Below are positions 1 through 64,000 of a DNA stretch of 64,000 nt, piece after piece. A model generated the notes under the pieces. It did not search any database and was not told the origin of the DNA. It was given only the letters and a program-made list of their open reading frames with translations. Every line of letters starts with the position of its first letter. Position 1 is the stretch's first letter. The stretch is taken from NCBI GenBank assembly GCA_015522475.1, contig WAMF01000019.1, forward strand, positions 1 to 64,000. Direction: 5' to 3'. Made by a program: the position numbers and the translations under genes. Source of the stretch: Microcaldota archaeon. GTDB lineage: Archaea; Micrarchaeota; Micrarchaeia; Anstonellales; J096.

Positions 1-2
1 AC

Positions 3-1334
3 ATTAAAAAGAAAAGTAAGCAAAAGGCAAAAGAGAAGAAAAACATCAAAAAAACACCTAAGAAAAAAGCCGTCAAAAAAGTCACGAAGGTAAAAAAGGA
101 AGTTAAGAGAAGAAGTACAAAGGCAAAAGAGAAGAAAAAGGTCACAAAAGTAAAAGTACAGAGCAAACCTACCAGCAAGAAAATCAGAAAGAGTAACAAA
201 AAAGAAGTAAAGAAGAAAGTGGCAAAAAAAGTAAAAAAGGCTAAAGAGACAAGCAAAAAAAGTAAAGACAAAAGTGGCTTAGCAAAACCGACAAAAAAAG
301 CAAAGGAGACACCGGCTGCGACACAGCCAAAAACGCGCTCTAGCAGATCTGCACATTTCCTGAAAGAAAAGCGCAGCATAAAGACACACGAAGTCCCAAA
401 CCCACTTAAAAGCAAGGAAAAGCTCGACAGAATTTATGTCTGCCCCGAGTGTGGCAGCACAAACCTTATACGCGACTATGAGCGCGGAGAAATTATATGT
501 AAGGATTGTGGCCTTGTTATATCTGAGAACCTAGAAGACTATGGGCCAGAATGGAGAAGCTTCGACGCTGAGCAGAGGGCTAAGCGTGCAAGAGGTGGCT
601 CTCCCACGACGTACATGAGACCCAACAAAGGTCTTGTAACAGAGATTGACCAATACAACAGAGACATAAGAGGTTCAAAAATAGACGTTAAGCACAGGGC
701 TGAGCTGCACAGAATGCGCAAGTGGCACAAGCGTGTAAGCATAGCCACAAGCTTCGAGAAAAACTTAAGCATAGCCTTGGCTGAGCTCGACAGAGTGGGT
801 TCTTCCCTAGGCTTGCCGGACAACGTAAAAGAAGCGGCAGCCATGATGTACAGAAAGGCAGTAAAGCAAGAGCTCATACGCGGCAGACTTATAGAAAGCG
901 TCGTCGCAGCTACAATATACGCCATATGCAGGCAATATGGCATACCCCGAACACTCGACGAGATAAGCAGAGCTAGCGGCATAGAGAAGAAAGAAATAGG
1001 TAGAGCCTACAGGTTCTTAAAGAAAGAGATGAGCCTTAACATTCCTCTAACAGATCCTAGCACGTACGTGCCTAAGTTCGCGGCTGCACTCAACTTAAGC
1101 CCAAAGGTCCAAGAGGAAGCTGTAAACATAATAAAGAAAGCCCTCAAGAAGGGCCTCATATCCGGAAGAGGACCGACGGGAGTAGCTGCAGCAGCCATAT
1201 ACATAGCGGCAGCTGAGCACGGCGAGCGCAAGACGCAAAAAGAAGTAGCTGACGTGGCAGGCGTTACAGAAGTAACCATAAGAAACCGCTACAGGGAGCT
1301 GAAAAAAGAGCTCAACCTAAAAGTCAACATATGA
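3..1334 (+). CDS. tfb: Transcription initiation factor IIB (TFB) with Lys-rich N-terminal extension, 5'-truncated by window edge
   Basis: Zn ribbon CPECGSTNLIRDYERGEIICKDCGLV plus two cyclin-like repeats. The ORF track starts at GTG 219, but the frame has no stop back to base 3. Confidence 0.95.
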   Translation: MKKKSKQKAKEKKNIKKTPKKKAVKKVTKVKKEVKRRSTKAKEKKKVTKVKVQSKPTSKKIRKSNKKEVKKKVAKKVKKAKETSKKSKDKSGLAKPTKKAKETPAATQPKTRSSRSAHFLKEKRSIKTHEVPNPLKSKEKLDRIYVCPECGSTNLIRDYERGEIICKDCGLVISENLEDYGPEWRSFDAEQRAKRARGGSPTTYMRPNKGLVTEIDQYNRDIRGSKIDVKHRAELHRMRKWHKRVSIATSFEKNLSIALAELDRVGSSLGLPDNVKEAAAMMYRKAVKQELIRGRLIESVVAATIYAICRQYGIPRTLDEISRASGIEKKEIGRAYRFLKKEMSLNIPLTDPSTYVPKFAAALNLSPKVQEEAVNIIKKALKKGLISGRGPTGVAAAAIYIAAAEHGERKTQKEVADVAGVTEVTIRNRYRELKKELNLKVNI

Positions 1335-1376
1335 TTTTAAAGGTTTCGAAACAAGAAGGGAGCCGCGAGGGGAATT

Positions 1377-1676
1377 ATGAGCGTTTTAGATGAAATCAGC
1401 GAAGCTGAGAAGAAAGCAGAGCAGATTGTGAAACAAGCAGAGAGCGAAGCAAAAAATAGGCGAGAAAAGCTCTCCACTAAATTAGCAGATGAAGAGGAGA
1501 AATGGAAAAAAGCACTTCAAGTAAAAAAAGCTCAATTGCTTAAAGCTCACACCGAAGCTGTGGATAAGGAAATCGCCAAGATAAAAAAGGCCTATGCCTC
1601 TAAAGTTTCCGCTTTGGAAAAGAAGAAAATAAGCGATGCCATCATAAAAGAAATGGCTAAGCTTCTTGCCGAATGA
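1377..1676 (+). CDS. ahaH: A-type ATP synthase subunit H
   Basis: Short coiled-coil protein at the head of the ATPase operon. Confidence 0.75.
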   Translation: MSVLDEISEAEKKAEQIVKQAESEAKNRREKLSTKLADEEEKWKKALQVKKAQLLKAHTEAVDKEIAKIKKAYASKVSALEKKKISDAIIKEMAKLLAE

Positions 1677-3814
1677 GGTGCAACATAATGGGTTTGTGGC
1701 CCGAAAAAATGGTTAAAGTCAGAATATATGCAACAAGAGGCATATCTATAGAGCTAACGCAGTTCCTCCACAAAGCGGGCCTACTCCATTTAGAAGAAGT
1801 AAAGCCAAAAGATGCGTGGGAAAAAGCTACCCCTTTCAAATTCTTCGACGAGTTATCACCCTTGCTTCTCCTCTTCAGGAATGCCCTTCCAAAAATAAAA
1901 AATGCTTGCCATGCACGAGAGGCGGACAAAGAAAGAGATGGGAAAAGTACAAAGGAGGAGGAAAGTGAAGAAGGGCAGAGGGAGTCGGGTAAGCTAGAGA
2001 AGCTCCGTGTTATATTGGAAAAAGCTCATGGTATTGAGCAGGACGTGGAAGGTGTGCTTAGCATTATAGTAAGTAATGTGGAGCAACTAGAAACTGAAAA
2101 GGCTGCCGTTGAAAAAGAAATTGAAGAGCTTAGCAAGGTTGTAAACGCGGGCTTAGATTACAAACGACTGCCCAGCTCAGTTGAAGCATATGTCGTCAAA
2201 GTAAAGGAGGGAGCGCGAATAGTAAAAGATGAAAATGATGGAGGAAAAGAGGAGGAGATGAAAGAAGGAAAAGGTAAAGACGGCAAGGGCTCTGTCATAC
2301 ATTTAAAGGAAGCCGTAGCTGTTGAAGCATTAAAAGGCAAGGAAGGTAAGGGTGCGTATCTTGTTGTATTCAGAAGAGGACAAGAGGGGCAGGTGGCAAA
2401 AGCGACACAGACAAGCGAGTTTAACAAGCTAGGTGAACTAGCCGAATGGATGGTAAAGCTGCCTGAAGAATCTCCAAAAGGACTTTTGCAAGAGAGTAAT
2501 AAAAGGTTAGAAGAGATAAAGGGTGAATTGGATAAGTTGAAGGAGAAGCTCAAAACAGAATGTAAGAAAATGAAGGATCTCCCCTTGCTCATAGAGCAGC
2601 TAGAAATCTATGAAAGCGAAGCGCTAGCAGCCAGACAGTTCGCACGCTCATCCTACACGTATATAATAGAAGGGTGGATGCCCAAGAAGATGCTCAAATC
2701 CTTCGAGGCAGAGCTGAAGAAGCTATTTAGAAACGCAGTTCTTGTAGAAGTGCTTAAGGAAAGCACACTCGAAGAAAAATATGAGAAAATAAAGGACCCA
2801 GCAGATATCCCACCCACGCATATAGACGACCCAAAGCCTGTAGAGCCTTTTGAAATAGGTTATATGTTCAGCTCATTGCCAAGAGGTAATGAATTGAATG
2901 CTGCACTCTTCTATGCACTCACGTTTCCCTTCATATATGGCATGATTATCGGAGATGTTGGTTATAGTATCATATCACTATTCATAGCTAGCTTTCTTAA
3001 GAAGAAGTTCCCAAAGAGCAAGAGCATTAGGCAGATATCTGACGTGTGGATCATAGCATCCATAGGGGGTATGTTATGGGGCATCATATTCGATGAATGG
3101 TTAGGCGCTAGCCATTTTGTCTTCTTAAAAAAGCTGGCTTCCCTGCTTTCATCCATTGGCATTCATATCACTGGCCCACTTTACCACGGCTTTCATAGAA
3201 CAGAAACCTTTACCATTTTGTTGCTGCTCTCAGGGCTCGTCGGCGCACTTCATATAACTTTGGGTCAGCTCTTAGGAGCATACACTGCCTTCAAAGAAGG
3301 GCACAAAAAGCACATGTATGCGAAGTTGGGTTGGGCTAGCGCTACTATAGGCTTCACGCTGCTCATAGCCATCTACTTAGGGGCCTTCACGGGCTTTGCA
3401 GCAAGCGTTGTAAGCGGAGCTGGTTGGCTGTTGTTCATTGTAGGCGCTGGCGCCATTGTGTGGCTAGAAGGTTTTGTCGGCGTGGTTGAGCTGCCAAGCA
3501 TTATATCGAATACAGCAAGTTATTTCCGTATAGCTGCCGTAGGTGTATCTGGCGTTATATTGGCAGAGATAATAAATCGATATACTATGCCATCTTTTGG
3601 AGCCGCTGGAGGTGGTCTTGTCGGCGTGGTTGTTGGCCTTGTTATGACCGCTATTTATTTAAGTTTGCACTCCGTCAACACACTTATTGCTATGTTTGAA
3701 AGTGCTGTGCAGGGTGGCAGGCTTCATATATTGGAGTTTGCCATGAAATTCATTCAAGGAGGAGGCAAAGTTTACAAGCCTTTTGCTCTTCCACTCATGC
3801 TAAAAAAGAGGTGA
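1673..3814 (+). CDS. atpI: A-type ATP synthase subunit I (start may be ATG 1688)
   Basis: Large N-terminal coiled-coil region, C-terminal multi-TM domain (FYALTFPFIYGMIIGDVGYSI). Confidence 0.95.
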   Translation: MRCNIMGLWPEKMVKVRIYATRGISIELTQFLHKAGLLHLEEVKPKDAWEKATPFKFFDELSPLLLLFRNALPKIKNACHAREADKERDGKSTKEEESEEGQRESGKLEKLRVILEKAHGIEQDVEGVLSIIVSNVEQLETEKAAVEKEIEELSKVVNAGLDYKRLPSSVEAYVVKVKEGARIVKDENDGGKEEEMKEGKGKDGKGSVIHLKEAVAVEALKGKEGKGAYLVVFRRGQEGQVAKATQTSEFNKLGELAEWMVKLPEESPKGLLQESNKRLEEIKGELDKLKEKLKTECKKMKDLPLLIEQLEIYESEALAARQFARSSYTYIIEGWMPKKMLKSFEAELKKLFRNAVLVEVLKESTLEEKYEKIKDPADIPPTHIDDPKPVEPFEIGYMFSSLPRGNELNAALFYALTFPFIYGMIIGDVGYSIISLFIASFLKKKFPKSKSIRQISDVWIIASIGGMLWGIIFDEWLGASHFVFLKKLASLLSSIGIHITGPLYHGFHRTETFTILLLLSGLVGALHITLGQLLGAYTAFKEGHKKHMYAKLGWASATIGFTLLIAIYLGAFTGFAASVVSGAGWLLFIVGAGAIVWLEGFVGVVELPSIISNTASYFRIAAVGVSGVILAEIINRYTMPSFGAAGGGLVGVVVGLVMTAIYLSLHSVNTLIAMFESAVQGGRLHILEFAMKFIQGGGKVYKPFALPLMLKKR

Positions 3815-3818
3815 GAAT

Positions 3819-4073
3819 ATGGTAAGTGAAATATCTGGTATAAGTAGCGCTTGGTTCACAACACCGGGCGCAATAGCTATGGGAGCTGCAGTAGCTATGG
3901 GTTTATCTGCATTAGCAACAGCTTGGAGCCAAGCCAGCGTAGGCTCTTCTTCAATGGGCTTAGTAAGCGAAAGGCCTGAAATGGTCGGTAACGTCCTTAT
4001 ATGGATGGCCATTCCCGAATTGCTGGCTGTTTTGGGTTTCCTCATAGCCGTGCTCCTCGTCATGAAGGTATAA
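3819..4073 (+). CDS. atpK: A-type ATP synthase proteolipid subunit K (c), single hairpin
   Basis: Two TM helices; carboxylate in IPELLAVLGFLIAVLL; operon position. Confidence 0.9.
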   Translation: MVSEISGISSAWFTTPGAIAMGAAVAMGLSALATAWSQASVGSSSMGLVSERPEMVGNVLIWMAIPELLAVLGFLIAVLLVMKV

Positions 4074-4079
4074 AAAGGT

Positions 4080-4736
4080 ATGATAAAGATGAATGCAATG
4101 GAAGGAAGGGACAGCATGGGCAGCGAAAGTAAAGGCTCAGCCAATCAAAGCCAAGCCCAAGCTGCCCTCTCCTTAAAAGAAGAGATTCTAAAAGCGGCGA
4201 AAGAGGAAGCCCAGCAGATACTTCAAGCTGTAGAAAGAGAAGAAAAAGAAGAGCTCTCAAAGCTCCACACAAAGCTTAAGAATATAGAGAAAGCGGAGCT
4301 CGCCAAATACAAAGAAGAGTTGGCTGAAAAAGAGAAGGAGGCCATAGCCAGAGCTAGGCTTGAAGGAAAGCGAGCCATAGCAGAGAAGAAAGAGGAGTTG
4401 TTTAGGCAAGCGCTCAACGACGCAGTTGAAGCATTCCTAAAATCAGAGGATTATAAAGAATACATAAAAAGAGCGCTTGACAACGTAAAAGGGAAAGAGA
4501 CAAGCGAAAAGAGTATAACCATTGTATGCAACAAAGCAGATAAGAAGCTCATAAAAAGCTTAGCCAACAACATATTCAAAAAAGTCCACATAAAAACTGA
4601 GCTCGACGACAGAGGTATAAAGATAAAGCCAGAAAGAGCCAGCTATGTATACGACTATACACTCAAGACGCTCCTATCAAACAAAGAGGATGAGCTAAGG
4701 AAGTTATTCTACAGCAAGGCATTTGAGAATGAATAA
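4080..4736 (+). CDS. atpE: A-type ATP synthase subunit E
   Basis: Long N-terminal coiled coil and subunit E-like C-terminus; operon position. Confidence 0.88.
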   Translation: MIKMNAMEGRDSMGSESKGSANQSQAQAALSLKEEILKAAKEEAQQILQAVEREEKEELSKLHTKLKNIEKAELAKYKEELAEKEKEAIARARLEGKRAIAEKKEELFRQALNDAVEAFLKSEDYKEYIKRALDNVKGKETSEKSITIVCNKADKKLIKSLANNIFKKVHIKTELDDRGIKIKPERASYVYDYTLKTLLSNKEDELRKLFYSKAFENE

Positions 4737-4768
4737 AATAGGCGCACATATAGAGGAAAGGTGAATAA

Positions 4769-5857
4769 ATGGGTGAAGAAAGTTTTAGCTTAGCCGGCAA
4801 TCCATTATATACAATAACAGGCCCACATCGCTACGGCAATGTCAGTGCCAAAGTTTCCGGCATGAAGAGCAAGCTCCTTAAAGAGCGGGATTACATAGAT
4901 TTGGCATCTGTAAAAAATGTAGAAGCTGTTGCAGAGATGTTATTAAGGATGGATAGCTACAAAAAACAACTTGAGGCGGCATTTCAGCACGGAAAGCCCA
5001 CTAGCGAAGCCATAGAAGAGGCTGCGAATAAGCGGCTTTCAGAGGTTGTTGAAAAGCTAAAGCTTCACTTCAAAGGCAAGGATGCGGAGCTCTACAAACT
5101 ATTCATAAAGCGCTATGACATACTCTCTGCTAAAGTGTTTTTCGGCGAGCTTATAAAAGGCAGGAAGCCAGAGGAGATCTGCCCGAAGATGGTATGCGGC
5201 ACTTTAAACAAAGAGGATTGGCTAGAGATTGTCAAAAGTGAAGCGCCACTAAAAGCATTTATGAGAAAAGTATTTGGCAACTCTGGTTCTAATGAAGCAG
5301 GTAAAGTAAGCAAATTAGATGTGGACATGAAAACACTCAACGCAGATAACTTTGTAAAGCTAGCCGAGGCTTTGGACACGCTCTATTTAGAAGAGCTCAA
5401 AGACAAAGCGGCGCGATCCAAGGCCTTCCAATTGCTTTTATATGAAGCGGATATTCAGAGGTTGCTGTTAGTAGTGAAGATGCAGAGCAACAACGCGAAG
5501 CCAGATGAATTTAAGGAGGCATTGGATGAGATCAAAGCGGGCCTATTAAGCAAAAGGGCTTTTATACAAGCGTTCAAAGACAAGAAGAGGTTAAAAGAGT
5601 TGTTGAAGCTGTTTGGCATAGAAGGCAAAGCTGGAGAAAACGAAGGCCAAGAAAACATGGCTGAGCTTTATCATAAGATAAAAAGGCAAGTGGCTAAGCA
5701 GAACAAACATACATATTCTATGACATATTTCTCTATAGACAGGACGCTCACGTTCCTCTTACTGCTAGAAGAGGAAATCAAAAATATAAAGCGCATAGTG
5801 GTGGCAAAGCAGCTCGGCATGAGCAAAGAAGATGTGCTGAAAAGTATAGTCGTATAA
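4769..5857 (+). CDS. atpC: A-type ATP synthase subunit C
   Basis: V-ATPase d/C-like helical protein between E and F. Confidence 0.88.
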   Translation: MGEESFSLAGNPLYTITGPHRYGNVSAKVSGMKSKLLKERDYIDLASVKNVEAVAEMLLRMDSYKKQLEAAFQHGKPTSEAIEEAANKRLSEVVEKLKLHFKGKDAELYKLFIKRYDILSAKVFFGELIKGRKPEEICPKMVCGTLNKEDWLEIVKSEAPLKAFMRKVFGNSGSNEAGKVSKLDVDMKTLNADNFVKLAEALDTLYLEELKDKAARSKAFQLLLYEADIQRLLLVVKMQSNNAKPDEFKEALDEIKAGLLSKRAFIQAFKDKKRLKELLKLFGIEGKAGENEGQENMAELYHKIKRQVAKQNKHTYSMTYFSIDRTLTFLLLLEEEIKNIKRIVVAKQLGMSKEDVLKSIVV

Positions 5858-5866
5858 AAGAGAGAA

Positions 5867-6292
5867 ATGAAGAGGTGGGCAGTGATGAAAGACGAGAGGA
5901 AGGCTGTAGAAAAAGAGAAAGGAGAGAAAAAGATAGAAAAGCAGGAGCTACAGACAGACAAGAGAATAGCAGCCTGTGGGGACAAGTTGTTTGCCACAGC
6001 ATTTAAACTAGCGGGCATAGAAGACGTGTTCGAGTTGGATCCTCAAGGGAATGAAGCAGAGCTTGTTAAGGCCATAGAAGCATTGTTAAACGATGAAACG
6101 GCAAAAGAACGCTTCGCCTTAATAATACTCCAAGACAGCGTCGCCGAAAGACTGTCACATAGACTAAGGAAGGCTGTAGAAGCTTCAACACAACCCCTAT
6201 TCATAATCATTTCCCTCGAAGGGAGGGAGATGGAAGAAGGCGGCTCCATAAGAGAGCTTGTCAAAAAGGCTCTCGGTATAGAGCTTAAGTAA
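5867..6292 (+). CDS. atpF: A-type ATP synthase subunit F (start uncertain)
   Basis: Subunit F-like core (FATAFKLAGIEDVFELD...); operon position. Confidence 0.82.
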   Translation: MKRWAVMKDERKAVEKEKGEKKIEKQELQTDKRIAACGDKLFATAFKLAGIEDVFELDPQGNEAELVKAIEALLNDETAKERFALIILQDSVAERLSHRLRKAVEASTQPLFIIISLEGREMEEGGSIRELVKKALGIELK

Positions 6293-6333
6293 GCGGTTGG
6301 TTAAATTGAACCGAATAGACAAGTTGGCATAAG

Positions 6334-8100
6334 TTGAACATGTTAATGAATGTTAATGGTGATCATATGGTAAAGAAAGGAAAGATCGTGAGGGTTGCTG
6401 GCCCTGTAGTGCAGGCAAAAGGTATAGATGCTAGCATGTACGACGTGGTTAGAGTCGGTGAAGAACAACTCATAGGAGAAGTGATAAAAATCGTCGGCAA
6501 TGTGAGTGTCATACAGGTTTACGAAGACACGGCTGGCCTAAAGCCCGGAGACCCCGTCGTAGGAACGGGCATGCCTCTAGCTGTTGAACTAGGCCCTGGT
6601 ATACTGAAGAACATATACGACGGCATTCAAAGGCCCTTGGAAGTCATAGCAGAAGAGAGTGGTACATACATAAAAAGAGGCGCCGTTGCTGCGCCCTTAG
6701 ACAGAAAGAAGAAATGGACCTTCAAGCCCCTTGTCAAAAAAGGCGACAAAATAAGACGAGGAGCGATCATAGGCACTGTCCAAGAAACAGATCTCATAGA
6801 GCACAGAGTGCTTAGCCCCTACGACGGCACAGTAAAAAGCATAAAGGAAGGCTCCTTTACAGTCGAAGATGAGATTGGCGAGATAGAGCACATGGGCCAA
6901 AAGAAGGCGCTCAGATTAAGCCACCGTTGGCCCGTCAGAAGGGCAAGGCCTTTTGTAGAGAAGCAGCCGCCCAACGTGCTCTTAACTACAGGTATGCGTG
7001 TCATTGATACATTTTTCCCCATAGCAAAGGGCGGCACGACAGCCATTCCAGGACCATTCGGCAGCGGAAAAACTGTTACACAGCAGAGCCTAGCTAAGTG
7101 GAGTGACGCAGATGTCGTCGTATACGTAGGCTGCGGAGAGCGTGGCAACGAGATGACAGAAGTTCTGCATGAGTTCCCCAAGCTAACAGACCCACGCAGC
7201 GGGAAGCCACTCTTAGAAAGAACTGTCCTTATAGCCAACACAAGCAACATGCCCGTCGCTGCTAGGGAAGCAAGCATATACACAGGCATAACGCTAGCAG
7301 AGTACTATAGAGACATGGGCTATTCAGTAGCGTTAATGGCAGACTCAACAAGTAGATGGGCTGAAGCACTTCGTGAAATCGGCGGTCGTTTAGAAGAGAT
7401 GCCCGGCGAGGAAGGTTATCCTGCTTATCTAGCTAGAAAACTAGCGGAGTTCTACGAGAGGAGTGGAAGAGTGGAAACGCTATCCGGTAAAGAAGGAAGT
7501 GTTACAATAATAGGAGCTGTATCGCCTCCTGGCGGAGACCTTTCAGAGCCTGTGAGCCAAAACACACTCAGAGTTGTCAAGGTTTTCTTAGCTCTCGACG
7601 CGAGCTTAGCCCAACGCAGGCACTTTCCAGCCATAAACTGGCTAACCAGTTATTCTCTATACAAAGACGGCTTGATGGAGTGGTTTGCTAAAAACGTATC
7701 AGAGGAGTTTGTGCAGAGAAGAGATGAAGCCATGAAGCTTCTGCAAAGAGAAGCAGAGCTGCAAGAAATCGTTCAGCTTGTCGGGCCGGACGCGCTTCCA
7801 GACAAAGAGCAGCTCATACTCATAGTGACGAGGATGTTGAGAGAAGACTTCTTACAACAAAACGCCTTCCATGAAGTAGATATGTACTGCACTCTCGAGA
7901 AAGCAGATGCCATGCTTGCAAACATACTCGAGTTTTACAGGCAAGGATTGGCCACGCTCGAGAGAGGTGTGGAAATAAAAAGCATAGCAAACGCCAACGT
8001 CGTAGAAGAAATCGGAAGGATGAAGTACTTAGAACACGTGAAGGATGTTAAAGCCATAAAGGAGAGGATTGCCAAAGAGCTGGGCAACCTCTCTGCATAA
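6334..8100 (+). CDS. atpA: A-type ATP synthase catalytic subunit A (start may be ATG 6367)
   Basis: [10 protein letters not shown]-loop, [16 protein letters not shown], bulge region. Confidence 0.98.
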
Positions 8101-8142
8101 GGTATAATTAAGGTGAGATGAAAAAGTAAAGCTGGTGGAAAC

Positions 8143-9543
8143 ATGAAGGAATATACAAGCATTTCAGAAATCGCGGGTCCTCTTGTATTCGTAGAGGATG
8201 TTGAAGGTGTCGCTTATGGCGAGATTGTAGAAATAGAGCTAGGCAACGGCGAAAGGAGAAAGGGGCAGGTCCTCGACATTTCAGAAAAGATAGCTGTGGT
8301 CCAAGTCTTTGGCCCTACAGAAGGTATAAGCACGGGCAGCGCCGTCCGCTTTTTAGGCGAGACGATGAAGATAGGTGTAAGCGAAGAAATGCTGGGCAGG
8401 GTTTTCTCTGGTCTCGGCGTGCCCATAGATAATGCTCCGGCTCCTGTAGCAGAAGAAAGGCTAGACGTGAATGGACTGCCTATAAACCCAGCAAGCAGGG
8501 CCCCTCCTTCTGACTTTATACAGACGGGCATTTCAACAATCGACGGCATGAATACGCTAGTCAGAGGACAAAAGCTCCCCCTATTCAGTGCTGCTGGTTT
8601 ACCCCACAACAAGCTAGCTGTGCAAATAGCAAGGCAAGCAAAGGTCCTCGGCGAAAATGAACAGTTCGTAGTCGTTTTCGCTGCCATAGGTATTACTCAC
8701 GAAGAAGCCCACTTCTTCATCCGCGACTTTGAAAGAACGGGTGCTTTGGAAAGGGCTGTGCTCTTCTTAAACCTAGCCAACGACCCATCTGTCGAGAGGC
8801 TCATAACACCACGTATAGCGCTCACAACCGCTGAATACCTAGCTTTTGAAAAAGACATGCACGTCCTAGTAATCATGACAGATATTACAAACTACGCAGA
8901 GGCTTTGAGGGAAGTTTCAGCAGCTAGAAACGAAGTGCCCGGAAGGAGAGGTTACCCCGGTTACATGTATACAGATTTGGCCATGCTTTACGAGAGGGCA
9001 GGAAGGGTTCAAGGCAAGAAGGGCACACTCACACAGATTCCCATACTAACGATGCCCGGCGACGACAAAACACATCCCATTCCAGACTTAACGGGCTACA
9101 TTACAGAAGGCCAAATAGTGCTCAGCAGAGATTTGTATAGAAAAGGCATATATCCGCCCGTAGATCCCTTGCCCAGTCTCAGCAGGCTTATGAGCTCTGG
9201 TATAGGCCCTGAAAAAACAAGGGAAGATCACGCGAGGCTTAGCGACCAGCTCTACGCTGCATACGCCAACGGTAGAGACTTAAGGGCTTTATCCGCTGTT
9301 GTTGGTGAAGGAGCACTCTCAGACACTGACAGAAAATACTTGCACTTCGCCGACGCATTTGAAAAGCAATTCATAACCCAAGGTTACAGAGAAGACCGCT
9401 CAATAGAAAGAACGCTCGACATAGGCTGGGAACTCCTGTCAATACTTCCAGAAAGAGAGCTCAAGAAGGTCAAGAAGGAGTTCATAGAAAAGTACATGAA
9501 GAAAGCAGTGGAGAAGGAAAAGAAAGAGGCAGGCAAGCAGTAA
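8143..9543 (+). CDS. atpB: A-type ATP synthase subunit B
   Basis: Non-catalytic B motifs ([23 protein letters not shown]). Confidence 0.98.
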
Positions 9544-9656
9544 CACGGGCAACAAGCAGAACACAGCAGATAGTAGCGGCTAGAAAAGAGTAAGAAGATA
9601 GGTAATAAATGTGAGGAAGCAAAAAGAATACTGGACCAAAAGAAGAAGGTGGAGAA

Positions 9657-10265
9657 ATGGCGCAGATTATACCGACGAGAATGGAGTTGCTTAAAGTAAA
9701 GGGGCGCATAAAGCTAGCCTCAAAGGGGCACAGCTTGCTCAAGCGCAAACGAGACGTACTCATAATGGAGCTTTTCTCCATACTCAAAAAGGCAAAGGAT
9801 GTAAGGGCTGAGTTGAACGAGATGTTAAAAGAAGCGCATGTATATCTCTACTACACACTCACTGAATACATGGATGCTGAAATAGCATCCTTTGCTGCAT
9901 CGACGCTCTTGAACTACACGCTCGAAGTAAAGACAAAAAACGTCATGGGTGTGCACATACCGGAAATGGCATTCAAAGTTAAAGGCTTAAAGAGGCCCAA
10001 GAACATGCCTCCCCTCGTCGACTTTGTGATTGAAAAGTACATAGAAATCCTCAAGCACATAATAGCTACAGCAGAAGTAGAGGTTGTAGTAAAACGCTTA
10101 CTGGCTGAGATAGAAACGACGAAGAGGCGCGTGAACGCCCTCGAATATGTGGTTATACCCTCTCTAGAAGAGCAGAAAAAACTCATTTCTCAAAAGTTAG
10201 AAGAGCTCGAAAGAGACGCGTTTGTGAGCCTCAAAAGCTTAAAAAGCAAGATGGCCAATAGATAA
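9657..10265 (+). CDS. atpD: A-type ATP synthase subunit D
   Basis: PTRMELLKVKGRIKLASKGHSLLKRKRD signature; end of operon. Confidence 0.95.
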   Translation: MAQIIPTRMELLKVKGRIKLASKGHSLLKRKRDVLIMELFSILKKAKDVRAELNEMLKEAHVYLYYTLTEYMDAEIASFAASTLLNYTLEVKTKNVMGVHIPEMAFKVKGLKRPKNMPPLVDFVIEKYIEILKHIIATAEVEVVVKRLLAEIETTKRRVNALEYVVIPSLEEQKKLISQKLEELERDAFVSLKSLKSKMANR

Positions 10266-10350
10266 GGTAAAAGTTAAGTAAGCAGAAGAGTTGCAAGACT
10301 GGCCCACTATAAGCGCCATGAGCAACTTTGCTGATAGTAAGAGGTAAGCT

Positions 10351-10413
10351 GCGTGCAGTGATGATATGAACAATCTCTGAATCGTGATGAGGCTGACAGC
10401 GGCTGATGCACGC
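10351..10413 (+). ncRNA. C/D box sRNA (2'-O-methylation guide)
   Basis: Perfect 7-bp terminal stem GCGTGCA/TGCACGC; C box GTGATGA 10358-10364; D' CTGA 10377-10380; C' GTGATGA 10384-10390; D CTGA 10403-10406; two 12-nt spacers. Confidence 0.92.
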
Positions 10414-10547
10414 GGAACACAAGCCAAGGGCAACGTTTAAAAACAAACAGAGAGCTTAATCATTAAGGCAAGTAAGATATCATGCTAATAACATACCCCT
10501 ACAACAATACAGCAAGATAAATAAGAAAGTAGGAAGGGGGTGAGAAG

Positions 10548-10973
10548 ATGAGGGTTTTTGACCCTGAAGAACATATGAAGGCTTTTGAGGAATATATGAA
10601 GCACGTCTTTGGTAGGGATTTTGGCAAAGAGATTGGTGTGTTTGGCATAAAACGCGCACCAACGCTAAACACATATAAAGAGAAGAACGCCATTGTGTAT
10701 GAGCTAGACTTCCCCGGCTTCAAAAAGGACGAAGTGAAAGCCTATGTAGAAGACGGCTTATTAATTATTGAGGGACAGAAAAAGGAGGAGAAAAGCGAAA
10801 AAGAGAAACATTATATATATCAAGAGAGAGCCATATCAAAGCTCAGACGAGAGATTGCACTCCCGGAGAATGCTGACGAGAAAAAGATATCTGCTGAATT
10901 CAAAGACGGCGTGCTTCGTGTGAAAGTGCCCTTAAAGAAAGAGAAGAAGGCCAAGCGCATAAGCATAAAATAA
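10548..10973 (+). CDS. Small heat shock protein, Hsp20/alpha-crystallin
   Basis: Alpha-crystallin domain (ELDFPGFKKDEVKAYVEDGLLIIEG...FKDGVLRVKVPL). Confidence 0.93.
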   Translation: MRVFDPEEHMKAFEEYMKHVFGRDFGKEIGVFGIKRAPTLNTYKEKNAIVYELDFPGFKKDEVKAYVEDGLLIIEGQKKEEKSEKEKHYIYQERAISKLRREIALPENADEKKISAEFKDGVLRVKVPLKKEKKAKRISIK

Positions 10974-11065
10974 AGTAAGCACAACGGAAAAAGTAGCGCT
11001 AGAATAGAGCAAATAAAAAAGAAAAAGAGCAGAAAAAGGAGAGGGGTTAGGAAAGTTTCCCGCCG

Positions 11066-11890
11066 TCAGAAAAGCAATACAGTCCCATAGAAAAGCGCCA
11101 ACAGAAAGCCGCCTAATAAAAAGGGCATGAAGGGCAGCATGCCCCCATACACTTTAACTTTTTTTATGCCCGCTTTTTTCAAACGCTCTATAACGCTAGC
11201 GGTGAGCACGTTTTTCCAGCCTATATATGAAGAAAGCTTCTCTACTTCTTCGTCGGCAAGCACCTCCTCCCTGGCCTTCTTAAGAGGCATCTCAACAATC
11301 ATAAGATCTTTAACATCATCAACAAATAGGCCAACAAACGTCGCTGCAATGGAGAGAATGGCGAGCATAGCCAAGAAGAGCATATTCTGCATGGGCAACT
11401 GCGCGTACACATACCAAAAGAGAAGGAAGCTTATGAATATGAGGAGGTTCATCCACTTTATCTTCTTCTTTATGCCGCGCTTCCACAGCTTAAATCCAAA
11501 GTAAAGCGCCGCAAACAAGGCAAAGAATACGCCCCCGTATATAAGCACGACAAGTATAAAGGGAAAGGCAAAGAGTGCATTAGGAAGCGTCGGTATAAGG
11601 ACAGAGATCTCCGCTAATAAGATAGGGTCTGCCAACCCCATAACACCCTTAATATAAAGTAGATAACCGAAGGCAACAATGATTAAAGCCTGTATAGAGC
11701 CATACAAGAAGTCAGAAGATGGAAGTGTAAAGAAAGCTACTAAGAAGGAAATGCCAAGGCTCCAAACAAGGAACTCATCAGGAATATTTTTGTTATTCAA
11801 CAAGTCATAAGCAGAAGCTATAAGCAGAAAGAGGCCACCGAGGCTAGCCCTAACAAGAAAAGAGAGCGCTGTCGACAAAGCAAGCATCAT
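11066..11890 (-). CDS. A24-type prepilin/preflagellin peptidase-like membrane protein
   Basis: Aspartyl motifs SAYDLLNNKNIPDE and GVMGLADPILLAE (GxxD), multiple TMs. Confidence 0.8.
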   Translation of the reverse strand: MMLALSTALSFLVRASLGGLFLLIASAYDLLNNKNIPDEFLVWSLGISFLVAFFTLPSSDFLYGSIQALIIVAFGYLLYIKGVMGLADPILLAEISVLIPTLPNALFAFPFILVVLIYGGVFFALFAALYFGFKLWKRGIKKKIKWMNLLIFISFLLFWYVYAQLPMQNMLFLAMLAILSIAATFVGLFVDDVKDLMIVEMPLKKAREEVLADEEVEKLSSYIGWKNVLTASVIERLKKAGIKKVKVYGGMLPFMPFLLGGFLLALFYGTVLLF

Positions 11891-11896
11891 AGGGAC

Positions 11897-12832
11897 ATGT
11901 TGAGTGGAAACATATATAAATGCTTTTTATCCATCTCCTTTGTGTTATATGAGCTTATACTAACCCTCTTGCTCTATCTTGGAGTGGAGACCTTCATAAA
12001 GTACAGAGAGGAGGAAAAGCTTAGCTACCTCCTCATAGGTGGTGTCTTTCTCTTTGCCTTCTTCAACCTCTGGCTTTTCTTATACGGCAAAGTGCTGAGA
12101 GAATTCTACACTATATTCAACATAGGCCTGAATGCTTTACCCATACTTGTGCTTGTTCTCCTTTACTACATAGAGGCACAGCGCCGGAAAACACTCAGCT
12201 ATTTCTCACGCTACGTGGACGAAAGCCTAGTTAAGGAACTGCTCAAAAAGCCCATAAAAATGGGAGGTGAGAAGAGAGAAGCGCTCATTATATTCACAGA
12301 TGTGAGGGGCTTTACAGCCATGTCTGAAAGGCTAGAGCCGGAGGACGTCGTCGAAATCCTCAACGGCCACTTTCATATCATAACAGACAAAGCCAAGAAG
12401 TGGAAGGGGACACTCCTCAAATTTATAGGAGACGCTGCCATGATTGCTTTCAATATTCCCTATTCACAAGAAGACTTTGAGGAGCGGGCCTTTGCCATGT
12501 CAAAAGAAATTATAGAGGGGTTGAAGGTATATGCCAAAGAGATTAAGGGAAAGTATGGCTTAGACTTTGCCATAGGTATAGGTATGAATGAGGGCGAGCT
12601 CGTCGTCGGCAATATAGGTTCGGAGATGCAGATGGATTATACAGTCATAGGTGATGTCGTCAACACAGCCTCACGCCTCAACGGTGTGGCAAAGGCATGG
12701 GAAATTGTTATGCCTCTTGCCTTAGCTAAAAAGCTTGAAAAGAAGGGAAAACTAAAAATAAGCAGAACGCACATAAAAAAGGTTGAGGTTAAAGGCAAGA
12801 GCAAGCCACTGGAGGTGTATGTATGGAGATAA
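11897..12832 (+). CDS. Membrane-anchored class III adenylate/guanylate cyclase (start probably GTG 11942)
   Basis: N-terminal TMs then FTDVRGFT, LLKFIGDAAMIAF, DYTVIGDVVNTASRLNG. Confidence 0.92.
   Translation: MLSGNIYKCFLSISFVLYELILTLLLYLGVETFIKYREEEKLSYLLIGGVFLFAFFNLWLFLYGKVLREFYTIFNIGLNALPILVLVLLYYIEAQRRKTLSYFSRYVDESLVKELLKKPIKMGGEKREALIIFTDVRGFTAMSERLEPEDVVEILNGHFHIITDKAKKWKGTLLKFIGDAAMIAFNIPYSQEDFEERAFAMSKEIIEGLKVYAKEIKGKYGLDFAIGIGMNEGELVVGNIGSEMQMDYTVIGDVVNTASRLNGVAKAWEIVMPLALAKKLEKKGKLKISRTHIKKVEVKGKSKPLEVYVWR
11912..11917. promoter_or_regulatory. Palindromic TATA element between prepilin peptidase and cyclase genes
   Basis: ATATAT within CATATATAAA, centred ~25 nt from ATG 11890 (-) and ~27 nt from GTG 11942 (+). 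Confidence 0.6.
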
Positions 12833-13287
12833 AATGGCCGTCCTTCCTATTCGGAGAATGCCTATACAAACAAGCAGGTCTTTTAATCTTGGCTATCCTC
12901 CTCATAGGCATTCCGACGCCCTTTTCTCTGCCCAGCTCTCTAGGCCCCTATATAAACAACATTGGGTGGCTTCTCGCCTTTACAACGCTCATACTCTTCG
13001 CGGCCCATCTCAGCCACATAGATATAGACCTCTATGCCAGCATTATAGGAAGCGTGCTCCTCTTCACATACGTCCTTGTTTTGGTCGTTAGCTTCATAAA
13101 CGGATGGATCAAGGCTGGAGGCATCGTCGTAAAGATGTTCGCAACCATCGTCACATACTATGCAATAGTTGTTTTGGCTTATCAAGCTCGCCGCCTCACA
13201 GCTATGAAGAGAAAAACGCTCATAGGCCTTCTCTTTGCCATCTTATGGTTCTTGTTCTACTTCGTCGGTATTTCGCAGCTCAAGTAG
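12823..13287 (+). CDS. Multi-TM membrane protein of unknown function, overlapping the cyclase 3' end
   Basis: Four to five hydrophobic segments; 10-nt overlap with upstream CDS. Confidence 0.75.
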   Translation: MEIKWPSFLFGECLYKQAGLLILAILLIGIPTPFSLPSSLGPYINNIGWLLAFTTLILFAAHLSHIDIDLYASIIGSVLLFTYVLVLVVSFINGWIKAGGIVVKMFATIVTYYAIVVLAYQARRLTAMKRKTLIGLLFAILWFLFYFVGISQLK

Positions 13288-13440
13288 GTAGTTAACAGAT
13301 GGAGCAAATGCGGCAAATGGGGCAATGAGATAGAAAGTACTTGCAAAAAGGACCGTAAAAGAGTATGTGAGTATATGAAAAAGCAAGCTAGGGGGTGCGC
13401 AAGGGGAAAGTTTTTAAGCCTTCTATACAAACGTGTAAGC

Positions 13441-14046
13441 ATGGCAATACCAACAGGCATTGAAGATCTGAATAGTGTCCTCTTGGGTGGAATACCCGAT
13501 GATTCCATAGTGCTTATTTCCTTCGACAACCTAGATATGGCAAAGCTCGTAGCTGATTTGATATATGGGGGCCAAAAACAAGCCGCTCTCGTCACTACAG
13601 ATGCATCACCAGCTGATTTCAAAAACGAAAAGTATGTGTTTGTCGACGCATACTCTGAGCAAAATGGCCTAACGCCACGCACAACAGACTTCCCTGTTAC
13701 AGGGGCTGGCTACATAAACGATATGTCACTCAACCTTTCTGAAATTAAAGGCAAGTATAATTTAGAAGCGATCGTCGTATTTACTCTATCAACGCTGCTC
13801 AAAGAAAATCCAAAAGACGCCGTTTACAAGTTTATAGATGTGACAAAGGGTAGAGTGCCCGACGGCTTCCTGGCTCTTTTTGTTAATAGGCTGGAAACAA
13901 GCAATCAAGACATGGCAAAGCTCAAAGCGCTCGCCACACTCACAATGGAGCTAGCCATAGCAGAAGACAAGCTTATAGTCACAAGCACGCGCTTCCCTCT
14001 GCCATTAAAGTTCGAAAGAGAAGGCAGAGCTTTAGAGGCTATTTAA
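13441..14046 (+). CDS. RAD55/KaiC-like RecA-superfamily protein lacking a canonical Walker A
   Basis: MAIPTGIEDLNSVLLGGIPDDSIVLISFDN matches the family's start except that the P-loop is degenerate; internal ATG of the 13375 ORF. Confidence 0.72.
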   Translation: MAIPTGIEDLNSVLLGGIPDDSIVLISFDNLDMAKLVADLIYGGQKQAALVTTDASPADFKNEKYVFVDAYSEQNGLTPRTTDFPVTGAGYINDMSLNLSEIKGKYNLEAIVVFTLSTLLKENPKDAVYKFIDVTKGRVPDGFLALFVNRLETSNQDMAKLKALATLTMELAIAEDKLIVTSTRFPLPLKFEREGRALEAI

Positions 14047-14070
14047 GCCATTCAAAAAGAAGGTGAAAAC

Positions 14071-14334
14071 ATGAAAATCCTTATAGTCGATTTTGATGGC
14101 AACATAATACAGGGCGACAAGAATGCACTAGATGAGATTACTATTAAATCTATACTTAAGACGGCGCTCGCAGCTAGGAAGATTGCCAAAGCTGTGAAAG
14201 ACGAGCTTAGATATATTAAGCTGAATATGAAGGATAACGCTATTGTCCTTGGCTTCGAAGACGCGCATATCGTAATAAACATAGCGGAGACGCCTGTAGA
14301 AGTGGCAGAGGCCATAGACCGCTTCTCAAAATAA
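14071..14334 (+). CDS. Small conserved-looking hypothetical protein
   Basis: Intact 87-aa ORF following the RAD55-like gene. Confidence 0.6.
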   Translation: MKILIVDFDGNIIQGDKNALDEITIKSILKTALAARKIAKAVKDELRYIKLNMKDNAIVLGFEDAHIVINIAETPVEVAEAIDRFSK

Positions 14335-14404
14335 GGAGAGGTCTTAAGGGCATCTAATTTAACTAATTAACTGATTGGGCAAACTGAGCCTCAGCTTTAT
14401 CTTG

Positions 14405-16078
14405 TCAATCCGCTTCGATTCTTGCAAAACTCGACAAAAGGACAGTGGCGTAGCTTCCTGCAGGAAGAATGAAGCTGACATAGCACGTGCCTTCAGTAGT
14501 GTCTTCAGATAGGTTGGATAAAGGATTAAGAACATCTAGATTTAAGCTATCGCGCGGGAGAAAGGCCAGCCTATAGCTGCCCTTTGAAGAGAGCTCAGGC
14601 ATGGACTTAAGCTCAAATGAAGCAGAGGAGAGGCCCATAGATGCCATGAGCTCTTTCTGAATAGATGTGGGCTCCACTTCGTATCCTGGCACAGCTTTAC
14701 ATGTATATGCCTTGCCTTCCTTTACAAAAGGCTTTGCCCATGCCCTAATGGTTTCGCTCTTGCCTTCTAAAGGAAACGACAGCCCGCCTATATATGTATT
14801 GCAGTGAAGAGTGCCTTTATCCCTTCCCCAAACATTGCTGCTACCGCCGTTACCGTTGTTGTTGTCTTCACTACCCTTACTGTTCTTGCCCTCCTCAGAA
14901 AGTGTTTCCTTAAGGGACTGATTAAGCGACATATAAAGGGCTCTGTTAAAGATGAAGGACTGAAGGGCATGAGGAAACATTAAAGCTAGAGACCTTGGTA
15001 ACTTTCTAATGGCATTGACAAAGTCATTGGGTTGTTGGCTAAGATGCGCTGCCAATGTGCGCTCAGCACACATCCATTTTGGGAAAGCTTTCAGCACGTA
15101 TGCAAAGGCATCTTTGCCCTCTAACTCTAAAAATTGGGCCCTAATTTTTTGCATGCTTTCTTTTTCTGTGGAGATGCTCTTGCCCAAATACCAAACGACC
15201 GCTTCTTTAAATAGACCCTTTGCCATGAAATAACCTATGATGTGTGTATCTAGCCTGTTTCCAAAGCGCTGCTTGCCAAAGTAGTTAGGTATGTTCTCGA
15301 GCGCTTTATCGGCTGATTGGGTAAGCACATGAGAAGGGCATGAGCTAAAGCCACCGACAATAAATGCATTGCCGGCTAGCTCGCCCAACTCAATAGGCCG
15401 CGGCATGTACACCAAAGGAATAAGTTCTATATCCTTCAGCTTAAGCTCATTTATTATCTCGACAAACCCCTTCTCAGCCCTTATGCTAATCAGTTGTGCC
15501 GTTAGAGCCCGCTTGTCTTTTGTGCCTGCAAAGCTCAGCCTTTTCCTGCTTATGCCGAGTCTGCGAGCTAAGCTCTTAACAGCGTCTGTTGTAGCCCAAT
15601 TTCTCTTCAGCAAAACCGCCCAAATATAGCCTTTAGCCTTTCTGTCTTTCCTCTTCGTGCCTTTCTCTTTTTCCCTCTCTCTTCCATCCCCTACGGCCTC
15701 TTTATCTTCTTCTACGCAGTTCTCAACGTGGTCCTCGACACAATCCTCAAAAGACACGTGCTTAAGAGCTATCTCTTTCATGGCCTCAAGGCTAATGTAA
15801 GAGTCGTTAGCGTTGAAGTGGAGCTGCGCTTTTTTCAGTTCTTCAAAAAAGGACAGGAATTGCTGCCTAAAACGCTCATCCATGGGTAGCTCGACAACAA
15901 TAAAATCCTCTGCCTGCCTTTTCAAAAAAAGGAAGGGTGTTTTATTAGGCAAGTGAAATGAAGGCACGGGCGCCTCCTTGAGTAAAGGTGGCAAAGCCTG
16001 CTCAGCTCGCTTAAGCACGTCCTTGAAAGGCTTTGATGACATCGGTGGTGCATTGCTTACATTGCTCATGTTGCTCAT
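14405..16078 (-). CDS. truD: tRNA pseudouridine synthase D
   Basis: FAGTKDKRALTAQLISI, NYFGKQRFGNRLDTH, ELAGNAFIV. Confidence 0.95.
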   Translation of the reverse strand: MSNMSNVSNAPPMSSKPFKDVLKRAEQALPPLLKEAPVPSFHLPNKTPFLFLKRQAEDFIVVELPMDERFRQQFLSFFEELKKAQLHFNANDSYISLEAMKEIALKHVSFEDCVEDHVENCVEEDKEAVGDGREREKEKGTKRKDRKAKGYIWAVLLKRNWATTDAVKSLARRLGISRKRLSFAGTKDKRALTAQLISIRAEKGFVEIINELKLKDIELIPLVYMPRPIELGELAGNAFIVGGFSSCPSHVLTQSADKALENIPNYFGKQRFGNRLDTHIIGYFMAKGLFKEAVVWYLGKSISTEKESMQKIRAQFLELEGKDAFAYVLKAFPKWMCAERTLAAHLSQQPNDFVNAIRKLPRSLALMFPHALQSFIFNRALYMSLNQSLKETLSEEGKNSKGSEDNNNGNGGSSNVWGRDKGTLHCNTYIGGLSFPLEGKSETIRAWAKPFVKEGKAYTCKAVPGYEVEPTSIQKELMASMGLSSASFELKSMPELSSKGSYRLAFLPRDSLNLDVLNPLSNLSEDTTEGTCYVSFILPAGSYATVLLSSFARIEAD

Positions 16079-16281
16079 CTTAACACGCCCACAACATGCC
16101 TACGTCGCAAGAAAAATGTTTAAAAACCAACAAGACGAGGATGTAATAGAGCTAAGCGAAAATTTAATAAGGTGGACAAAAAGGAAAGGAAAAGTAAAGA
16201 AGGAAGAAATGGCAGCTGGCCTTTGGATGTTCAGATGGTCCTTCAATAGCTGAAATAACTAACGTTATTGCACGTCAGTCG

Positions 16282-17247
16282 TCAGTCCTTAATGCCCTCT
16301 TGGCCTACTCTGAATACAACTTCCCTTTCGGGCAAGTTGGGCGAATCTACAAGCCTAGCTATTCTCTTATCGTCCTTGCTCTTTCGGATGTATATCCTAT
16401 AAGTAGCGGCATGGGCAAGCACATGTCCACCTATAGGGATAGTTGGGTCGCCGAACAGAATGCCTGGATTGTCCATAACTTGGTTTGTGAAATAAACCGC
16501 TAGGTTATACTTGTCGGCTATTCTCTGAAGCGTGTGCACATGCCTGTTGAGTTTTTGCTGTCTCTCGCTAAGACTGCCTCTGCCCGCATAATCAGCCCTG
16601 AATTGACTTGTTAGGGAATCGACTACAATAAGTCCCACATTCTCTTTTTTGACAAAGTTCTCAAGCTTTTCAACGACAAGAATTTGGTGGTCGCTGTTCT
16701 CCACCTTCATAACATATATGTTTTCAAGCACCTTTTGAGGATCTAGGCCTTTAGCTTCGGCCATCTGCTTTATACGCTCTGGCCTAAATGTGCTTTCTGT
16801 GTCTATGAAGACAACTTTCCTACCCAAGCCGCCTTTGTCCGGGGGAAGCTGCACATTAACAGACAGCTGAAAACCCATCTGACTCTTTCCACTGCTGAAC
16901 TTGCCGAAGAATTCGGTCAAGGCCTGCGTCTCAACACCTCCGCCAAGCAGCTCGTCCAGCTTTTTGCTGCCCGTTGTTATCTTTGTAACAACTTCCCTCT
17001 TTTTTAGGATGTCGAGACCTGTCTCAAAATCCACGTCTATGGCATCCTTTGCCGCATCCACGATCTTTTTGGCAATATCCACGCGTATATCAGCAGCTTC
17101 TGCCAGCTCACTGGGCAGCTGAGCGGCTAAATCTTCAAGCGTAGAGAAGCCCGCATGCCTTAACTTTTCAGCCGTTGCTTCACCCACGCCCGGCAGATCT
17201 TCAATGTCCTTAACAACCTTATATTCTTCCTTCTTTTTATCGGCCAT
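16282..17247 (-). CDS. radA: DNA repair and recombination protein RadA
   Basis: HhH N-terminus, FGKFSSGKSQMGFQLSV Walker A, LIVVDSLTSQFRADY. Confidence 0.98.
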   Translation of the reverse strand: MADKKKEEYKVVKDIEDLPGVGEATAEKLRHAGFSTLEDLAAQLPSELAEAADIRVDIAKKIVDAAKDAIDVDFETGLDILKKREVVTKITTGSKKLDELLGGGVETQALTEFFGKFSSGKSQMGFQLSVNVQLPPDKGGLGRKVVFIDTESTFRPERIKQMAEAKGLDPQKVLENIYVMKVENSDHQILVVEKLENFVKKENVGLIVVDSLTSQFRADYAGRGSLSERQQKLNRHVHTLQRIADKYNLAVYFTNQVMDNPGILFGDPTIPIGGHVLAHAATYRIYIRKSKDDKRIARLVDSPNLPEREVVFRVGQEGIKD

Positions 17248-17309
17248 ACTTACACCTCCTCAATTTTTCTAGCCATCTCATTCCTTACGTGCATTAGCCT
17301 ATGCCCAGC

Positions 17310-17585
17310 TTACTTGTTGTTAGGCCATACAAGGAGGCGTAGCTCGCCGATCTTCATAACAAAGAACTCTCTGCCGTCTTTTGTCGTTGTCTTCCACATA
17401 GCTCCAACGCTTCTTAAGATCTGCTTGCCGTTGGCGTCTGTGTCGGGCTGCAAAACCCTATAGTCTGGCTTATTGCCCTTTCTCTGTTGGCCCTCTTGGG
17501 GCTTATTGTTGTCTCCGCTATTTTTTGGCAGGCTTACCTTGCCCACCTCTTCAAATTCTTCCAATTCTGCTAATTCATCGGACAT
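17310..17585 (-). CDS. Hypothetical small protein upstream of radA
   Basis: Intact 91-aa ORF 62 nt upstream of radA, same strand; C-terminal VGAMWKTTTKDGREFFVMKIGELRLLVW. Confidence 0.65.
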   Translation of the reverse strand: MSDELAELEEFEEVGKVSLPKNSGDNNKPQEGQQRKGNKPDYRVLQPDTDANGKQILRSVGAMWKTTTKDGREFFVMKIGELRLLVWPNNK

Positions 17586-17844
17586 ACTTTCACCTGCGGC
17601 CTTCCCCTAGGCCACATAGACTTTAGAACCGAAGCCTTTATAAGCCCATATCGTAGTAGCGCTATTAAGCTTATAAGATTATTAGGTAATATAAGCAGGG
17701 CAACCAGCTGAGGCAATCAACATATGCGAATAAAGGTTAACTAAGGGCTGCGAAGAATGGGATGTAAATCCTATAAAAACACTAAAAAAGATCTGTTGTG
17801 AAAGCTCCCGGACCCCCTATCCCGCTAGAATGATCTACGGATTA

Positions 17845-18867
17845 CTAAGAAGGAAGAGCACATATACTTCCGCTGCCTTCGGCTTCGCTAGCATTGTCTT
17901 TGCCAGCTGTATTGTGTGTATTTTGGCATGGAGAGCTTTCATTTGTAGTTGATTGGGTTGTTTGCGACTTGCGACTGGCGTAGTGGAGTTCTAAGCCAAG
18001 TGCCTGAAGGAGCTCATCCTTTGAGGCGAAGCCTTCTATAACAGTCTCGCTCTTCTCGGCCTTACTGCCTTGCTTACCCGGGGCAGTGCTTAAGATAAGC
18101 GTAGGATAGCGCGTGAAGTTGTAGCGCAGCTTCAAAGCCTTGATTACAATATCGTCTGTAAGCGAGCCGTCAAATGAATATATGCGTATGCTGCCGTTAA
18201 GGGCTTGTCTCAGCTTCCACAGTTCTAAGCCTTCGTCTTTGCATTTTGGGCAAGTGCCTTCCTTGTTTGAATAGATGTAGATAATGTAGGGAGTTGAAAG
18301 ATTGCACAGGGCTCTAGCCTTCTTTAACAGAATGAGGTCTCTATACTCGAGGTGGAAGTATTTATACTTAAGGTGTATATCAAAGCTTTTCTTACTTTCT
18401 TCAAAGTATTCGAGCTGCTCGCCTATCTGCCATGTCTGGCCTTCTAAACTCGGGGCAGCTAGAGGATAGAGTGTGCAGAAATCCTCTCTGCTAGCAGATG
18501 TAAGCACGGTTTCCAAGCTTATGATGTCGTCGTTCAGCACGCTCATCTTCTTCTCTATGGGGCTCAAAGCGGAGTTTAGGAAGAGGTAAGACACGGCAGC
18601 CCCAGCTAAGAATACAACAATAGTTATAATGAAGGCAATGGTATAAACTTCCCATGTCCACTTGCGGGGTGTCTTTCTGCCTCTTGTCTCCCCCCAAACG
18701 TCGTCTATGGCTTTGCCTTGTTTACTGCCTTGCTTGCTTTCTCCTTTGGCATTTTTGGCATCCCGCTTGGCATGTTGCCCTTGCCTCTCTTCTCGCCTCT
18801 TCTCTTGCTTCTCTTCCCTTTCTTTATTTTGCCCCTTATCTTGTTTCCCATCGCCTTTCATAACCAA
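17845..18867 (-). CDS. Membrane-anchored thioredoxin-fold protein with charged cytosolic tail (start within 18836-18867 uncertain)
   Basis: K/E-rich N-terminus, one TM, IIYIYSNKEGTCPKCKDEG CxxC, cis-Pro-like RYPTLIL. Confidence 0.72.
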   Translation of the reverse strand: MVMKGDGKQDKGQNKEREEKQEKRREERQGQHAKRDAKNAKGESKQGSKQGKAIDDVWGETRGRKTPRKWTWEVYTIAFIITIVVFLAGAAVSYLFLNSALSPIEKKMSVLNDDIISLETVLTSASREDFCTLYPLAAPSLEGQTWQIGEQLEYFEESKKSFDIHLKYKYFHLEYRDLILLKKARALCNLSTPYIIYIYSNKEGTCPKCKDEGLELWKLRQALNGSIRIYSFDGSLTDDIVIKALKLRYNFTRYPTLILSTAPGKQGSKAEKSETVIEGFASKDELLQALGLELHYASRKSQTTQSTTNESSPCQNTHNTAGKDNASEAEGSGSICALPS

Positions 18868-20080
18868 TCACTTCCTTGAACAGGCTTTCAACCCATACGT
18901 ATGGCCATATGTAGCCATATACAAATATAAAGACTGCCAACTCCGGCAAGTTTTCCAAACCAAGGAGCTTATCCTCAATGCCTTCTCTAACGCGATTGAC
19001 AGCATATATAGCCCAAAGAAAGGATATAACAAGGAGGGCTAAGCTCGTAGCCATAAGTGGGTCCGCAAATAGAGAGAAAAGAAAGCTCGGTATGCCCAAG
19101 CGGTCAACCCACATGTAGTTAGGTGTGGAGACGAGCTTGTATATAAGCGTCAATATGAGAATTGACGAAGGGATCATGAACATGAGGTCAAGTAACATGC
19201 CGAATATGAAAAAGTCGCCCAGCGTCACATCGAAAAGGTCTATGTGCTTCCTCAAGCGCGTCCAAAAGCCCCCTCTCACCCATCTAACCCTCTGCTTTAT
19301 GAGCTTGCCCCACGTAGGCTGCGCCCTTGTATAGACGGGAGCGTCAAGAGCTGCTTTTATCTTGTAGCCAAGGCGCTGCATGCGTATGGCTATTTCCAAA
19401 TCCTCTGTTAAGCTGCGCGGGTCAAAAAGGCCCACCTTTTCAAAAACCTCTCGCCTAAACATGCTTAAGCCGCCGGGCGTAACATATATGCTGTCCACAA
19501 GGCTCATAAGGCGCCGAAAGAAGAGGATTGTATCATACTCAAGCGCCTGCACCTTCTCCACAACTGTCTTTGGGTCGCGTATTCTTATTGTGGCAGTGAC
19601 AGCCATAGTATCGGGCTCATATGCAAAATAGGAGGCGAGCCTTCTGAATGTGTCGGCATCGACTACACTGTCAGAGTCCAGAGTCGCTATAAGCTGGCCT
19701 TTTGCCGCTTTAACACCTGTATTTTTGGCTATAGCTGCGCCCATATTCTTCTCGTGGCACAAGACATGAATAAAGAGATAGCGCTCGTACTCTTTTGCTA
19801 TAGCATAGCTGTTATCTGTAGAGGCATCGTCAACAACAAGCACTTCCAACTTATCCTTAGGATAATCGCAGTTGACAATAGCTGAGAGATTATCTCTTAT
19901 GCTTTCGCCCTCGTTGTACACGGGAATAACAACAGAAAGTGTAGGCAGCTCATCGTCGCTCAGCTCCCTAGGCTGGTAGTAGACGCGCTTGTGGTAGAGC
20001 ATGAAGAGCACAAAGAATAGCACTGTCAAATAGACAAGCACAAACACTTGACTGTATAAAAGCAAGAGGAGCAAATCCAC
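18836..20080 (-). CDS. Family 2 glycosyltransferase, membrane-associated
   Basis: SVVIPVYNEGESI, LVVDDASTDNS, ATLDSDS, QRVRWVRG (QxxRW), C-terminal TMs. Confidence 0.93.
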   Translation of the reverse strand: MDLLLLLLYSQVFVLVYLTVLFFVLFMLYHKRVYYQPRELSDDELPTLSVVIPVYNEGESIRDNLSAIVNCDYPKDKLEVLVVDDASTDNSYAIAKEYERYLFIHVLCHEKNMGAAIAKNTGVKAAKGQLIATLDSDSVVDADTFRRLASYFAYEPDTMAVTATIRIRDPKTVVEKVQALEYDTILFFRRLMSLVDSIYVTPGGLSMFRREVFEKVGLFDPRSLTEDLEIAIRMQRLGYKIKAALDAPVYTRAQPTWGKLIKQRVRWVRGGFWTRLRKHIDLFDVTLGDFFIFGMLLDLMFMIPSSILILTLIYKLVSTPNYMWVDRLGIPSFLFSLFADPLMATSLALLVISFLWAIYAVNRVREGIEDKLLGLENLPELAVFIFVYGYIWPYVWVESLFKEVIGYERRWETR

Positions 20081-20359
20081 GCAACTCTATAAAGACGGAG
20101 CCTTTAAAAAGGCACTCGAAGAGCTGAAGAGCGAGCAGATGCGCAAAGAAGAATAGAGGAGCGAGGCTAGTGACAAACAAATAGATGGCGGAGCTGGATG
20201 GAGTGCTAAGTAAGGAAAGGCTAAGAATACAGCGACTGATTGAATGCACTGAGGCAGAATAGGTCTGCACAGCCAAGCCCATGTGCAGCTAGTTTTGAGT
20301 TGGCAATAGCCGAAAGGCGAGGGTGGAGCTTTTTAAGTGCTTGCCCAAAAACCACTGCC

Positions 20360-21532
20360 ATGGCAGAAAGAAGAAGGGTTGCTATTATAGGTGTTGGATT
20401 CTCACGCTTCGGCGAACGATGGGACAAGGGGCTAAGAGATCTAGCCTTAGAAGCAGGCGTAAACGCTATAATGGACGCTGGCTTGAAAGGCGAGCAGATA
20501 GATGCTGGCTACGTTGGCAACATGGGTGGCGGAGCACTTACAGGACAGGAGCACTTGGGCTCACTCCTAGCTGATTACTTAGGCTTAAACCCCATACCCA
20601 TAACACGTGTCGAAGCTGCTTGTGCCAGCGGGGGCGTAGCCTTAAGGCAGGGTTATATGGCTGTAGCTAGCGGCATGCACGATATTGTCGTCGTGGGCGG
20701 CGTGGAGAAGATGACGGATTTAAACACAGCCCAAGTCACAGAAGTGCTAGGGGGAGCAGGTGACCAAGAATGGGAGCTCTTCTTAGGAGCGACATTCCCC
20801 GCTCTTTATGCGCTCATAGCACGCGCCTATATGGAGAAGTTCGGCGCCACTGAAAAAGAGTTAGCTGCTGTAGCCGTTAAAAACCACAAACACGGCGCAA
20901 TGGTGCCCTACGCCCAATACAGGCGCGAGATAAGCTTAGAGGCGGTGCTTAACAGCAAGCCCGTGGCCTCTCCCCTTAAGGTATTTGACTGCTCGCCCAT
21001 AAGTGACGGTTCTGCAGCTGTTATTCTAGCGCCGCTTGACGAGGCTTATAGCTATGCAAAGGAGCCTGTGGAAATAGTGGCTAGTGCACATGCAACAGAT
21101 ACTATAGCACTTCACGACAGGGAAAGCCTCGTAGAGCTGAAGGCAACAAAGGTTGCTGCAGAAAAGGCCTATAAACAAGCGGGCATCTCTGCCAAAGACA
21201 TTGATGTAGCGGAAGTCCACGACTGCTTTACAATAGCTGAAATTCTAGCCATAGAAGACCTCGGCTTCTTCCCAAAAGGCGAAGGAGGTAAAGCCACGCT
21301 TGAAGGCAGAACAACATTCGGCGGGGACGTCGTCATAAACACAAGCGGCGGCTTAAAGGCAGCGGGCCATCCTGTGGGTGCAACAGGCGTCAAACAGGCA
21401 GGAGAAATAGCCCTCCAACTAAGGGGCGACGCTGGCGAAAGGCAAGTGAAGGATGCGCGCTTCGGCCTTACGCATAACGTTGGAGGAAGCGGAGGCACAG
21501 CTGTTGTCCATATTATGAAGAAAGTAGAGTGA
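20360..21532 (+). CDS. Thiolase (acetyl-CoA acetyltransferase/SCP-x type)
   Basis: VEAACASGGVAL active-site Cys, GGLKAAGHPVGATG, HNVGGSGGTAVVHI; ATG 20360 preferred over ORF-track start 20240. Confidence 0.93.
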   Translation: MAERRRVAIIGVGFSRFGERWDKGLRDLALEAGVNAIMDAGLKGEQIDAGYVGNMGGGALTGQEHLGSLLADYLGLNPIPITRVEAACASGGVALRQGYMAVASGMHDIVVVGGVEKMTDLNTAQVTEVLGGAGDQEWELFLGATFPALYALIARAYMEKFGATEKELAAVAVKNHKHGAMVPYAQYRREISLEAVLNSKPVASPLKVFDCSPISDGSAAVILAPLDEAYSYAKEPVEIVASAHATDTIALHDRESLVELKATKVAAEKAYKQAGISAKDIDVAEVHDCFTIAEILAIEDLGFFPKGEGGKATLEGRTTFGGDVVINTSGGLKAAGHPVGATGVKQAGEIALQLRGDAGERQVKDARFGLTHNVGGSGGTAVVHIMKKVE

Positions 21533-21783
21533 GAAGTAGCTGCCTCCGAGAGAGGAGGCGCGACGTCGACGTGAGCTCCAACAGTTGGGATGCCTGCTTG
21601 AATTAAGCCAATTAAGCCTGTTAACAGTATTGATATTAAAATGGCAGAACAAACAGTAAAAGAGAAAAAGAGGAACTAAGGCCGCGCTATAAAAGACAAA
21701 AGAACAAAAATAAAAAAGGGATCAAAGGCCTAACAGACCTCTCCCAATTTTAAGTACTCAGTCATTGCACTCATTGTTCAGTA

Positions 21784-22257
21784 TCAAGCCCACTGCTCCA
21801 CAAAGTTGCCTATGAAGGGGATTTTGTACATCTCTCCCTTATACACCTTGTAGAGGAGGAAGAGCCAGTACACAAACACGCCCAAGAAGTAGAGCAATGA
21901 AATAAGTCCCATTATTAGAGCTAAAGCACCACCAACTGCTGGAATAAAGCCCAAGATCAAAGTGATTATCCAAAGCCCAATATCTACGATAATAGTTCCC
22001 CATCCAAAGGCAGTTGCCTGCAAGCTGTGAAAGCGTGTAAAGCGGTCGTTCTTGTCTGCTACAAAGTAGAAGACAAAGCCTATCAAGCTGAAAACGTATG
22101 CCAACAGAGACAAAAGAATGCTGTTGCTCTTGCTGGAGGAGCTGCTCTTGCTCGGCAAAGAAGCTCCACTTTTGGCTTGCGCCTTTGCACCTCCTTTTGT
22201 CTTTCCTTTCTTATCTGCCATAAATTCACCTCCGAACATAAATTTAAGATGTTTCAA
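21784..22257 (-). CDS. DUF4870/Tic20-like membrane protein (start probably MADKKGK)
   Basis: YVFSLIGFVFYFVADKNDRFTRFHSLQATAFG pattern. Confidence 0.75.
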   Translation of the reverse strand: MKHLKFMFGGEFMADKKGKTKGGAKAQAKSGASLPSKSSSSSKSNSILLSLLAYVFSLIGFVFYFVADKNDRFTRFHSLQATAFGWGTIIVDIGLWIITLILGFIPAVGGALALIMGLISLLYFLGVFVYWLFLLYKVYKGEMYKIPFIGNFVEQWA

Positions 22258-22504
22258 AGAGAACGTTTATAAAACTTCCTTTTGTCTTTCTGCCACACAT
22301 CAGGCACTTACTGAGAAGGCAAAGAGAGTGAAAAGAAAACGCGGAAAGGCAGAGGAGGAAAGAAGGAATAGAGAGTAAAGAGAGTAAAAAGTAGAGGGGA
22401 GAAAGAAAATGCCGAAATAAAAAAGAAAAAGCTGTTGATCTGCTGTTGCTTGTGTTTGTGTGGCCAACGTTTAGGCTGATTTATCGGCTGCTTTATCGAT
22501 TATA

Positions 22505-22867
22505 TTAGCTAGACCACTTATCTGCCCAGGCACCGACAAGCCAAGCCTTGTAAAGCTCTCCAACAACCACCTTGTACAGTATGTAAAGCCAATATATAAG
22601 ATACACCAGCATAATTAAAAGGTCTAGTAGGCCTATGATTGGTGCTGCGCCGGGTATAAATGCAAACAAGCCCACAACAAACACAACGACGAACACTTCT
22701 ATAGAGAAAAGCGTTGCCTGTATGCTGTGGAATCGCAGGAACTTGTTCTTCCTGTCTGCTACAAAGTACAGCAAGAAACCGAATATGCCTAGAAGGTACG
22801 CTATTATCGCTAACACCTTATCTCCTCCCGATGGTTGGGAGGCAGCTGCTTTTTTACCGTCAGCCAT
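22505..22867 (-). CDS. DUF4870/Tic20-like membrane protein, paralogue of preceding
   Basis: YLLGIFGFLLYFVADRKNKFLRFHSIQATLF; ATG 22867 preceded by GGTGA; ORF track starts at 22915. Confidence 0.75.
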   Translation of the reverse strand: MADGKKAAASQPSGGDKVLAIIAYLLGIFGFLLYFVADRKNKFLRFHSIQATLFSIEVFVVVFVVGLFAFIPGAAPIIGLLDLLIMLVYLIYWLYILYKVVVGELYKAWLVGAWADKWSS

Positions 22868-22898
22868 GGTTTCACCAAGAGAACGTGGATTAAGAAAG

Positions 22899-22906
22899 TT
22901 TATAAA
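22899..22906. promoter_or_regulatory. Palindromic TATA element TTTATAAA between divergent genes
   Basis: Perfect palindrome centred ~35 nt from both ATG 22867 (-) and ATG 22937 (+), each with a GGTGA SD-like motif. Confidence 0.7.
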
Positions 22907-22936
22907 TCTTACCATTCAATTCTCGTTGGTGAGAAA

Positions 22937-23653
22937 ATGGATCCCACTGTACTTATAACGACGACATTTATGCAAGGTCTGATCCTTGCTGTCGGTTTTG
23001 TAGTATTCCTTGTGTTGGGTGCAATCATAGCATGGATTGCTGGCCTCATAATAAGAAAGTTATCTGCGATGGCTCGGCTTGAGAAATACATAGAAGAAGC
23101 GGGCTTAAAGGAAGCGTTGCTTGGCTTTACGCTCACGGATCTCATTGCATGGACAACTGAACTATACATATTGCTACTAACGCTGGCCATAGGTGGAGAT
23201 TGGGTTAAGCTCAGTTCACTCACGCAGTGGTCCATGGCGGGCTTGCTTTATCTTTCATCTGCAGTTCAAGGCCTCGCAATACTCGTCGTGGGCTTATTCA
23301 TAGGCGAGTATATAAGCGACAGAATAAAGGAGAGTGGCATATTTGGAGCAGGTTTTTGGGGCATACTTACTGAGATCTTCATAGCCTACAATGCGCTTGT
23401 TTTGGCTTTACCCGCCATTTTGCCAGAGGTGGATACCTCCTTATTAAAGTGGAGCTTCATGCTGTTCATAGGAGCTGTGCTTTTAGCGCTGGCTATAGCA
23501 GGAGGCATAGCATTTGGCTTTGGCCTCAACAGAGTCATAGAGAAAATCTCCCTTTCATATGAGAAGGACATAGAAGAGGCCATATTCGGCAAGAGCAGTC
23601 CATCGAAGACAAACGCTGGTGGAAGAGCTAGAGGCAAGAAAAGGAGAAGGTGA
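22937..23653 (+). CDS. Multi-TM membrane protein, mechanosensitive-channel TM-helix-like
   Basis: Repeated AGLIIRKL/GEYISDRIKE TM-helix repeats; ATG 22937 after SD ggtgag. Confidence 0.6.
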   Translation: MDPTVLITTTFMQGLILAVGFVVFLVLGAIIAWIAGLIIRKLSAMARLEKYIEEAGLKEALLGFTLTDLIAWTTELYILLLTLAIGGDWVKLSSLTQWSMAGLLYLSSAVQGLAILVVGLFIGEYISDRIKESGIFGAGFWGILTEIFIAYNALVLALPAILPEVDTSLLKWSFMLFIGAVLLALAIAGGIAFGFGLNRVIEKISLSYEKDIEEAIFGKSSPSKTNAGGRARGKKRRR

Positions 23654-23695
23654 GGTTTTTAAAGGGTAGAGCTCAATAAGGAAAGAGGTGGAAGA

Positions 23696-23950
23696 ATGGT
23701 GAAGTATCTGCTTGCCAAGCAAATAACTGGAAAAATGGTTATAACCAACGAGGGCGAGGACTTTGGTAGAGTCGTAGATGTAAATGTGAACGAGCTTACA
23801 GGAGAGCTGGAAGACCTTGTCATAGATCCAAATCCAGACAACCCCATGATAGAAAAGCTTAGAGTGGAAGATGACTACGTGCTCATCCCCTTCAACAGTG
23901 TCCTAGCTGTGGGTGACTACGTTATTGTAGACAAAAGGCACCTTCTCTGA
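23696..23950 (+). CDS. PRC-barrel domain protein
   Basis: GKMVITNEGEDFGRVVDVNVNELTGELEDLVIDP...VLIPFNSVLAVGDYVIV. Confidence 0.88.
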   Translation: MVKYLLAKQITGKMVITNEGEDFGRVVDVNVNELTGELEDLVIDPNPDNPMIEKLRVEDDYVLIPFNSVLAVGDYVIVDKRHLL

Positions 23951-23977
23951 TCCTCTATTTTAGCTTTCTGATTTTTT

Positions 23978-24655
23978 ATGATTATTGCAGGCATAGACGA
24001 GGCTGGAAGGGGTGCGCTCATAGGCCCCCTTGTCGTAGCCTTTTTTTCCATACCAAAAGAAAAAGAGACTGCGCTGGTTAAGCTCTGTCTTAAAGATTCT
24101 AAACAGCTCTCGCCCAAACAGCGCTCATATCTTTATCGCCGTCTAAAAGAGCTAGGCTCATTTGAAGTGGTCAAGCTGCAGCCAACACAGATAGACATGA
24201 GAAACATAAACAAGTTAGAGCTTTCAGTCATAGAAAAGCTCGTCGAGAAACACAAACCCGGTAGGCTTTTTGTAGATTGTTTTGTCAAAGACTGCTCTTC
24301 CATTCACTTTCCCGGCGTCGACGTCATAGCAGAGTATAAAGCAGACGAGCGCTATCCTATTGTGTCCGCAGCTAGCATTATAGCAAAGGTCGTCAGAGAT
24401 GCTGAAATAAGAAAGCTCCGCGAGAGGTTTGGCGATTTTGGCAGCGGCTACCCCTCAGACGAGAAAACCGTAAGCTTCGTCAAGGAACATCTTAAAGAGC
24501 TCGAAGCAGCCCATGCCATAAGAACAAAGTGGGACACGTACAAGAGGCTAGCTCACAAACCCAAGCAGAGCTCTCTCACAGGGCTTTTAGAAGAGCAAGA
24601 GCAAAAAGAACAACACACAAAGAAGCAAAATGAAAAGAATAAAAAGAAGAATTAA
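23978..24655 (+). CDS. rnhB: Ribonuclease HII
   Basis: MIIAGIDEAGRGALIGPLVVA, DSKQLSPKQR, AASIIAKVVRD. Confidence 0.96.
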   Translation: MIIAGIDEAGRGALIGPLVVAFFSIPKEKETALVKLCLKDSKQLSPKQRSYLYRRLKELGSFEVVKLQPTQIDMRNINKLELSVIEKLVEKHKPGRLFVDCFVKDCSSIHFPGVDVIAEYKADERYPIVSAASIIAKVVRDAEIRKLRERFGDFGSGYPSDEKTVSFVKEHLKELEAAHAIRTKWDTYKRLAHKPKQSSLTGLLEEQEQKEQHTKKQNEKNKKKN

Positions 24656-24699
24656 ATAAACGACCGGAGAGGGAAACAAAAAAGAGGGGGAGTGGAAGA

Positions 24700-25164
24700 A
24701 TGAAAAAAACATACTTAAGCAATAAAGAAATCCGGGCCTTGGAAGAAAAGCTGCCCTTTAAGCTGGGAAAAGGCAGGGCCGTTTATTGGTTAGAGCATCC
24801 AAAAGGTAAGGTACTTATCATAGACAACATACCGGCTTTTTTCGAATACGAAAATAAGCTCCTACCGACTTTGGCCTTAATCATGGAGACGGGGGAAGAG
24901 TTCCCTGCTATTTATGTAGACAGAGGCGCAATACCTTATGTAGCTAAAGGAGCCGACGTAATGCGCCCGGGCATAACGCAAATAGGTGGGGATGTTAAAA
25001 AAGGAAAAGTCGTCGTTGTAAGAGACTCTGCGCATGGCCAAGCCCTCGCTGTAGGCTTAGCCTATTTAGATGGAGATGCTATGCAAGCTAGCAAGAAAGG
25101 CAAGATGGTTAAAACGCTGCACCACGTCGGCGATTGGATATGGCGCATGTATAGGGGCCCGTAG
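24700..25164 (+). CDS. PUA-domain RNA-binding protein
   Basis: C-terminal PUA: YVAKGADVMRPGITQIGGDVKKGKVVVVRDS. Confidence 0.88.
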   Translation: MKKTYLSNKEIRALEEKLPFKLGKGRAVYWLEHPKGKVLIIDNIPAFFEYENKLLPTLALIMETGEEFPAIYVDRGAIPYVAKGADVMRPGITQIGGDVKKGKVVVVRDSAHGQALAVGLAYLDGDAMQASKKGKMVKTLHHVGDWIWRMYRGP

Positions 25165-25176
25165 AAGTAATAAGTA

Positions 25177-25719
25177 TTAATCTGTCAATCGGCCGTCGCC
25201 CAACTCAATTACAGAGATGGGCTCATATATGGGGCCTTGGCGCGTGAGCATGCTCTTGTAAAGAGTTAAGTGGTCAACGGCAAAGCTGCCAAACACGTCG
25301 TTTTTGTGCCTCTCTAAAAACGCTTTAAGGTCTGCTTTGCATTTAACCCTGGCAAGCGTTAAATGGCAATGATCTGCGCACTTTCCCTTCATGCGCGTCT
25401 GGCAAGCGGCTTTAGCAAGCTCTTCACATCCTTCTATACCTATCCACACAACGCGCACATAAGAAGGCGAGGGAAACACACCCACAGAGCTAAGCACTAT
25501 TGTCGTTCTTTTGAGCACCTTTTCTTGCTCCGCCTTTTCCTTCAAGTCTTCAATTATAGAATCAGCTGCTTCTTTACTTATCTCTCCGTAGAAGTTAAGC
25601 GTTATGTGCATGTTCTCAGGCTGAACAAGCCGCATGCATTTCGTTGGCAGCTCCTTCTGAAGAGCTAAAGCCTTCTGCTTCAGCTCTTGAGGCACATCTA
25701 TGGCCAAGAAGGCGCGCAT
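25177..25719 (-). CDS. thpR: RNA 2',3'-cyclic phosphodiesterase (LigT/ThpR family)
   Basis: Two HxTx motifs (HITL, HLTL), MRAFLAIDVPQEL start. Confidence 0.9.
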   Translation of the reverse strand: MRAFLAIDVPQELKQKALALQKELPTKCMRLVQPENMHITLNFYGEISKEAADSIIEDLKEKAEQEKVLKRTTIVLSSVGVFPSPSYVRVVWIGIEGCEELAKAACQTRMKGKCADHCHLTLARVKCKADLKAFLERHKNDVFGSFAVDHLTLYKSMLTRQGPIYEPISVIELGDGRLTD

Positions 25720-25872
25720 ATCTTTATTCCCCCATCCAAGCAGGCCTGAGCAGCGTCGATGAAGCAAATAAAGCCAGACGAGATAAAAAGGAAAAAAGGC
25801 AAAGCTGCGTTGCTGCATCTGCTCTTTTGTTGGCAGTTCTTTTTGCCATCGATTAGTTGCTTAGCTGATAGA

Positions 25873-27084
25873 TTAGCTGCTGACACTTGTGTTTTCGCCC
25901 GACGAGCTCTCGTTGGCTGTTGAGTTGTTTGCTGAAGTGATGTTGCCAGTGCCAGTGGCGCTGCTGTTTGTGGCATTAGCATTGTTCATGTGAAACGCTT
26001 CATGGCAGCGCTCTTTCATCGTCTCGTTTAGCATTAGATTGCAAGCACTCTCGTCGCCTTTGCTAGCGGCATAGTTTGCTAAACACTTATCTATATCTTT
26101 AGCGTGATAGCATATAGCAGCTAGATTGTTGTCTATGGCTATAGCCCTTATTTGTGGGTCTTGTCCTTCTTGAATGCCTTGAACAATGTGTTGCCAATGA
26201 TTGAATAGGCCTTCGTAATCTATCTCGCTGATTTTTGGCATTGCAGGCATAGAGGAGAGGTTGCTTATATTGACAATCCACGTGCTCTCATTGTGGAAGA
26301 CACCAGCAAAGGTGTAGGCCTTGTTGAAGTAATAGATGTAATGCTTATCGAGGCAGAGCGTGCTTTTGTAGTGTATGCCAATAAGGGGTGTGTGCGTCGG
26401 AAGATTCATCTCGTCTAGCACTTTAACGGGCAATTCCTCGAAGGAATAGTTGTATATATAACAAGTGGCATTGGGTGCCGAGTAAGCGGGCTCGAGGCCA
26501 TAATCTGAGGGATTGTAGGGCTTAATAGCTTCGATGTGGAGAGCGTTGTTTTCAGCTAGAACCTTTATGTCCTTCAAGTAGCTCTTCATAAAGAAGGCCA
26601 TCTCGTTGCCCGGCAATGAAGCAATAACAGTGTATTTATAGGGATCGCCACAAGCCTCTGCCGAATCGTTTGAATAAAGCCTAAAACAACCAACGCTGAG
26701 ATTACCTTCATGTATAAACTTGGCCTCGTACAGCCAATAGGGATCGACGAGATCTACCAAAAGGTCCTTGCCATTCTTGACTATGGAAAGCTTACGATTA
26801 ATCACTTGGGTGGAAGCTGTCCCATTCTTGCTTAGAATAACCTCCTTCTTGGATATATTGTAAGTGGAGAAGGGCTCAAAGTCCTCTAAGGCTGCCATAA
26901 AGGCTTCGACGTTCTTGGACATCTTGCCCACTTCGCCCTCACCCTCTGATGAGCCGTGCATGTAAGGCGCTAGAACGATGTAGGCAAGACCTACCAATAC
27001 AATCGTGGAAATCGCTATTATAGCATACCACTTTACTGTTTCGTTATCCATGGAGCTAGCTCCACTTCTTTTTTCAGCTGACAT
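25873..27084 (-). CDS. Exported/membrane-anchored hypothetical protein
   Basis: One N-terminal TM, then a large extracytoplasmic domain with Asn-X-Ser/Thr sequons and a Thr/Ser/Asn-rich tail. Confidence 0.7.
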   Translation of the reverse strand: MSAEKRSGASSMDNETVKWYAIIAISTIVLVGLAYIVLAPYMHGSSEGEGEVGKMSKNVEAFMAALEDFEPFSTYNISKKEVILSKNGTASTQVINRKLSIVKNGKDLLVDLVDPYWLYEAKFIHEGNLSVGCFRLYSNDSAEACGDPYKYTVIASLPGNEMAFFMKSYLKDIKVLAENNALHIEAIKPYNPSDYGLEPAYSAPNATCYIYNYSFEELPVKVLDEMNLPTHTPLIGIHYKSTLCLDKHYIYYFNKAYTFAGVFHNESTWIVNISNLSSMPAMPKISEIDYEGLFNHWQHIVQGIQEGQDPQIRAIAIDNNLAAICYHAKDIDKCLANYAASKGDESACNLMLNETMKERCHEAFHMNNANATNSSATGTGNITSANNSTANESSSGENTSVSS

Positions 27085-27211
27085 GGAGCTAATCTGCTAG
27101 CAAAACAGTTAAAAACATAGGCCATGAAGCGAAGAGGGGGCAAAGAGAGTGAAATGAGAGGATAAAACTTAAGTAACACTCAATTTTATAAACTCTCCTT
27201 CTATAGGTTAT

Positions 27212-27772
27212 ATGGGCACAAGCAAAGAACAAGTTTCTCTTCAGATAAAAGAGCAAAAGAAGGCTCTATTAAATGCCGCAAAAAACACCGTAGGAGTAAG
27301 AAAAGTAACAGAGGGTAAGCGGTCTTTCTTTGATTGGGAGCCAATAGAGGAAAGCCAACTCAAAAACGCTCGCACAAACAGCATTATAGATCACGCGGGA
27401 TATGCTCCCCTCCAACATGCACGTGAAAGAGCGTTTAGCAAAATCCTCGCTAGTATAGAAGACCTTTTTGAAAATCGAGATAGAGTAAAAGACATATCTA
27501 CAACGTCTAGAGACGCAAAGACATTTGATTACCATGCAAGCTTTGCAAGGCTCGTCGTAGATTGGATGCTCGGAGAAGTAAGTGAAGCAAAGGAGCTGGA
27601 GAAGAGAATCAAAGCAATTGTAAGGGCTGCTTGGGAAAACGGCACGCCCATAAACACGAATACAACATGGTGGATGCACATATTAAGCGACGTGAAGGGT
27701 GCTATTGAAGAAGAGAGAAGAAAAGAAAAATACATGAATAAAAAGCGGGCTCGAGGGGATTCGAACCCCTGA
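27212..27772 (+). CDS. Hypothetical protein whose 3' end overlaps antisense to tRNA-Lys
   Basis: Intact ORF; TATA TTTTATAAA ~25 nt upstream of start (leaderless). Confidence 0.65.
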   Translation: MGTSKEQVSLQIKEQKKALLNAAKNTVGVRKVTEGKRSFFDWEPIEESQLKNARTNSIIDHAGYAPLQHARERAFSKILASIEDLFENRDRVKDISTTSRDAKTFDYHASFARLVVDWMLGEVSEAKELEKRIKAIVRAAWENGTPINTNTTWWMHILSDVKGAIEEERRKEKYMNKKRARGDSNP

Positions 27773-27820
27773 CCCCCCGGTTAAGAGCCGGGTGCTCTAA
27801 CCAGGCTGAGCTACGAGCCC
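27746..27820 (-). tRNA. tRNA-Lys(CUU)
   Basis: Cloverleaf GGGCTCG...CTCTTAA...TTCGAAT...CGAGCCC; no encoded CCA. Confidence 0.97.
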
Positions 27821-27880
27821 AAACAAAATAGGCTTAATTGCGTTCCTCTTATCCACCAAACTCTTATTAAAGCTTCCTTT

Positions 27881-28828
27881 TTACCCTTTTCTCTTTGCAG
27901 ACCTAGCAAATTCTGCCTTGAGTATTGAGTGTTCAAGAGCGTCGAGCTCTTCAAGCAAACGCTCTACCTCTTTAACGTAACGTATGAGCTGCGATATAGC
28001 TACAAACTTCGCCAATAGAATGAAATGATCCGCTATAAACAGACTGTTTTCCTTTTCTCCAGGAAGGGGCTCGTTTAGATACCTATTAATAATCGTCTCG
28101 AGGTTGCTGTGGCACATGGGGCAAAGAGGAAACACATTACCTCTGAAATTTTTATTGGGCAGCCTACCTATTTGCTTGTATTCTTCTTCATGCTCGTCGA
28201 AAAAGGCTTCGAGAGCGCCCTTAGGTATGATATGATGGCCAGTCATAGTCGTGGAAGCACCGCACACAGGGCACAAGCCTCGCTTTTTCTTTCCCACGAA
28301 GGAGAAGGTATAGAACTTCGGCCCAACGTCGCACGTTTTATAGTAAAAATCCTTTGTTATTGTGCCGTTGACTATAATCATTCTGCCAGGGTGGAAATGG
28401 CTATCTTCCTTCACTGCATGAAGTGCGTCTGAATGAAGAGACGAAAGCACCTGCAAGATCTCGTTGACTGTAGCGCTCACTTTGTCGGCAAATGAGCCTG
28501 CTCTTCGCTTCACATTGGAGAGCTCCGCTTGGTATAGAGCAGGAAAGAAGTAGCTTTTCTTGCCCACGTAGAAAAAACCGGAAACCTCTACCTTTGTAGT
28601 AGGTGATACGGCGTTTGCCTCAAAGAGGGGTGTCTTATGCTCAAGGGCATAGTTGAAGAGCTCCCTCAAGAAGAGAGAGTATGAAGCATCTGCAATTTCT
28701 TGTGAGCTATGAGATAAAAGAGGAAAGGTCTCTGAAAAGAGTTTGAGAAGAGGCGTTTCCTTCGACGAAGAGATGGGATAGAGCTCCCTCGCCTTTCTAA
28801 GAAGGACATAGCGCCTCTTTACGCCCAT
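27881..28828 (-). CDS. HNH-endonuclease-like protein
   Basis: CPVCGASTTMTGHHIIPKG...NVFPLCPMCHSNLE: paired CxxC and HH motif. Confidence 0.75.
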   Translation of the reverse strand: MGVKRRYVLLRKARELYPISSSKETPLLKLFSETFPLLSHSSQEIADASYSLFLRELFNYALEHKTPLFEANAVSPTTKVEVSGFFYVGKKSYFFPALYQAELSNVKRRAGSFADKVSATVNEILQVLSSLHSDALHAVKEDSHFHPGRMIIVNGTITKDFYYKTCDVGPKFYTFSFVGKKKRGLCPVCGASTTMTGHHIIPKGALEAFFDEHEEEYKQIGRLPNKNFRGNVFPLCPMCHSNLETIINRYLNEPLPGEKENSLFIADHFILLAKFVAISQLIRYVKEVERLLEELDALEHSILKAEFARSAKRKG

Positions 28829-29011
28829 ATCTTCGCCTCATAACAATTTGGGCAAAGGTCTTAAAAAGCGATTGCATACCCACACTATCGACACCTATAT
28901 AGAGCTTTATAAACAGCCATAGAGAGAATGAGCATCTCGACGAAACACAGATAAGAAGGGATTTGACAACCTTTTTAAAGAGAAAGGCGCAAATGTAGGA
29001 GGGGTGAGCAT

Positions 29012-29578
29012 ATGAAGAAGCGCAGAATAGATCCTTTTTTTGAGATCTTTGAGCAGATGAGGCGAGAGATGGAAGAGCTGATTAAAGGCACATTCATGGA
29101 GGAAGACCTCTTCGAGAAAGCGTTTAGGGACATGAGTAAAAAAGGCAAGAGCAAGGTATATGGTATTCACATAACTGTAGGGCCAGACGGTAAGCCCATC
29201 GTCAAGGAGTTTGGCAACGTTAAGCCAAAAACAGAGGTCATAGGCAGTGAAGAAGAGGCAAGCGCAGAGACGCCAAAGGGTTTAGAGGAAGCGAGAGAGC
29301 CTCTCGTCGAGACGCACGTGGAAAAGGATACTGTCAGCATAGTTGCAGAGGTGCCCGGAGTCCAAAAAGAGGACATAGACTTGGAGCTCGTCGAGGATGA
29401 TGTGCTTGTCATAAAGGTAGATACGGCGGAGCGTAAGTACTACAAGAAAATAAAGCTTCCAGCACATGTCGACGAGAAAAGCATAAAAGCTACGTACAAA
29501 AACGGCATACTTGAAGTAAAGCTTAAGATAAAAAAGGCAAAAAAGAAATCAAAGAAGAAGTCCGTAAAAGTAGAGTAA
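29012..29578 (+). CDS. Small heat shock protein, Hsp20 family (second copy)
   Basis: Alpha-crystallin domain (VSIVAEVPGVQKEDIDLELVEDDVLVIKV...YKNGILEVKL). Confidence 0.88.
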   Translation: MKKRRIDPFFEIFEQMRREMEELIKGTFMEEDLFEKAFRDMSKKGKSKVYGIHITVGPDGKPIVKEFGNVKPKTEVIGSEEEASAETPKGLEEAREPLVETHVEKDTVSIVAEVPGVQKEDIDLELVEDDVLVIKVDTAERKYYKKIKLPAHVDEKSIKATYKNGILEVKLKIKKAKKKSKKKSVKVE

Positions 29579-29757
29579 GTGACATGGACAGTTGGCGGAA
29601 TAGAAGAGCTGGCAGTCAGCAGCAGCTAATCTGCAGTAAATAGCGTAGCAGAGGGATATAACTGCACATAATGCACATGAGCCTGTATGCATAAGTCCGT
29701 AAAAACACCGTCAGTGTATTTTTGAGCTTCTGTAACCTGCATAGAAGGGGCGAGAGG

Positions 29758-31608
29758 ATGTCAAGCAAAAAATCAAGCAACGGAGATAAAAGAGAAGAAA
29801 AAAACGAAGCAACGAAGGAAGTTACGAGAGAAGGCAAGCACTACATCCGCTCGCCCATAGTTACAGTTATGGGACACGTCGACCACGGAAAGACGACGAT
29901 ACTTGACAGAATACGCGGCAGTAGAGTAGCTGAAAAAGAAGCTGGTAGAATAACCCAAATGGTGGGCGCCAGCCTTACAACAAAACAATCTATAGAAGCA
30001 ATAAGTAAAGAAATAAAAAAACAGTTGGCCATTGAACTGCATATACCCGGCCTTCTCTTCATAGACACGCCCGGCCATGAGGTTTTCACAAGCTTAAGAG
30101 CTAGAGGAGGTAGCATAGCAGATATAGCTATACTTGTAATAGACATAAAACAGGGCATACAACCTCAAACAGTCGAGAGCATAGACCTGCTGAAAGAATA
30201 CAAAACGCCCTTTGTTGTAGCAGCCAACAAGATAGACCTCATAGACGGATGGCGCACGACGAAGCACAACAGCGTCTTAAAGGCCCTGGAAGAGCAGCCC
30301 AGCCATGTAAAAGAGCGCTTCGATGAGCTCATATACGACTTGATGGGCCAGCTCTCCATGCACGGCTTCAATGCTGAGCTTTTTTACAGAATAAAGGACT
30401 TCACAAAAGAACTTAGCATTATACCTGTGTCAGGCAAAACGGGGGAAGGGTTAGCGGAGCTTCTCCTCTTAGTCGCGGGGCTCAGCGAGCGCTACCTAAA
30501 GGACCGCCTGTACATACACCCCAAAGCTGAACCAAAGGGCACAGTCATAGAAGTAAAGGAAGAAAAGGGTTTGGGCATAACAGTAGATGCCATATTGTAC
30601 GACGGTGTTTTGAGAGAAGGCAGCGAGATTTACTTTATGGCCAAAGACGGCCTTGTAAAGCGGAAAATTAGGGCGCTTCTTATGCCCAACGTCTCCGGCA
30701 ACAATCCTCGCGAGAAGTACACGCGGATAAAAGAAGTTGTGGCAGCTGGGGGTGTTAAAATAGCTGCTCCAGAGCTCGACAACGTCTTGCCTGGCTCGCC
30801 CTTTGGAGCAGGACAAGAGTTGGAAAAGGCACTTGAAACAGATATGAAGCACATTATATTCGAGCACGAAGGCAAAGAAGGTGTAGTTGCTAAAACAGAC
30901 AGTTTAGGCAGCGCCGAGGCCCTTCTAAACCTCCTGAGAAAAGAAAACATAAAGGTCGCTAAGCTTGACGTAGGGCCCGTTAACAAAGACGACATTGTGT
31001 TTGCTGCTGCCAACAAAAAAGACGAATACAGAGCTGTCTTAGTCTTCAATATGCACGTCCAAAAGGAGATAATAAGCGAAGCAGAGGGATTGGGTGTTAA
31101 GCTCATTGTTTCTGACGTTATATACAAGCTGCCGGAGCTCTACGAGGAATTTAAGAAGGAAGTGCTTGAAAAGGCTAAAAACAAAATGGCGGAGCAGCTG
31201 CCTTTTCCGGCTAAACTCAAAGCGCTTAGAGGCTTTTTCTTTAGAAAGAGCAAACCGGCTGTATTCGGAGTGCGTGTGCTCGGCGGCGTTCTAAAACCCT
31301 CTATTTATCTTATGAACGAAAACGGCGAGACTGTCGGCCAAATAAAATCCATACAGAGTGAAAGCCAATCCATGAAGGAAGCAAAAGAAGGTGAGGAAGT
31401 TGCCATAAGTGTAGAGGGAGCAGAGCTGGGCAAAGACATACATGAAGACGAAGTTTTCTACACGAGCATGGGCAAGAAGGATGTGGAGAGATGGGAAGAA
31501 AAGCAAGCGGTTTTAGAAAAGGGCAGTGCAGCAGTCTTAGAGGAGATAAAGGCCATTCTCTTAAAGCGACAGCTTCGCCGCATAAAGGAAAGGGCCAGAA
31601 AAACCTAA
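29758..31608 (+). CDS. infB: Translation initiation factor aIF5B/IF-2
   Basis: PIVTVMGHVDHGKTTILDRIRGSRV, FIDTPGHEVFTSLRARGG, AANKIDLI. Confidence 0.97.
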   Translation: MSSKKSSNGDKREEKNEATKEVTREGKHYIRSPIVTVMGHVDHGKTTILDRIRGSRVAEKEAGRITQMVGASLTTKQSIEAISKEIKKQLAIELHIPGLLFIDTPGHEVFTSLRARGGSIADIAILVIDIKQGIQPQTVESIDLLKEYKTPFVVAANKIDLIDGWRTTKHNSVLKALEEQPSHVKERFDELIYDLMGQLSMHGFNAELFYRIKDFTKELSIIPVSGKTGEGLAELLLLVAGLSERYLKDRLYIHPKAEPKGTVIEVKEEKGLGITVDAILYDGVLREGSEIYFMAKDGLVKRKIRALLMPNVSGNNPREKYTRIKEVVAAGGVKIAAPELDNVLPGSPFGAGQELEKALETDMKHIIFEHEGKEGVVAKTDSLGSAEALLNLLRKENIKVAKLDVGPVNKDDIVFAAANKKDEYRAVLVFNMHVQKEIISEAEGLGVKLIVSDVIYKLPELYEEFKKEVLEKAKNKMAEQLPFPAKLKALRGFFFRKSKPAVFGVRVLGGVLKPSIYLMNENGETVGQIKSIQSESQSMKEAKEGEEVAISVEGAELGKDIHEDEVFYTSMGKKDVERWEEKQAVLEKGSAAVLEEIKAILLKRQLRRIKERARKT

Positions 31609-31998
31609 GAAAGAGGCAATGGCCATAAAAAGAGTGAAGAAAAGGCAAAATAAGAAGAAGGGGCTTTCTTGGTTTTTCTCATAAAATTTAGCGTGGTTAG
31701 CAGCATAGAGGGTAAGGGTAAATGGTTAGTGTAAGTATTAGATTAGATAGGATTAATAGCGCCAATTTAACATTAATACACATTACTACAAGGTACTACA
31801 AGGTAAATGAGAGGATATTAAAATAAAAGGTTACAAAAGATAACAGGGACAACTAACAGTAATAACACAGAAGACGATAGTAAGGCTTAAGCCGAGTTCA
31901 AAGGATTAAAATGGGCTAAGGTATGAAAAAGCGTACAAAAACAACAAGGTTTTAAAACTGTTTGCGAAAAACTTATATATGCCCTTGGCCCCTATAGT

Positions 31999-32110
31999 AC
32001 CGCCACTCTTTTTAGGGTGGGGGGACTGGCTACCTTGCCAGCGTCGGGCCTCCCGACGCTGGCCTCCTTTCCAAAAGTCGGGAAAAACAGGGGAAACCTT
32101 AGGGAAGCAA
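31999..32110 (+). ncRNA. Candidate structured ncRNA of unknown family (boundaries approximate)
   Basis: GC-rich block in AT-rich intergenic DNA; perfect 12-bp hairpin 32037-32048/32052-32063 and hairpin CCACTC/GGGTGG; TATA CTTATATATG at ~31972-31981. Confidence 0.5.
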
Positions 32111-32202
32111 GGAAGTAAGTAATAGCCCAAATAAAAAAAGCCAAAAAATGGCTAAAAGCCGCCCACATAGCTTTAAAAACATGACTTAGGATAATGTAAA
32201 AC

Positions 32203-32634
32203 ATGGAAAATGTGGGAAGTGAGGTAACTATTGGAGAAATTATGAAGAAGAAAGTCATATTCCTTCCGCAAGAGGGTACTGTCAAGGAAGCTGCAAAGCT
32301 CATGAAGGAGAACAGAGTTGGCTCTGTAGTTATCGTTGAAGGCAGTGCTGTGCGAGGCATAGTAACAGAGCGAGACATAGTAAGAAAAGTAGTAGCAAAA
32401 GGGAAGTCCTATGATACAAAAGTTGAAGAGATCATGAGCTCACCAGTTATAGTAGCAACGCCAGACACAACCATTGACCAAGCAGCTAGAGTTATGAAAG
32501 AAGAAGGTATAAGGAAGCTACCTATTATAGATAAGAATGGCTATTTGCAAGGCATCGTCACAAGCGACGACATAGTGCGTGTTTTCCCGAGCATTGTGGA
32601 GCTCATAGAAGAAGAGGCATTCCTCACAAGCTAA
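32203..32634 (+). CDS. Tandem CBS domain protein
   Basis: Two CBS repeats: RVGSVVIVEGSAVRGIVTERDIVRK and IRKLPIIDKNGYLQGIVTSDDIVR. Confidence 0.93.
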   Translation: MENVGSEVTIGEIMKKKVIFLPQEGTVKEAAKLMKENRVGSVVIVEGSAVRGIVTERDIVRKVVAKGKSYDTKVEEIMSSPVIVATPDTTIDQAARVMKEEGIRKLPIIDKNGYLQGIVTSDDIVRVFPSIVELIEEEAFLTS

Positions 32635-32708
32635 TAGCAACCGATAGCAAAAAACGACGGTAAAAGGAAGCCGGAAGAACCGAAAACGGCTAATAAGCTT
32701 ATACTCAT

Positions 32709-32767
32709 GCTGGGTGTTGGATGGCGGGTGCGATGGGTGAACACCGCTGCCAACGCCACCCAGCACA
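32709..32767 (+). ncRNA. Candidate H/ACA-like sRNA or 5'-UTR structure
   Basis: Stem GCTGGGT/ACCCAGC plus GTTGG/CCAAC, inner GCGG(G)TG/CACCGC, with ACA immediately 3' (32765-32767). Confidence 0.35.
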
Positions 32768-32791
32768 TCTGTATGCTAAGAAGGCAAAGAA

Positions 32792-33064
32792 ATGGCCTGT
32801 ATAAAGATAAAGGTTGCCCCTGGAAAAAAGAAAAGGGGTATTATTCTCGAAAAAGGCCGGGAAGGCCTTCCAATAGTTGCGCTCACTTCTCATCCCACCA
32901 AAGGAAAAGCCAACAAGGAGCTCTTAGAGTTCCTTAAGGGGGTGTTTGGAAAGCAGGTGGAAATAAAGAGGGGGCACAGCTCCAGAGAAAAGCTCATATG
33001 CGTTGAGCTTAGTGAAGAGGAGCTGTTCGCCGCTCTAAGAAAAGCCGCGCGAAGCGAAGCATGA
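32792..33064 (+). CDS. DUF167/YggU family protein
   Basis: IKIKVAPGKKKRG...SHPTKGKANKELLEFLKGVFG...GHSSREKLI. Confidence 0.88.
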   Translation: MACIKIKVAPGKKKRGIILEKGREGLPIVALTSHPTKGKANKELLEFLKGVFGKQVEIKRGHSSREKLICVELSEEELFAALRKAARSEA

Positions 33065-33102
33065 GCGCGAGGAATAAACAATAAGAAGAAAGAGGTGAAA
33101 GT

Positions 33103-34380
33103 ATGGGAAAAACATATATAGATACAGTAAAGTACACAATATACGCCTACTTTGAAGTGGATGGTATGGTTGAAAAACCCGACGTAGTAGGAGCTGTATT
33201 CGGCCAAACAGAAGGCTTGCTAGGAGAGGATCTTGACTTAAGAGAGCTCCAAAAGAACGGCCGCATCGGCAGGATAGAGGTTGAGCTCGTCAACGAAAGA
33301 GGGAAAACGAAGGGTGTCATAAAGATTCCATCAAGCTTGGACATGGTCGAAACAGCTATTATAGGAGCAGCCCTAGAAACTGTCGATAGAGTTGGGCCAT
33401 GTGAAGCCAAAATAAGCATAGACAGAATAGAAGACAACAGGAACGAAAAGCGAAAGAAGATCATAACAAAGGCAAAGCAGCTCTTGAAAAATCTCATAAC
33501 GACGCAGATACCAGAGACAAAGGAGCTTACAGAGATGGTTAGGAAAGAGGTGAAAATAAGCGAGCTCGTCACATATGGCCCAGAGAAGTTGCCAGCGGGT
33601 CCAACCATAGACATATCTGACTCTGTAATCTTCGTCGAAGGAAGGGCAGATGTAGTGAATCTCCTAAAGAACGACATAACAAATGTTATAGGCATAGGAG
33701 GGGCAAAGGTGCCCAAAACCGTCGTAGAGTTATCCAAGAAGAAGGAAACAACCGTATTCCTCGATGGCGATAGAGGTGGAGACATCATACTAAAGGAGCT
33801 GCTAAACGCGGGCGTTGACATAGACTACGTGGCAAGAGCTCCAACGGGCAAAGAAGTAGAAGAGCTTACGAGAAAGGAGATAATAAAGGCGCTGAGAAAC
33901 AAGACGCCAGTCCACCAGGAGCATCCACACCCCATAAAAGAAGGACAACTTAGAGAGCAAACAAATGCAACAAACAACGGCAGACAAAAACAAAAACAAG
34001 CCAAACGAGAAAACAGAGAAGCGGCGGTTGAACGAAAAGAAAACGGAAGCAGAGGAAAAGCAGATAAAAGCGAAGGCAAAGAAGAAAGAAAAATCGAATT
34101 CAACAAAGCCAGCTTCCTCGACGAGCTCAAAGACCTCAACGGAAGGCTTAGGGCCAGAATCTACGATGAGAATCAGACACTCATAAAAGAGGTCTCAGTG
34201 CGCGAAATGCTACCTACACTTCAATCCATGGATGAAGTGGGTGCAGTTGTCTTTGATGGCATAGTGACACAACGCCTCTTAGATATAGCTGCAGCAAAAG
34301 GCGCTAAGTATGTAGTTGGCGCAAGGCTGGGCAACATAAACAAAAAGAAAGAAGGCCTAACTGTCATAACTGCTAAATAG
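33103..34380 (+). CDS. dnaG: Archaeal DnaG primase-like protein (Toprim)
   Basis: GPEKLPAGPTIDISDSVIFVEGRADVVNLLKNDITNVIGIGG, DGDRGGDIILKEL. Confidence 0.96.
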   Translation: MGKTYIDTVKYTIYAYFEVDGMVEKPDVVGAVFGQTEGLLGEDLDLRELQKNGRIGRIEVELVNERGKTKGVIKIPSSLDMVETAIIGAALETVDRVGPCEAKISIDRIEDNRNEKRKKIITKAKQLLKNLITTQIPETKELTEMVRKEVKISELVTYGPEKLPAGPTIDISDSVIFVEGRADVVNLLKNDITNVIGIGGAKVPKTVVELSKKKETTVFLDGDRGGDIILKELLNAGVDIDYVARAPTGKEVEELTRKEIIKALRNKTPVHQEHPHPIKEGQLREQTNATNNGRQKQKQAKRENREAAVERKENGSRGKADKSEGKEERKIEFNKASFLDELKDLNGRLRARIYDENQTLIKEVSVREMLPTLQSMDEVGAVVFDGIVTQRLLDIAAAKGAKYVVGARLGNINKKKEGLTVITAK

Positions 34381-34509
34381 ATGGGTAGGAAGGAGTAGGA
34401 AAGAGCATCTGAAAAGCCATCGTAGATGACTAAAAAAGAAAGGTAGAAAGAGTGGAATCCCTCAACAGGAACCTGCAAGGTGAGTAAATAGTAGATGGTG
34501 AGGGGCAAA

Positions 34510-35190
34510 ATGGCTAAAAAGACGACAAAAATAGACTTGCACAATCACACAGTTTATTCCTTAGATGCACTAACCACGCCGGAAGAGCTTGTTAGGCAGG
34601 CTGTTAAGAAAGGCATAAGCAGCATTGCATTGACAGACCATGACACCATGAAAGCCCTCCCCTACGTCGAAAAAGCTGCAAAAGGCAAAGTCATCATAAT
34701 CCCTGGTGAAGAAATTATGTGCAGAGAAGGTGAGGTTATAGGCCTCTTTCTATTGGAAGAAATAAAACCGGGGCTTTCTGTTGAAGAAGCGCTCGTCGAG
34801 ATAAGGGGGCAAGGAGCTCTAGCCTATGCCCCTCACCCCTTTGACAAGATGCGCCACGGCATAAAGAATGAAGAGCTCTTGAAAAAAATGGACATTATCG
34901 AAGTGGGTAATGCAAAGTGCACCGCTGCCTTTGATAAAGAGGCAGAGCGATTTGCGGATAAATACGGCTTATTGAAAGGAGCCGGCAGCGATAGCCACAG
35001 GCCCAAAGAAGTGGGGCGCGCTTATGTAGAAGTGGAAAATCCCGTCGAGTCGCCAGAAGAGCTGTTGGTAGAGCTGAAAAAGGGCCACATAGTGGTTGAG
35101 AGAAGGACAACACTTCTGGAGAAGCTTTCTCGTCATGCAACGCTTTCATGGAAAAAGATCTCAGAGAAATTCAGGAAACAGCAAGAATAG
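34510..35190 (+). CDS. PHP-domain metal-dependent phosphoesterase
   Basis: DLHNHTVYSLDALTTPEEL, ALTDHDTMKALP, APHPFDKMRHG, GSDSHRP. Confidence 0.92.
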   Translation: MAKKTTKIDLHNHTVYSLDALTTPEELVRQAVKKGISSIALTDHDTMKALPYVEKAAKGKVIIIPGEEIMCREGEVIGLFLLEEIKPGLSVEEALVEIRGQGALAYAPHPFDKMRHGIKNEELLKKMDIIEVGNAKCTAAFDKEAERFADKYGLLKGAGSDSHRPKEVGRAYVEVENPVESPEELLVELKKGHIVVERRTTLLEKLSRHATLSWKKISEKFRKQQE

Positions 35191-35291
35191 TAGAGTTGAT
35201 GTAAGCTGTTAAGCCATAGACATCGAGCCATTAGGGCCCGATCACAAATTGGCTCAAGCAAGCTCGAGCGTCCCAAAGAGAAAGCTTTATA

Positions 35292-36143
35292 ATGCATGGC
35301 TTTGTATATTATACAATGCTGTCCACCCCCACCAAATCTGCTGAAAGCGAGCTAGCCACTGCCTTAGCCAAGGAGCAACAGCTAGCCCCATTCAAGGAAG
35401 AAGAACTAGAGACGCTCGTTAAAGAAGAGAATTGGCGCGCCGAGCTTGTGGAGCTTATCATATCAAACAAGCTTGACCCATGGAATATAGATATAGGACA
35501 GCTAGCAAAGGCCTTTATGGAAAGGCTCGACACTTATATCGCAGAGGGTTTTGAGCTCCCTTCTAACTTAGTACTTGCGGCAGCAATCATACTCAAGTTC
35601 AAAAGCATGAGTTTGAAGCTCAAAGAAGAGCCAAGCGAAGACATAAACTTGGATGTAGATGAGCAAACACAAATAAAAGAAACCGGCCTCCTTATACGGA
35701 GAGCACCCCCAGCACCCATAACACTCAAAGAGATTGTTAAAGCTGTGGAGAGGGCTTTAGAGCGCATGAGGAAGAGCGCTCCGCCCAAAAAGACACCTAC
35801 CTTAAAAGAAACTGTCATAGAAATCAACGAGGAAGACGTGCAAAAGGAGGTTGCGACCCTATATGAAAGGCTCGTCGAGATGTACAAGGCAAGAAGAGAG
35901 AAAATCCTTCTCTCCCATCTGCTAAACGACAAAAATGACTATCCAAAGGGGCAAGGAAATGACAACATGCAAGGGATGCAAGACATACAAAACATGGCCT
36001 TTTCGGAAAGGCTAACAAAAACCCTACTCAGACTTTTGTTTTTGGCCAACGAAGAGAAAGTAGAGCTCATACAGGAGGAGCTATTTGGAGAGGTAGAGGT
36101 GAGGCTTTTTGAAGAGGCAAGAGAAGCTGGAGAAGTTAATTGA
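35292..36143 (+). CDS. scpA: Segregation and condensation protein A
   Basis: NKLDPWNIDIGQLAKAFMERL, LAAAIILKFKSMSL kleisin motifs. Confidence 0.88.
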   Translation: MHGFVYYTMLSTPTKSAESELATALAKEQQLAPFKEEELETLVKEENWRAELVELIISNKLDPWNIDIGQLAKAFMERLDTYIAEGFELPSNLVLAAAIILKFKSMSLKLKEEPSEDINLDVDEQTQIKETGLLIRRAPPAPITLKEIVKAVERALERMRKSAPPKKTPTLKETVIEINEEDVQKEVATLYERLVEMYKARREKILLSHLLNDKNDYPKGQGNDNMQGMQDIQNMAFSERLTKTLLRLLFLANEEKVELIQEELFGEVEVRLFEEAREAGEVN

Positions 36144-36573
36144 AGGCCTGCTTTTCCTAACGGCAAAAGAGTGGAAAGCTGAAGAGATAGCCAAACTTCT
36201 AAAAGCAGATGGACAAGAGGTTAAAGAAGCGCTCCAAAAGCTAGCCGAGAGATTTAACAATCTAGACATAATTATAGCTGTACGCAAGATCGGCGATTAC
36301 TACAGTATGAATGTAAAGCCTGAATACGTGCCCCTTCTCAAGCGATTCATAAAGGCAAAGGAACTCACACGCAAGCAGGCGAGGCTCCTCGCCATTATAG
36401 AGGCAAACAAGGGCATTAAAAAAAGCGTGCTCGCAAAGAAGCTGGGCTCAGCAGTATACGAAAGCATAGGCGAACTCGTGAAAATGGGCTTTGTCACAGA
36501 AGTAAAAGAGGACAGAACGTCTCGCCTTTTCACAACAGAGAAGTATAAAGAGTACAGAGAGCTTTACAAGTAG
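36109..36573 (+). CDS. scpB: Segregation and condensation protein B (TTG start, overlaps scpA)
   Basis: LIEGLLFLTAKEWKAEEIAKLL, tandem wHTH layout. Confidence 0.8.
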   Translation: MKRQEKLEKLIEGLLFLTAKEWKAEEIAKLLKADGQEVKEALQKLAERFNNLDIIIAVRKIGDYYSMNVKPEYVPLLKRFIKAKELTRKQARLLAIIEANKGIKKSVLAKKLGSAVYESIGELVKMGFVTEVKEDRTSRLFTTEKYKEYRELYK

Positions 36574-36644
36574 GCAACCAACAAATAAACAGTGGGACTG
36601 GCGTACAGTGAAGGTTTATTAAATATCTCTACAAAGGTGGAAGT

Positions 36645-37327
36645 ATGGAAGAAGATAATAAAAAGAGCAGCGGGCCAATCAAGATAGAGGTCAACTCTAT
36701 CAAAATCAGCCCCCATCTATAAGGGTTATAGACAAAAATGGGAAAGAGATTTCATTTAAAAACGAGGAGGAATTCAAGGAGTGGGCTAAAGAGAACCTAT
36801 CTGAAGAGGAGTATGCCACGCTTATAGACGAGATAGACAACGTTAGAAAAGAAGAGTATGTAGAGGAAAGTCCATCGCCTGCTGCCAAAAGAACAGGAGT
36901 TGAAATGAAGCTATCTGCAAGCTGGGAAGAGAAAGGAACACATAATAAGAAAGGATCTTTTCCCACCCTTAGAAGATTAGAGGAGGGAAAGGGAAGTAAA
37001 GAGAAAATTGTGAAAGTATCTGCGGATTTATCAATCGTCCCAGCTATTTTTGGAGGTATTCTAAGCATAATGCTAGCCCCACTTTTTACCCATTTCTCTC
37101 AGTCGTCTGCATCATCCTTTCAGGACAAAAAGGTTGAGAATTTCCTCAACGCCGTTGAGAAGCGACTGGCTTATACAAAAGAGCTAAGTGAAAGTGAAGT
37201 TAAGGAAATGACAAAAGAGAAAGGTCTCCATTACAATAAGCCTTTAGAGAGCGTGTTGAAAGCAAGAGGAATAAAGAAGAAAAGCCAAGGGTTGTTTAGA
37301 GAAGCTATGTATGTAAGGGAAGTGTAG
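36645..37327 (+). pseudogene. Hypothetical single-TM protein interrupted by a -1 frameshift at C5 (36710-36714)
   Basis: Frame 1 MEEDNKKSSGPIKIEVNSIKISP ends at TAA 36720; shifted frame continues PSIRVIDKNGKEISFKNEEEFKEWAKENLSEEEYATLID... into the 36905 ORF. Confidence 0.7.
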
Positions 37328-37620
37328 GTGTACGAATGGGGTGAGCTCTGTCAATGTTACTTTAATGCTAACTTAATGTTGATTTAACTACTAACCTGAT
37401 CCTTCTACCGCTTGCCTATGTATTGCTTGTATTAAGCTTGCATTGACGCCCAACTATAAGGCTAAACGTACGATGGTATAAATTGCTCGTAAATCCTATA
37501 AAGGAGGAATCAGTAACGACTAGTTGAAACAAGCAGCTTTAAAAAGATTTCCCCAGGGAAGATAGACAAGCTCTGCTATATTTGGCAGATGGAAGAAAAA
37601 ATGTTTAAGGAGGGATATGT

Positions 37621-38865
37621 ATGGCTAAAAAGGAACACATGAATATAGTCTTTATCGGCCACGTAGATGCCGGTAAGTCCACAACAGTGGGTAGGATCTT
37701 GTACGAGACGGGAAAGATCGACGAGCAGGTGATCCGCCGCTTAAAGGAAGAGGCAGAGAAGCACGGGAAGCAGACCTTTGAGTTTGCCTACGTCATGGAC
37801 CGCTTAAAGGAAGAGAGAGAGCGTGGTGTTACTATCGACATCAGTCACCAAGAGTTCGAGACACCAAAGTACTTCTTCACAATTATAGACGCTCCTGGCC
37901 ACAAAGACTTTGTTAAAAACATGATTACGGGCGCGAGCCAAGCTGACGCCGCTGTCCTCGTCGTCAGCGGTAAGGATGGTGTACAACCACAGACAAAGGA
38001 GCACACATTCCTTGCCAAGGTTCTAGGCATTAATCAGCTCATTGTCCTAGTAAGCAAGATGGACGCCGTTGATTACAGCCAAGATGCTTACAACAAGGTA
38101 AAGGCAGAGGTAGAGCAACTCCTTAAGGGTGTGGGCTACGACGTAAGCAAAATCCCCATCATCCCAGCCTCAGCTTACTACGGAGACAACCTAGTCAAAA
38201 AGAGCGAGAAGATGAGCTGGTACAACGGCCCAACGCTCTTCGAAGCGTTCGACACACTCCAATCCCCAGAGAGACCTGTAGATAAGCCTCTCCGCTTACC
38301 TATACAGGATGTGCTCACAATTACAGGCCATGGCCTCGTTCCAGTAGGTAGAATAGAAACAGGTACAATGAAAGAAGGACAAAAGGTTATTGTTATGCCT
38401 AGTGGGGCTGTTGGTGAAGTTAAAAGAATAGAGATGCATCACCAGGAAGTGCCAGAAGCTATTCCAGGAGACAACATAGGTTTCAATCTAAAAGGCGTTG
38501 ACAAGAAGGATGTTAAAAGAGGTTATGTCGTCGGCCCAACAGACAATCCCCCAACGATTGCAGAGGAGTTCACAGCTCAGATCATTGTGCTTAACCACCC
38601 TACAGCCATAAGCGTAGGTTATACACCTGTCTTCCACATACACACAGCTACATTCCCAGGCCGCTTTGTAGAGATAAAGGATCCACAAGGCAATCCTAAG
38701 GACTTCCTGAAGACAGGCGAAGCAGGCATAGTAAAAGTACAACCTCTTAAGCCCGTCGTTGTCGAGAAGTACAGTGAGTTCGGTCCATTGGGCAGGTTTG
38801 CCATACGTGATATGAATATGACTGTGGCTGCAGGTGTTGTGTTGGACGTTAAGAAGAAGCAGTAA
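37621..38865 (+). CDS. tuf: Translation elongation factor aEF1A
   Basis: [40 protein letters not shown]. Confidence 0.98.
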
Positions 38866-38916
38866 ATCAGCAAATCTACGTGAATAAAAGACGGGAAATA
38901 GAAAATAGGTGAGTAT

Positions 38917-39228
38917 GTGGCTCGGGCACGTGTAAGACTTGAAGGTGGAGATAGCAAGGATCTCCAATACATCGTCGACCAGCTCAGAATGATGGGCAAC
39001 GCCCTTAACATAAAAGTAAGGGGACCTATTAGACTGCCCAGAAAAAACCTCGTCCTTCCAACGAGGCGGACGCCTTGTGGAGACGGCAGCGACACGTACG
39101 AGAAGTGGTGGGCGCGCATATCCCGCTGGCTTGTTGAGCTTGAAGGCGACGAGAAAGCCCTTAGGCAAATTCTCCGCATAAAGGTGCCCGACAAAGTCTA
39201 CGTCCGCATAATACTGCTTGGCAGCTAA
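38917..39228 (+). CDS. rps10: 30S ribosomal protein S10 (GTG start)
   Basis: KVRGPIRLPRKNLVLPTRRTPCGDGSDTYEKWWARISRWL. Confidence 0.95.
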   Translation: MARARVRLEGGDSKDLQYIVDQLRMMGNALNIKVRGPIRLPRKNLVLPTRRTPCGDGSDTYEKWWARISRWLVELEGDEKALRQILRIKVPDKVYVRIILLGS

Positions 39229-39301
39229 AGATAAAGAGTATTGGACTGAAGAGCAAAACTAGCTAAGTCCTTTTTTATTTTTTATGTCTTATTTTTACAG
39301 C

Positions 39302-39850
39302 ATGGCCAAAAGAAAGAGGAAAGCTAAGAGAAGGCTGCTCGCTCCATCAACAAGAAATATACCTAATATGCTGAAGTTCGTCGTAGACGAGATGCTGTTA
39401 GATGTTGCCAAATATCTGCGCATAATAGGCTATGATACTATTTGCCCCGTGCCAGGCACGCAAGATCGCTTTATTTTAGAAGATATAAAGAAAAGGGTTC
39501 TTATAACTGCGGACAAGGAGTTCTGCAGGTTAACACGAAAAAAAGGCCGGCGCTGTATATATGTCGATGTTCAGTCCAGCCTTAATAAAAAGCTCTCTCA
39601 CGTCATAGGTAAGCTCCACCTTGTTCCGCGCTATAAGCATTCTAGGTGCCCAAAGTGCAACGGCACACTACGAAGAGAGAAAAGCGAGAACGTGGATGTG
39701 GATGAAGGCATAAGAAGAAGGCATCGCTATGTTTACGTGTGCGAGGTTTGTGGCCACATCTACTGGAAAGGTAGCCAATGGCAGAGGATGATTGCACGCA
39801 TCTGGCGTATAAGAAAAAAGCTAGGCTTAATAAAACCTCGTCGGAAATGA
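39302..39850 (+). CDS. Mut7-C RNase domain protein (DUF82) with Zn ribbon
   Basis: KFVVDEMLLDVAKYLRIIGYDT, LITADKEF, CPKCNG...CEVCGHIYWKGSQWQRM. Confidence 0.9.
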   Translation: MAKRKRKAKRRLLAPSTRNIPNMLKFVVDEMLLDVAKYLRIIGYDTICPVPGTQDRFILEDIKKRVLITADKEFCRLTRKKGRRCIYVDVQSSLNKKLSHVIGKLHLVPRYKHSRCPKCNGTLRREKSENVDVDEGIRRRHRYVYVCEVCGHIYWKGSQWQRMIARIWRIRKKLGLIKPRRK

Positions 39851-39904
39851 AGCTGGGAGGCAAGCGAAGCTTTTAAATTATTCCGCTAAATAGTAGTAAA
39901 AGCT

Positions 39905-39977
39905 GCCTCGGTAGCTCAGGCGGTAGAGCGTTCGCTTGGTAAGCGAAAGGTCGAGGGTTCAAATCCCTCCCGAGGCT
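39905..39977 (+). tRNA. tRNA-Thr(GGU)
   Basis: GCCTCGG...TTGGTAA...TTCAAAT...CCGAGGC cloverleaf. Confidence 0.97.
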
Positions 39978-39981
39978 CTCT

Positions 39982-40779
39982 TTATTTCTGAGTGGCTTTT
40001 CCAATCGCATTAAGCGTTTCGTCCAGTCTAAGCAGCTTGCTTCTAAGCGCCCCGTCGAGAGGCAAGTGCTTAAGCCGATCTATATTCCACAGCACAGAGT
40101 CTATGTGGAGTGCTGGCAAATTGGCTAGTTGGGCCACATCTTGCCAAAAACCTATAGCTTGCTTAATAGGAAAGGTTTTCCTCGGTTGTGCAGAAGACAA
40201 AGGAGTTAAGCACTTTATACGCGAGTCTAATGGAATAGGAATAGAAAAAGGAAACATAACGAATTCAGCTGTTATGACACGTCTGGCATAGCCAAACATC
40301 TTAACAGCAAAACTAGCTGTCTTTGAATAAGGCGCATGAAAAGCAGAAAGCAACGCCTTATAAAGTTCTGAATATGTTGTATCGAGGCGAATTTCGTTTA
40401 TAGAAGGAAGGGCCTTCCTAAGCCGCCCTAACTTTACATTGTGTAACCGTCTATTATGGTGACTCTCTCTCAAAAAGTTGGAGATAGCTTCATACACATC
40501 TGCATAACGGCGAGTAGAAAAGAAGGTTGAGAATTCCTCCCAATAAAGTTCGCCCTTTCCAGAAGGTTGATATGAAACTAGAGCATTAGCAACGACTAAT
40601 CTAGTGAACAATTCACATGAAGAGGAAGAAAAAGCGGAAAGCTGTCCTTTATTCCATAGGTCAAATAGAGCTCTGTATTGGAGATCGGACACTTCTATTT
40701 TCTGTATATCGTCGAAGGAGAATTGTTTTAGGCTATTGGCCAAGCACCTCTTCAGCTCTTCAATTGCTTTCTGCATCAC
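39982..40779 (-). CDS. Archaeal N-glycosylase/DNA lyase (AGOG-like, 8-oxoguanine)
   Basis: KTASFAVKMFGYARRV...FPFSIPIPLDSRIKCLT...LPALHIDSVLWN resembles the AGOG family. Confidence 0.75.
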   Translation of the reverse strand: MMQKAIEELKRCLANSLKQFSFDDIQKIEVSDLQYRALFDLWNKGQLSAFSSSSCELFTRLVVANALVSYQPSGKGELYWEEFSTFFSTRRYADVYEAISNFLRESHHNRRLHNVKLGRLRKALPSINEIRLDTTYSELYKALLSAFHAPYSKTASFAVKMFGYARRVITAEFVMFPFSIPIPLDSRIKCLTPLSSAQPRKTFPIKQAIGFWQDVAQLANLPALHIDSVLWNIDRLKHLPLDGALRSKLLRLDETLNAIGKATQK

Positions 40780-40851
40780 AACACGCTCCTACCGTTTCAA
40801 CTTTATCAGCACTCTCTATCATTTCATCTCACCCTTCCCATCACCATTCCT

Positions 40852-41274
40852 CTATTTAAGTTTTTCCACTAAGATGGCCGGACAGACCTTCAAAACACGC
40901 TTGTCCTTCTCAAGCTTTTTTACGAATGAATAGAGCTCTCTACTATCTTTGAAAAAAGTCCTAAACATGATCATATGGCCTCCAGTAGAAGACCAAAGAT
41001 GCACAACGTGCTTATCCTTCTTCAAGAGGTCAATAATAGACAAAAAGCCCTCTGGTGTCGTATCCACACCTGTTACAGTGTCTACCTTTCTTGCCATGGC
41101 TGTCGGCTCAACATCTGCATGGTAGCCCTTAATTACACCCTCCTTCTCAAGCGCCTTTACACGCTTCCTCACAGCGCCTTCTGTAACACCCAACTTCTTC
41201 GCTATCTCTGTAAAAGAAAGCCGCGCATTCTTCTGAAGGAGCTCCAAAAGCCTTTTTTCCGAAATTCGGACCAT
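40852..41274 (-). CDS. Lrp/AsnC family transcriptional regulator
   Basis: N-terminal HTH LLQKNARLSFTEIAKKLGVTEGAVRKRVKALEKEGVIKGY and RAM-like domain. Confidence 0.93.
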   Translation of the reverse strand: MVRISEKRLLELLQKNARLSFTEIAKKLGVTEGAVRKRVKALEKEGVIKGYHADVEPTAMARKVDTVTGVDTTPEGFLSIIDLLKKDKHVVHLWSSTGGHMIMFRTFFKDSRELYSFVKKLEKDKRVLKVCPAILVEKLK

Positions 41275-41296
41275 AAAGTAGTAAGATAGGAAATGT

Positions 41297-41302
41297 TTAT
41301 AA
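41297..41302. promoter_or_regulatory. Palindromic TATA (TTATAA) between Lrp-like regulator and peroxiredoxin
   Basis: Centre ~25 nt from the Lrp ATG (41274) and ~36 nt from the Prx ATG (41336), which has GGTGAT. Confidence 0.65.
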
Positions 41303-41335
41303 GGATTTCGTAATTAATAGAGCAAAGGTGATAAT

Positions 41336-42007
41336 ATGGAGAAAGAAGAAGTAAATGTAGGTCTACCTCTTTTAGGCGAAAAATTTCCTGAACTAGAGGT
41401 GCAAACAACACATGGAAAGATGAAGCTGCCAGAGGTCTTCAAAGGCAAATGGTTCGTTCTCTTCAGCCATCCAGCTGACTTCACACCCGTCTGCACAACG
41501 GAGTTCGTTGGCTTCCAAAAACGCTACGACAAATTTAAAGAGTTGAACACGGAGCTTATCGGGCTAAGCGTCGATCAAGTGTTTAGCCACATGAAGTGGG
41601 TTGAGTGGATAAAGGAAAAGCTCAACGTCGAAATAGAGTTCCCTATTATAGCAGATGATATGGGGGTGGTAGCAGAAACGCTTGGCATGATTCATCCCAA
41701 TAAGGGAACAAATACTGTTAGGGCTGTGTTCATCGTGGATGACAAGGGTATTATACGCCTTATCATGTATTATCCTCAAGAGGTTGGCAGAGATGCAGAC
41801 GAGATTTTAAGAGCTGTTAAAGCTTTACAGACTGCAGACAAGTATGGAGTGGCCACGCCCCACAAATGGCCCAAGAATGAGCTTGTAGGCAGCGACGTTA
41901 TAGTGCCTCCTGCAAGCGACGAAGAGATTAAGGCTAAGCGCGAGGAAGCTGCTAAGAAAGGCGAGATCGAGTGCTTTGATTGGTGGCTCTGCCATAAAAA
42001 AGTGTGA
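41336..42007 (+). CDS. Peroxiredoxin (Prx6/archaeal AhpC type)
   Basis: [22 protein letters not shown]-terminal Cys residues. Confidence 0.96.
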
Positions 42008-42053
42008 GCTTTCATAGCAACCCTTTTTATTCATTTCTTTTTTATTGTAACAC

Positions 42054-42848
42054 ATGGTAGTTTATGAGTACGTAGCCACACTTTCCTTCCTAGCGAAGGA
42101 GTGGGCGGACATCTTAAAAAGAATAAGGCAGAGTGTAGCATCCTATGCGAAAAAAACGATGAGGGATGGAAAAAGCATCCATGCATCGGAGAACTATGGA
42201 CCTTTCAATTATTCTGTGTTTGTACAACTGTACAAAAATGATATGTGGGTTGAAGTTTATGGGGAAGTGCAGAGCTCTCTTGATGAGGTCCTCAGGGATA
42301 GAGGGATTAGAGAAGCAGCAAGCTTATCTATAGAGATGGACTTTTTGAGTGAGATGGACGATGGAGTTGTGAGGACAGGAGCATACAAGGCTATGGTTAA
42401 AGAAGGCAATATCATTTATGTCCCTCCTGCAATCCGCGTGTGGTGGCCCCTTAAACACCTGTCTCACAAAGGTCTAGATCATACGTTCGTCCACGAGATT
42501 ATGCACTTTATCCAAGATGCTATGATAGAGGAGATGGACAAAAAGGACAAAGAGATGTACGCAACAGTGGAAGGGCTTTTGGCCGTGTCTCACAAACTAA
42601 GAAGCGTGAAAAGGGAAGTTAAGGGTATGGTGCAGGCCTGCAGTCATGTTGGGGGAGAGTGCAAAGCTGTGGGCAGTTTTCTAAAGAGTATTAAGGGTAT
42701 GAAGGAGATCTCTATGTTGAGAGAGCTGGAAGAGAAAAGCCTGCAACTGCATAGGAAGTATGGATGGAAAGGAAGAATATACGAAATGCTAAAGAACATG
42801 AAGCCCAACGAAGTGGTGCTGGTTAAGGGAGCTAACTACGCTAGTTAA
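42054..42848 (+). CDS. Hypothetical protein with HExxH zincin motif
   Basis: LDHTFVHEIMHFIQDAM followed by an acidic helix. Confidence 0.6.
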   Translation: MVVYEYVATLSFLAKEWADILKRIRQSVASYAKKTMRDGKSIHASENYGPFNYSVFVQLYKNDMWVEVYGEVQSSLDEVLRDRGIREAASLSIEMDFLSEMDDGVVRTGAYKAMVKEGNIIYVPPAIRVWWPLKHLSHKGLDHTFVHEIMHFIQDAMIEEMDKKDKEMYATVEGLLAVSHKLRSVKREVKGMVQACSHVGGECKAVGSFLKSIKGMKEISMLRELEEKSLQLHRKYGWKGRIYEMLKNMKPNEVVLVKGANYAS

Positions 42849-44185
42849 CGAGAGCTTTTTGAATAGATCTCTTTAAATGGCAAATAAGGCCATAAAGCTT
42901 TTGGCACGTGTATAACACCTTCCTCGTCTTGATAGTTCTCGATTATAGCCACCATGGTGCGCTCTGTGGCTAAGCCCGTACAGTTCAAGGCGTGCGCTAT
43001 CTCAAATTGCCTATTGCGCCTAACAAGCCGCACGTTGAGTTTCCTTGTCTGGTAGTCTGTCGTGTTTGAGCAGCTAGCTAGCTCTCTAAATGTGCCTTGA
43101 GCAGGCATCCATGCTTCTATGTCGTATTTTTTGGCTGCTGTGTCGTTCATATCACCAGAGCATATGCTAACGACGCGATAAGGTAGGGCTAGCTTTTGCA
43201 TGAGCTCTTCTGTGTTGCGCGTTATCTCTTCCAAAAGTTGCCAGCTTTCCTCGGGCCTTGCAAAGACATACTGCTCAACTTTGTCGAATTGGTGAACACG
43301 AAATATGCCTTTTGTGTCCTTGCCATGCGCACCCGCTTCCCTTCTAAAGTTTGTGGAAAAGCCGACGTAGCACATAGGGAAGCGCGTCTCATCTATGACT
43401 TCATCCATGTGATAAGCAGCTAGAGGTTGCTCTGCTGTAGCAATTAAGTACATGTCTTCATTTTTTAGGCCGTAAAGCGTCTCCTCGAAATCGGCTAGTT
43501 CAGCGGCAGCGGCCATCACCGTCCTTTTAAGCATATACGGTGTCCACATAGGTGTAAAGCCCTTGGCGATGAGGTGGTCAAAGGCAAAGTGTATAAGGGC
43601 TAAGTTAAGGAAGACAAGCTCGTTCTTCAAGTAGTAAAAGCGCGAGCCAGCCACTTCTCCTGCTTTTTTTGTGTCTGCTAAGTTGTAATCTTCAATAATG
43701 TCCGCGTGGCTCTTAGGCTTCCAGCTTATCTCGACGTATTGGCCTTTGCCTTCCGTTAATTTGAGGAACTGCTCTACATCTGCCTTGAAGACCTTTGCTT
43801 TTCCCCAAAAACGCACGAACACGTTGTCCTCGTCGCTCTCCCCAACGGGCACGGACTCGTGGAGAATGTTGCCTATGGTGTAGAGTGTAGCGTTGCGCCT
43901 AGCCAGCAAGTCCTTTTCGCGCTTCTCCAACTCAGCTATTTTATCTGTTATGCCCTTTAACTCTTTTATGAGAGATGAAGCATCCTCACCTGCCTTCTTA
44001 AGCTTTGCTACTTCTCTTGTCTTCTTGTTCCGCCCTGCCCTCAGTTGATTGAGCTCCTCGAGTGTGTCTCGCCATTCCTTGTCGTAGCGAAGCACCTCGT
44101 CCACTACGCTTGGATCTTTACCGCGCTTTTTCTCGCTTTCCTTCACTATATCAGGGTGCTCTCTCACAAAGTGAATATCCAACAT
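42845..44185 (-). CDS. serS: Seryl-tRNA synthetase
   Basis: Class II motifs; TNFRREAGAHGKDTKGIFRVHQFDKVEQY; TERTMVAIIENYQDEEG. Confidence 0.97.
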   Translation of the reverse strand: MLDIHFVREHPDIVKESEKKRGKDPSVVDEVLRYDKEWRDTLEELNQLRAGRNKKTREVAKLKKAGEDASSLIKELKGITDKIAELEKREKDLLARRNATLYTIGNILHESVPVGESDEDNVFVRFWGKAKVFKADVEQFLKLTEGKGQYVEISWKPKSHADIIEDYNLADTKKAGEVAGSRFYYLKNELVFLNLALIHFAFDHLIAKGFTPMWTPYMLKRTVMAAAAELADFEETLYGLKNEDMYLIATAEQPLAAYHMDEVIDETRFPMCYVGFSTNFRREAGAHGKDTKGIFRVHQFDKVEQYVFARPEESWQLLEEITRNTEELMQKLALPYRVVSICSGDMNDTAAKKYDIEAWMPAQGTFRELASCSNTTDYQTRKLNVRLVRRNRQFEIAHALNCTGLATERTMVAIIENYQDEEGVIHVPKALWPYLPFKEIYSKSSR

Positions 44186-44208
44186 GAACTTATTTGGTGG
44201 AGTAACCC

Positions 44209-44214
44209 TTTAAA
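44209..44214. promoter_or_regulatory. Palindromic TATA (TTTAAA) between serS and proS
   Basis: Centre ~26 nt from both divergent ATGs (44185 and 44237), implying leaderless transcripts both ways. Confidence 0.65.
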
Positions 44215-44236
44215 TCCCTTCTCCTCATTAACGACT

Positions 44237-45681
44237 ATGGCACTTCCCAAGAAAGAACAGTTTTCAGAATGGTATAGCGAGTTGATGAAAGAAGCGGAGC
44301 TCGTCGATTTGCGTTATGGCGTTAAGGGCTTCATCGTCATAAGGCCATGGGCCATGTACATTTTGAAGAAGATGTACTCTTACTACGAGGAGATTTTGGA
44401 GCAATACAACCACATGCCCGTCCATTTTCCTGTTGTGATTCCCGAGCGTTATTTGACAAAGGAAAAGGAGCACATAAAAGGCTTCGAGGGCGAGGTCTTT
44501 TGGATAACGCGAGCTGGGTTCAACGAGTTGGAGGAGCGCTTAGCCCTTCGACCAACGAGCGAAACAGCTATGTATCCCATGTACGCTTTGTGGACGTCTG
44601 GCAGAAAGGACCTGCCTATAAAGCTCTACATGAGCGAGCTCGTCTGGCGTTATGAGACGAAAGCTACTAGGCCCTTAATCCGCGGCAGGGAGTTCTGGTG
44701 GATAGAGGCGCACTGTGCCTTCGCTACTAAGGAAGAAGCTGAGGCGCAAGTTAGGGAAGATATGTTAACGGCTAAGAAGGCTATATGGGAGACCTTTGGC
44801 GTGCCCTTCCTCTTCTTTAAGAGACCGGAATGGGATAAGTTTGCCGGTGCCGATTACACCTTCGCCGCTGATACGCTTATGCCCGACGGCCGCGTCTTGC
44901 AGATAGCGACGACGCATCTCCTTGGGCAGAATTTCAGCAGACCCTTTGAATTCAAGTTCATGGATACAGATGGCAAGGAGAAGTATGCGTGGCAGACGAG
45001 CTATGGGCCGGGCATGAATAGAATATTGGCAGCGATGATTTCGTGGTTCGGCGACGATAAAGGGTTAATACTGCCCTTCCACCTCGCGCCCGTTCAAGTC
45101 GTTATCGTACCCATCTTTAAGGACGAGAGTAAAAAGAAAGTACTCGGCTACGCTAAGGAAGTCGAAGGAAAACTTAAAGCGCTCGGCTATAGGGTAGAGC
45201 TTGACGACGCTGAAGATGAAACACCTGGCTTCAAATTCAACAAATGGGAGTTGAAGGGCGTGCCCATTCGCGTTGAGGTTGGGCCAAAAGAAGCTGAAGC
45301 TAAGGCTTTAACTGTTGTTAGGAGAGATAACAGGGAAAAGCAGCAACTCTCCCTGGAAGAAGCGGCGAAGATTGAGGAGATAGCCAAGCTGATGTTCGAG
45401 GAAATGAGAAAGAAGAATGAGGAAAAGATGCGCTCCTCCATCGTCGATGCCAAGAACTGGGATGAGCTGAAGAAGGGCATCGAAGAGGGCAAGATTGGAG
45501 GGTAGCGTTCTGCAGCGTCGATAAAGACGGCGAGGCATGCTACGCTAAAATAAAGGAAGAGTTAAAGGCAGAGGTACGAGGCGAGCTGCTAGAAAAAGAA
45601 GAAAAGCCCGAAAGCGGCGCTAAATGCGTCGTCTGCGGCAAGGAAGCGAAGCACATTGTTTATGTGGCGAGGCAGTACTGA
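44237..45681 (+). CDS. proS: Prolyl-tRNA synthetase (archaeal/eukaryal type); conserved C-terminus in -1 frame after TAG 45503
   Basis: LRPTSETAMYPMYALW, VWRYETKATRPLIRGREFWWIEAH. Shifted frame gives VAFCSVDKDGEACYAKIKEELKAEVRGELLEKEEKPESGAKCVVCGKEAKHIVYVARQY*. Confidence 0.95.
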
Positions 45682-45691
45682 GGGGAAATTA

Positions 45692-46306
45692 ATGGCAAAC
45701 CGTGAGAAAATAACTCTTGAGCAATTAAGAAAACCCCTAAAAAAGCTACCAAAGGATGTTGAAAGACTCTGGGAAAAGTACAGCCTTTGGGAGACAGTAA
45801 AAGAGCATTTGACATTAACTGCTGAGCTAGCCTTAGGCGTCGCGGATAGGTTAAGTATAAGGGGAATAAAAATAGATAAAGATCTGCTGATTAAAGCGGC
45901 GCTTCTCCATGATATAGGCAAAGTAGAGGATAAGCCATTACACCCATTAAAGGGCAGAGAGCTTTTAGAAAAAGAGAACTTAGCCGATATCGGGAAGATA
46001 ATAGCAACGCACGGTTATGCATATGAGATAACAAGGCAAGAGAGCGAGTTGCCTAGGAGCTGGGAAGCAAAAGTCCTCACATATGCAGATCTCCACGTCG
46101 ATTTAGAGCTTCGCCCTTACAAAGAGCGTATATTGGATTGGGTTGAGAGAACTGCTAAGAACAAGGAGAAACGCGATTTGACCTCTGAGCAAATTATCTC
46201 TGCCATTAAACGCTGGAATTCTCTCATAGCAGAGATAAACGCGCTCCTCGGCGTTGAGGAGGAGCTAATTAATATTCATGAACTTCACAATTTAATGAGG
46301 GGCTAA
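45692..46306 (+). CDS. HD-domain phosphohydrolase
   Basis: HLTLTAELALGVADRL...LLIKAALLHDIGKVED. Confidence 0.85.
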   Translation: MANREKITLEQLRKPLKKLPKDVERLWEKYSLWETVKEHLTLTAELALGVADRLSIRGIKIDKDLLIKAALLHDIGKVEDKPLHPLKGRELLEKENLADIGKIIATHGYAYEITRQESELPRSWEAKVLTYADLHVDLELRPYKERILDWVERTAKNKEKRDLTSEQIISAIKRWNSLIAEINALLGVEEELINIHELHNLMRG

Positions 46307-46308
46307 GG

Positions 46309-49188
46309 CTAAGAAAGCCTCTCATACTCCTCGACGACGCGGGTAAGAATATCCTTGTAGATTACAGCTGAATTGGGGAAGAAAGGCTTCTGCGAGAGCT
46401 CCTCTTTTATATCCTCTATTAACAGGTCTGGGTTGTTGACATAGGCAAACACATGCTTAATTTCGTCGATGAACTGCTAAATACTCACTGGCAGGTTTAT
46501 TTTTCCTTTTTTCACCTCGGGCACAATCTCAACTTTATAGGAGTATATTGGGTTTCCCTCCTCATCAGTCACGTTAGAGCGAAGGGTAACATAGAAGACA
46601 GCCAACCTTATCCTATTCGGATCGATGCCCTTCAGCCGAGAGTAAAGGAGTCTATAAAAGGCGAGCTGCTTAAAGTGGTCCGACTTATAATCTTTATAAT
46701 TTTTACTTGTCTTATAATCGACGAGCCAGAGGTATTCCCCCTTAAACACAGCATCGACCTTCGCCTTAAAGATTTTTACCCACTCTGGTATAGACTCGAA
46801 TACATCTCTGAAAAGAGATGCTGGTGCTTCTATTTTCTCCTCAGCACTAATCTGCACAATCGACGGGTCTTCCTTCTTTAACTCAGCAACACAAGCTTCC
46901 CAATGTTTCTTCCATAGCTCTTCGTCTTCATTGGCAGGCTCTCTACCAACTCTAAAAATACTATCATAGAAATTATGAACGGCGTTCCCGAAGGATAATG
47001 CAGAGGTTTCCTGTCCCGGCACACTTAACACAACCCTGAGGAAAATATCGGAAGCCGAACTAATCGAAGAGTAGGACATCTTAGATAAATTGGCCTTCAA
47101 CCTATCGCGAATGGTATCTTTAAGCCAATTCTTTTTCTCGATACACTTGTTCAAGCTGCGAATGAGTTCATCAGCAGAGACATCGCCATTCAGATACTTA
47201 ACAGTTGTGGAAAAAGCTGTGGCATGCCTGTGATAAAAAGACTCTTCATCAGAGGTGAGAACGAGATTATCGGGAAGTTTATACTCCTTGATGCCGTCGA
47301 AAGATATGTAATCGGGAACCTTATTTTTATCTTTACCCGAGACGAGCGCATCTTCCAAAGCCACGAAGAGGACATCCTTTGGCCGTGTGAACGCCACGTA
47401 ATCCACCCTAAGTCCCTCCTCGTTTATCTCCTCTGGATTATACACATCAGGAACAAGAGTTTGGAGGATGGCCTTCTGAATAGACTCTATGGCTGCATAC
47501 CCCCTAGAACCTTTGGCTGGGAAATAAACGACAACATCAAAGGTTAAGCCCTTGGCCTTATGGGCTGTTATGACGGATACGCCTTTCTTTGCAAAGGCTC
47601 CGCCATCGGAGATATCAACAAGAGAGAGATACTCAAAGAGATTATGAATCCCCAAAACATCGTATTGCTCAAAGAACTCAACAACAGCCTCATAAATTTT
47701 CGTGGCTGTTAGAAGCCCATCTCTACCGAAGGATACGCTGACGGGCAAGATGCGCTCTTTGAAGAGTCTGTCCAGCCCCTTATACAAAGTTTCTCTATCC
47801 GGTTGGGAAAAATTGACGAGGTCAACCATCTCAACAAAGGGCTTGAACTCACCCCTACCCTTTATGTCTTCATAGGTAATCTTCACGTCATACCCACCCT
47901 TATTTTTTTCTCTATTGAGAGCATAAAGGGAGAAGATTCCATGAAGATTTACGCCGGAGAAAGGAGAGGCCAAGCCGTTTATTAGCCTTGAATCATCGTC
48001 GTAGTGAAAGAGGCTATCCAAGAGAGTTAAAATACCTTCCTTAACGGTTACAGAGCCACTCTTCGGAGCAGAACAGTAATGCACTACACCGCGGGCTTCT
48101 AGAATACGAGATATCCTCTCGGCTTGGTCATTCGTTCTGGTTATGAAGGCAAGTTCCTTTCCTTTATATTTTTCCACAATGTGAAGTAAGAAGGCTTCGA
48201 GATTGTCATCGTCAGTATGTATAAAGTAAACTTCTCCACCTTCTTCCTTGGGTTGTAAGGCTTTTGCCTCCTGTATCATCTCATCATCCCGGGAATTCCG
48301 CTCCAAAAACCACGTAGAGTATTCGACGATGGCCCTCTTCGAACGATGATTTGTCGTCAGGGTATGCTTGGGATACATCTTGGAGAAGTTCTTGAAGTTG
48401 GCTAGGCTCCCACCTTGGAAGCCAAAAATGCTCTGCTTTGCATCACCGACGAGCACAAGGAATGCCTCCTTATCCTCAATACCGACGTTGGCGGCTATCT
48501 TAGCAACCTCCGCTTCTAAAATATTGGCATCTTGGAGTTCATCGACGAACACATGGGAATAGGGGAAAACTTCCCCCCTATACTCTTCTATAAACTTCAA
48601 AAGCATGTCCGTGTAATCTATGAGATTGTGCTCGGCTTTGAACCTCTCATAGGCCTTATATATTGAAGTGAGATGGTAAAGGAGATGTTCGACGTCCTCA
48701 AAGGATGATTTCTTAGAGGATTTAGACGAGGCAGCCTTTATAGCGTGAAGGATTTCAGGCTTTTTGGTTTGAATATCATCAGGAGTTATGCCATAGCACT
48801 TCAAGTAATCAATGAATGCCATGGTGGAACTTAATATGTCTCTTTTAAGGTAATGAGGACCATATGTGAAAGCTTTCTCCTTAACGATGAGGTCGTATAT
48901 GACAAAACGTTTAAGAGATTGAGGAATAACACTATTTTCTGCAACGTCCAAATAAGATAAGGCAAAGGAGTGGAAAGTGTGGACATTTACGAGTAGCCCT
49001 CTAGAACCATAATGGTCGTAAAGACGCTCCATGACTTCGCTCACAGTAGAGGTTGTGAAGGTTATAACGAGTATCTGGGATGGATCAGCTCCTTCCTCTA
49101 ACACTTTACCTATCTTGTCGATGATTGTTTGCGTTTTACCTGTACCAGGTCCTGCTCGAATGAGCTCACCTTTCTTAGAAAGAGGCAT
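46309..49188 (-). CDS. UvrD/Rep-like helicase fused to PD-(D/E)XK (RecB-like) nuclease; ORF ends at TAG 46477-46479, frame continues to 46309
   Basis: RAGPGTGKTQTI Walker A, VFVDELQDANILE, LVGDAKQSIFGF, VITAHKAKGLTFDVV, nuclease WLVDYKTSK. Confidence 0.88.
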
Positions 49189-49325
49189 ATGATGTCATGG
49201 GCGATTGTGCTTTAAAGGTTTTTCCCGAAAGAACTTCGGGATATGTAAGTTTTAAAATGTGTTTGGAGACTTATACATATAACCATTTTAAATCCTTCGC
49301 CTCAAAAAGAAATGGGGTCGAGAAG

Positions 49326-49979
49326 ATGATATCAAAAAAGGAAATCGACGAGATAAAGGCAATGAGCAATGAGGAGTTTAAAAGATGGGTAGAGGAAAAG
49401 TTAGCAGATAAGGATCATATAACACAACTTGAGGATTTATACTTCGACGAGAATTTTAACGACACTGAAAAGCGATATATCCTTCTAACCTATGAGGCCA
49501 AGCGAGAGGATGCCCTATACAAAAGCTTCTGGGACTATCTCATCGACAACTATGGGTTGATTAAGCTGTTTGAGAAATATCTTACTGTATTAAACTTCTC
49601 GAGGACAGAAGGCACATCGATGAAGGAATTAGAAAAATGGGAAATTTACCTGTCACAAAAGCGAGAGATGGGCATGACTAAGCTAAAGGAGATTATAGAG
49701 CGGGGAGGCAGCATGGCGGGAAAAATCGAGGCTGCAAAGGCCCTAAAAGAGAATTGGGGGATGGAAAGACTAGGACAGGTGCTCAATAGCATAGCACCGC
49801 CCATAGCCAGATATATACATGAAGCCATCGATGATAAAAATATGGAAAAGAAGGCAAAGGAAGTGACGAAACAAATGGAGAAAAAAGGGGCTAAGAAGGA
49901 TAAGAAGGAAAGCATATGGAAGAAAGTGCTGAAGATAGGCGTGCGCGAACTCTTTAGTAAAGGCAGGAGGAAGAAGTGA
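49326..49979 (+). CDS. Hypothetical charged helical protein
   Basis: Intact ORF from internal ATG (MISKKEIDEIKAMSNEEFKRW...). Confidence 0.6.
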   Translation: MISKKEIDEIKAMSNEEFKRWVEEKLADKDHITQLEDLYFDENFNDTEKRYILLTYEAKREDALYKSFWDYLIDNYGLIKLFEKYLTVLNFSRTEGTSMKELEKWEIYLSQKREMGMTKLKEIIERGGSMAGKIEAAKALKENWGMERLGQVLNSIAPPIARYIHEAIDDKNMEKKAKEVTKQMEKKGAKKDKKESIWKKVLKIGVRELFSKGRRKK

Positions 49980-50545
49980 ATATGAGAATAAAAGATTTCT
50001 TATTTTTAGGTCTGCTGGCAACGGGCATGGCTATAGGCAGTGGCGTCCAAATCAGTAGGCAGCCTATGCTTTTAGAGAAAAGTAAGGAGGCTTTTAAAGA
50101 CATGGAGATTGTAATCGAGAGAAAACTCACCAGCCATAGAATACCTCCGGAGAGAAGAGATATTAAGAACTATAAATTGTACATCATAGAGCTTGTGAAG
50201 AAAAAGCTGTCGAGTAAAGAAGGTGAAAAAATCATAAACAAAATGAAGAAGTCGGGAGTATTTCCTCTTAGCATTATCTCCGGGGAAGAGTTAGGCGATT
50301 TCAACGATATGTACAGCGTAAAGGACAAAGAAAAAACATTCATACGAACGCGCATATTTGCAGAAGCCCTGTGGGAGAGCATCTCCAAACTAAACATTGT
50401 CGAGCAGGAAAGGATTCGAATAGAAGCAGAGGATCTTGGCATATACTTAGAAAGCTGGGACAGCAGAACAGCCCCCTACATTACAGACCCAACCCTCTTC
50501 AACCTCGTGTGGGGCCTCTATTTAAAAGATGCTGTTGGACTATGA
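49976..50545 (+). CDS. Hypothetical protein with N-terminal TM/signal anchor
   Basis: FLFLGLLATGMAIGSGV hydrophobic N-terminus; 4-nt overlap with upstream CDS. Confidence 0.6.
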   Translation: MNMRIKDFLFLGLLATGMAIGSGVQISRQPMLLEKSKEAFKDMEIVIERKLTSHRIPPERRDIKNYKLYIIELVKKKLSSKEGEKIINKMKKSGVFPLSIISGEELGDFNDMYSVKDKEKTFIRTRIFAEALWESISKLNIVEQERIRIEAEDLGIYLESWDSRTAPYITDPTLFNLVWGLYLKDAVGL

Positions 50546-50548
50546 TGG

Positions 50549-51028
50549 ATGATGCGCATCTGCATAAGCGGCGACGTGGCCAGCGGGAAGACAACTATTG
50601 CCAGAGCCTTGGCTAAGCGCTTGTCTTTACCCTTGATTAGCTTGAAGGATTTCGTCGAGAAGGAAGGCTTGGCTGAAGGTTGGGACGAAGAGCTAGACGC
50701 TGCCATTGTAGACGTGGAAAAGCTGCAAAAGACCCTAAAGGAAAAGCTGCCAGAAGAGTGCGTTGTTGAGGGACATCTTCTCGTCGAGTTTAAGCTTAGC
50801 GACGCCGTGCTCGTCCTCGTGAAAGGGGAGGCAAAAACGCTCTACGGACGCATGAAGGCCCGCGGCTATAGCGAAAGAAAGATTGAGGAAAACCTCATAG
50901 CCCATTATCTCGACTACTTTGAGGAGCGTGCCAAGGAGGTGTGGGGGAGCTATATTGTCGTGGAGAATAAAGGCAGCGTTGAGGAAGCAGTGGAGCACAT
51001 CCTAGAGGCGTTGCAGGTGAGGAGTTAG
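50549..51028 (+). CDS. Adenylate kinase, AK6/Fap7-like (COG1936 type)
   Basis: MRICISGDVASGKTTIARALAKRL, ECVVEGHLL, DAVLVLVKG. Confidence 0.82.
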   Translation: MMRICISGDVASGKTTIARALAKRLSLPLISLKDFVEKEGLAEGWDEELDAAIVDVEKLQKTLKEKLPEECVVEGHLLVEFKLSDAVLVLVKGEAKTLYGRMKARGYSERKIEENLIAHYLDYFEERAKEVWGSYIVVENKGSVEEAVEHILEALQVRS

Positions 51029-51029
51029 C

Positions 51030-51442
51030 TTACTTTTCTCTGAAGTGTTCTTTTAACCACCTAGCCAACTCGTCGAGGGCCGTTGTGGGGCCTCGCGTCT
51101 TTTCTCCACTCTAAAGAAAAGCTTAAGCCCCACAAAGCGGAGCCTATCCTCTAACTCCTGCCTAGAAGGACCATTGAGCTCCCACTCAGATTCCTCCTGC
51201 ACATACATGTTGCGGAGGAACTTATGGTCCTTAACAGCAAGGAAAAGTTTAGGAGCTTTCCCTTCCTCTACAATCTCTCTCACCCTGATCCACCTATGCT
51301 TTTTGAAGGCTTCCAATGATGGGCTATAGAAAGCCGAATACAGCTTACCTTCTAAAACCTTCCTGAAGCCCAGCTCAGCCATCCGCTTGAGCAGTTTTTC
51401 CTTATCAAAGGACAAAAACTTCCGCTCGACTTCCTTTGCCAT
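51030..51442 (-). pseudogene. Short CYTH-domain (CyaB-like) protein, frameshifted near 51100-51103
   Basis: VERKF(L), WIRVREIVE, KDHKF, ELEDRLRFVGLKLFFRVEK; shifted frame continues TRGPTTALDELARWLKEHFREK*. Confidence 0.65.
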
Positions 51443-51492
51443 AGAGTCGTTAGAAAGAAAACGTTAATAAAAAGAATAGTAGAAAAAGATAT

Positions 51493-53827
51493 ATGACATC
51501 TATTGATTTGTACGGACTCATAAAAAGGTATCCTTTCTTACGGAAGAAATCTATGTATAACGAAGTGAATCAGCTCACACAGAAAATCCTTCGTGAAAGT
51601 TTTGAACACAAAAAGAAATCCTTTCTGGGCTTGGGTATATTCTCAACAGAGCCTAAGCCAGAGAAAATAGCTAGAGAAAACATGAGAGAAATCCTTGAAA
51701 TTGTAAAGGTAACAAAAGGTATTGCAGTTAAATACCAGATTGTAAGCTACTTCAGAGATCTAATCAAAAGAATCAGAAAGTTTGAATTGAAGAGATGGAG
51801 CGAGACATACACAAGCAGCCTAGAAAGATATGTAGAAAAGAACTATGAGCGAATAAGAAGGAACTATATAAGATTTCTAAGAAAAAGAAAGAGATTGGCC
51901 TTGAAAAACTTATTTAATGAAAAGGTGGTACCAGCAGTTGAAATAATAGAAAAGCTAACAGAAAACAAAATTCCTCTCCTTTCATATAGTAGCTTAACGA
52001 GGGAGAAGCTAACTGAGGACATAAAAGTCCTCCAAGAGTGGTTCAATAAATTAGGATTCGAAGTTAATGTATCTGGACAATGGGATGAAAAAACAGAAAA
52101 AGCTTATGAAAAGATAAGAGAGATGTATAGATATGTCAAGTCTCATGAGTGGGGTACATTAGATTTGGAAAAAACAGACAATTTCCAAAAATATTTAAAG
52201 ATAGTAGGCATCGGAGAAGAAACGCCAGGTTCATACTGTGCCACAGGAGCTCATTTCCTACTTCTGGAGAGATATGGTTTGGACTTCTCAGAGATGGCAA
52301 AATATAGTTTTCCAGATACTTGGCAGTTTTTTCTTAATCCTGTAAAATATGGAAAAAAACAAGACAATGGTATACCGCTTTCATGTAGATGTCAGTAATA
52401 AAAAAGGGAATGAGATAAATGTAATGGATTTAGAAAACATCCACGATGGATCTATACTATTCCTATATTTTCCGTGGAGCGAATATAATAAATTAGCTGA
52501 GAAGTTTGGTAAAAAAATCAATAAAAATAAGCCAATCAAAGATGTTCCCACACACATGATTGTAAAAATAGGAGGGTTGTTTTATCATGTGATTGGAAAG
52601 AGGGTTTACAGACTAAATAGTATAGAATTGAAGAATTTACTTGTAAAGAATAATGCTATACTGCGTGGTATTGGGATCCCTACTGAAGGTGTATATGCTC
52701 AAGGAGTTAATGGAAGTAAACAAGCAAATAAAAAGAAACAGATAGAAATCAAGCAATTGTTGGACAGAACAAGATTGTGGATATCTCATTATTACAACAC
52801 AGATGAATTTTACAATAAAATTACTACACTAGTTAAAACAACCAAAAGAGAAGAGGTTAAGCTAGCAACCATGTACATTCTATGGAATGAGATACCTCCT
52901 ACAAAGGAAACTAAACCCCTAACTAGAGAAAGGGTGAAGAGATATGCTGCATGGTTAAGTGCAATGGTTGAAAAATCTGGAAGTTCTTTAGCCAAAAAGA
53001 TTCTTGAAAAAATGGCTGAAGATATCGTTGGAAAACATTTACCTACGAGTCTCACACCTTTTCAAATGAGGGCCCAATACATATACTCCGAATTTAAAAA
53101 ATATCCATCTGTCCTTAAGAGAATGGTAAGTATAATAAAAGTATGGTATGGCAACGCCAAGCCCATAAAAAAGTTGCTTGAAGAGATTCAAAAAGCCAAA
53201 ACAGAAGAGAAGAAAGACACAGCCTACGTTGCTCTCTTTCATACGGCTCTTTTGTAAGAAGAGTGGGATAACAAAATAGAAGTCTCTTCTGTTTTAGCTA
53301 AGACGTATCTCAACCTAATTTCCAAAGATTTGGAGATGTTTAGGAATGGCGTTCAACAAAAAAGTATATTAGTTATGAATACATTAACACCGAAGATGTC
53401 TTTAAACACTATTAAGTATGAAAGTGTACGAATAGAGGATATGGCATTAAGTATAGCTCTTAGATACCACTTTGGAGATTACATTAAAGTATGGATTCAA
53501 TACTCCACTGCCTTGATAGCTCTTCAACTCATAAAAGAAGGCTCATTGAACTTAAGAAGTAGTTATACTATTGGCCCTACAAGTAATAGATGGCGCGACC
53601 TTTATAGGAAAATTTATGGAACAGAAAATCCCTTTGTAGATTACGTTATAAAGAAATATATAGAAGTCAATCATGCTGTCCCAAGTGGTATCGTAAATGT
53701 GGAAAAGATGGTGCAGCTCACCTCTACTCAATGGTTCAAAATGAATTATTCAAGGCATATAGAGGAGTTGCTAAGATTGAAAGGAAAGAATCCAAAGGAA
53801 GAAAAGAATGTTCAATTAGAAAAATGA
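51493..53827 (+). pseudogene. Large protein with peptidoglycan-binding-like repeat and CHAP/NlpC-like Cys/His pair, broken by one frameshift and one in-frame stop
   Basis: ORFs 51493-52398, 52349-53257 and 53330-53827 join into one reading by a shift at A7 (52353-52359) and readthrough of TAA 53255-53257. Confidence 0.65.
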
Positions 53828-53872
53828 TGCACATTTTAAGAGTGGCGCAGAGATAAAAGCTAGTTGAACTAA

Positions 53873-54532
53873 TTATCTTTTCCCATCCCACTCAGCAAAG
53901 AACTCCTCTAAGAAGAGCTCCATGAAACGATGCCTGTGAGCGGCCAGCTCCTTAGCAGGCTCGGTGTAAAGCATGTCTTTGAGCTTGAGCAGCTTCTCGT
54001 AAAAGTGAGTTATAGAAGTAGGAGAGGGTTTCTTCCTGTAAGCTTCTGTGGTAAGCTCCTTCCTAGCTTTTACTTCTGGCAAGTGGATGGGCCTATTGTG
54101 CTTCCCACTGTAGGCAAAGACACGAGCTATACCTATAGCACCGAGTGCATCCAGTTTATCAGCGTCGGATACGGCTTTCCCTTCCAAACTTAGCTCTTCC
54201 GAGGAGCTGAGCTGCTTACCGAAGGACATATTGTCAACTATGTGAAGGATGTGCTTCTTTTGCTCATCGGATAAAGGCAAGCTTTGCAGGAAGGCTTCTA
54301 ATCTTTTTCTCCTCTCAGCAGCGTCTGGAAACTTGTGGTCTGCCACATCCTGGAGAAGGGCACTCAGCTCTACCACTTCCAAGTCTAGCTTGGCCCCTCT
54401 CTTCTTAAGCTCCTCGGCTATACGCTTGGCTAAGCGCCACACACGAATGGCATGCCAGTAGTCGTGGCTCACATCTGTGGAAAGTTCTTGCTCAACGAAA
54501 GTTAGAGCTTTCTTGGTTAAGGGCTCATCCAT
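53873..54532 (-). CDS. HD-domain hydrolase
   Basis: DVSHDYWHAIRVWRLAKRI...LSALLQDVADHKF. Confidence 0.85.
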   Translation of the reverse strand: MDEPLTKKALTFVEQELSTDVSHDYWHAIRVWRLAKRIAEELKKRGAKLDLEVVELSALLQDVADHKFPDAAERRKRLEAFLQSLPLSDEQKKHILHIVDNMSFGKQLSSSEELSLEGKAVSDADKLDALGAIGIARVFAYSGKHNRPIHLPEVKARKELTTEAYRKKPSPTSITHFYEKLLKLKDMLYTEPAKELAAHRHRFMELFLEEFFAEWDGKR

Positions 54533-55702
54533 CTAAGCCACATCCAACTTGCCTTTAACAAAATCCTCTGTTACCTGCTCGATGTTGTCGAGGCTGTAGC
54601 CTATAATATAATCGACCTTTGCCTTAACGCTCTCGGGATCGACACCGTAGAGCTCCACATTGGCTATTTTCGGATCATTTATGGGCCTGCCTATCTGCGA
54701 AAGTAAGAAGACATCGACGTTTTGTACCTCTGCCAACTCCTCTTCTATTTGCTTGGCCATGCGGAAGGCCAAAGCCGAGTAGATTTTGCCAGTGTGCGTT
54801 ACAGGATTTTTTCCTGCGGCAGCCTCCAGTGTCATGGGGCGCATCGGCGTTATTATGCCATTGATACGGTTGCCCCTGCCTACGCTGCCATCGTCGCCTG
54901 CTTCAATACTTGTGCCTGTTACTGTTATGTAAGGCGCTTCTCTGCTGTCGCCGGTGTTTATGAACACGTCAAAATCGTCGAAGAATTCGGCAGCAAGCTT
55001 TTCTACCTCAGCCTTTAACTGGTCTTTTTTGGCAAAGTAATCATCTACATCGCTGACGTACTTGGACACAAAAGCAACGGCCACTGTTATAGTGGCTTTT
55101 TTCCCTTCCCTTAAAGCCATAACCTTTATGTCTTCACCGACAAAAGGATATTTTGCCTTAAAGTCGTCGCTGTTCAACACAGCCTCGATGTGCAACGCGG
55201 CTTTTTCCAAGTTGCTGAAGGGAGCGAAGCCTACGCCAAAGCTTGTGTCGTTGGCTAGATGCTTCTCGCTACGCATGAAAATTTCGACGAGGTCTTTACT
55301 GCCAGGCCTTATCTTTGATTCATACGTAGCGTGAACACGAGCGTCGAAGTTTCTTACTTTGCTAAGTTCCTCTTGGGCTACTTCTATAGCTATTTCATCG
55401 ACGGGAATCTCTATGCCTTTGTATTCGTTGGTCGCTCTACCTGTCAAGAATACATGCACGGGACTTATAACCTCTCCACCACCAAACTCGGGCTTAGCCT
55501 CCCCACCGACGATAAGGCCCTTGTCAACGTTGTGATGGGCTATCTTCCCAAACTTACTCAAGTACTCGTCGCAGAGCCTTCTGCTTATCCCTTCCATAAT
55601 GTGGTCTATGAGAGTATCTGGATGGCCTAAGCCCTTCCTCTCGACAATCTCTACTTGCCTAAACGGAGCTGGTAAGCTCTTAGCCTGTTGAATAACGCGC
55701 AT
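54533..55702 (-). CDS. mat: Archaeal-type S-adenosylmethionine synthetase
   Basis: VEIVERKGLGHPDTLIDHIMEGISRRL...GGGEVISPVHVFLTGRAT...GDDGSVGRGNRINGIITPMRPMTLEAAAGKNPV. Confidence 0.97.
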   Translation of the reverse strand: MRVIQQAKSLPAPFRQVEIVERKGLGHPDTLIDHIMEGISRRLCDEYLSKFGKIAHHNVDKGLIVGGEAKPEFGGGEVISPVHVFLTGRATNEYKGIEIPVDEIAIEVAQEELSKVRNFDARVHATYESKIRPGSKDLVEIFMRSEKHLANDTSFGVGFAPFSNLEKAALHIEAVLNSDDFKAKYPFVGEDIKVMALREGKKATITVAVAFVSKYVSDVDDYFAKKDQLKAEVEKLAAEFFDDFDVFINTGDSREAPYITVTGTSIEAGDDGSVGRGNRINGIITPMRPMTLEAAAGKNPVTHTGKIYSALAFRMAKQIEEELAEVQNVDVFLLSQIGRPINDPKIANVELYGVDPESVKAKVDYIIGYSLDNIEQVTEDFVKGKLDVA

Positions 55703-55953
55703 AAAGGCTATGGGAAGAAAGTTTTTATAGAGTTATGCTTGTTCGACTGATGTCTGGCGGCTACCACCAACTAGTAGTCACTACACACTTCCACTTACAG
55801 CGCTAGTCTCTAACCCTCTCCTTCAGGAGCGTATATGCTTCGATAGCCCTCTGAACATCCTTCTCGTCTATGATTAAGTCTATCTCGGTATAGGCGGATT
55901 CCCGCTCAGAGAAGGCGTGTTTTAAAAGCCTTTCCTCTATATAAAGAGCTAAC

Positions 55954-56028
55954 AGCGGGGTAGGGTAGCCTGGAGTGCCCGCCGGGCTCATAACCCGGAA
56001 ATCGGTGGTTCAAATCCACCCCCCGCTA
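55954..56028 (+). tRNA. Initiator tRNA-Met(CAU)
   Basis: AGCGGGG/CCCCGCT acceptor with A1-U72; anticodon stem CCGGG-CTCATAA-CCCGG carrying three consecutive G-C pairs. Confidence 0.95.
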
Positions 56029-56196
56029 CTCCTTGCTGACGAAACAGGAATAAACATTGAAAAAGAACTTGAGAGAAATAAGGTAGGCATATACATATAT
56101 GAGGAAGAAGCTACAGAATGGAGTATAAAAACAGGTATAGCAAAGGAGTTCGCAACCGTTCCATGGCGTGAATGGATAGATTCTGATTAGTCTGAG

Positions 56197-56793
56197 CTAA
56201 GCCCGCGAGCCAAACTTCTCCTTATACCAATATGCACCGAACACGATAAGAACGAGAATGAGAAGGAAAAGCGTAACCTCCGACGTGTACTTTGATATGA
56301 GCGCTTGATTCAAGCCCACGAAATAACCGATAGCCAAGAGAAAAATGTCCCACAAGAAGGAGCCTGCAAAAGTATAGAGGAAGAATTCCTTTAAGTCCAT
56401 CTTTGCCAGACCTGCCGGAAAAGAAATATACTCTCGAACGATGGGAATTAACCTGCCCGTGAATGTTATGATGGCGCCGTGCTTATTGAAAAGCTCCTCT
56501 GTCCTTTTCAAAATGCGCTCGTCTATAAAAAGGAATTTTTTGTACTTCAACAGAAAGGCCTCGCCGAACGTCGCTGCGAGCCAGTAATTGATGTAAGCGC
56601 CGACGAGATTGCCGAGAGTCCCTACAGCCAACGCTATGATTAGGCTCATGTGGCCCAAAGCCGCTAAATAGCCAGCAGGAATCATGACGAGCTCAGAGGG
56701 GAAGGGAAAGAAAGAGCTCTCCAATGTCATAAAAAAGAAGATAGCCACATAACCGTAGGTATTCAGATAAGGAAGGAGAGCTACATAGTCCAT
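56197..56793 (-). CDS. DedA/SNARE-associated family membrane protein
   Basis: ESSFFPFPSELVMIPAGYLAALG, FTGRLIPIVREYISFPAGLAKM. Confidence 0.92.
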   Translation of the reverse strand: MDYVALLPYLNTYGYVAIFFFMTLESSFFPFPSELVMIPAGYLAALGHMSLIIALAVGTLGNLVGAYINYWLAATFGEAFLLKYKKFLFIDERILKRTEELFNKHGAIITFTGRLIPIVREYISFPAGLAKMDLKEFFLYTFAGSFLWDIFLLAIGYFVGLNQALISKYTSEVTLFLLILVLIVFGAYWYKEKFGSRA

Positions 56794-56909
56794 TGCTATC
56801 GCCTTAATATAGGTTAATGTGAATAGTAACCACACACTTTTTATAGGTTGGGGTAGGTGATGATGGCAGCTACATGTTTATATGTTTGACGTAAGAGATA
56901 GCTTTTTAT

Positions 56910-57500
56910 ATGCTTACGTTCTTTTAGACTCATACGAGCCTATCACATCTTCATAATCACGTTGGTCTTAATAGGTGTTATACTAACGAGTGGTGTGAAA
57001 GCAGCGATTTGGACGTAAAAGGAATAAAAGCAAGCTGCACAACCACAACAGGAAAGAGTGTTACAGTGGATGCAAAGGTTCACAGGGTATGTACCTCTAC
57101 AGCCTTTGGAGCATGTGTGAGTGGGTATGCTGTTGTCGATGGCCTTTGGATTAAAATAGATAATGTAAATTACCCAACCAATTATGCCACTCAATTGTAT
57201 ATTGCAAATAGCAGTGGCTCTATGAACTTCTTCTTAAGGCTGCCAGCCCAGGTGAATGGATGTAGTTGGGTAAAGATCCCTAACTCGCAAATAAGTTCAA
57301 TAAGCACATACACTCTTTCCCAGGATATAAACTACATTAAAGATGTAGACACCATAGATGATCTTAAAAACAGGATAAATGAAAGGCTTTTCTGTGGAGG
57401 GTCGGACCAAGTCTCAATAACAAAGTATTATGAAAACTCAACATTTTATTCTGTAAAGTCAAGCGACATGCCGGATGTCAGTGGCAGAGCTGCAGTATGA
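56910..57500 (+). pseudogene. Secreted small protein with signal peptide, apparently broken by two homopolymer frameshifts
   Basis: Conceptual fusion MLTFFRLIRAYHIFIITLVLIGVILTSGVKAA + ILDVKGIKASCTTTTGKSVTVDA... joins the signal peptide to the 57009 ORF. Confidence 0.5.
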
Positions 57501-57690
57501 GTGATATATAAGTAATGAGACAAGTAAAGCTTTGGAGCAACATTAATTAGAAAAGAGCAAAGGGTAAGAGGTTATACTACCTTCCTAGTAGTAGATGACA
57601 ACCATTTTAAATGGGCTCATGAGTAAGTCACCACGCAATCTCTAAAACCTCTGGAAGTTTTAAGCATGAAATTTGTCCCATTTGTCCCAA

Positions 57691-60600
57691 TCATCCCCAA
57701 TACTCTTTGTATAGCTTTCTCCCAAAGGAGATGAACACTATGGCCAAAAGCAACAAGAAGAGCAAAAGAGCCCAATTTGTGCCTCCAGCCTGTTCTTTGC
57801 TGGATGAAGTGCTTGGATTTTCTACACCTTGTTCCGAGAGAACGGCGTACTGCATACATGTTCTCAAGCCGTTGCAGTAATCTGATGTGCTTTTTCCGCA
57901 AACATCCTGGAAATACTTAACAGCACATGTTTCATTCTTAGCCTCTATGCATCCTTGAAGCACATCACACTTGTACTCATCTGTGCAGTCCTTTATGTGC
58001 TCTGTGAGGCACTTAAAAAATTGATCTTGGCAAGTTAGGAAAAGATGGTCATCAGAAAAAATTTTTATGGGCACATCTCCGCCAAAGTAAGAGTAAAGTT
58101 CTATGTCATAAGTACTCGTTTTATCAATGTGGAAGCGAGCTGTTCCTTTGCCAGAAAATGCAGGTATTTCAACTTTAAATGGATGAGAACCTGCTCGCTT
58201 TACTGAAAGCATACCTCCAGTCCCTTTGAAGAATCCCGAGATATCATCTATTAGTGTAAGGATGTCATTGTCAGGGCAAATCAACGAATAATTTACATTC
58301 AGTTGGCAAGAATTAGGCAAGGAAAGAGGCTCAATCAAAGGCTGGAAGCCAAACTTGTAAAGAGAAAGATTTCCTTTTCCACCTGAAACTGCAAAATCCA
58401 CATTTCCTCTTGCATTCGTCTTGTCATCCGCTGTATAGTTGGTTCCATCTTCTTGAAGAAGCTTCAGCTCAGCAGACACCTCCGCCACAGGCTGCGACTC
58501 ATTTTCTACATGAACATGCAAGACGGTTTGACCATCTGCACAATAAGACATAGAAACATTGAATCGCGGATCATTGGGGTTGGCTATTGCAACTTTCTTT
58601 TCAATACCTGTCTTACAATCTGAGTTTAATACACCCTTGCCTAAGACAGTGTAGATGCCAGAGTGAACTTCTTTGGCTTTGCATGTTATGTTATCCACTT
58701 GTTCATGGGCACATACAAATGCGGACTCTTCACCTGTAGGGTTCGGCACAACAGCCAGAGACAAATAAGGCTTTTTACTACCTGTGTATGTGGCTTTTAA
58801 TGTGAAGTTGTAGGATGTGGCAGTAATCTTGGAAGGTAAATCGCCAAAGGAAAGTTGAAGCGCATCGCAGTTATTTTGTAATATGGATTGACCTGAAGAG
58901 GAGTTACCTGAACCTGAAGATCCCTGGCCAGGAGCTGAAAAGCCACTTCCTTTTCCACATAGGTCCACTTCTATGCCTTTTGAAGTACTGAAATAATTTC
59001 TTTCTTCGATGTCTGGAATAACAAATGTAACGTTACCTTCATATCCCTGTCTTTCGAAAATTAAATACAAGGTAGCAGGATAGCAAGAATATAATCTCCC
59101 AAACAAGCTGTGGGGCCGATAGAGAGTAGTGCTCCCTTTTCCTGCATTATCCGTGTAGATTTCTGCAGTTACATCCCTGTAAAAACAAGAATCTTCACGA
59201 TGATTAAGAACTAATTTAACGGTAATTTTTGTGTTTGGGATGCCTTGGGATTCATTAGATACATTCAAAACGTGTACAGATATATCAATAGGATATTTAT
59301 AGTGAGTAAAAAATCTATGGATTTTTACTTCTCGTCCTACTACATCATAATTTATAATGCCGAAAGGCTCACATCCCTTATCGCCCCAAATAGATGGGCC
59401 ACCTCCTCCATTGTTCCCATTGCTTCCATTACCTCCCCCTCCGCTCGTGCCTCCACTGCCAGAAGCAGAGACGCCCGGGCCGGAAGGCACGCAGTTATCA
59501 CTCTCATTTACAGAAGGATTCGAAACCTCCGTTACATAAGGATATCCGTTGGCGTTTACACCTATGATAAGGGCTGTATCGCTCGCATGATAGCCTGCCT
59601 TGGCCAAATGCAAAGTAGCCTGCTCATAATCGCCGGGGTTAGGTGCGGGAATGTCTGCTATTAAGACATTTCCGCTTTCATTAGAAGTGTTTGTATATAC
59701 TTGGCCATCGGCTGTGGTAAGCCATGCTTGAGCGTTTGCTAGATGTTTGTTATTTTCATCCACAGTAAAGAAGGAGAGGTTTAATTTTGAGCCCTCTTTA
59801 AGTTTTGGCAAGGCAAAATATTCTACTGTTAGATTACAAGTTTCAGTAGAGCGACCATAATAATACGGTGAGAATCCGATGTGAACTCCAGAAGCTTTCT
59901 CTGGTTTGCATACATCCGAACTTATATAAGTTAGCTTACTATAAGGATCACGGAAAGACGCGCTCATCTCACCAATGTATGCGCATGCCACGCCTTTCAG
60001 CCAATTAGGATCTGACTGTTGAAGCTCTGCAGGATATACTTTGCATGCACCTTTCCCTTCATAAGATCCCTTTAAGAAATCAACACAGTAATCAGCTTCG
60101 CCATTATAATTTGAAAAACAGTTCTTATTATGATCCGGAAGAATTTGGCATAACTGTTGAGTGAAATATGAGTTGGATACGTCAAAGCCCATATATTCTG
60201 GAGTGTAAAAATCGGGGCCAGCATAATGGGCGTCACAGCTTTTATCTAAAGAGATCTCGCAAATACTGTTGCCTACTATTGTTCCATTGGTCTGACTCGA
60301 ACAATAGAAAGATCCCCATTTAGTTTTGTGTAAAGTAGTGCACTTTGGACATATGAGATCACCGCCTACTGCCAAACCATCAGAGAGAACTCCACCAACA
60401 TTGCCACTCAAACATGCGCTGTTCCCGCTGCTTTCTCTAGGCGGCGGGCATGGTCTAGAAGGATCGCATGAGCAGACAACAATATCTTGAGCTGCGCCAT
60501 AGCTGCCTTTTGTAGCTACAACGTAGTAATAACCCTCATCCACATCAGGAAAGATAGCTGAACCGTCACTGTCTGAATAGGCAGAGGTGTTTGTACCATC

Positions 60601-61071
60601 AGGATACGTAAGATCTATATAAGCGCCAGAAACAGGTTCCTTGCCAGAGCTATCATAAACTGTTATCTCCAAGGACTGTGTTGAGCCCCGATTACATATT
60701 ATATGTGACTGGATGACTAAAGGTTTAGCCGAAGTAGCACCAGCTGTCATGACAAGAGGCTCGGACATGCCTTTGTTGCCGTCGACATCTTCTGCCACAA
60801 CGAGCACGACGTACGCCTTTCCCACTTCCAAACCTTCAAATGTGTGCTGTATCACAACATGTTGGGTTGAGACCTGCTGCGTGTATTTATCTACTTGTTG
60901 GCCATCCAAATAGAGATAAAATGTTACGCGAGCTATATTGCTGTCTGGATCCGTAACGCTCGCATTGACAGTTATAATACCATTATTTGTTTGCTCATCA
61001 CCGTTCTGAGCAAAGATATATGGCATAAGAAGCAAGAGAAGCAAAAACACAAACACTGCTTTTCTTCTCAT
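57691..61071 (-). CDS. Large secreted Cys-rich surface protein with C-terminal TM anchor
   Basis: Signal peptide MRRKAVFVFLLLLLLMPYIFAQ, Ig/carboxypeptidase-regulatory-like segments, Gly-rich linker, C-terminal WALLLFLLLLAIVFISFGRKLYKEYWG. Confidence 0.82.
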   Translation of the reverse strand: MRRKAVFVFLLLLLLMPYIFAQNGDEQTNNGIITVNASVTDPDSNIARVTFYLYLDGQQVDKYTQQVSTQHVVIQHTFEGLEVGKAYVVLVVAEDVDGNKGMSEPLVMTAGATSAKPLVIQSHIICNRGSTQSLEITVYDSSGKEPVSGAYIDLTYPDGTNTSAYSDSDGSAIFPDVDEGYYYVVATKGSYGAAQDIVVCSCDPSRPCPPPRESSGNSACLSGNVGGVLSDGLAVGGDLICPKCTTLHKTKWGSFYCSSQTNGTIVGNSICEISLDKSCDAHYAGPDFYTPEYMGFDVSNSYFTQQLCQILPDHNKNCFSNYNGEADYCVDFLKGSYEGKGACKVYPAELQQSDPNWLKGVACAYIGEMSASFRDPYSKLTYISSDVCKPEKASGVHIGFSPYYYGRSTETCNLTVEYFALPKLKEGSKLNLSFFTVDENNKHLANAQAWLTTADGQVYTNTSNESGNVLIADIPAPNPGDYEQATLHLAKAGYHASDTALIIGVNANGYPYVTEVSNPSVNESDNCVPSGPGVSASGSGGTSGGGGNGSNGNNGGGGPSIWGDKGCEPFGIINYDVVGREVKIHRFFTHYKYPIDISVHVLNVSNESQGIPNTKITVKLVLNHREDSCFYRDVTAEIYTDNAGKGSTTLYRPHSLFGRLYSCYPATLYLIFERQGYEGNVTFVIPDIEERNYFSTSKGIEVDLCGKGSGFSAPGQGSSGSGNSSSGQSILQNNCDALQLSFGDLPSKITATSYNFTLKATYTGSKKPYLSLAVVPNPTGEESAFVCAHEQVDNITCKAKEVHSGIYTVLGKGVLNSDCKTGIEKKVAIANPNDPRFNVSMSYCADGQTVLHVHVENESQPVAEVSAELKLLQEDGTNYTADDKTNARGNVDFAVSGGKGNLSLYKFGFQPLIEPLSLPNSCQLNVNYSLICPDNDILTLIDDISGFFKGTGGMLSVKRAGSHPFKVEIPAFSGKGTARFHIDKTSTYDIELYSYFGGDVPIKIFSDDHLFLTCQDQFFKCLTEHIKDCTDEYKCDVLQGCIEAKNETCAVKYFQDVCGKSTSDYCNGLRTCMQYAVLSEQGVENPSTSSSKEQAGGTNWALLLFLLLLAIVFISFGRKLYKEYWG

Positions 61072-64000
61072 CCACCTCCACCTCCTGAGGAACCTTGCCC
61101 TTGAGAAGAGCTCGTTGTGACACACTTATTGTCTCGGACAGAGCCACCCCTTTCTTCGCAAACAGTTGCAAAGGCCTTTGCATCATAGTAACATTTATTG
61201 CCGCTCAGCAAGTCAGCTATATTTTCTGTTCCATCTGAGTCGCCACTTGCCGTGCCAGTCAAAACATTAGGTGTAAGCCAATAATTAGCGCATATCTCCT
61301 CGTTTGTTGCTGATTGGGTATAATAAGCGGTGTCATTCTTCTGACAATATGTATTGGGAATTGTCTTGCTTTCAGCAGGCTCGACTACAGCAGAAGCATT
61401 GAAGCAGATGCCATTGCAAAGCACATAGCCTGAGTTGCCATCTCTGCCTTCACAGAATTGCTCTGTTCCCACATCAATGGAAGCATTGAAGCAACTTGTA
61501 TCAGAGCTGTAATCGCAGCTTGCATCAACTGGCTGGCCAGCAACAAGATTCTTAGACGGCGTTTCTATTACAACAACAGGAGGCTTTCCGCCCTTGCTTT
61601 TCTCCTCTGTATACCCGCCTTTTGTGCAAAGCAGATCTTCCTGTGTCTCTGTCGTATGCTTATCATAACAAACACCATTCGGCGCAACAAAGCCACCTCT
61701 TTCTTCGCAAAGCTCTGTGAAGTTCTTGGCGTTGTAGTAGCAAGAGCCACCATCAAGCAATCCAGGTATGTCCAAAGTTCCATCTTCACTGCCATCCGAG
61801 TTACCTGTAAGAACATGGGGTGTTTTCCAATCATTTTGACAGATGGTTTGATTAGAAGACAATTCAGTGTATAGATAATAGGTGTCGTCTTCTTGATTGA
61901 CACAACCACTTGCTGCATTAGAAAGATCTGTGATATATCTATTTAGCAACTCGTCATATGAATGATAGGTCGTACAATCATGAGTATAATAAGAGATCAG
62001 TGCAATATGAAAATGGTTAACACATTCATCGCAGTTACTATCCCAAAAACAACTACCAGATAAATCTTTTTCAGTACTACTGCAGCGAGCATCGCCCGAT
62101 TTGCTCCCATTCCAATCATAATTATAATGCTCACAGAGAAGTTGGTAATTTGATACGTCGTTTATTTGCAGTGTCCCAGCACATGCAAGTAATCCTGTAT
62201 GACAATGGGGTTCGCAAAGTATACCTCCATATGAATAATTCTCATCTCTACACAACTGTTCCCAGTTCAACAGATATGACTGCTGTCCATAACAATTCCC
62301 TCCACAGATATAATCAGGAACTTCTCCATCTGATCCCTTGCAAAACTGCGCCGTTCCAGTAGAAACAGAGTTCTTAAAGCAGCTTGTGTTAGAGCTGTAA
62401 TCGCAGCTTGCGTCTATAGTTTTATAGTAGCAAAGGCCACTGCTTTCATTGAACCAACCACCCTGATCTTCACAACGCTTCTTAGCTGGATAGCTCTCGT
62501 TCATCGTATATTCACACGCTTTATCAACAATGTAGCAGCGGAAGTTCTCTAGACTCTGCCCTGTTATCTCCTGAATACGCTGGAGGGTCATGGGCTCTTT
62601 GAAGCAAGGTTGCTTTTTCGTCTTGTTCTGCATAGCTATAGGCATCTCACCAAGAGGTTCATATTGGGGCATGAGGTCATATGTATAAACGTAATCTAGG
62701 ATAGGATATGTACAAACGTACTTTGTAACATTTGTTGTCTCGTTTATAGGAATCTGTTTTTCCGAGCAGTTTATTGCTTCTGGATACTTGTTCATAAAGG
62801 GCTGAAGAAGCGCCTTATCGGGGCCAACTGAAGTCTGTAGACCAGGATACTCCTGCTCAAGCTGAGCCCTGTAAAACCTATCAATATACTGAAGGAGATC
62901 AAGAGGTGGATTCGTTAAAATACCGCAATCGTTAGTTTCATTCTCCGGCGTAGGATCGCAAATAGCGAAGCCTGTTGTATTACCAGCAACACATATGGAC
63001 ATGCCAGAGTCCTTTGACACAGAAGCTACAACAGGAGCAAACACGTCATAAACGCTCGTTGTAGAGAACTTTGCTGCTATGGATTGCGGAGACATAGTTG
63101 TTAACACTGGATGTCCCTTCTTATCCAATGAGTAGCAAATAATGGAATGGTTAGTTTCATTGAACCAGGTGGGCGAGGTACATAGAGAACTAGGCATAAG
63201 TGTCGACTGCACTTTATTGAACATGTTTATAGGTGTCTCATTTGTGCCATAGGGCTTAGGCACAACAGATTTTTTGAAAAGGGCATAAGTAATGTGTCTT
63301 CCAGAAAGTGCATCAAACATAGGCCCATAACCACAGAAGTTGTCTTCCATCTTCGTTAAGTCGCCCTTAAGGATAAGGCCTGCAATACCCATATTTGTAA
63401 GATTAGCTCTATATTCGCGTGCGAAAATAGTGGCGTTGAAAGGATTGCTAAATAGCGGGCTATTAACATCAACATCTACTAGAGAGGGAAAGCCAAGAGA
63501 ACGGCCGCCTTCTGCAGTAGTAATTAATGTGGTTAGAGCATCCGTAAAGTTAGAGCTTAAGCTTAGAGTATTCGAAGAATTGTAGAGCAATGTGGGAATT
63601 TCTCCAGACTGCACCACTTTAGGCAGATTAGTTAAGCTCGTTATGAGCATACACTCAGGACAGTTTTGGGCAGCAGTTTTAACTTGAGCTCCATTCTCAA
63701 CATATATACCCGTTGGCCCGCCGCGTAGATGTATTGTGTTCTTCAATTCAGAATCCACTTTGCTTTCATCAACTATGGGCAGAACACTTTGGTCAAGTAA
63801 GTGTTGAATAACATAGGATGTTCCACTGTTATAACTAGAGCTTGTGAAATGAGCGGTGTTGAGCTTGCTGCAACCTTCGCAAGCCCCCACATCAACACGA
63901 ACAAGGTTGCCATCACCGTCAACAAGACAATCGCCCAAAGCAGAATAATTGCCAAGCCCGGGCACAGTAATCTTCGCCTCGTCGTAAGGATAATCTATAA
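61068..64000 (-). CDS. Large secreted Cys-rich protein with duplicated modules, 5'-truncated by window edge
   Basis: Frame open to the window end (..IDYPYDEAKITVPGLGNYSALG..); overlaps the downstream gene by ATGA. Confidence 0.8.
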   Translation of the reverse strand, partial: IDYPYDEAKITVPGLGNYSALGDCLVDGDGNLVRVDVGACEGCSKLNTAHFTSSSYNSGTSYVIQHLLDQSVLPIVDESKVDSELKNTIHLRGGPTGIYVENGAQVKTAAQNCPECMLITSLTNLPKVVQSGEIPTLLYNSSNTLSLSSNFTDALTTLITTAEGGRSLGFPSLVDVDVNSPLFSNPFNATIFAREYRANLTNMGIAGLILKGDLTKMEDNFCGYGPMFDALSGRHITYALFKKSVVPKPYGTNETPINMFNKVQSTLMPSSLCTSPTWFNETNHSIICYSLDKKGHPVLTTMSPQSIAAKFSTTSVYDVFAPVVASVSKDSGMSICVAGNTTGFAICDPTPENETNDCGILTNPPLDLLQYIDRFYRAQLEQEYPGLQTSVGPDKALLQPFMNKYPEAINCSEKQIPINETTNVTKYVCTYPILDYVYTYDLMPQYEPLGEMPIAMQNKTKKQPCFKEPMTLQRIQEITGQSLENFRCYIVDKACEYTMNESYPAKKRCEDQGGWFNESSGLCYYKTIDASCDYSSNTSCFKNSVSTGTAQFCKGSDGEVPDYICGGNCYGQQSYLLNWEQLCRDENYSYGGILCEPHCHTGLLACAGTLQINDVSNYQLLCEHYNYDWNGSKSGDARCSSTEKDLSGSCFWDSNCDECVNHFHIALISYYTHDCTTYHSYDELLNRYITDLSNAASGCVNQEDDTYYLYTELSSNQTICQNDWKTPHVLTGNSDGSEDGTLDIPGLLDGGSCYYNAKNFTELCEERGGFVAPNGVCYDKHTTETQEDLLCTKGGYTEEKSKGGKPPVVVIETPSKNLVAGQPVDASCDYSSDTSCFNASIDVGTEQFCEGRDGNSGYVLCNGICFNASAVVEPAESKTIPNTYCQKNDTAYYTQSATNEEICANYWLTPNVLTGTASGDSDGTENIADLLSGNKCYYDAKAFATVCEERGGSVRDNKCVTTSSSQGQGSSGGGGG
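61120..62420 (-). repeat. Internal duplicated Cys-rich modules (A and B types, two copies each)
   Basis: A: CDYSSNTSCF..GTAQFC / CDYSSDTSCF..GTEQFC; B: TPHVLTGNSDGSEDG..CYYNAKNFTELCEERGG / TPNVLTGTASGDSDG..CYYDAKAFATVCEERGG. Confidence 0.85.

Follow-up and report, generated by a model that had tools for sequence, protein, structure and literature searches.

Modular peptidoglycan hydrolases have been reported in 175 of 3,706 archaeal genomes, with a signal peptide on 32% of the homologues, and some of these enzymes kill bacteria (PMC12352652). Within the phylum of the archaeon studied here, NLPC_P60 scored above its cut-off in 17 of 196 genomes. Given that hydrolases of this kind are already published, an archaeon with such a gene would not be new, and the surprise expressed in an earlier note on this DNA, that archaea lack peptidoglycan, is weakened both by the 17 genomes and by the published enzymes (PMC12352652). 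The locus lies in a window of 64,000 nucleotides (the whole stretch of DNA analyzed) and resembles the modular hydrolases in that a wall-binding-like and a catalytic-like part would be combined in one protein. It differs in that the survey requires one Pfam catalytic domain and one Pfam wall-binding domain (PMC12352652), and the gene described here has neither above cut-off. Its product has no obvious transmembrane stretch and, in agreement with the earlier note, no obvious signal peptide (the maximum hydropathy over 19 residues is below 1); many of the published hydrolases are likewise without a signal peptide. We consider it somewhat likelier than even that an AT-rich orphan gene restricted to one genus was recently inactivated here, in a copy that occupies a variable site flanked by conserved genes on a Micrarchaeota chromosome. 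The broken gene is real and probably decaying, and its nature as an enzyme is unproven.

The gene is spread over three open reading frames (ORFs) that are separated by two breaks:

51493..52398, + strand: ORF1, frame 1, 301 aa, with a helical N-terminal region, PG_binding_1-like helices and the putative catalytic Cys
52349..53257, + strand: ORF2, frame 2, 302 aa, with the putative His part followed by a helical region homologous to the sister protein P0002
52353..52359, + strand: A7 run, where coding switches from frame 1 to frame 2
53255..53257, + strand: in-frame TAA, which breaks the ancestral frame; P0002 continues without a stop across this position
53258..53827, + strand: ORF3, frame 2, the last 189 aa of that ancestral protein, listed from a TTG at 53330

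Frame and codon-usage analysis indicates that the three ORFs at 51493-53827 belong to a single gene, of about 775 codons, that has been interrupted. In a codon-usage scan with ten conserved genes of the window as its training set, the coding signal followed frame 1 until about 52.2 kb and frame 2 thereafter to near 53827, and the frame 2 signal was present on both sides of the TAA. P0002 is an intact protein of 381 aa from G001, a sister genome of the same Micrarchaeota genus (Candidatus Micrarchaeota archaeon, JALWQW010000030.1; P0002 at L005/L016), and is the sole relative of the broken gene that we found (36% identity over P0002 residues 86-374, E 1.5e-35). It covers only the second half of ORF2 plus ORF3, and the pairwise comparison with ORF3 gave 34% identity across 198 columns (E 7e-30). 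Since the alignment with P0002 extends to either side of the stop, with a single residue opposite it, the TAA at 53255 is, by this comparison, a lesion in a once continuous frame; it is a pseudogene-type frame interruption relative to an intact homologue. The coordinates of the three ORFs are confirmed; the proposal that they form a single gene is borne out by a coding signal that continues across the breaks and by a homologue that spans the TAA, and the codon-usage scan and the P0002 alignment agree that the frame past 53255 stays coding-like into the ORF at 53330.

The joint at the A7 run is of a different kind. Given that the first half has no relative that we could find, ORF1 and ORF2 are united there by frame statistics, and P0002, which sits at another locus and is missing the first half, gives the joint no comparative support. 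The suggestion that removing one A from the run would join the frames therefore holds as far as the coding frame switches there, but there is no homologue of the first half with which to compare it. An alternative is that ORF1 and ORF2 are separate overlapping genes, with the TAA as the sole lesion. Two genes would fit with the separate ATG of ORF2 at 52349 and with P0002, a stand-alone gene that matches only the later part; yet ORF1 and ORF2 share an overlap of about 50 bases, the coding signal switches in or near it, the ATG of ORF2 falls right at the frame switch, and a two-gene arrangement would place the putative domain's Cys on one protein and its His on the other. We regard two separate genes as improbable. 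Programmed -1 frameshifting at the A7 run was ruled out, given that the second frame is +1 (or -2) relative to the first. Transcriptional slippage may occur at the run, but the TAA would still not be crossed.

The search of related genomes for a homologue that had been proposed yielded P0002, intact and corresponding to the C-terminal part only. P0002 is homologous to the broken gene across the helical C-terminal part, including the position of the TAA, and is equally AT-rich (GC3 0.343), but differs in being intact, in lying elsewhere and in being without the PG-binding-like and Cys-His half. Its locus is nonsyntenic, on another contig and flanked by AMMECR1 and mevalonate-kinase-like genes. 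For the first half, searches of 59 near relatives, the phylum, genome contigs, viral contigs, phages and plasmids yielded no relative. Those weak matches to that half whose location could be read, in a family B DNA polymerase, in an alanyl-tRNA synthetase or opposite a sugar-nucleotide enzyme gene, were discarded as chance. The second half had no relative outside G001, even with a two-sequence profile, and searches of phage, plasmid and viral-contig sets returned no relative of any part of the gene.

Alternatively, errors of sequencing or assembly could have introduced both breaks into this metagenome-assembled genome (MAG), with the gene intact in the cell, which we treat as a serious minority possibility. 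The A7 run is an error-prone homopolymer, a contig of the sister MAG has a coverage of 3.1, and the same contig as the broken gene carries a one-base frame lesion in another gene, the prolyl-tRNA synthetase at 44237-45678 (+ strand), 6 kb away. That lesion lies near 45497; the two parts of the gene share 92% and 98% identity with the intact gene of the sister genome, the tail in the other frame ends in ...HIVYVARQY, and this is the only copy seen. Because the synthetase is a housekeeping gene, its lesion is, judged from sequence, probably an assembly error. We compared 680 kb of the window's genome with 822 kb of G001 and obtained 381 matches, 252 of them at no less than 50% identity (221 kb); about 2 convincing frame lesions were present among these 252 conserved genes, most other lesion flags having been judged by eye to be antisense shadow ORFs or natural ends. 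If errors are evenly spread, the chance of two independent ones within 2.3 kb is, by our arithmetic, near 2e-4. In addition, the TAA requires a substitution error, for which a homopolymer slip is insufficient. We favor real decay over assembly error given that a pair of lesions within 2.3 kb is improbable at about 2 per 221 kb, although clustered errors at low local coverage could undo this argument.

The domain content of the protein was considered from four features in its first half and around the frame switch:

52015..52104, + strand: PG_binding_1-like domain, one half only, at profile positions 3-33 of 57 (19 bits in Pfam against a cut-off of 23, E 0.0016)
52237..52239, + strand: TGT codon of the putative nucleophile Cys of GSYCATGAHFLL, part of a post hoc motif in the sequence
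52553..52555, + strand: CAC codon of the putative catalytic His of PTHMIVKIGG, from the sequence and the motif test
52586..52588, + strand: CAT codon of a second His (LFYHVIG), 11 residues on; several NlpC/P60 domains have a second His 12 residues on

The match to PG_binding_1 (PF01471) comprises residues 175-204 and shares the pattern LQ..F..LGF...VSG.WDEKT over 30 aligned residues, but it spans half of the profile (31 of 57 positions), and its score (19 bits, or 20.3 bits in the genome search) stays under the curated cut-off of 23 for the whole domain. The PGB_1-like repeat that had been pointed out is thus present as quoted but amounts to a half domain below threshold. The endolysin family PHROG 1224 was matched weakly over residues 174-218 (E 6e-4). 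An intact 178-aa protein from another genome of the same order (L014 1246-1782, + strand) has PG_binding_1 above the cut-off and no catalytic domain that we could see; PG_binding_1 by itself therefore does not imply lysis.

For the Cys-His region, nothing credible was found in Pfam, PHROGs, NCBIfam, PADLOC or PDB sequence searches; no CHAP (PF05257, in Pfam), NlpC/P60 (PF00877, in Pfam, PHROGs and NCBIfam) or C39 family was matched, and the broken gene matched no defense family. A designed beta-propeller in the PDB was matched (E 0.001), but we do not read this as homology, given that the target repeats one short IGGLxY strand five times. A profile of our own, built from 17 NlpC/P60 domains of the phylum, scored the region at 0.3 bits, which 413 of 5,000 shuffles and 99 of 1,642 decoy windows equalled. 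The region does have the NlpC/P60 (PF00877) residue pattern of a Cys, a His on the strand after a G-D/S strand and a third polar residue. In a looser form (Cys, G[DS] strand, His strand), defined post hoc, this pattern occurred in the broken gene, in 7 of 20 NlpC domains, in none of 701 sister-genome ORFs and in none of 20,000 shuffles. The broken gene therefore shares with NlpC/P60 and CHAP the Cys first, then the G[DS] strand and the His strand, as well as the nearby second His, but differs from them in having no profile match and in scoring like shuffles against our NlpC profile. Two proteins of the phylum have C-terminal NlpC/P60-like domains (L085 115-1938, + strand, 608 aa; L086 274-1962, + strand, 563 aa), with nucleophile regions ACACTVSVILKEAG and SCACFVSYAFQKAG, respectively.

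Structure prediction, suggested earlier as a check, was applied to the Cys-His region and to the helical part. The AlphaFold model of the Cys-His region, from one sequence, is unusable (pLDDT 40, and about 26-35 around the Cys); in this weak model a helix begins at the Cys and both His residues lie on strands. Neither it nor a two-sequence model of the helical part (pLDDT 50) had a significant Foldseek match; about half of the best 50 PDB matches of the Cys-His model were papain-like peptidases, all insignificant. We consider a papain-like domain possible but doubtful, and CHAP/NlpC in particular is unproven. The Cys-then-His order that the earlier note took as typical of CHAP and NlpC/P60 amidases is present and fits papain-like enzymes generally, not those two specifically; the readings as a CHAP/NlpC amidase, a lysin or an antibacterial effector are unproven, with no NlpC/P60 match in Pfam, PHROGs or NCBIfam and a shuffle-like score against our NlpC profile.

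We infer that an intact protein would be modular, with a helical N terminus, a PG_binding_1-like helix pair, a Cys-His domain that may belong to the papain-like superfamily, and an extended helical C terminus, the part that appears to be kept in the sister species. If active, the Cys-His domain could cleave a peptide or amide bond, with bacterial peptidoglycan as a possible substrate, and the helical part could act as a scaffold or partner-binding region. The present copy is not expected to yield an active enzyme, since the frame changes within the putative catalytic domain and a stop follows. A viral or prophage endolysin, that is, a peptidoglycan amidase acquired by the archaeon, would agree with the PHROG 1224 match and the foreign-looking composition of the gene; against it, phage, plasmid and viral-contig relatives were not found, no phage genes adjoin, no catalytic family was matched, and about 350 helical residues extend beyond the domain, which is unlike an endolysin. 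We consider an endolysin very unlikely. A bolder reading, to which we give little weight, is that of an orphan, exchangeable, effector-like Micrarchaeota family, in which a helical C-terminal module would be joined in some species to a wall-binding-like and papain-like half aimed at neighboring cells, the present copy being intact in nature or recently lost. Should the intact family turn out to be a peptidoglycan hydrolase that is secreted or injected, the archaeal weapons described in 2025 would gain a divergent type that Pfam does not detect. For now, the locus illustrates how a reduced archaeal genome gains and loses an AT-rich, lineage-specific gene at a variable site, and is a reminder that frame lesions in MAGs need raw-read checks.

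The surroundings of the gene were compared with the matching site in G001, and two further features are needed here:

51053..51442, - strand: CYTH-domain gene with its 3' end missing; a 187-aa homologue is aligned over its residues 1-117 only (22.4 bits against the CYTH cut-off of 23.2 in Pfam)
51443..53872, no strand: AT-rich segment that holds the broken gene, flanked by the CYTH and HD-domain genes (GC 0.34-0.40 versus 0.41-0.51)

The GC content was 0.34-0.40 across 51-54 kb versus 0.41-0.51 in the rest of the window, and GC3 was 0.32-0.34 in the broken gene versus 0.47-0.56 (about 0.5) in five neighboring genes, so the remark that this DNA is AT-richer than its neighbors was correct by both measures. 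The matching G001 site, on contig 6 (L029), has relatives of the 903-aa gene, the 260-aa gene, the AAA_18 kinase, CYTH and SAM synthetase genes in the same order. The segment with the broken gene is missing there, and CYTH and SAM synthetase are separated only by an unrelated AT-rich ORF of 119 aa (L029 7353-7712). The G001 interval between AAA_18 and CYTH has an extra 2.8 kb without counterpart in the window. The CYTH gene of the window is short of about its last third and lies 25 bases from the AAA_18 kinase gene. Given the differing content in G001 and the truncated CYTH gene, the site is, from this comparison, variable and partly eroded. The view of a foreign-looking, decaying gene in an archaeon is thus supported by the homologue, the composition, the site comparison and the lesion counts. 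A search for the terminal repeats of a mobile element returned only short, chance-like repeats. The 2.8 kb in G001 includes a 525-aa helical ORF (L029 4059-5636) and a 289-aa membrane-protein-like ORF (L029 5739-6608). Two adjacent genes without a family occupy 49197-50545 (+ strand) of the window; for the first, the sister genome has a relative of 33% identity at the equivalent position, and an ORF of similar size comes next there.
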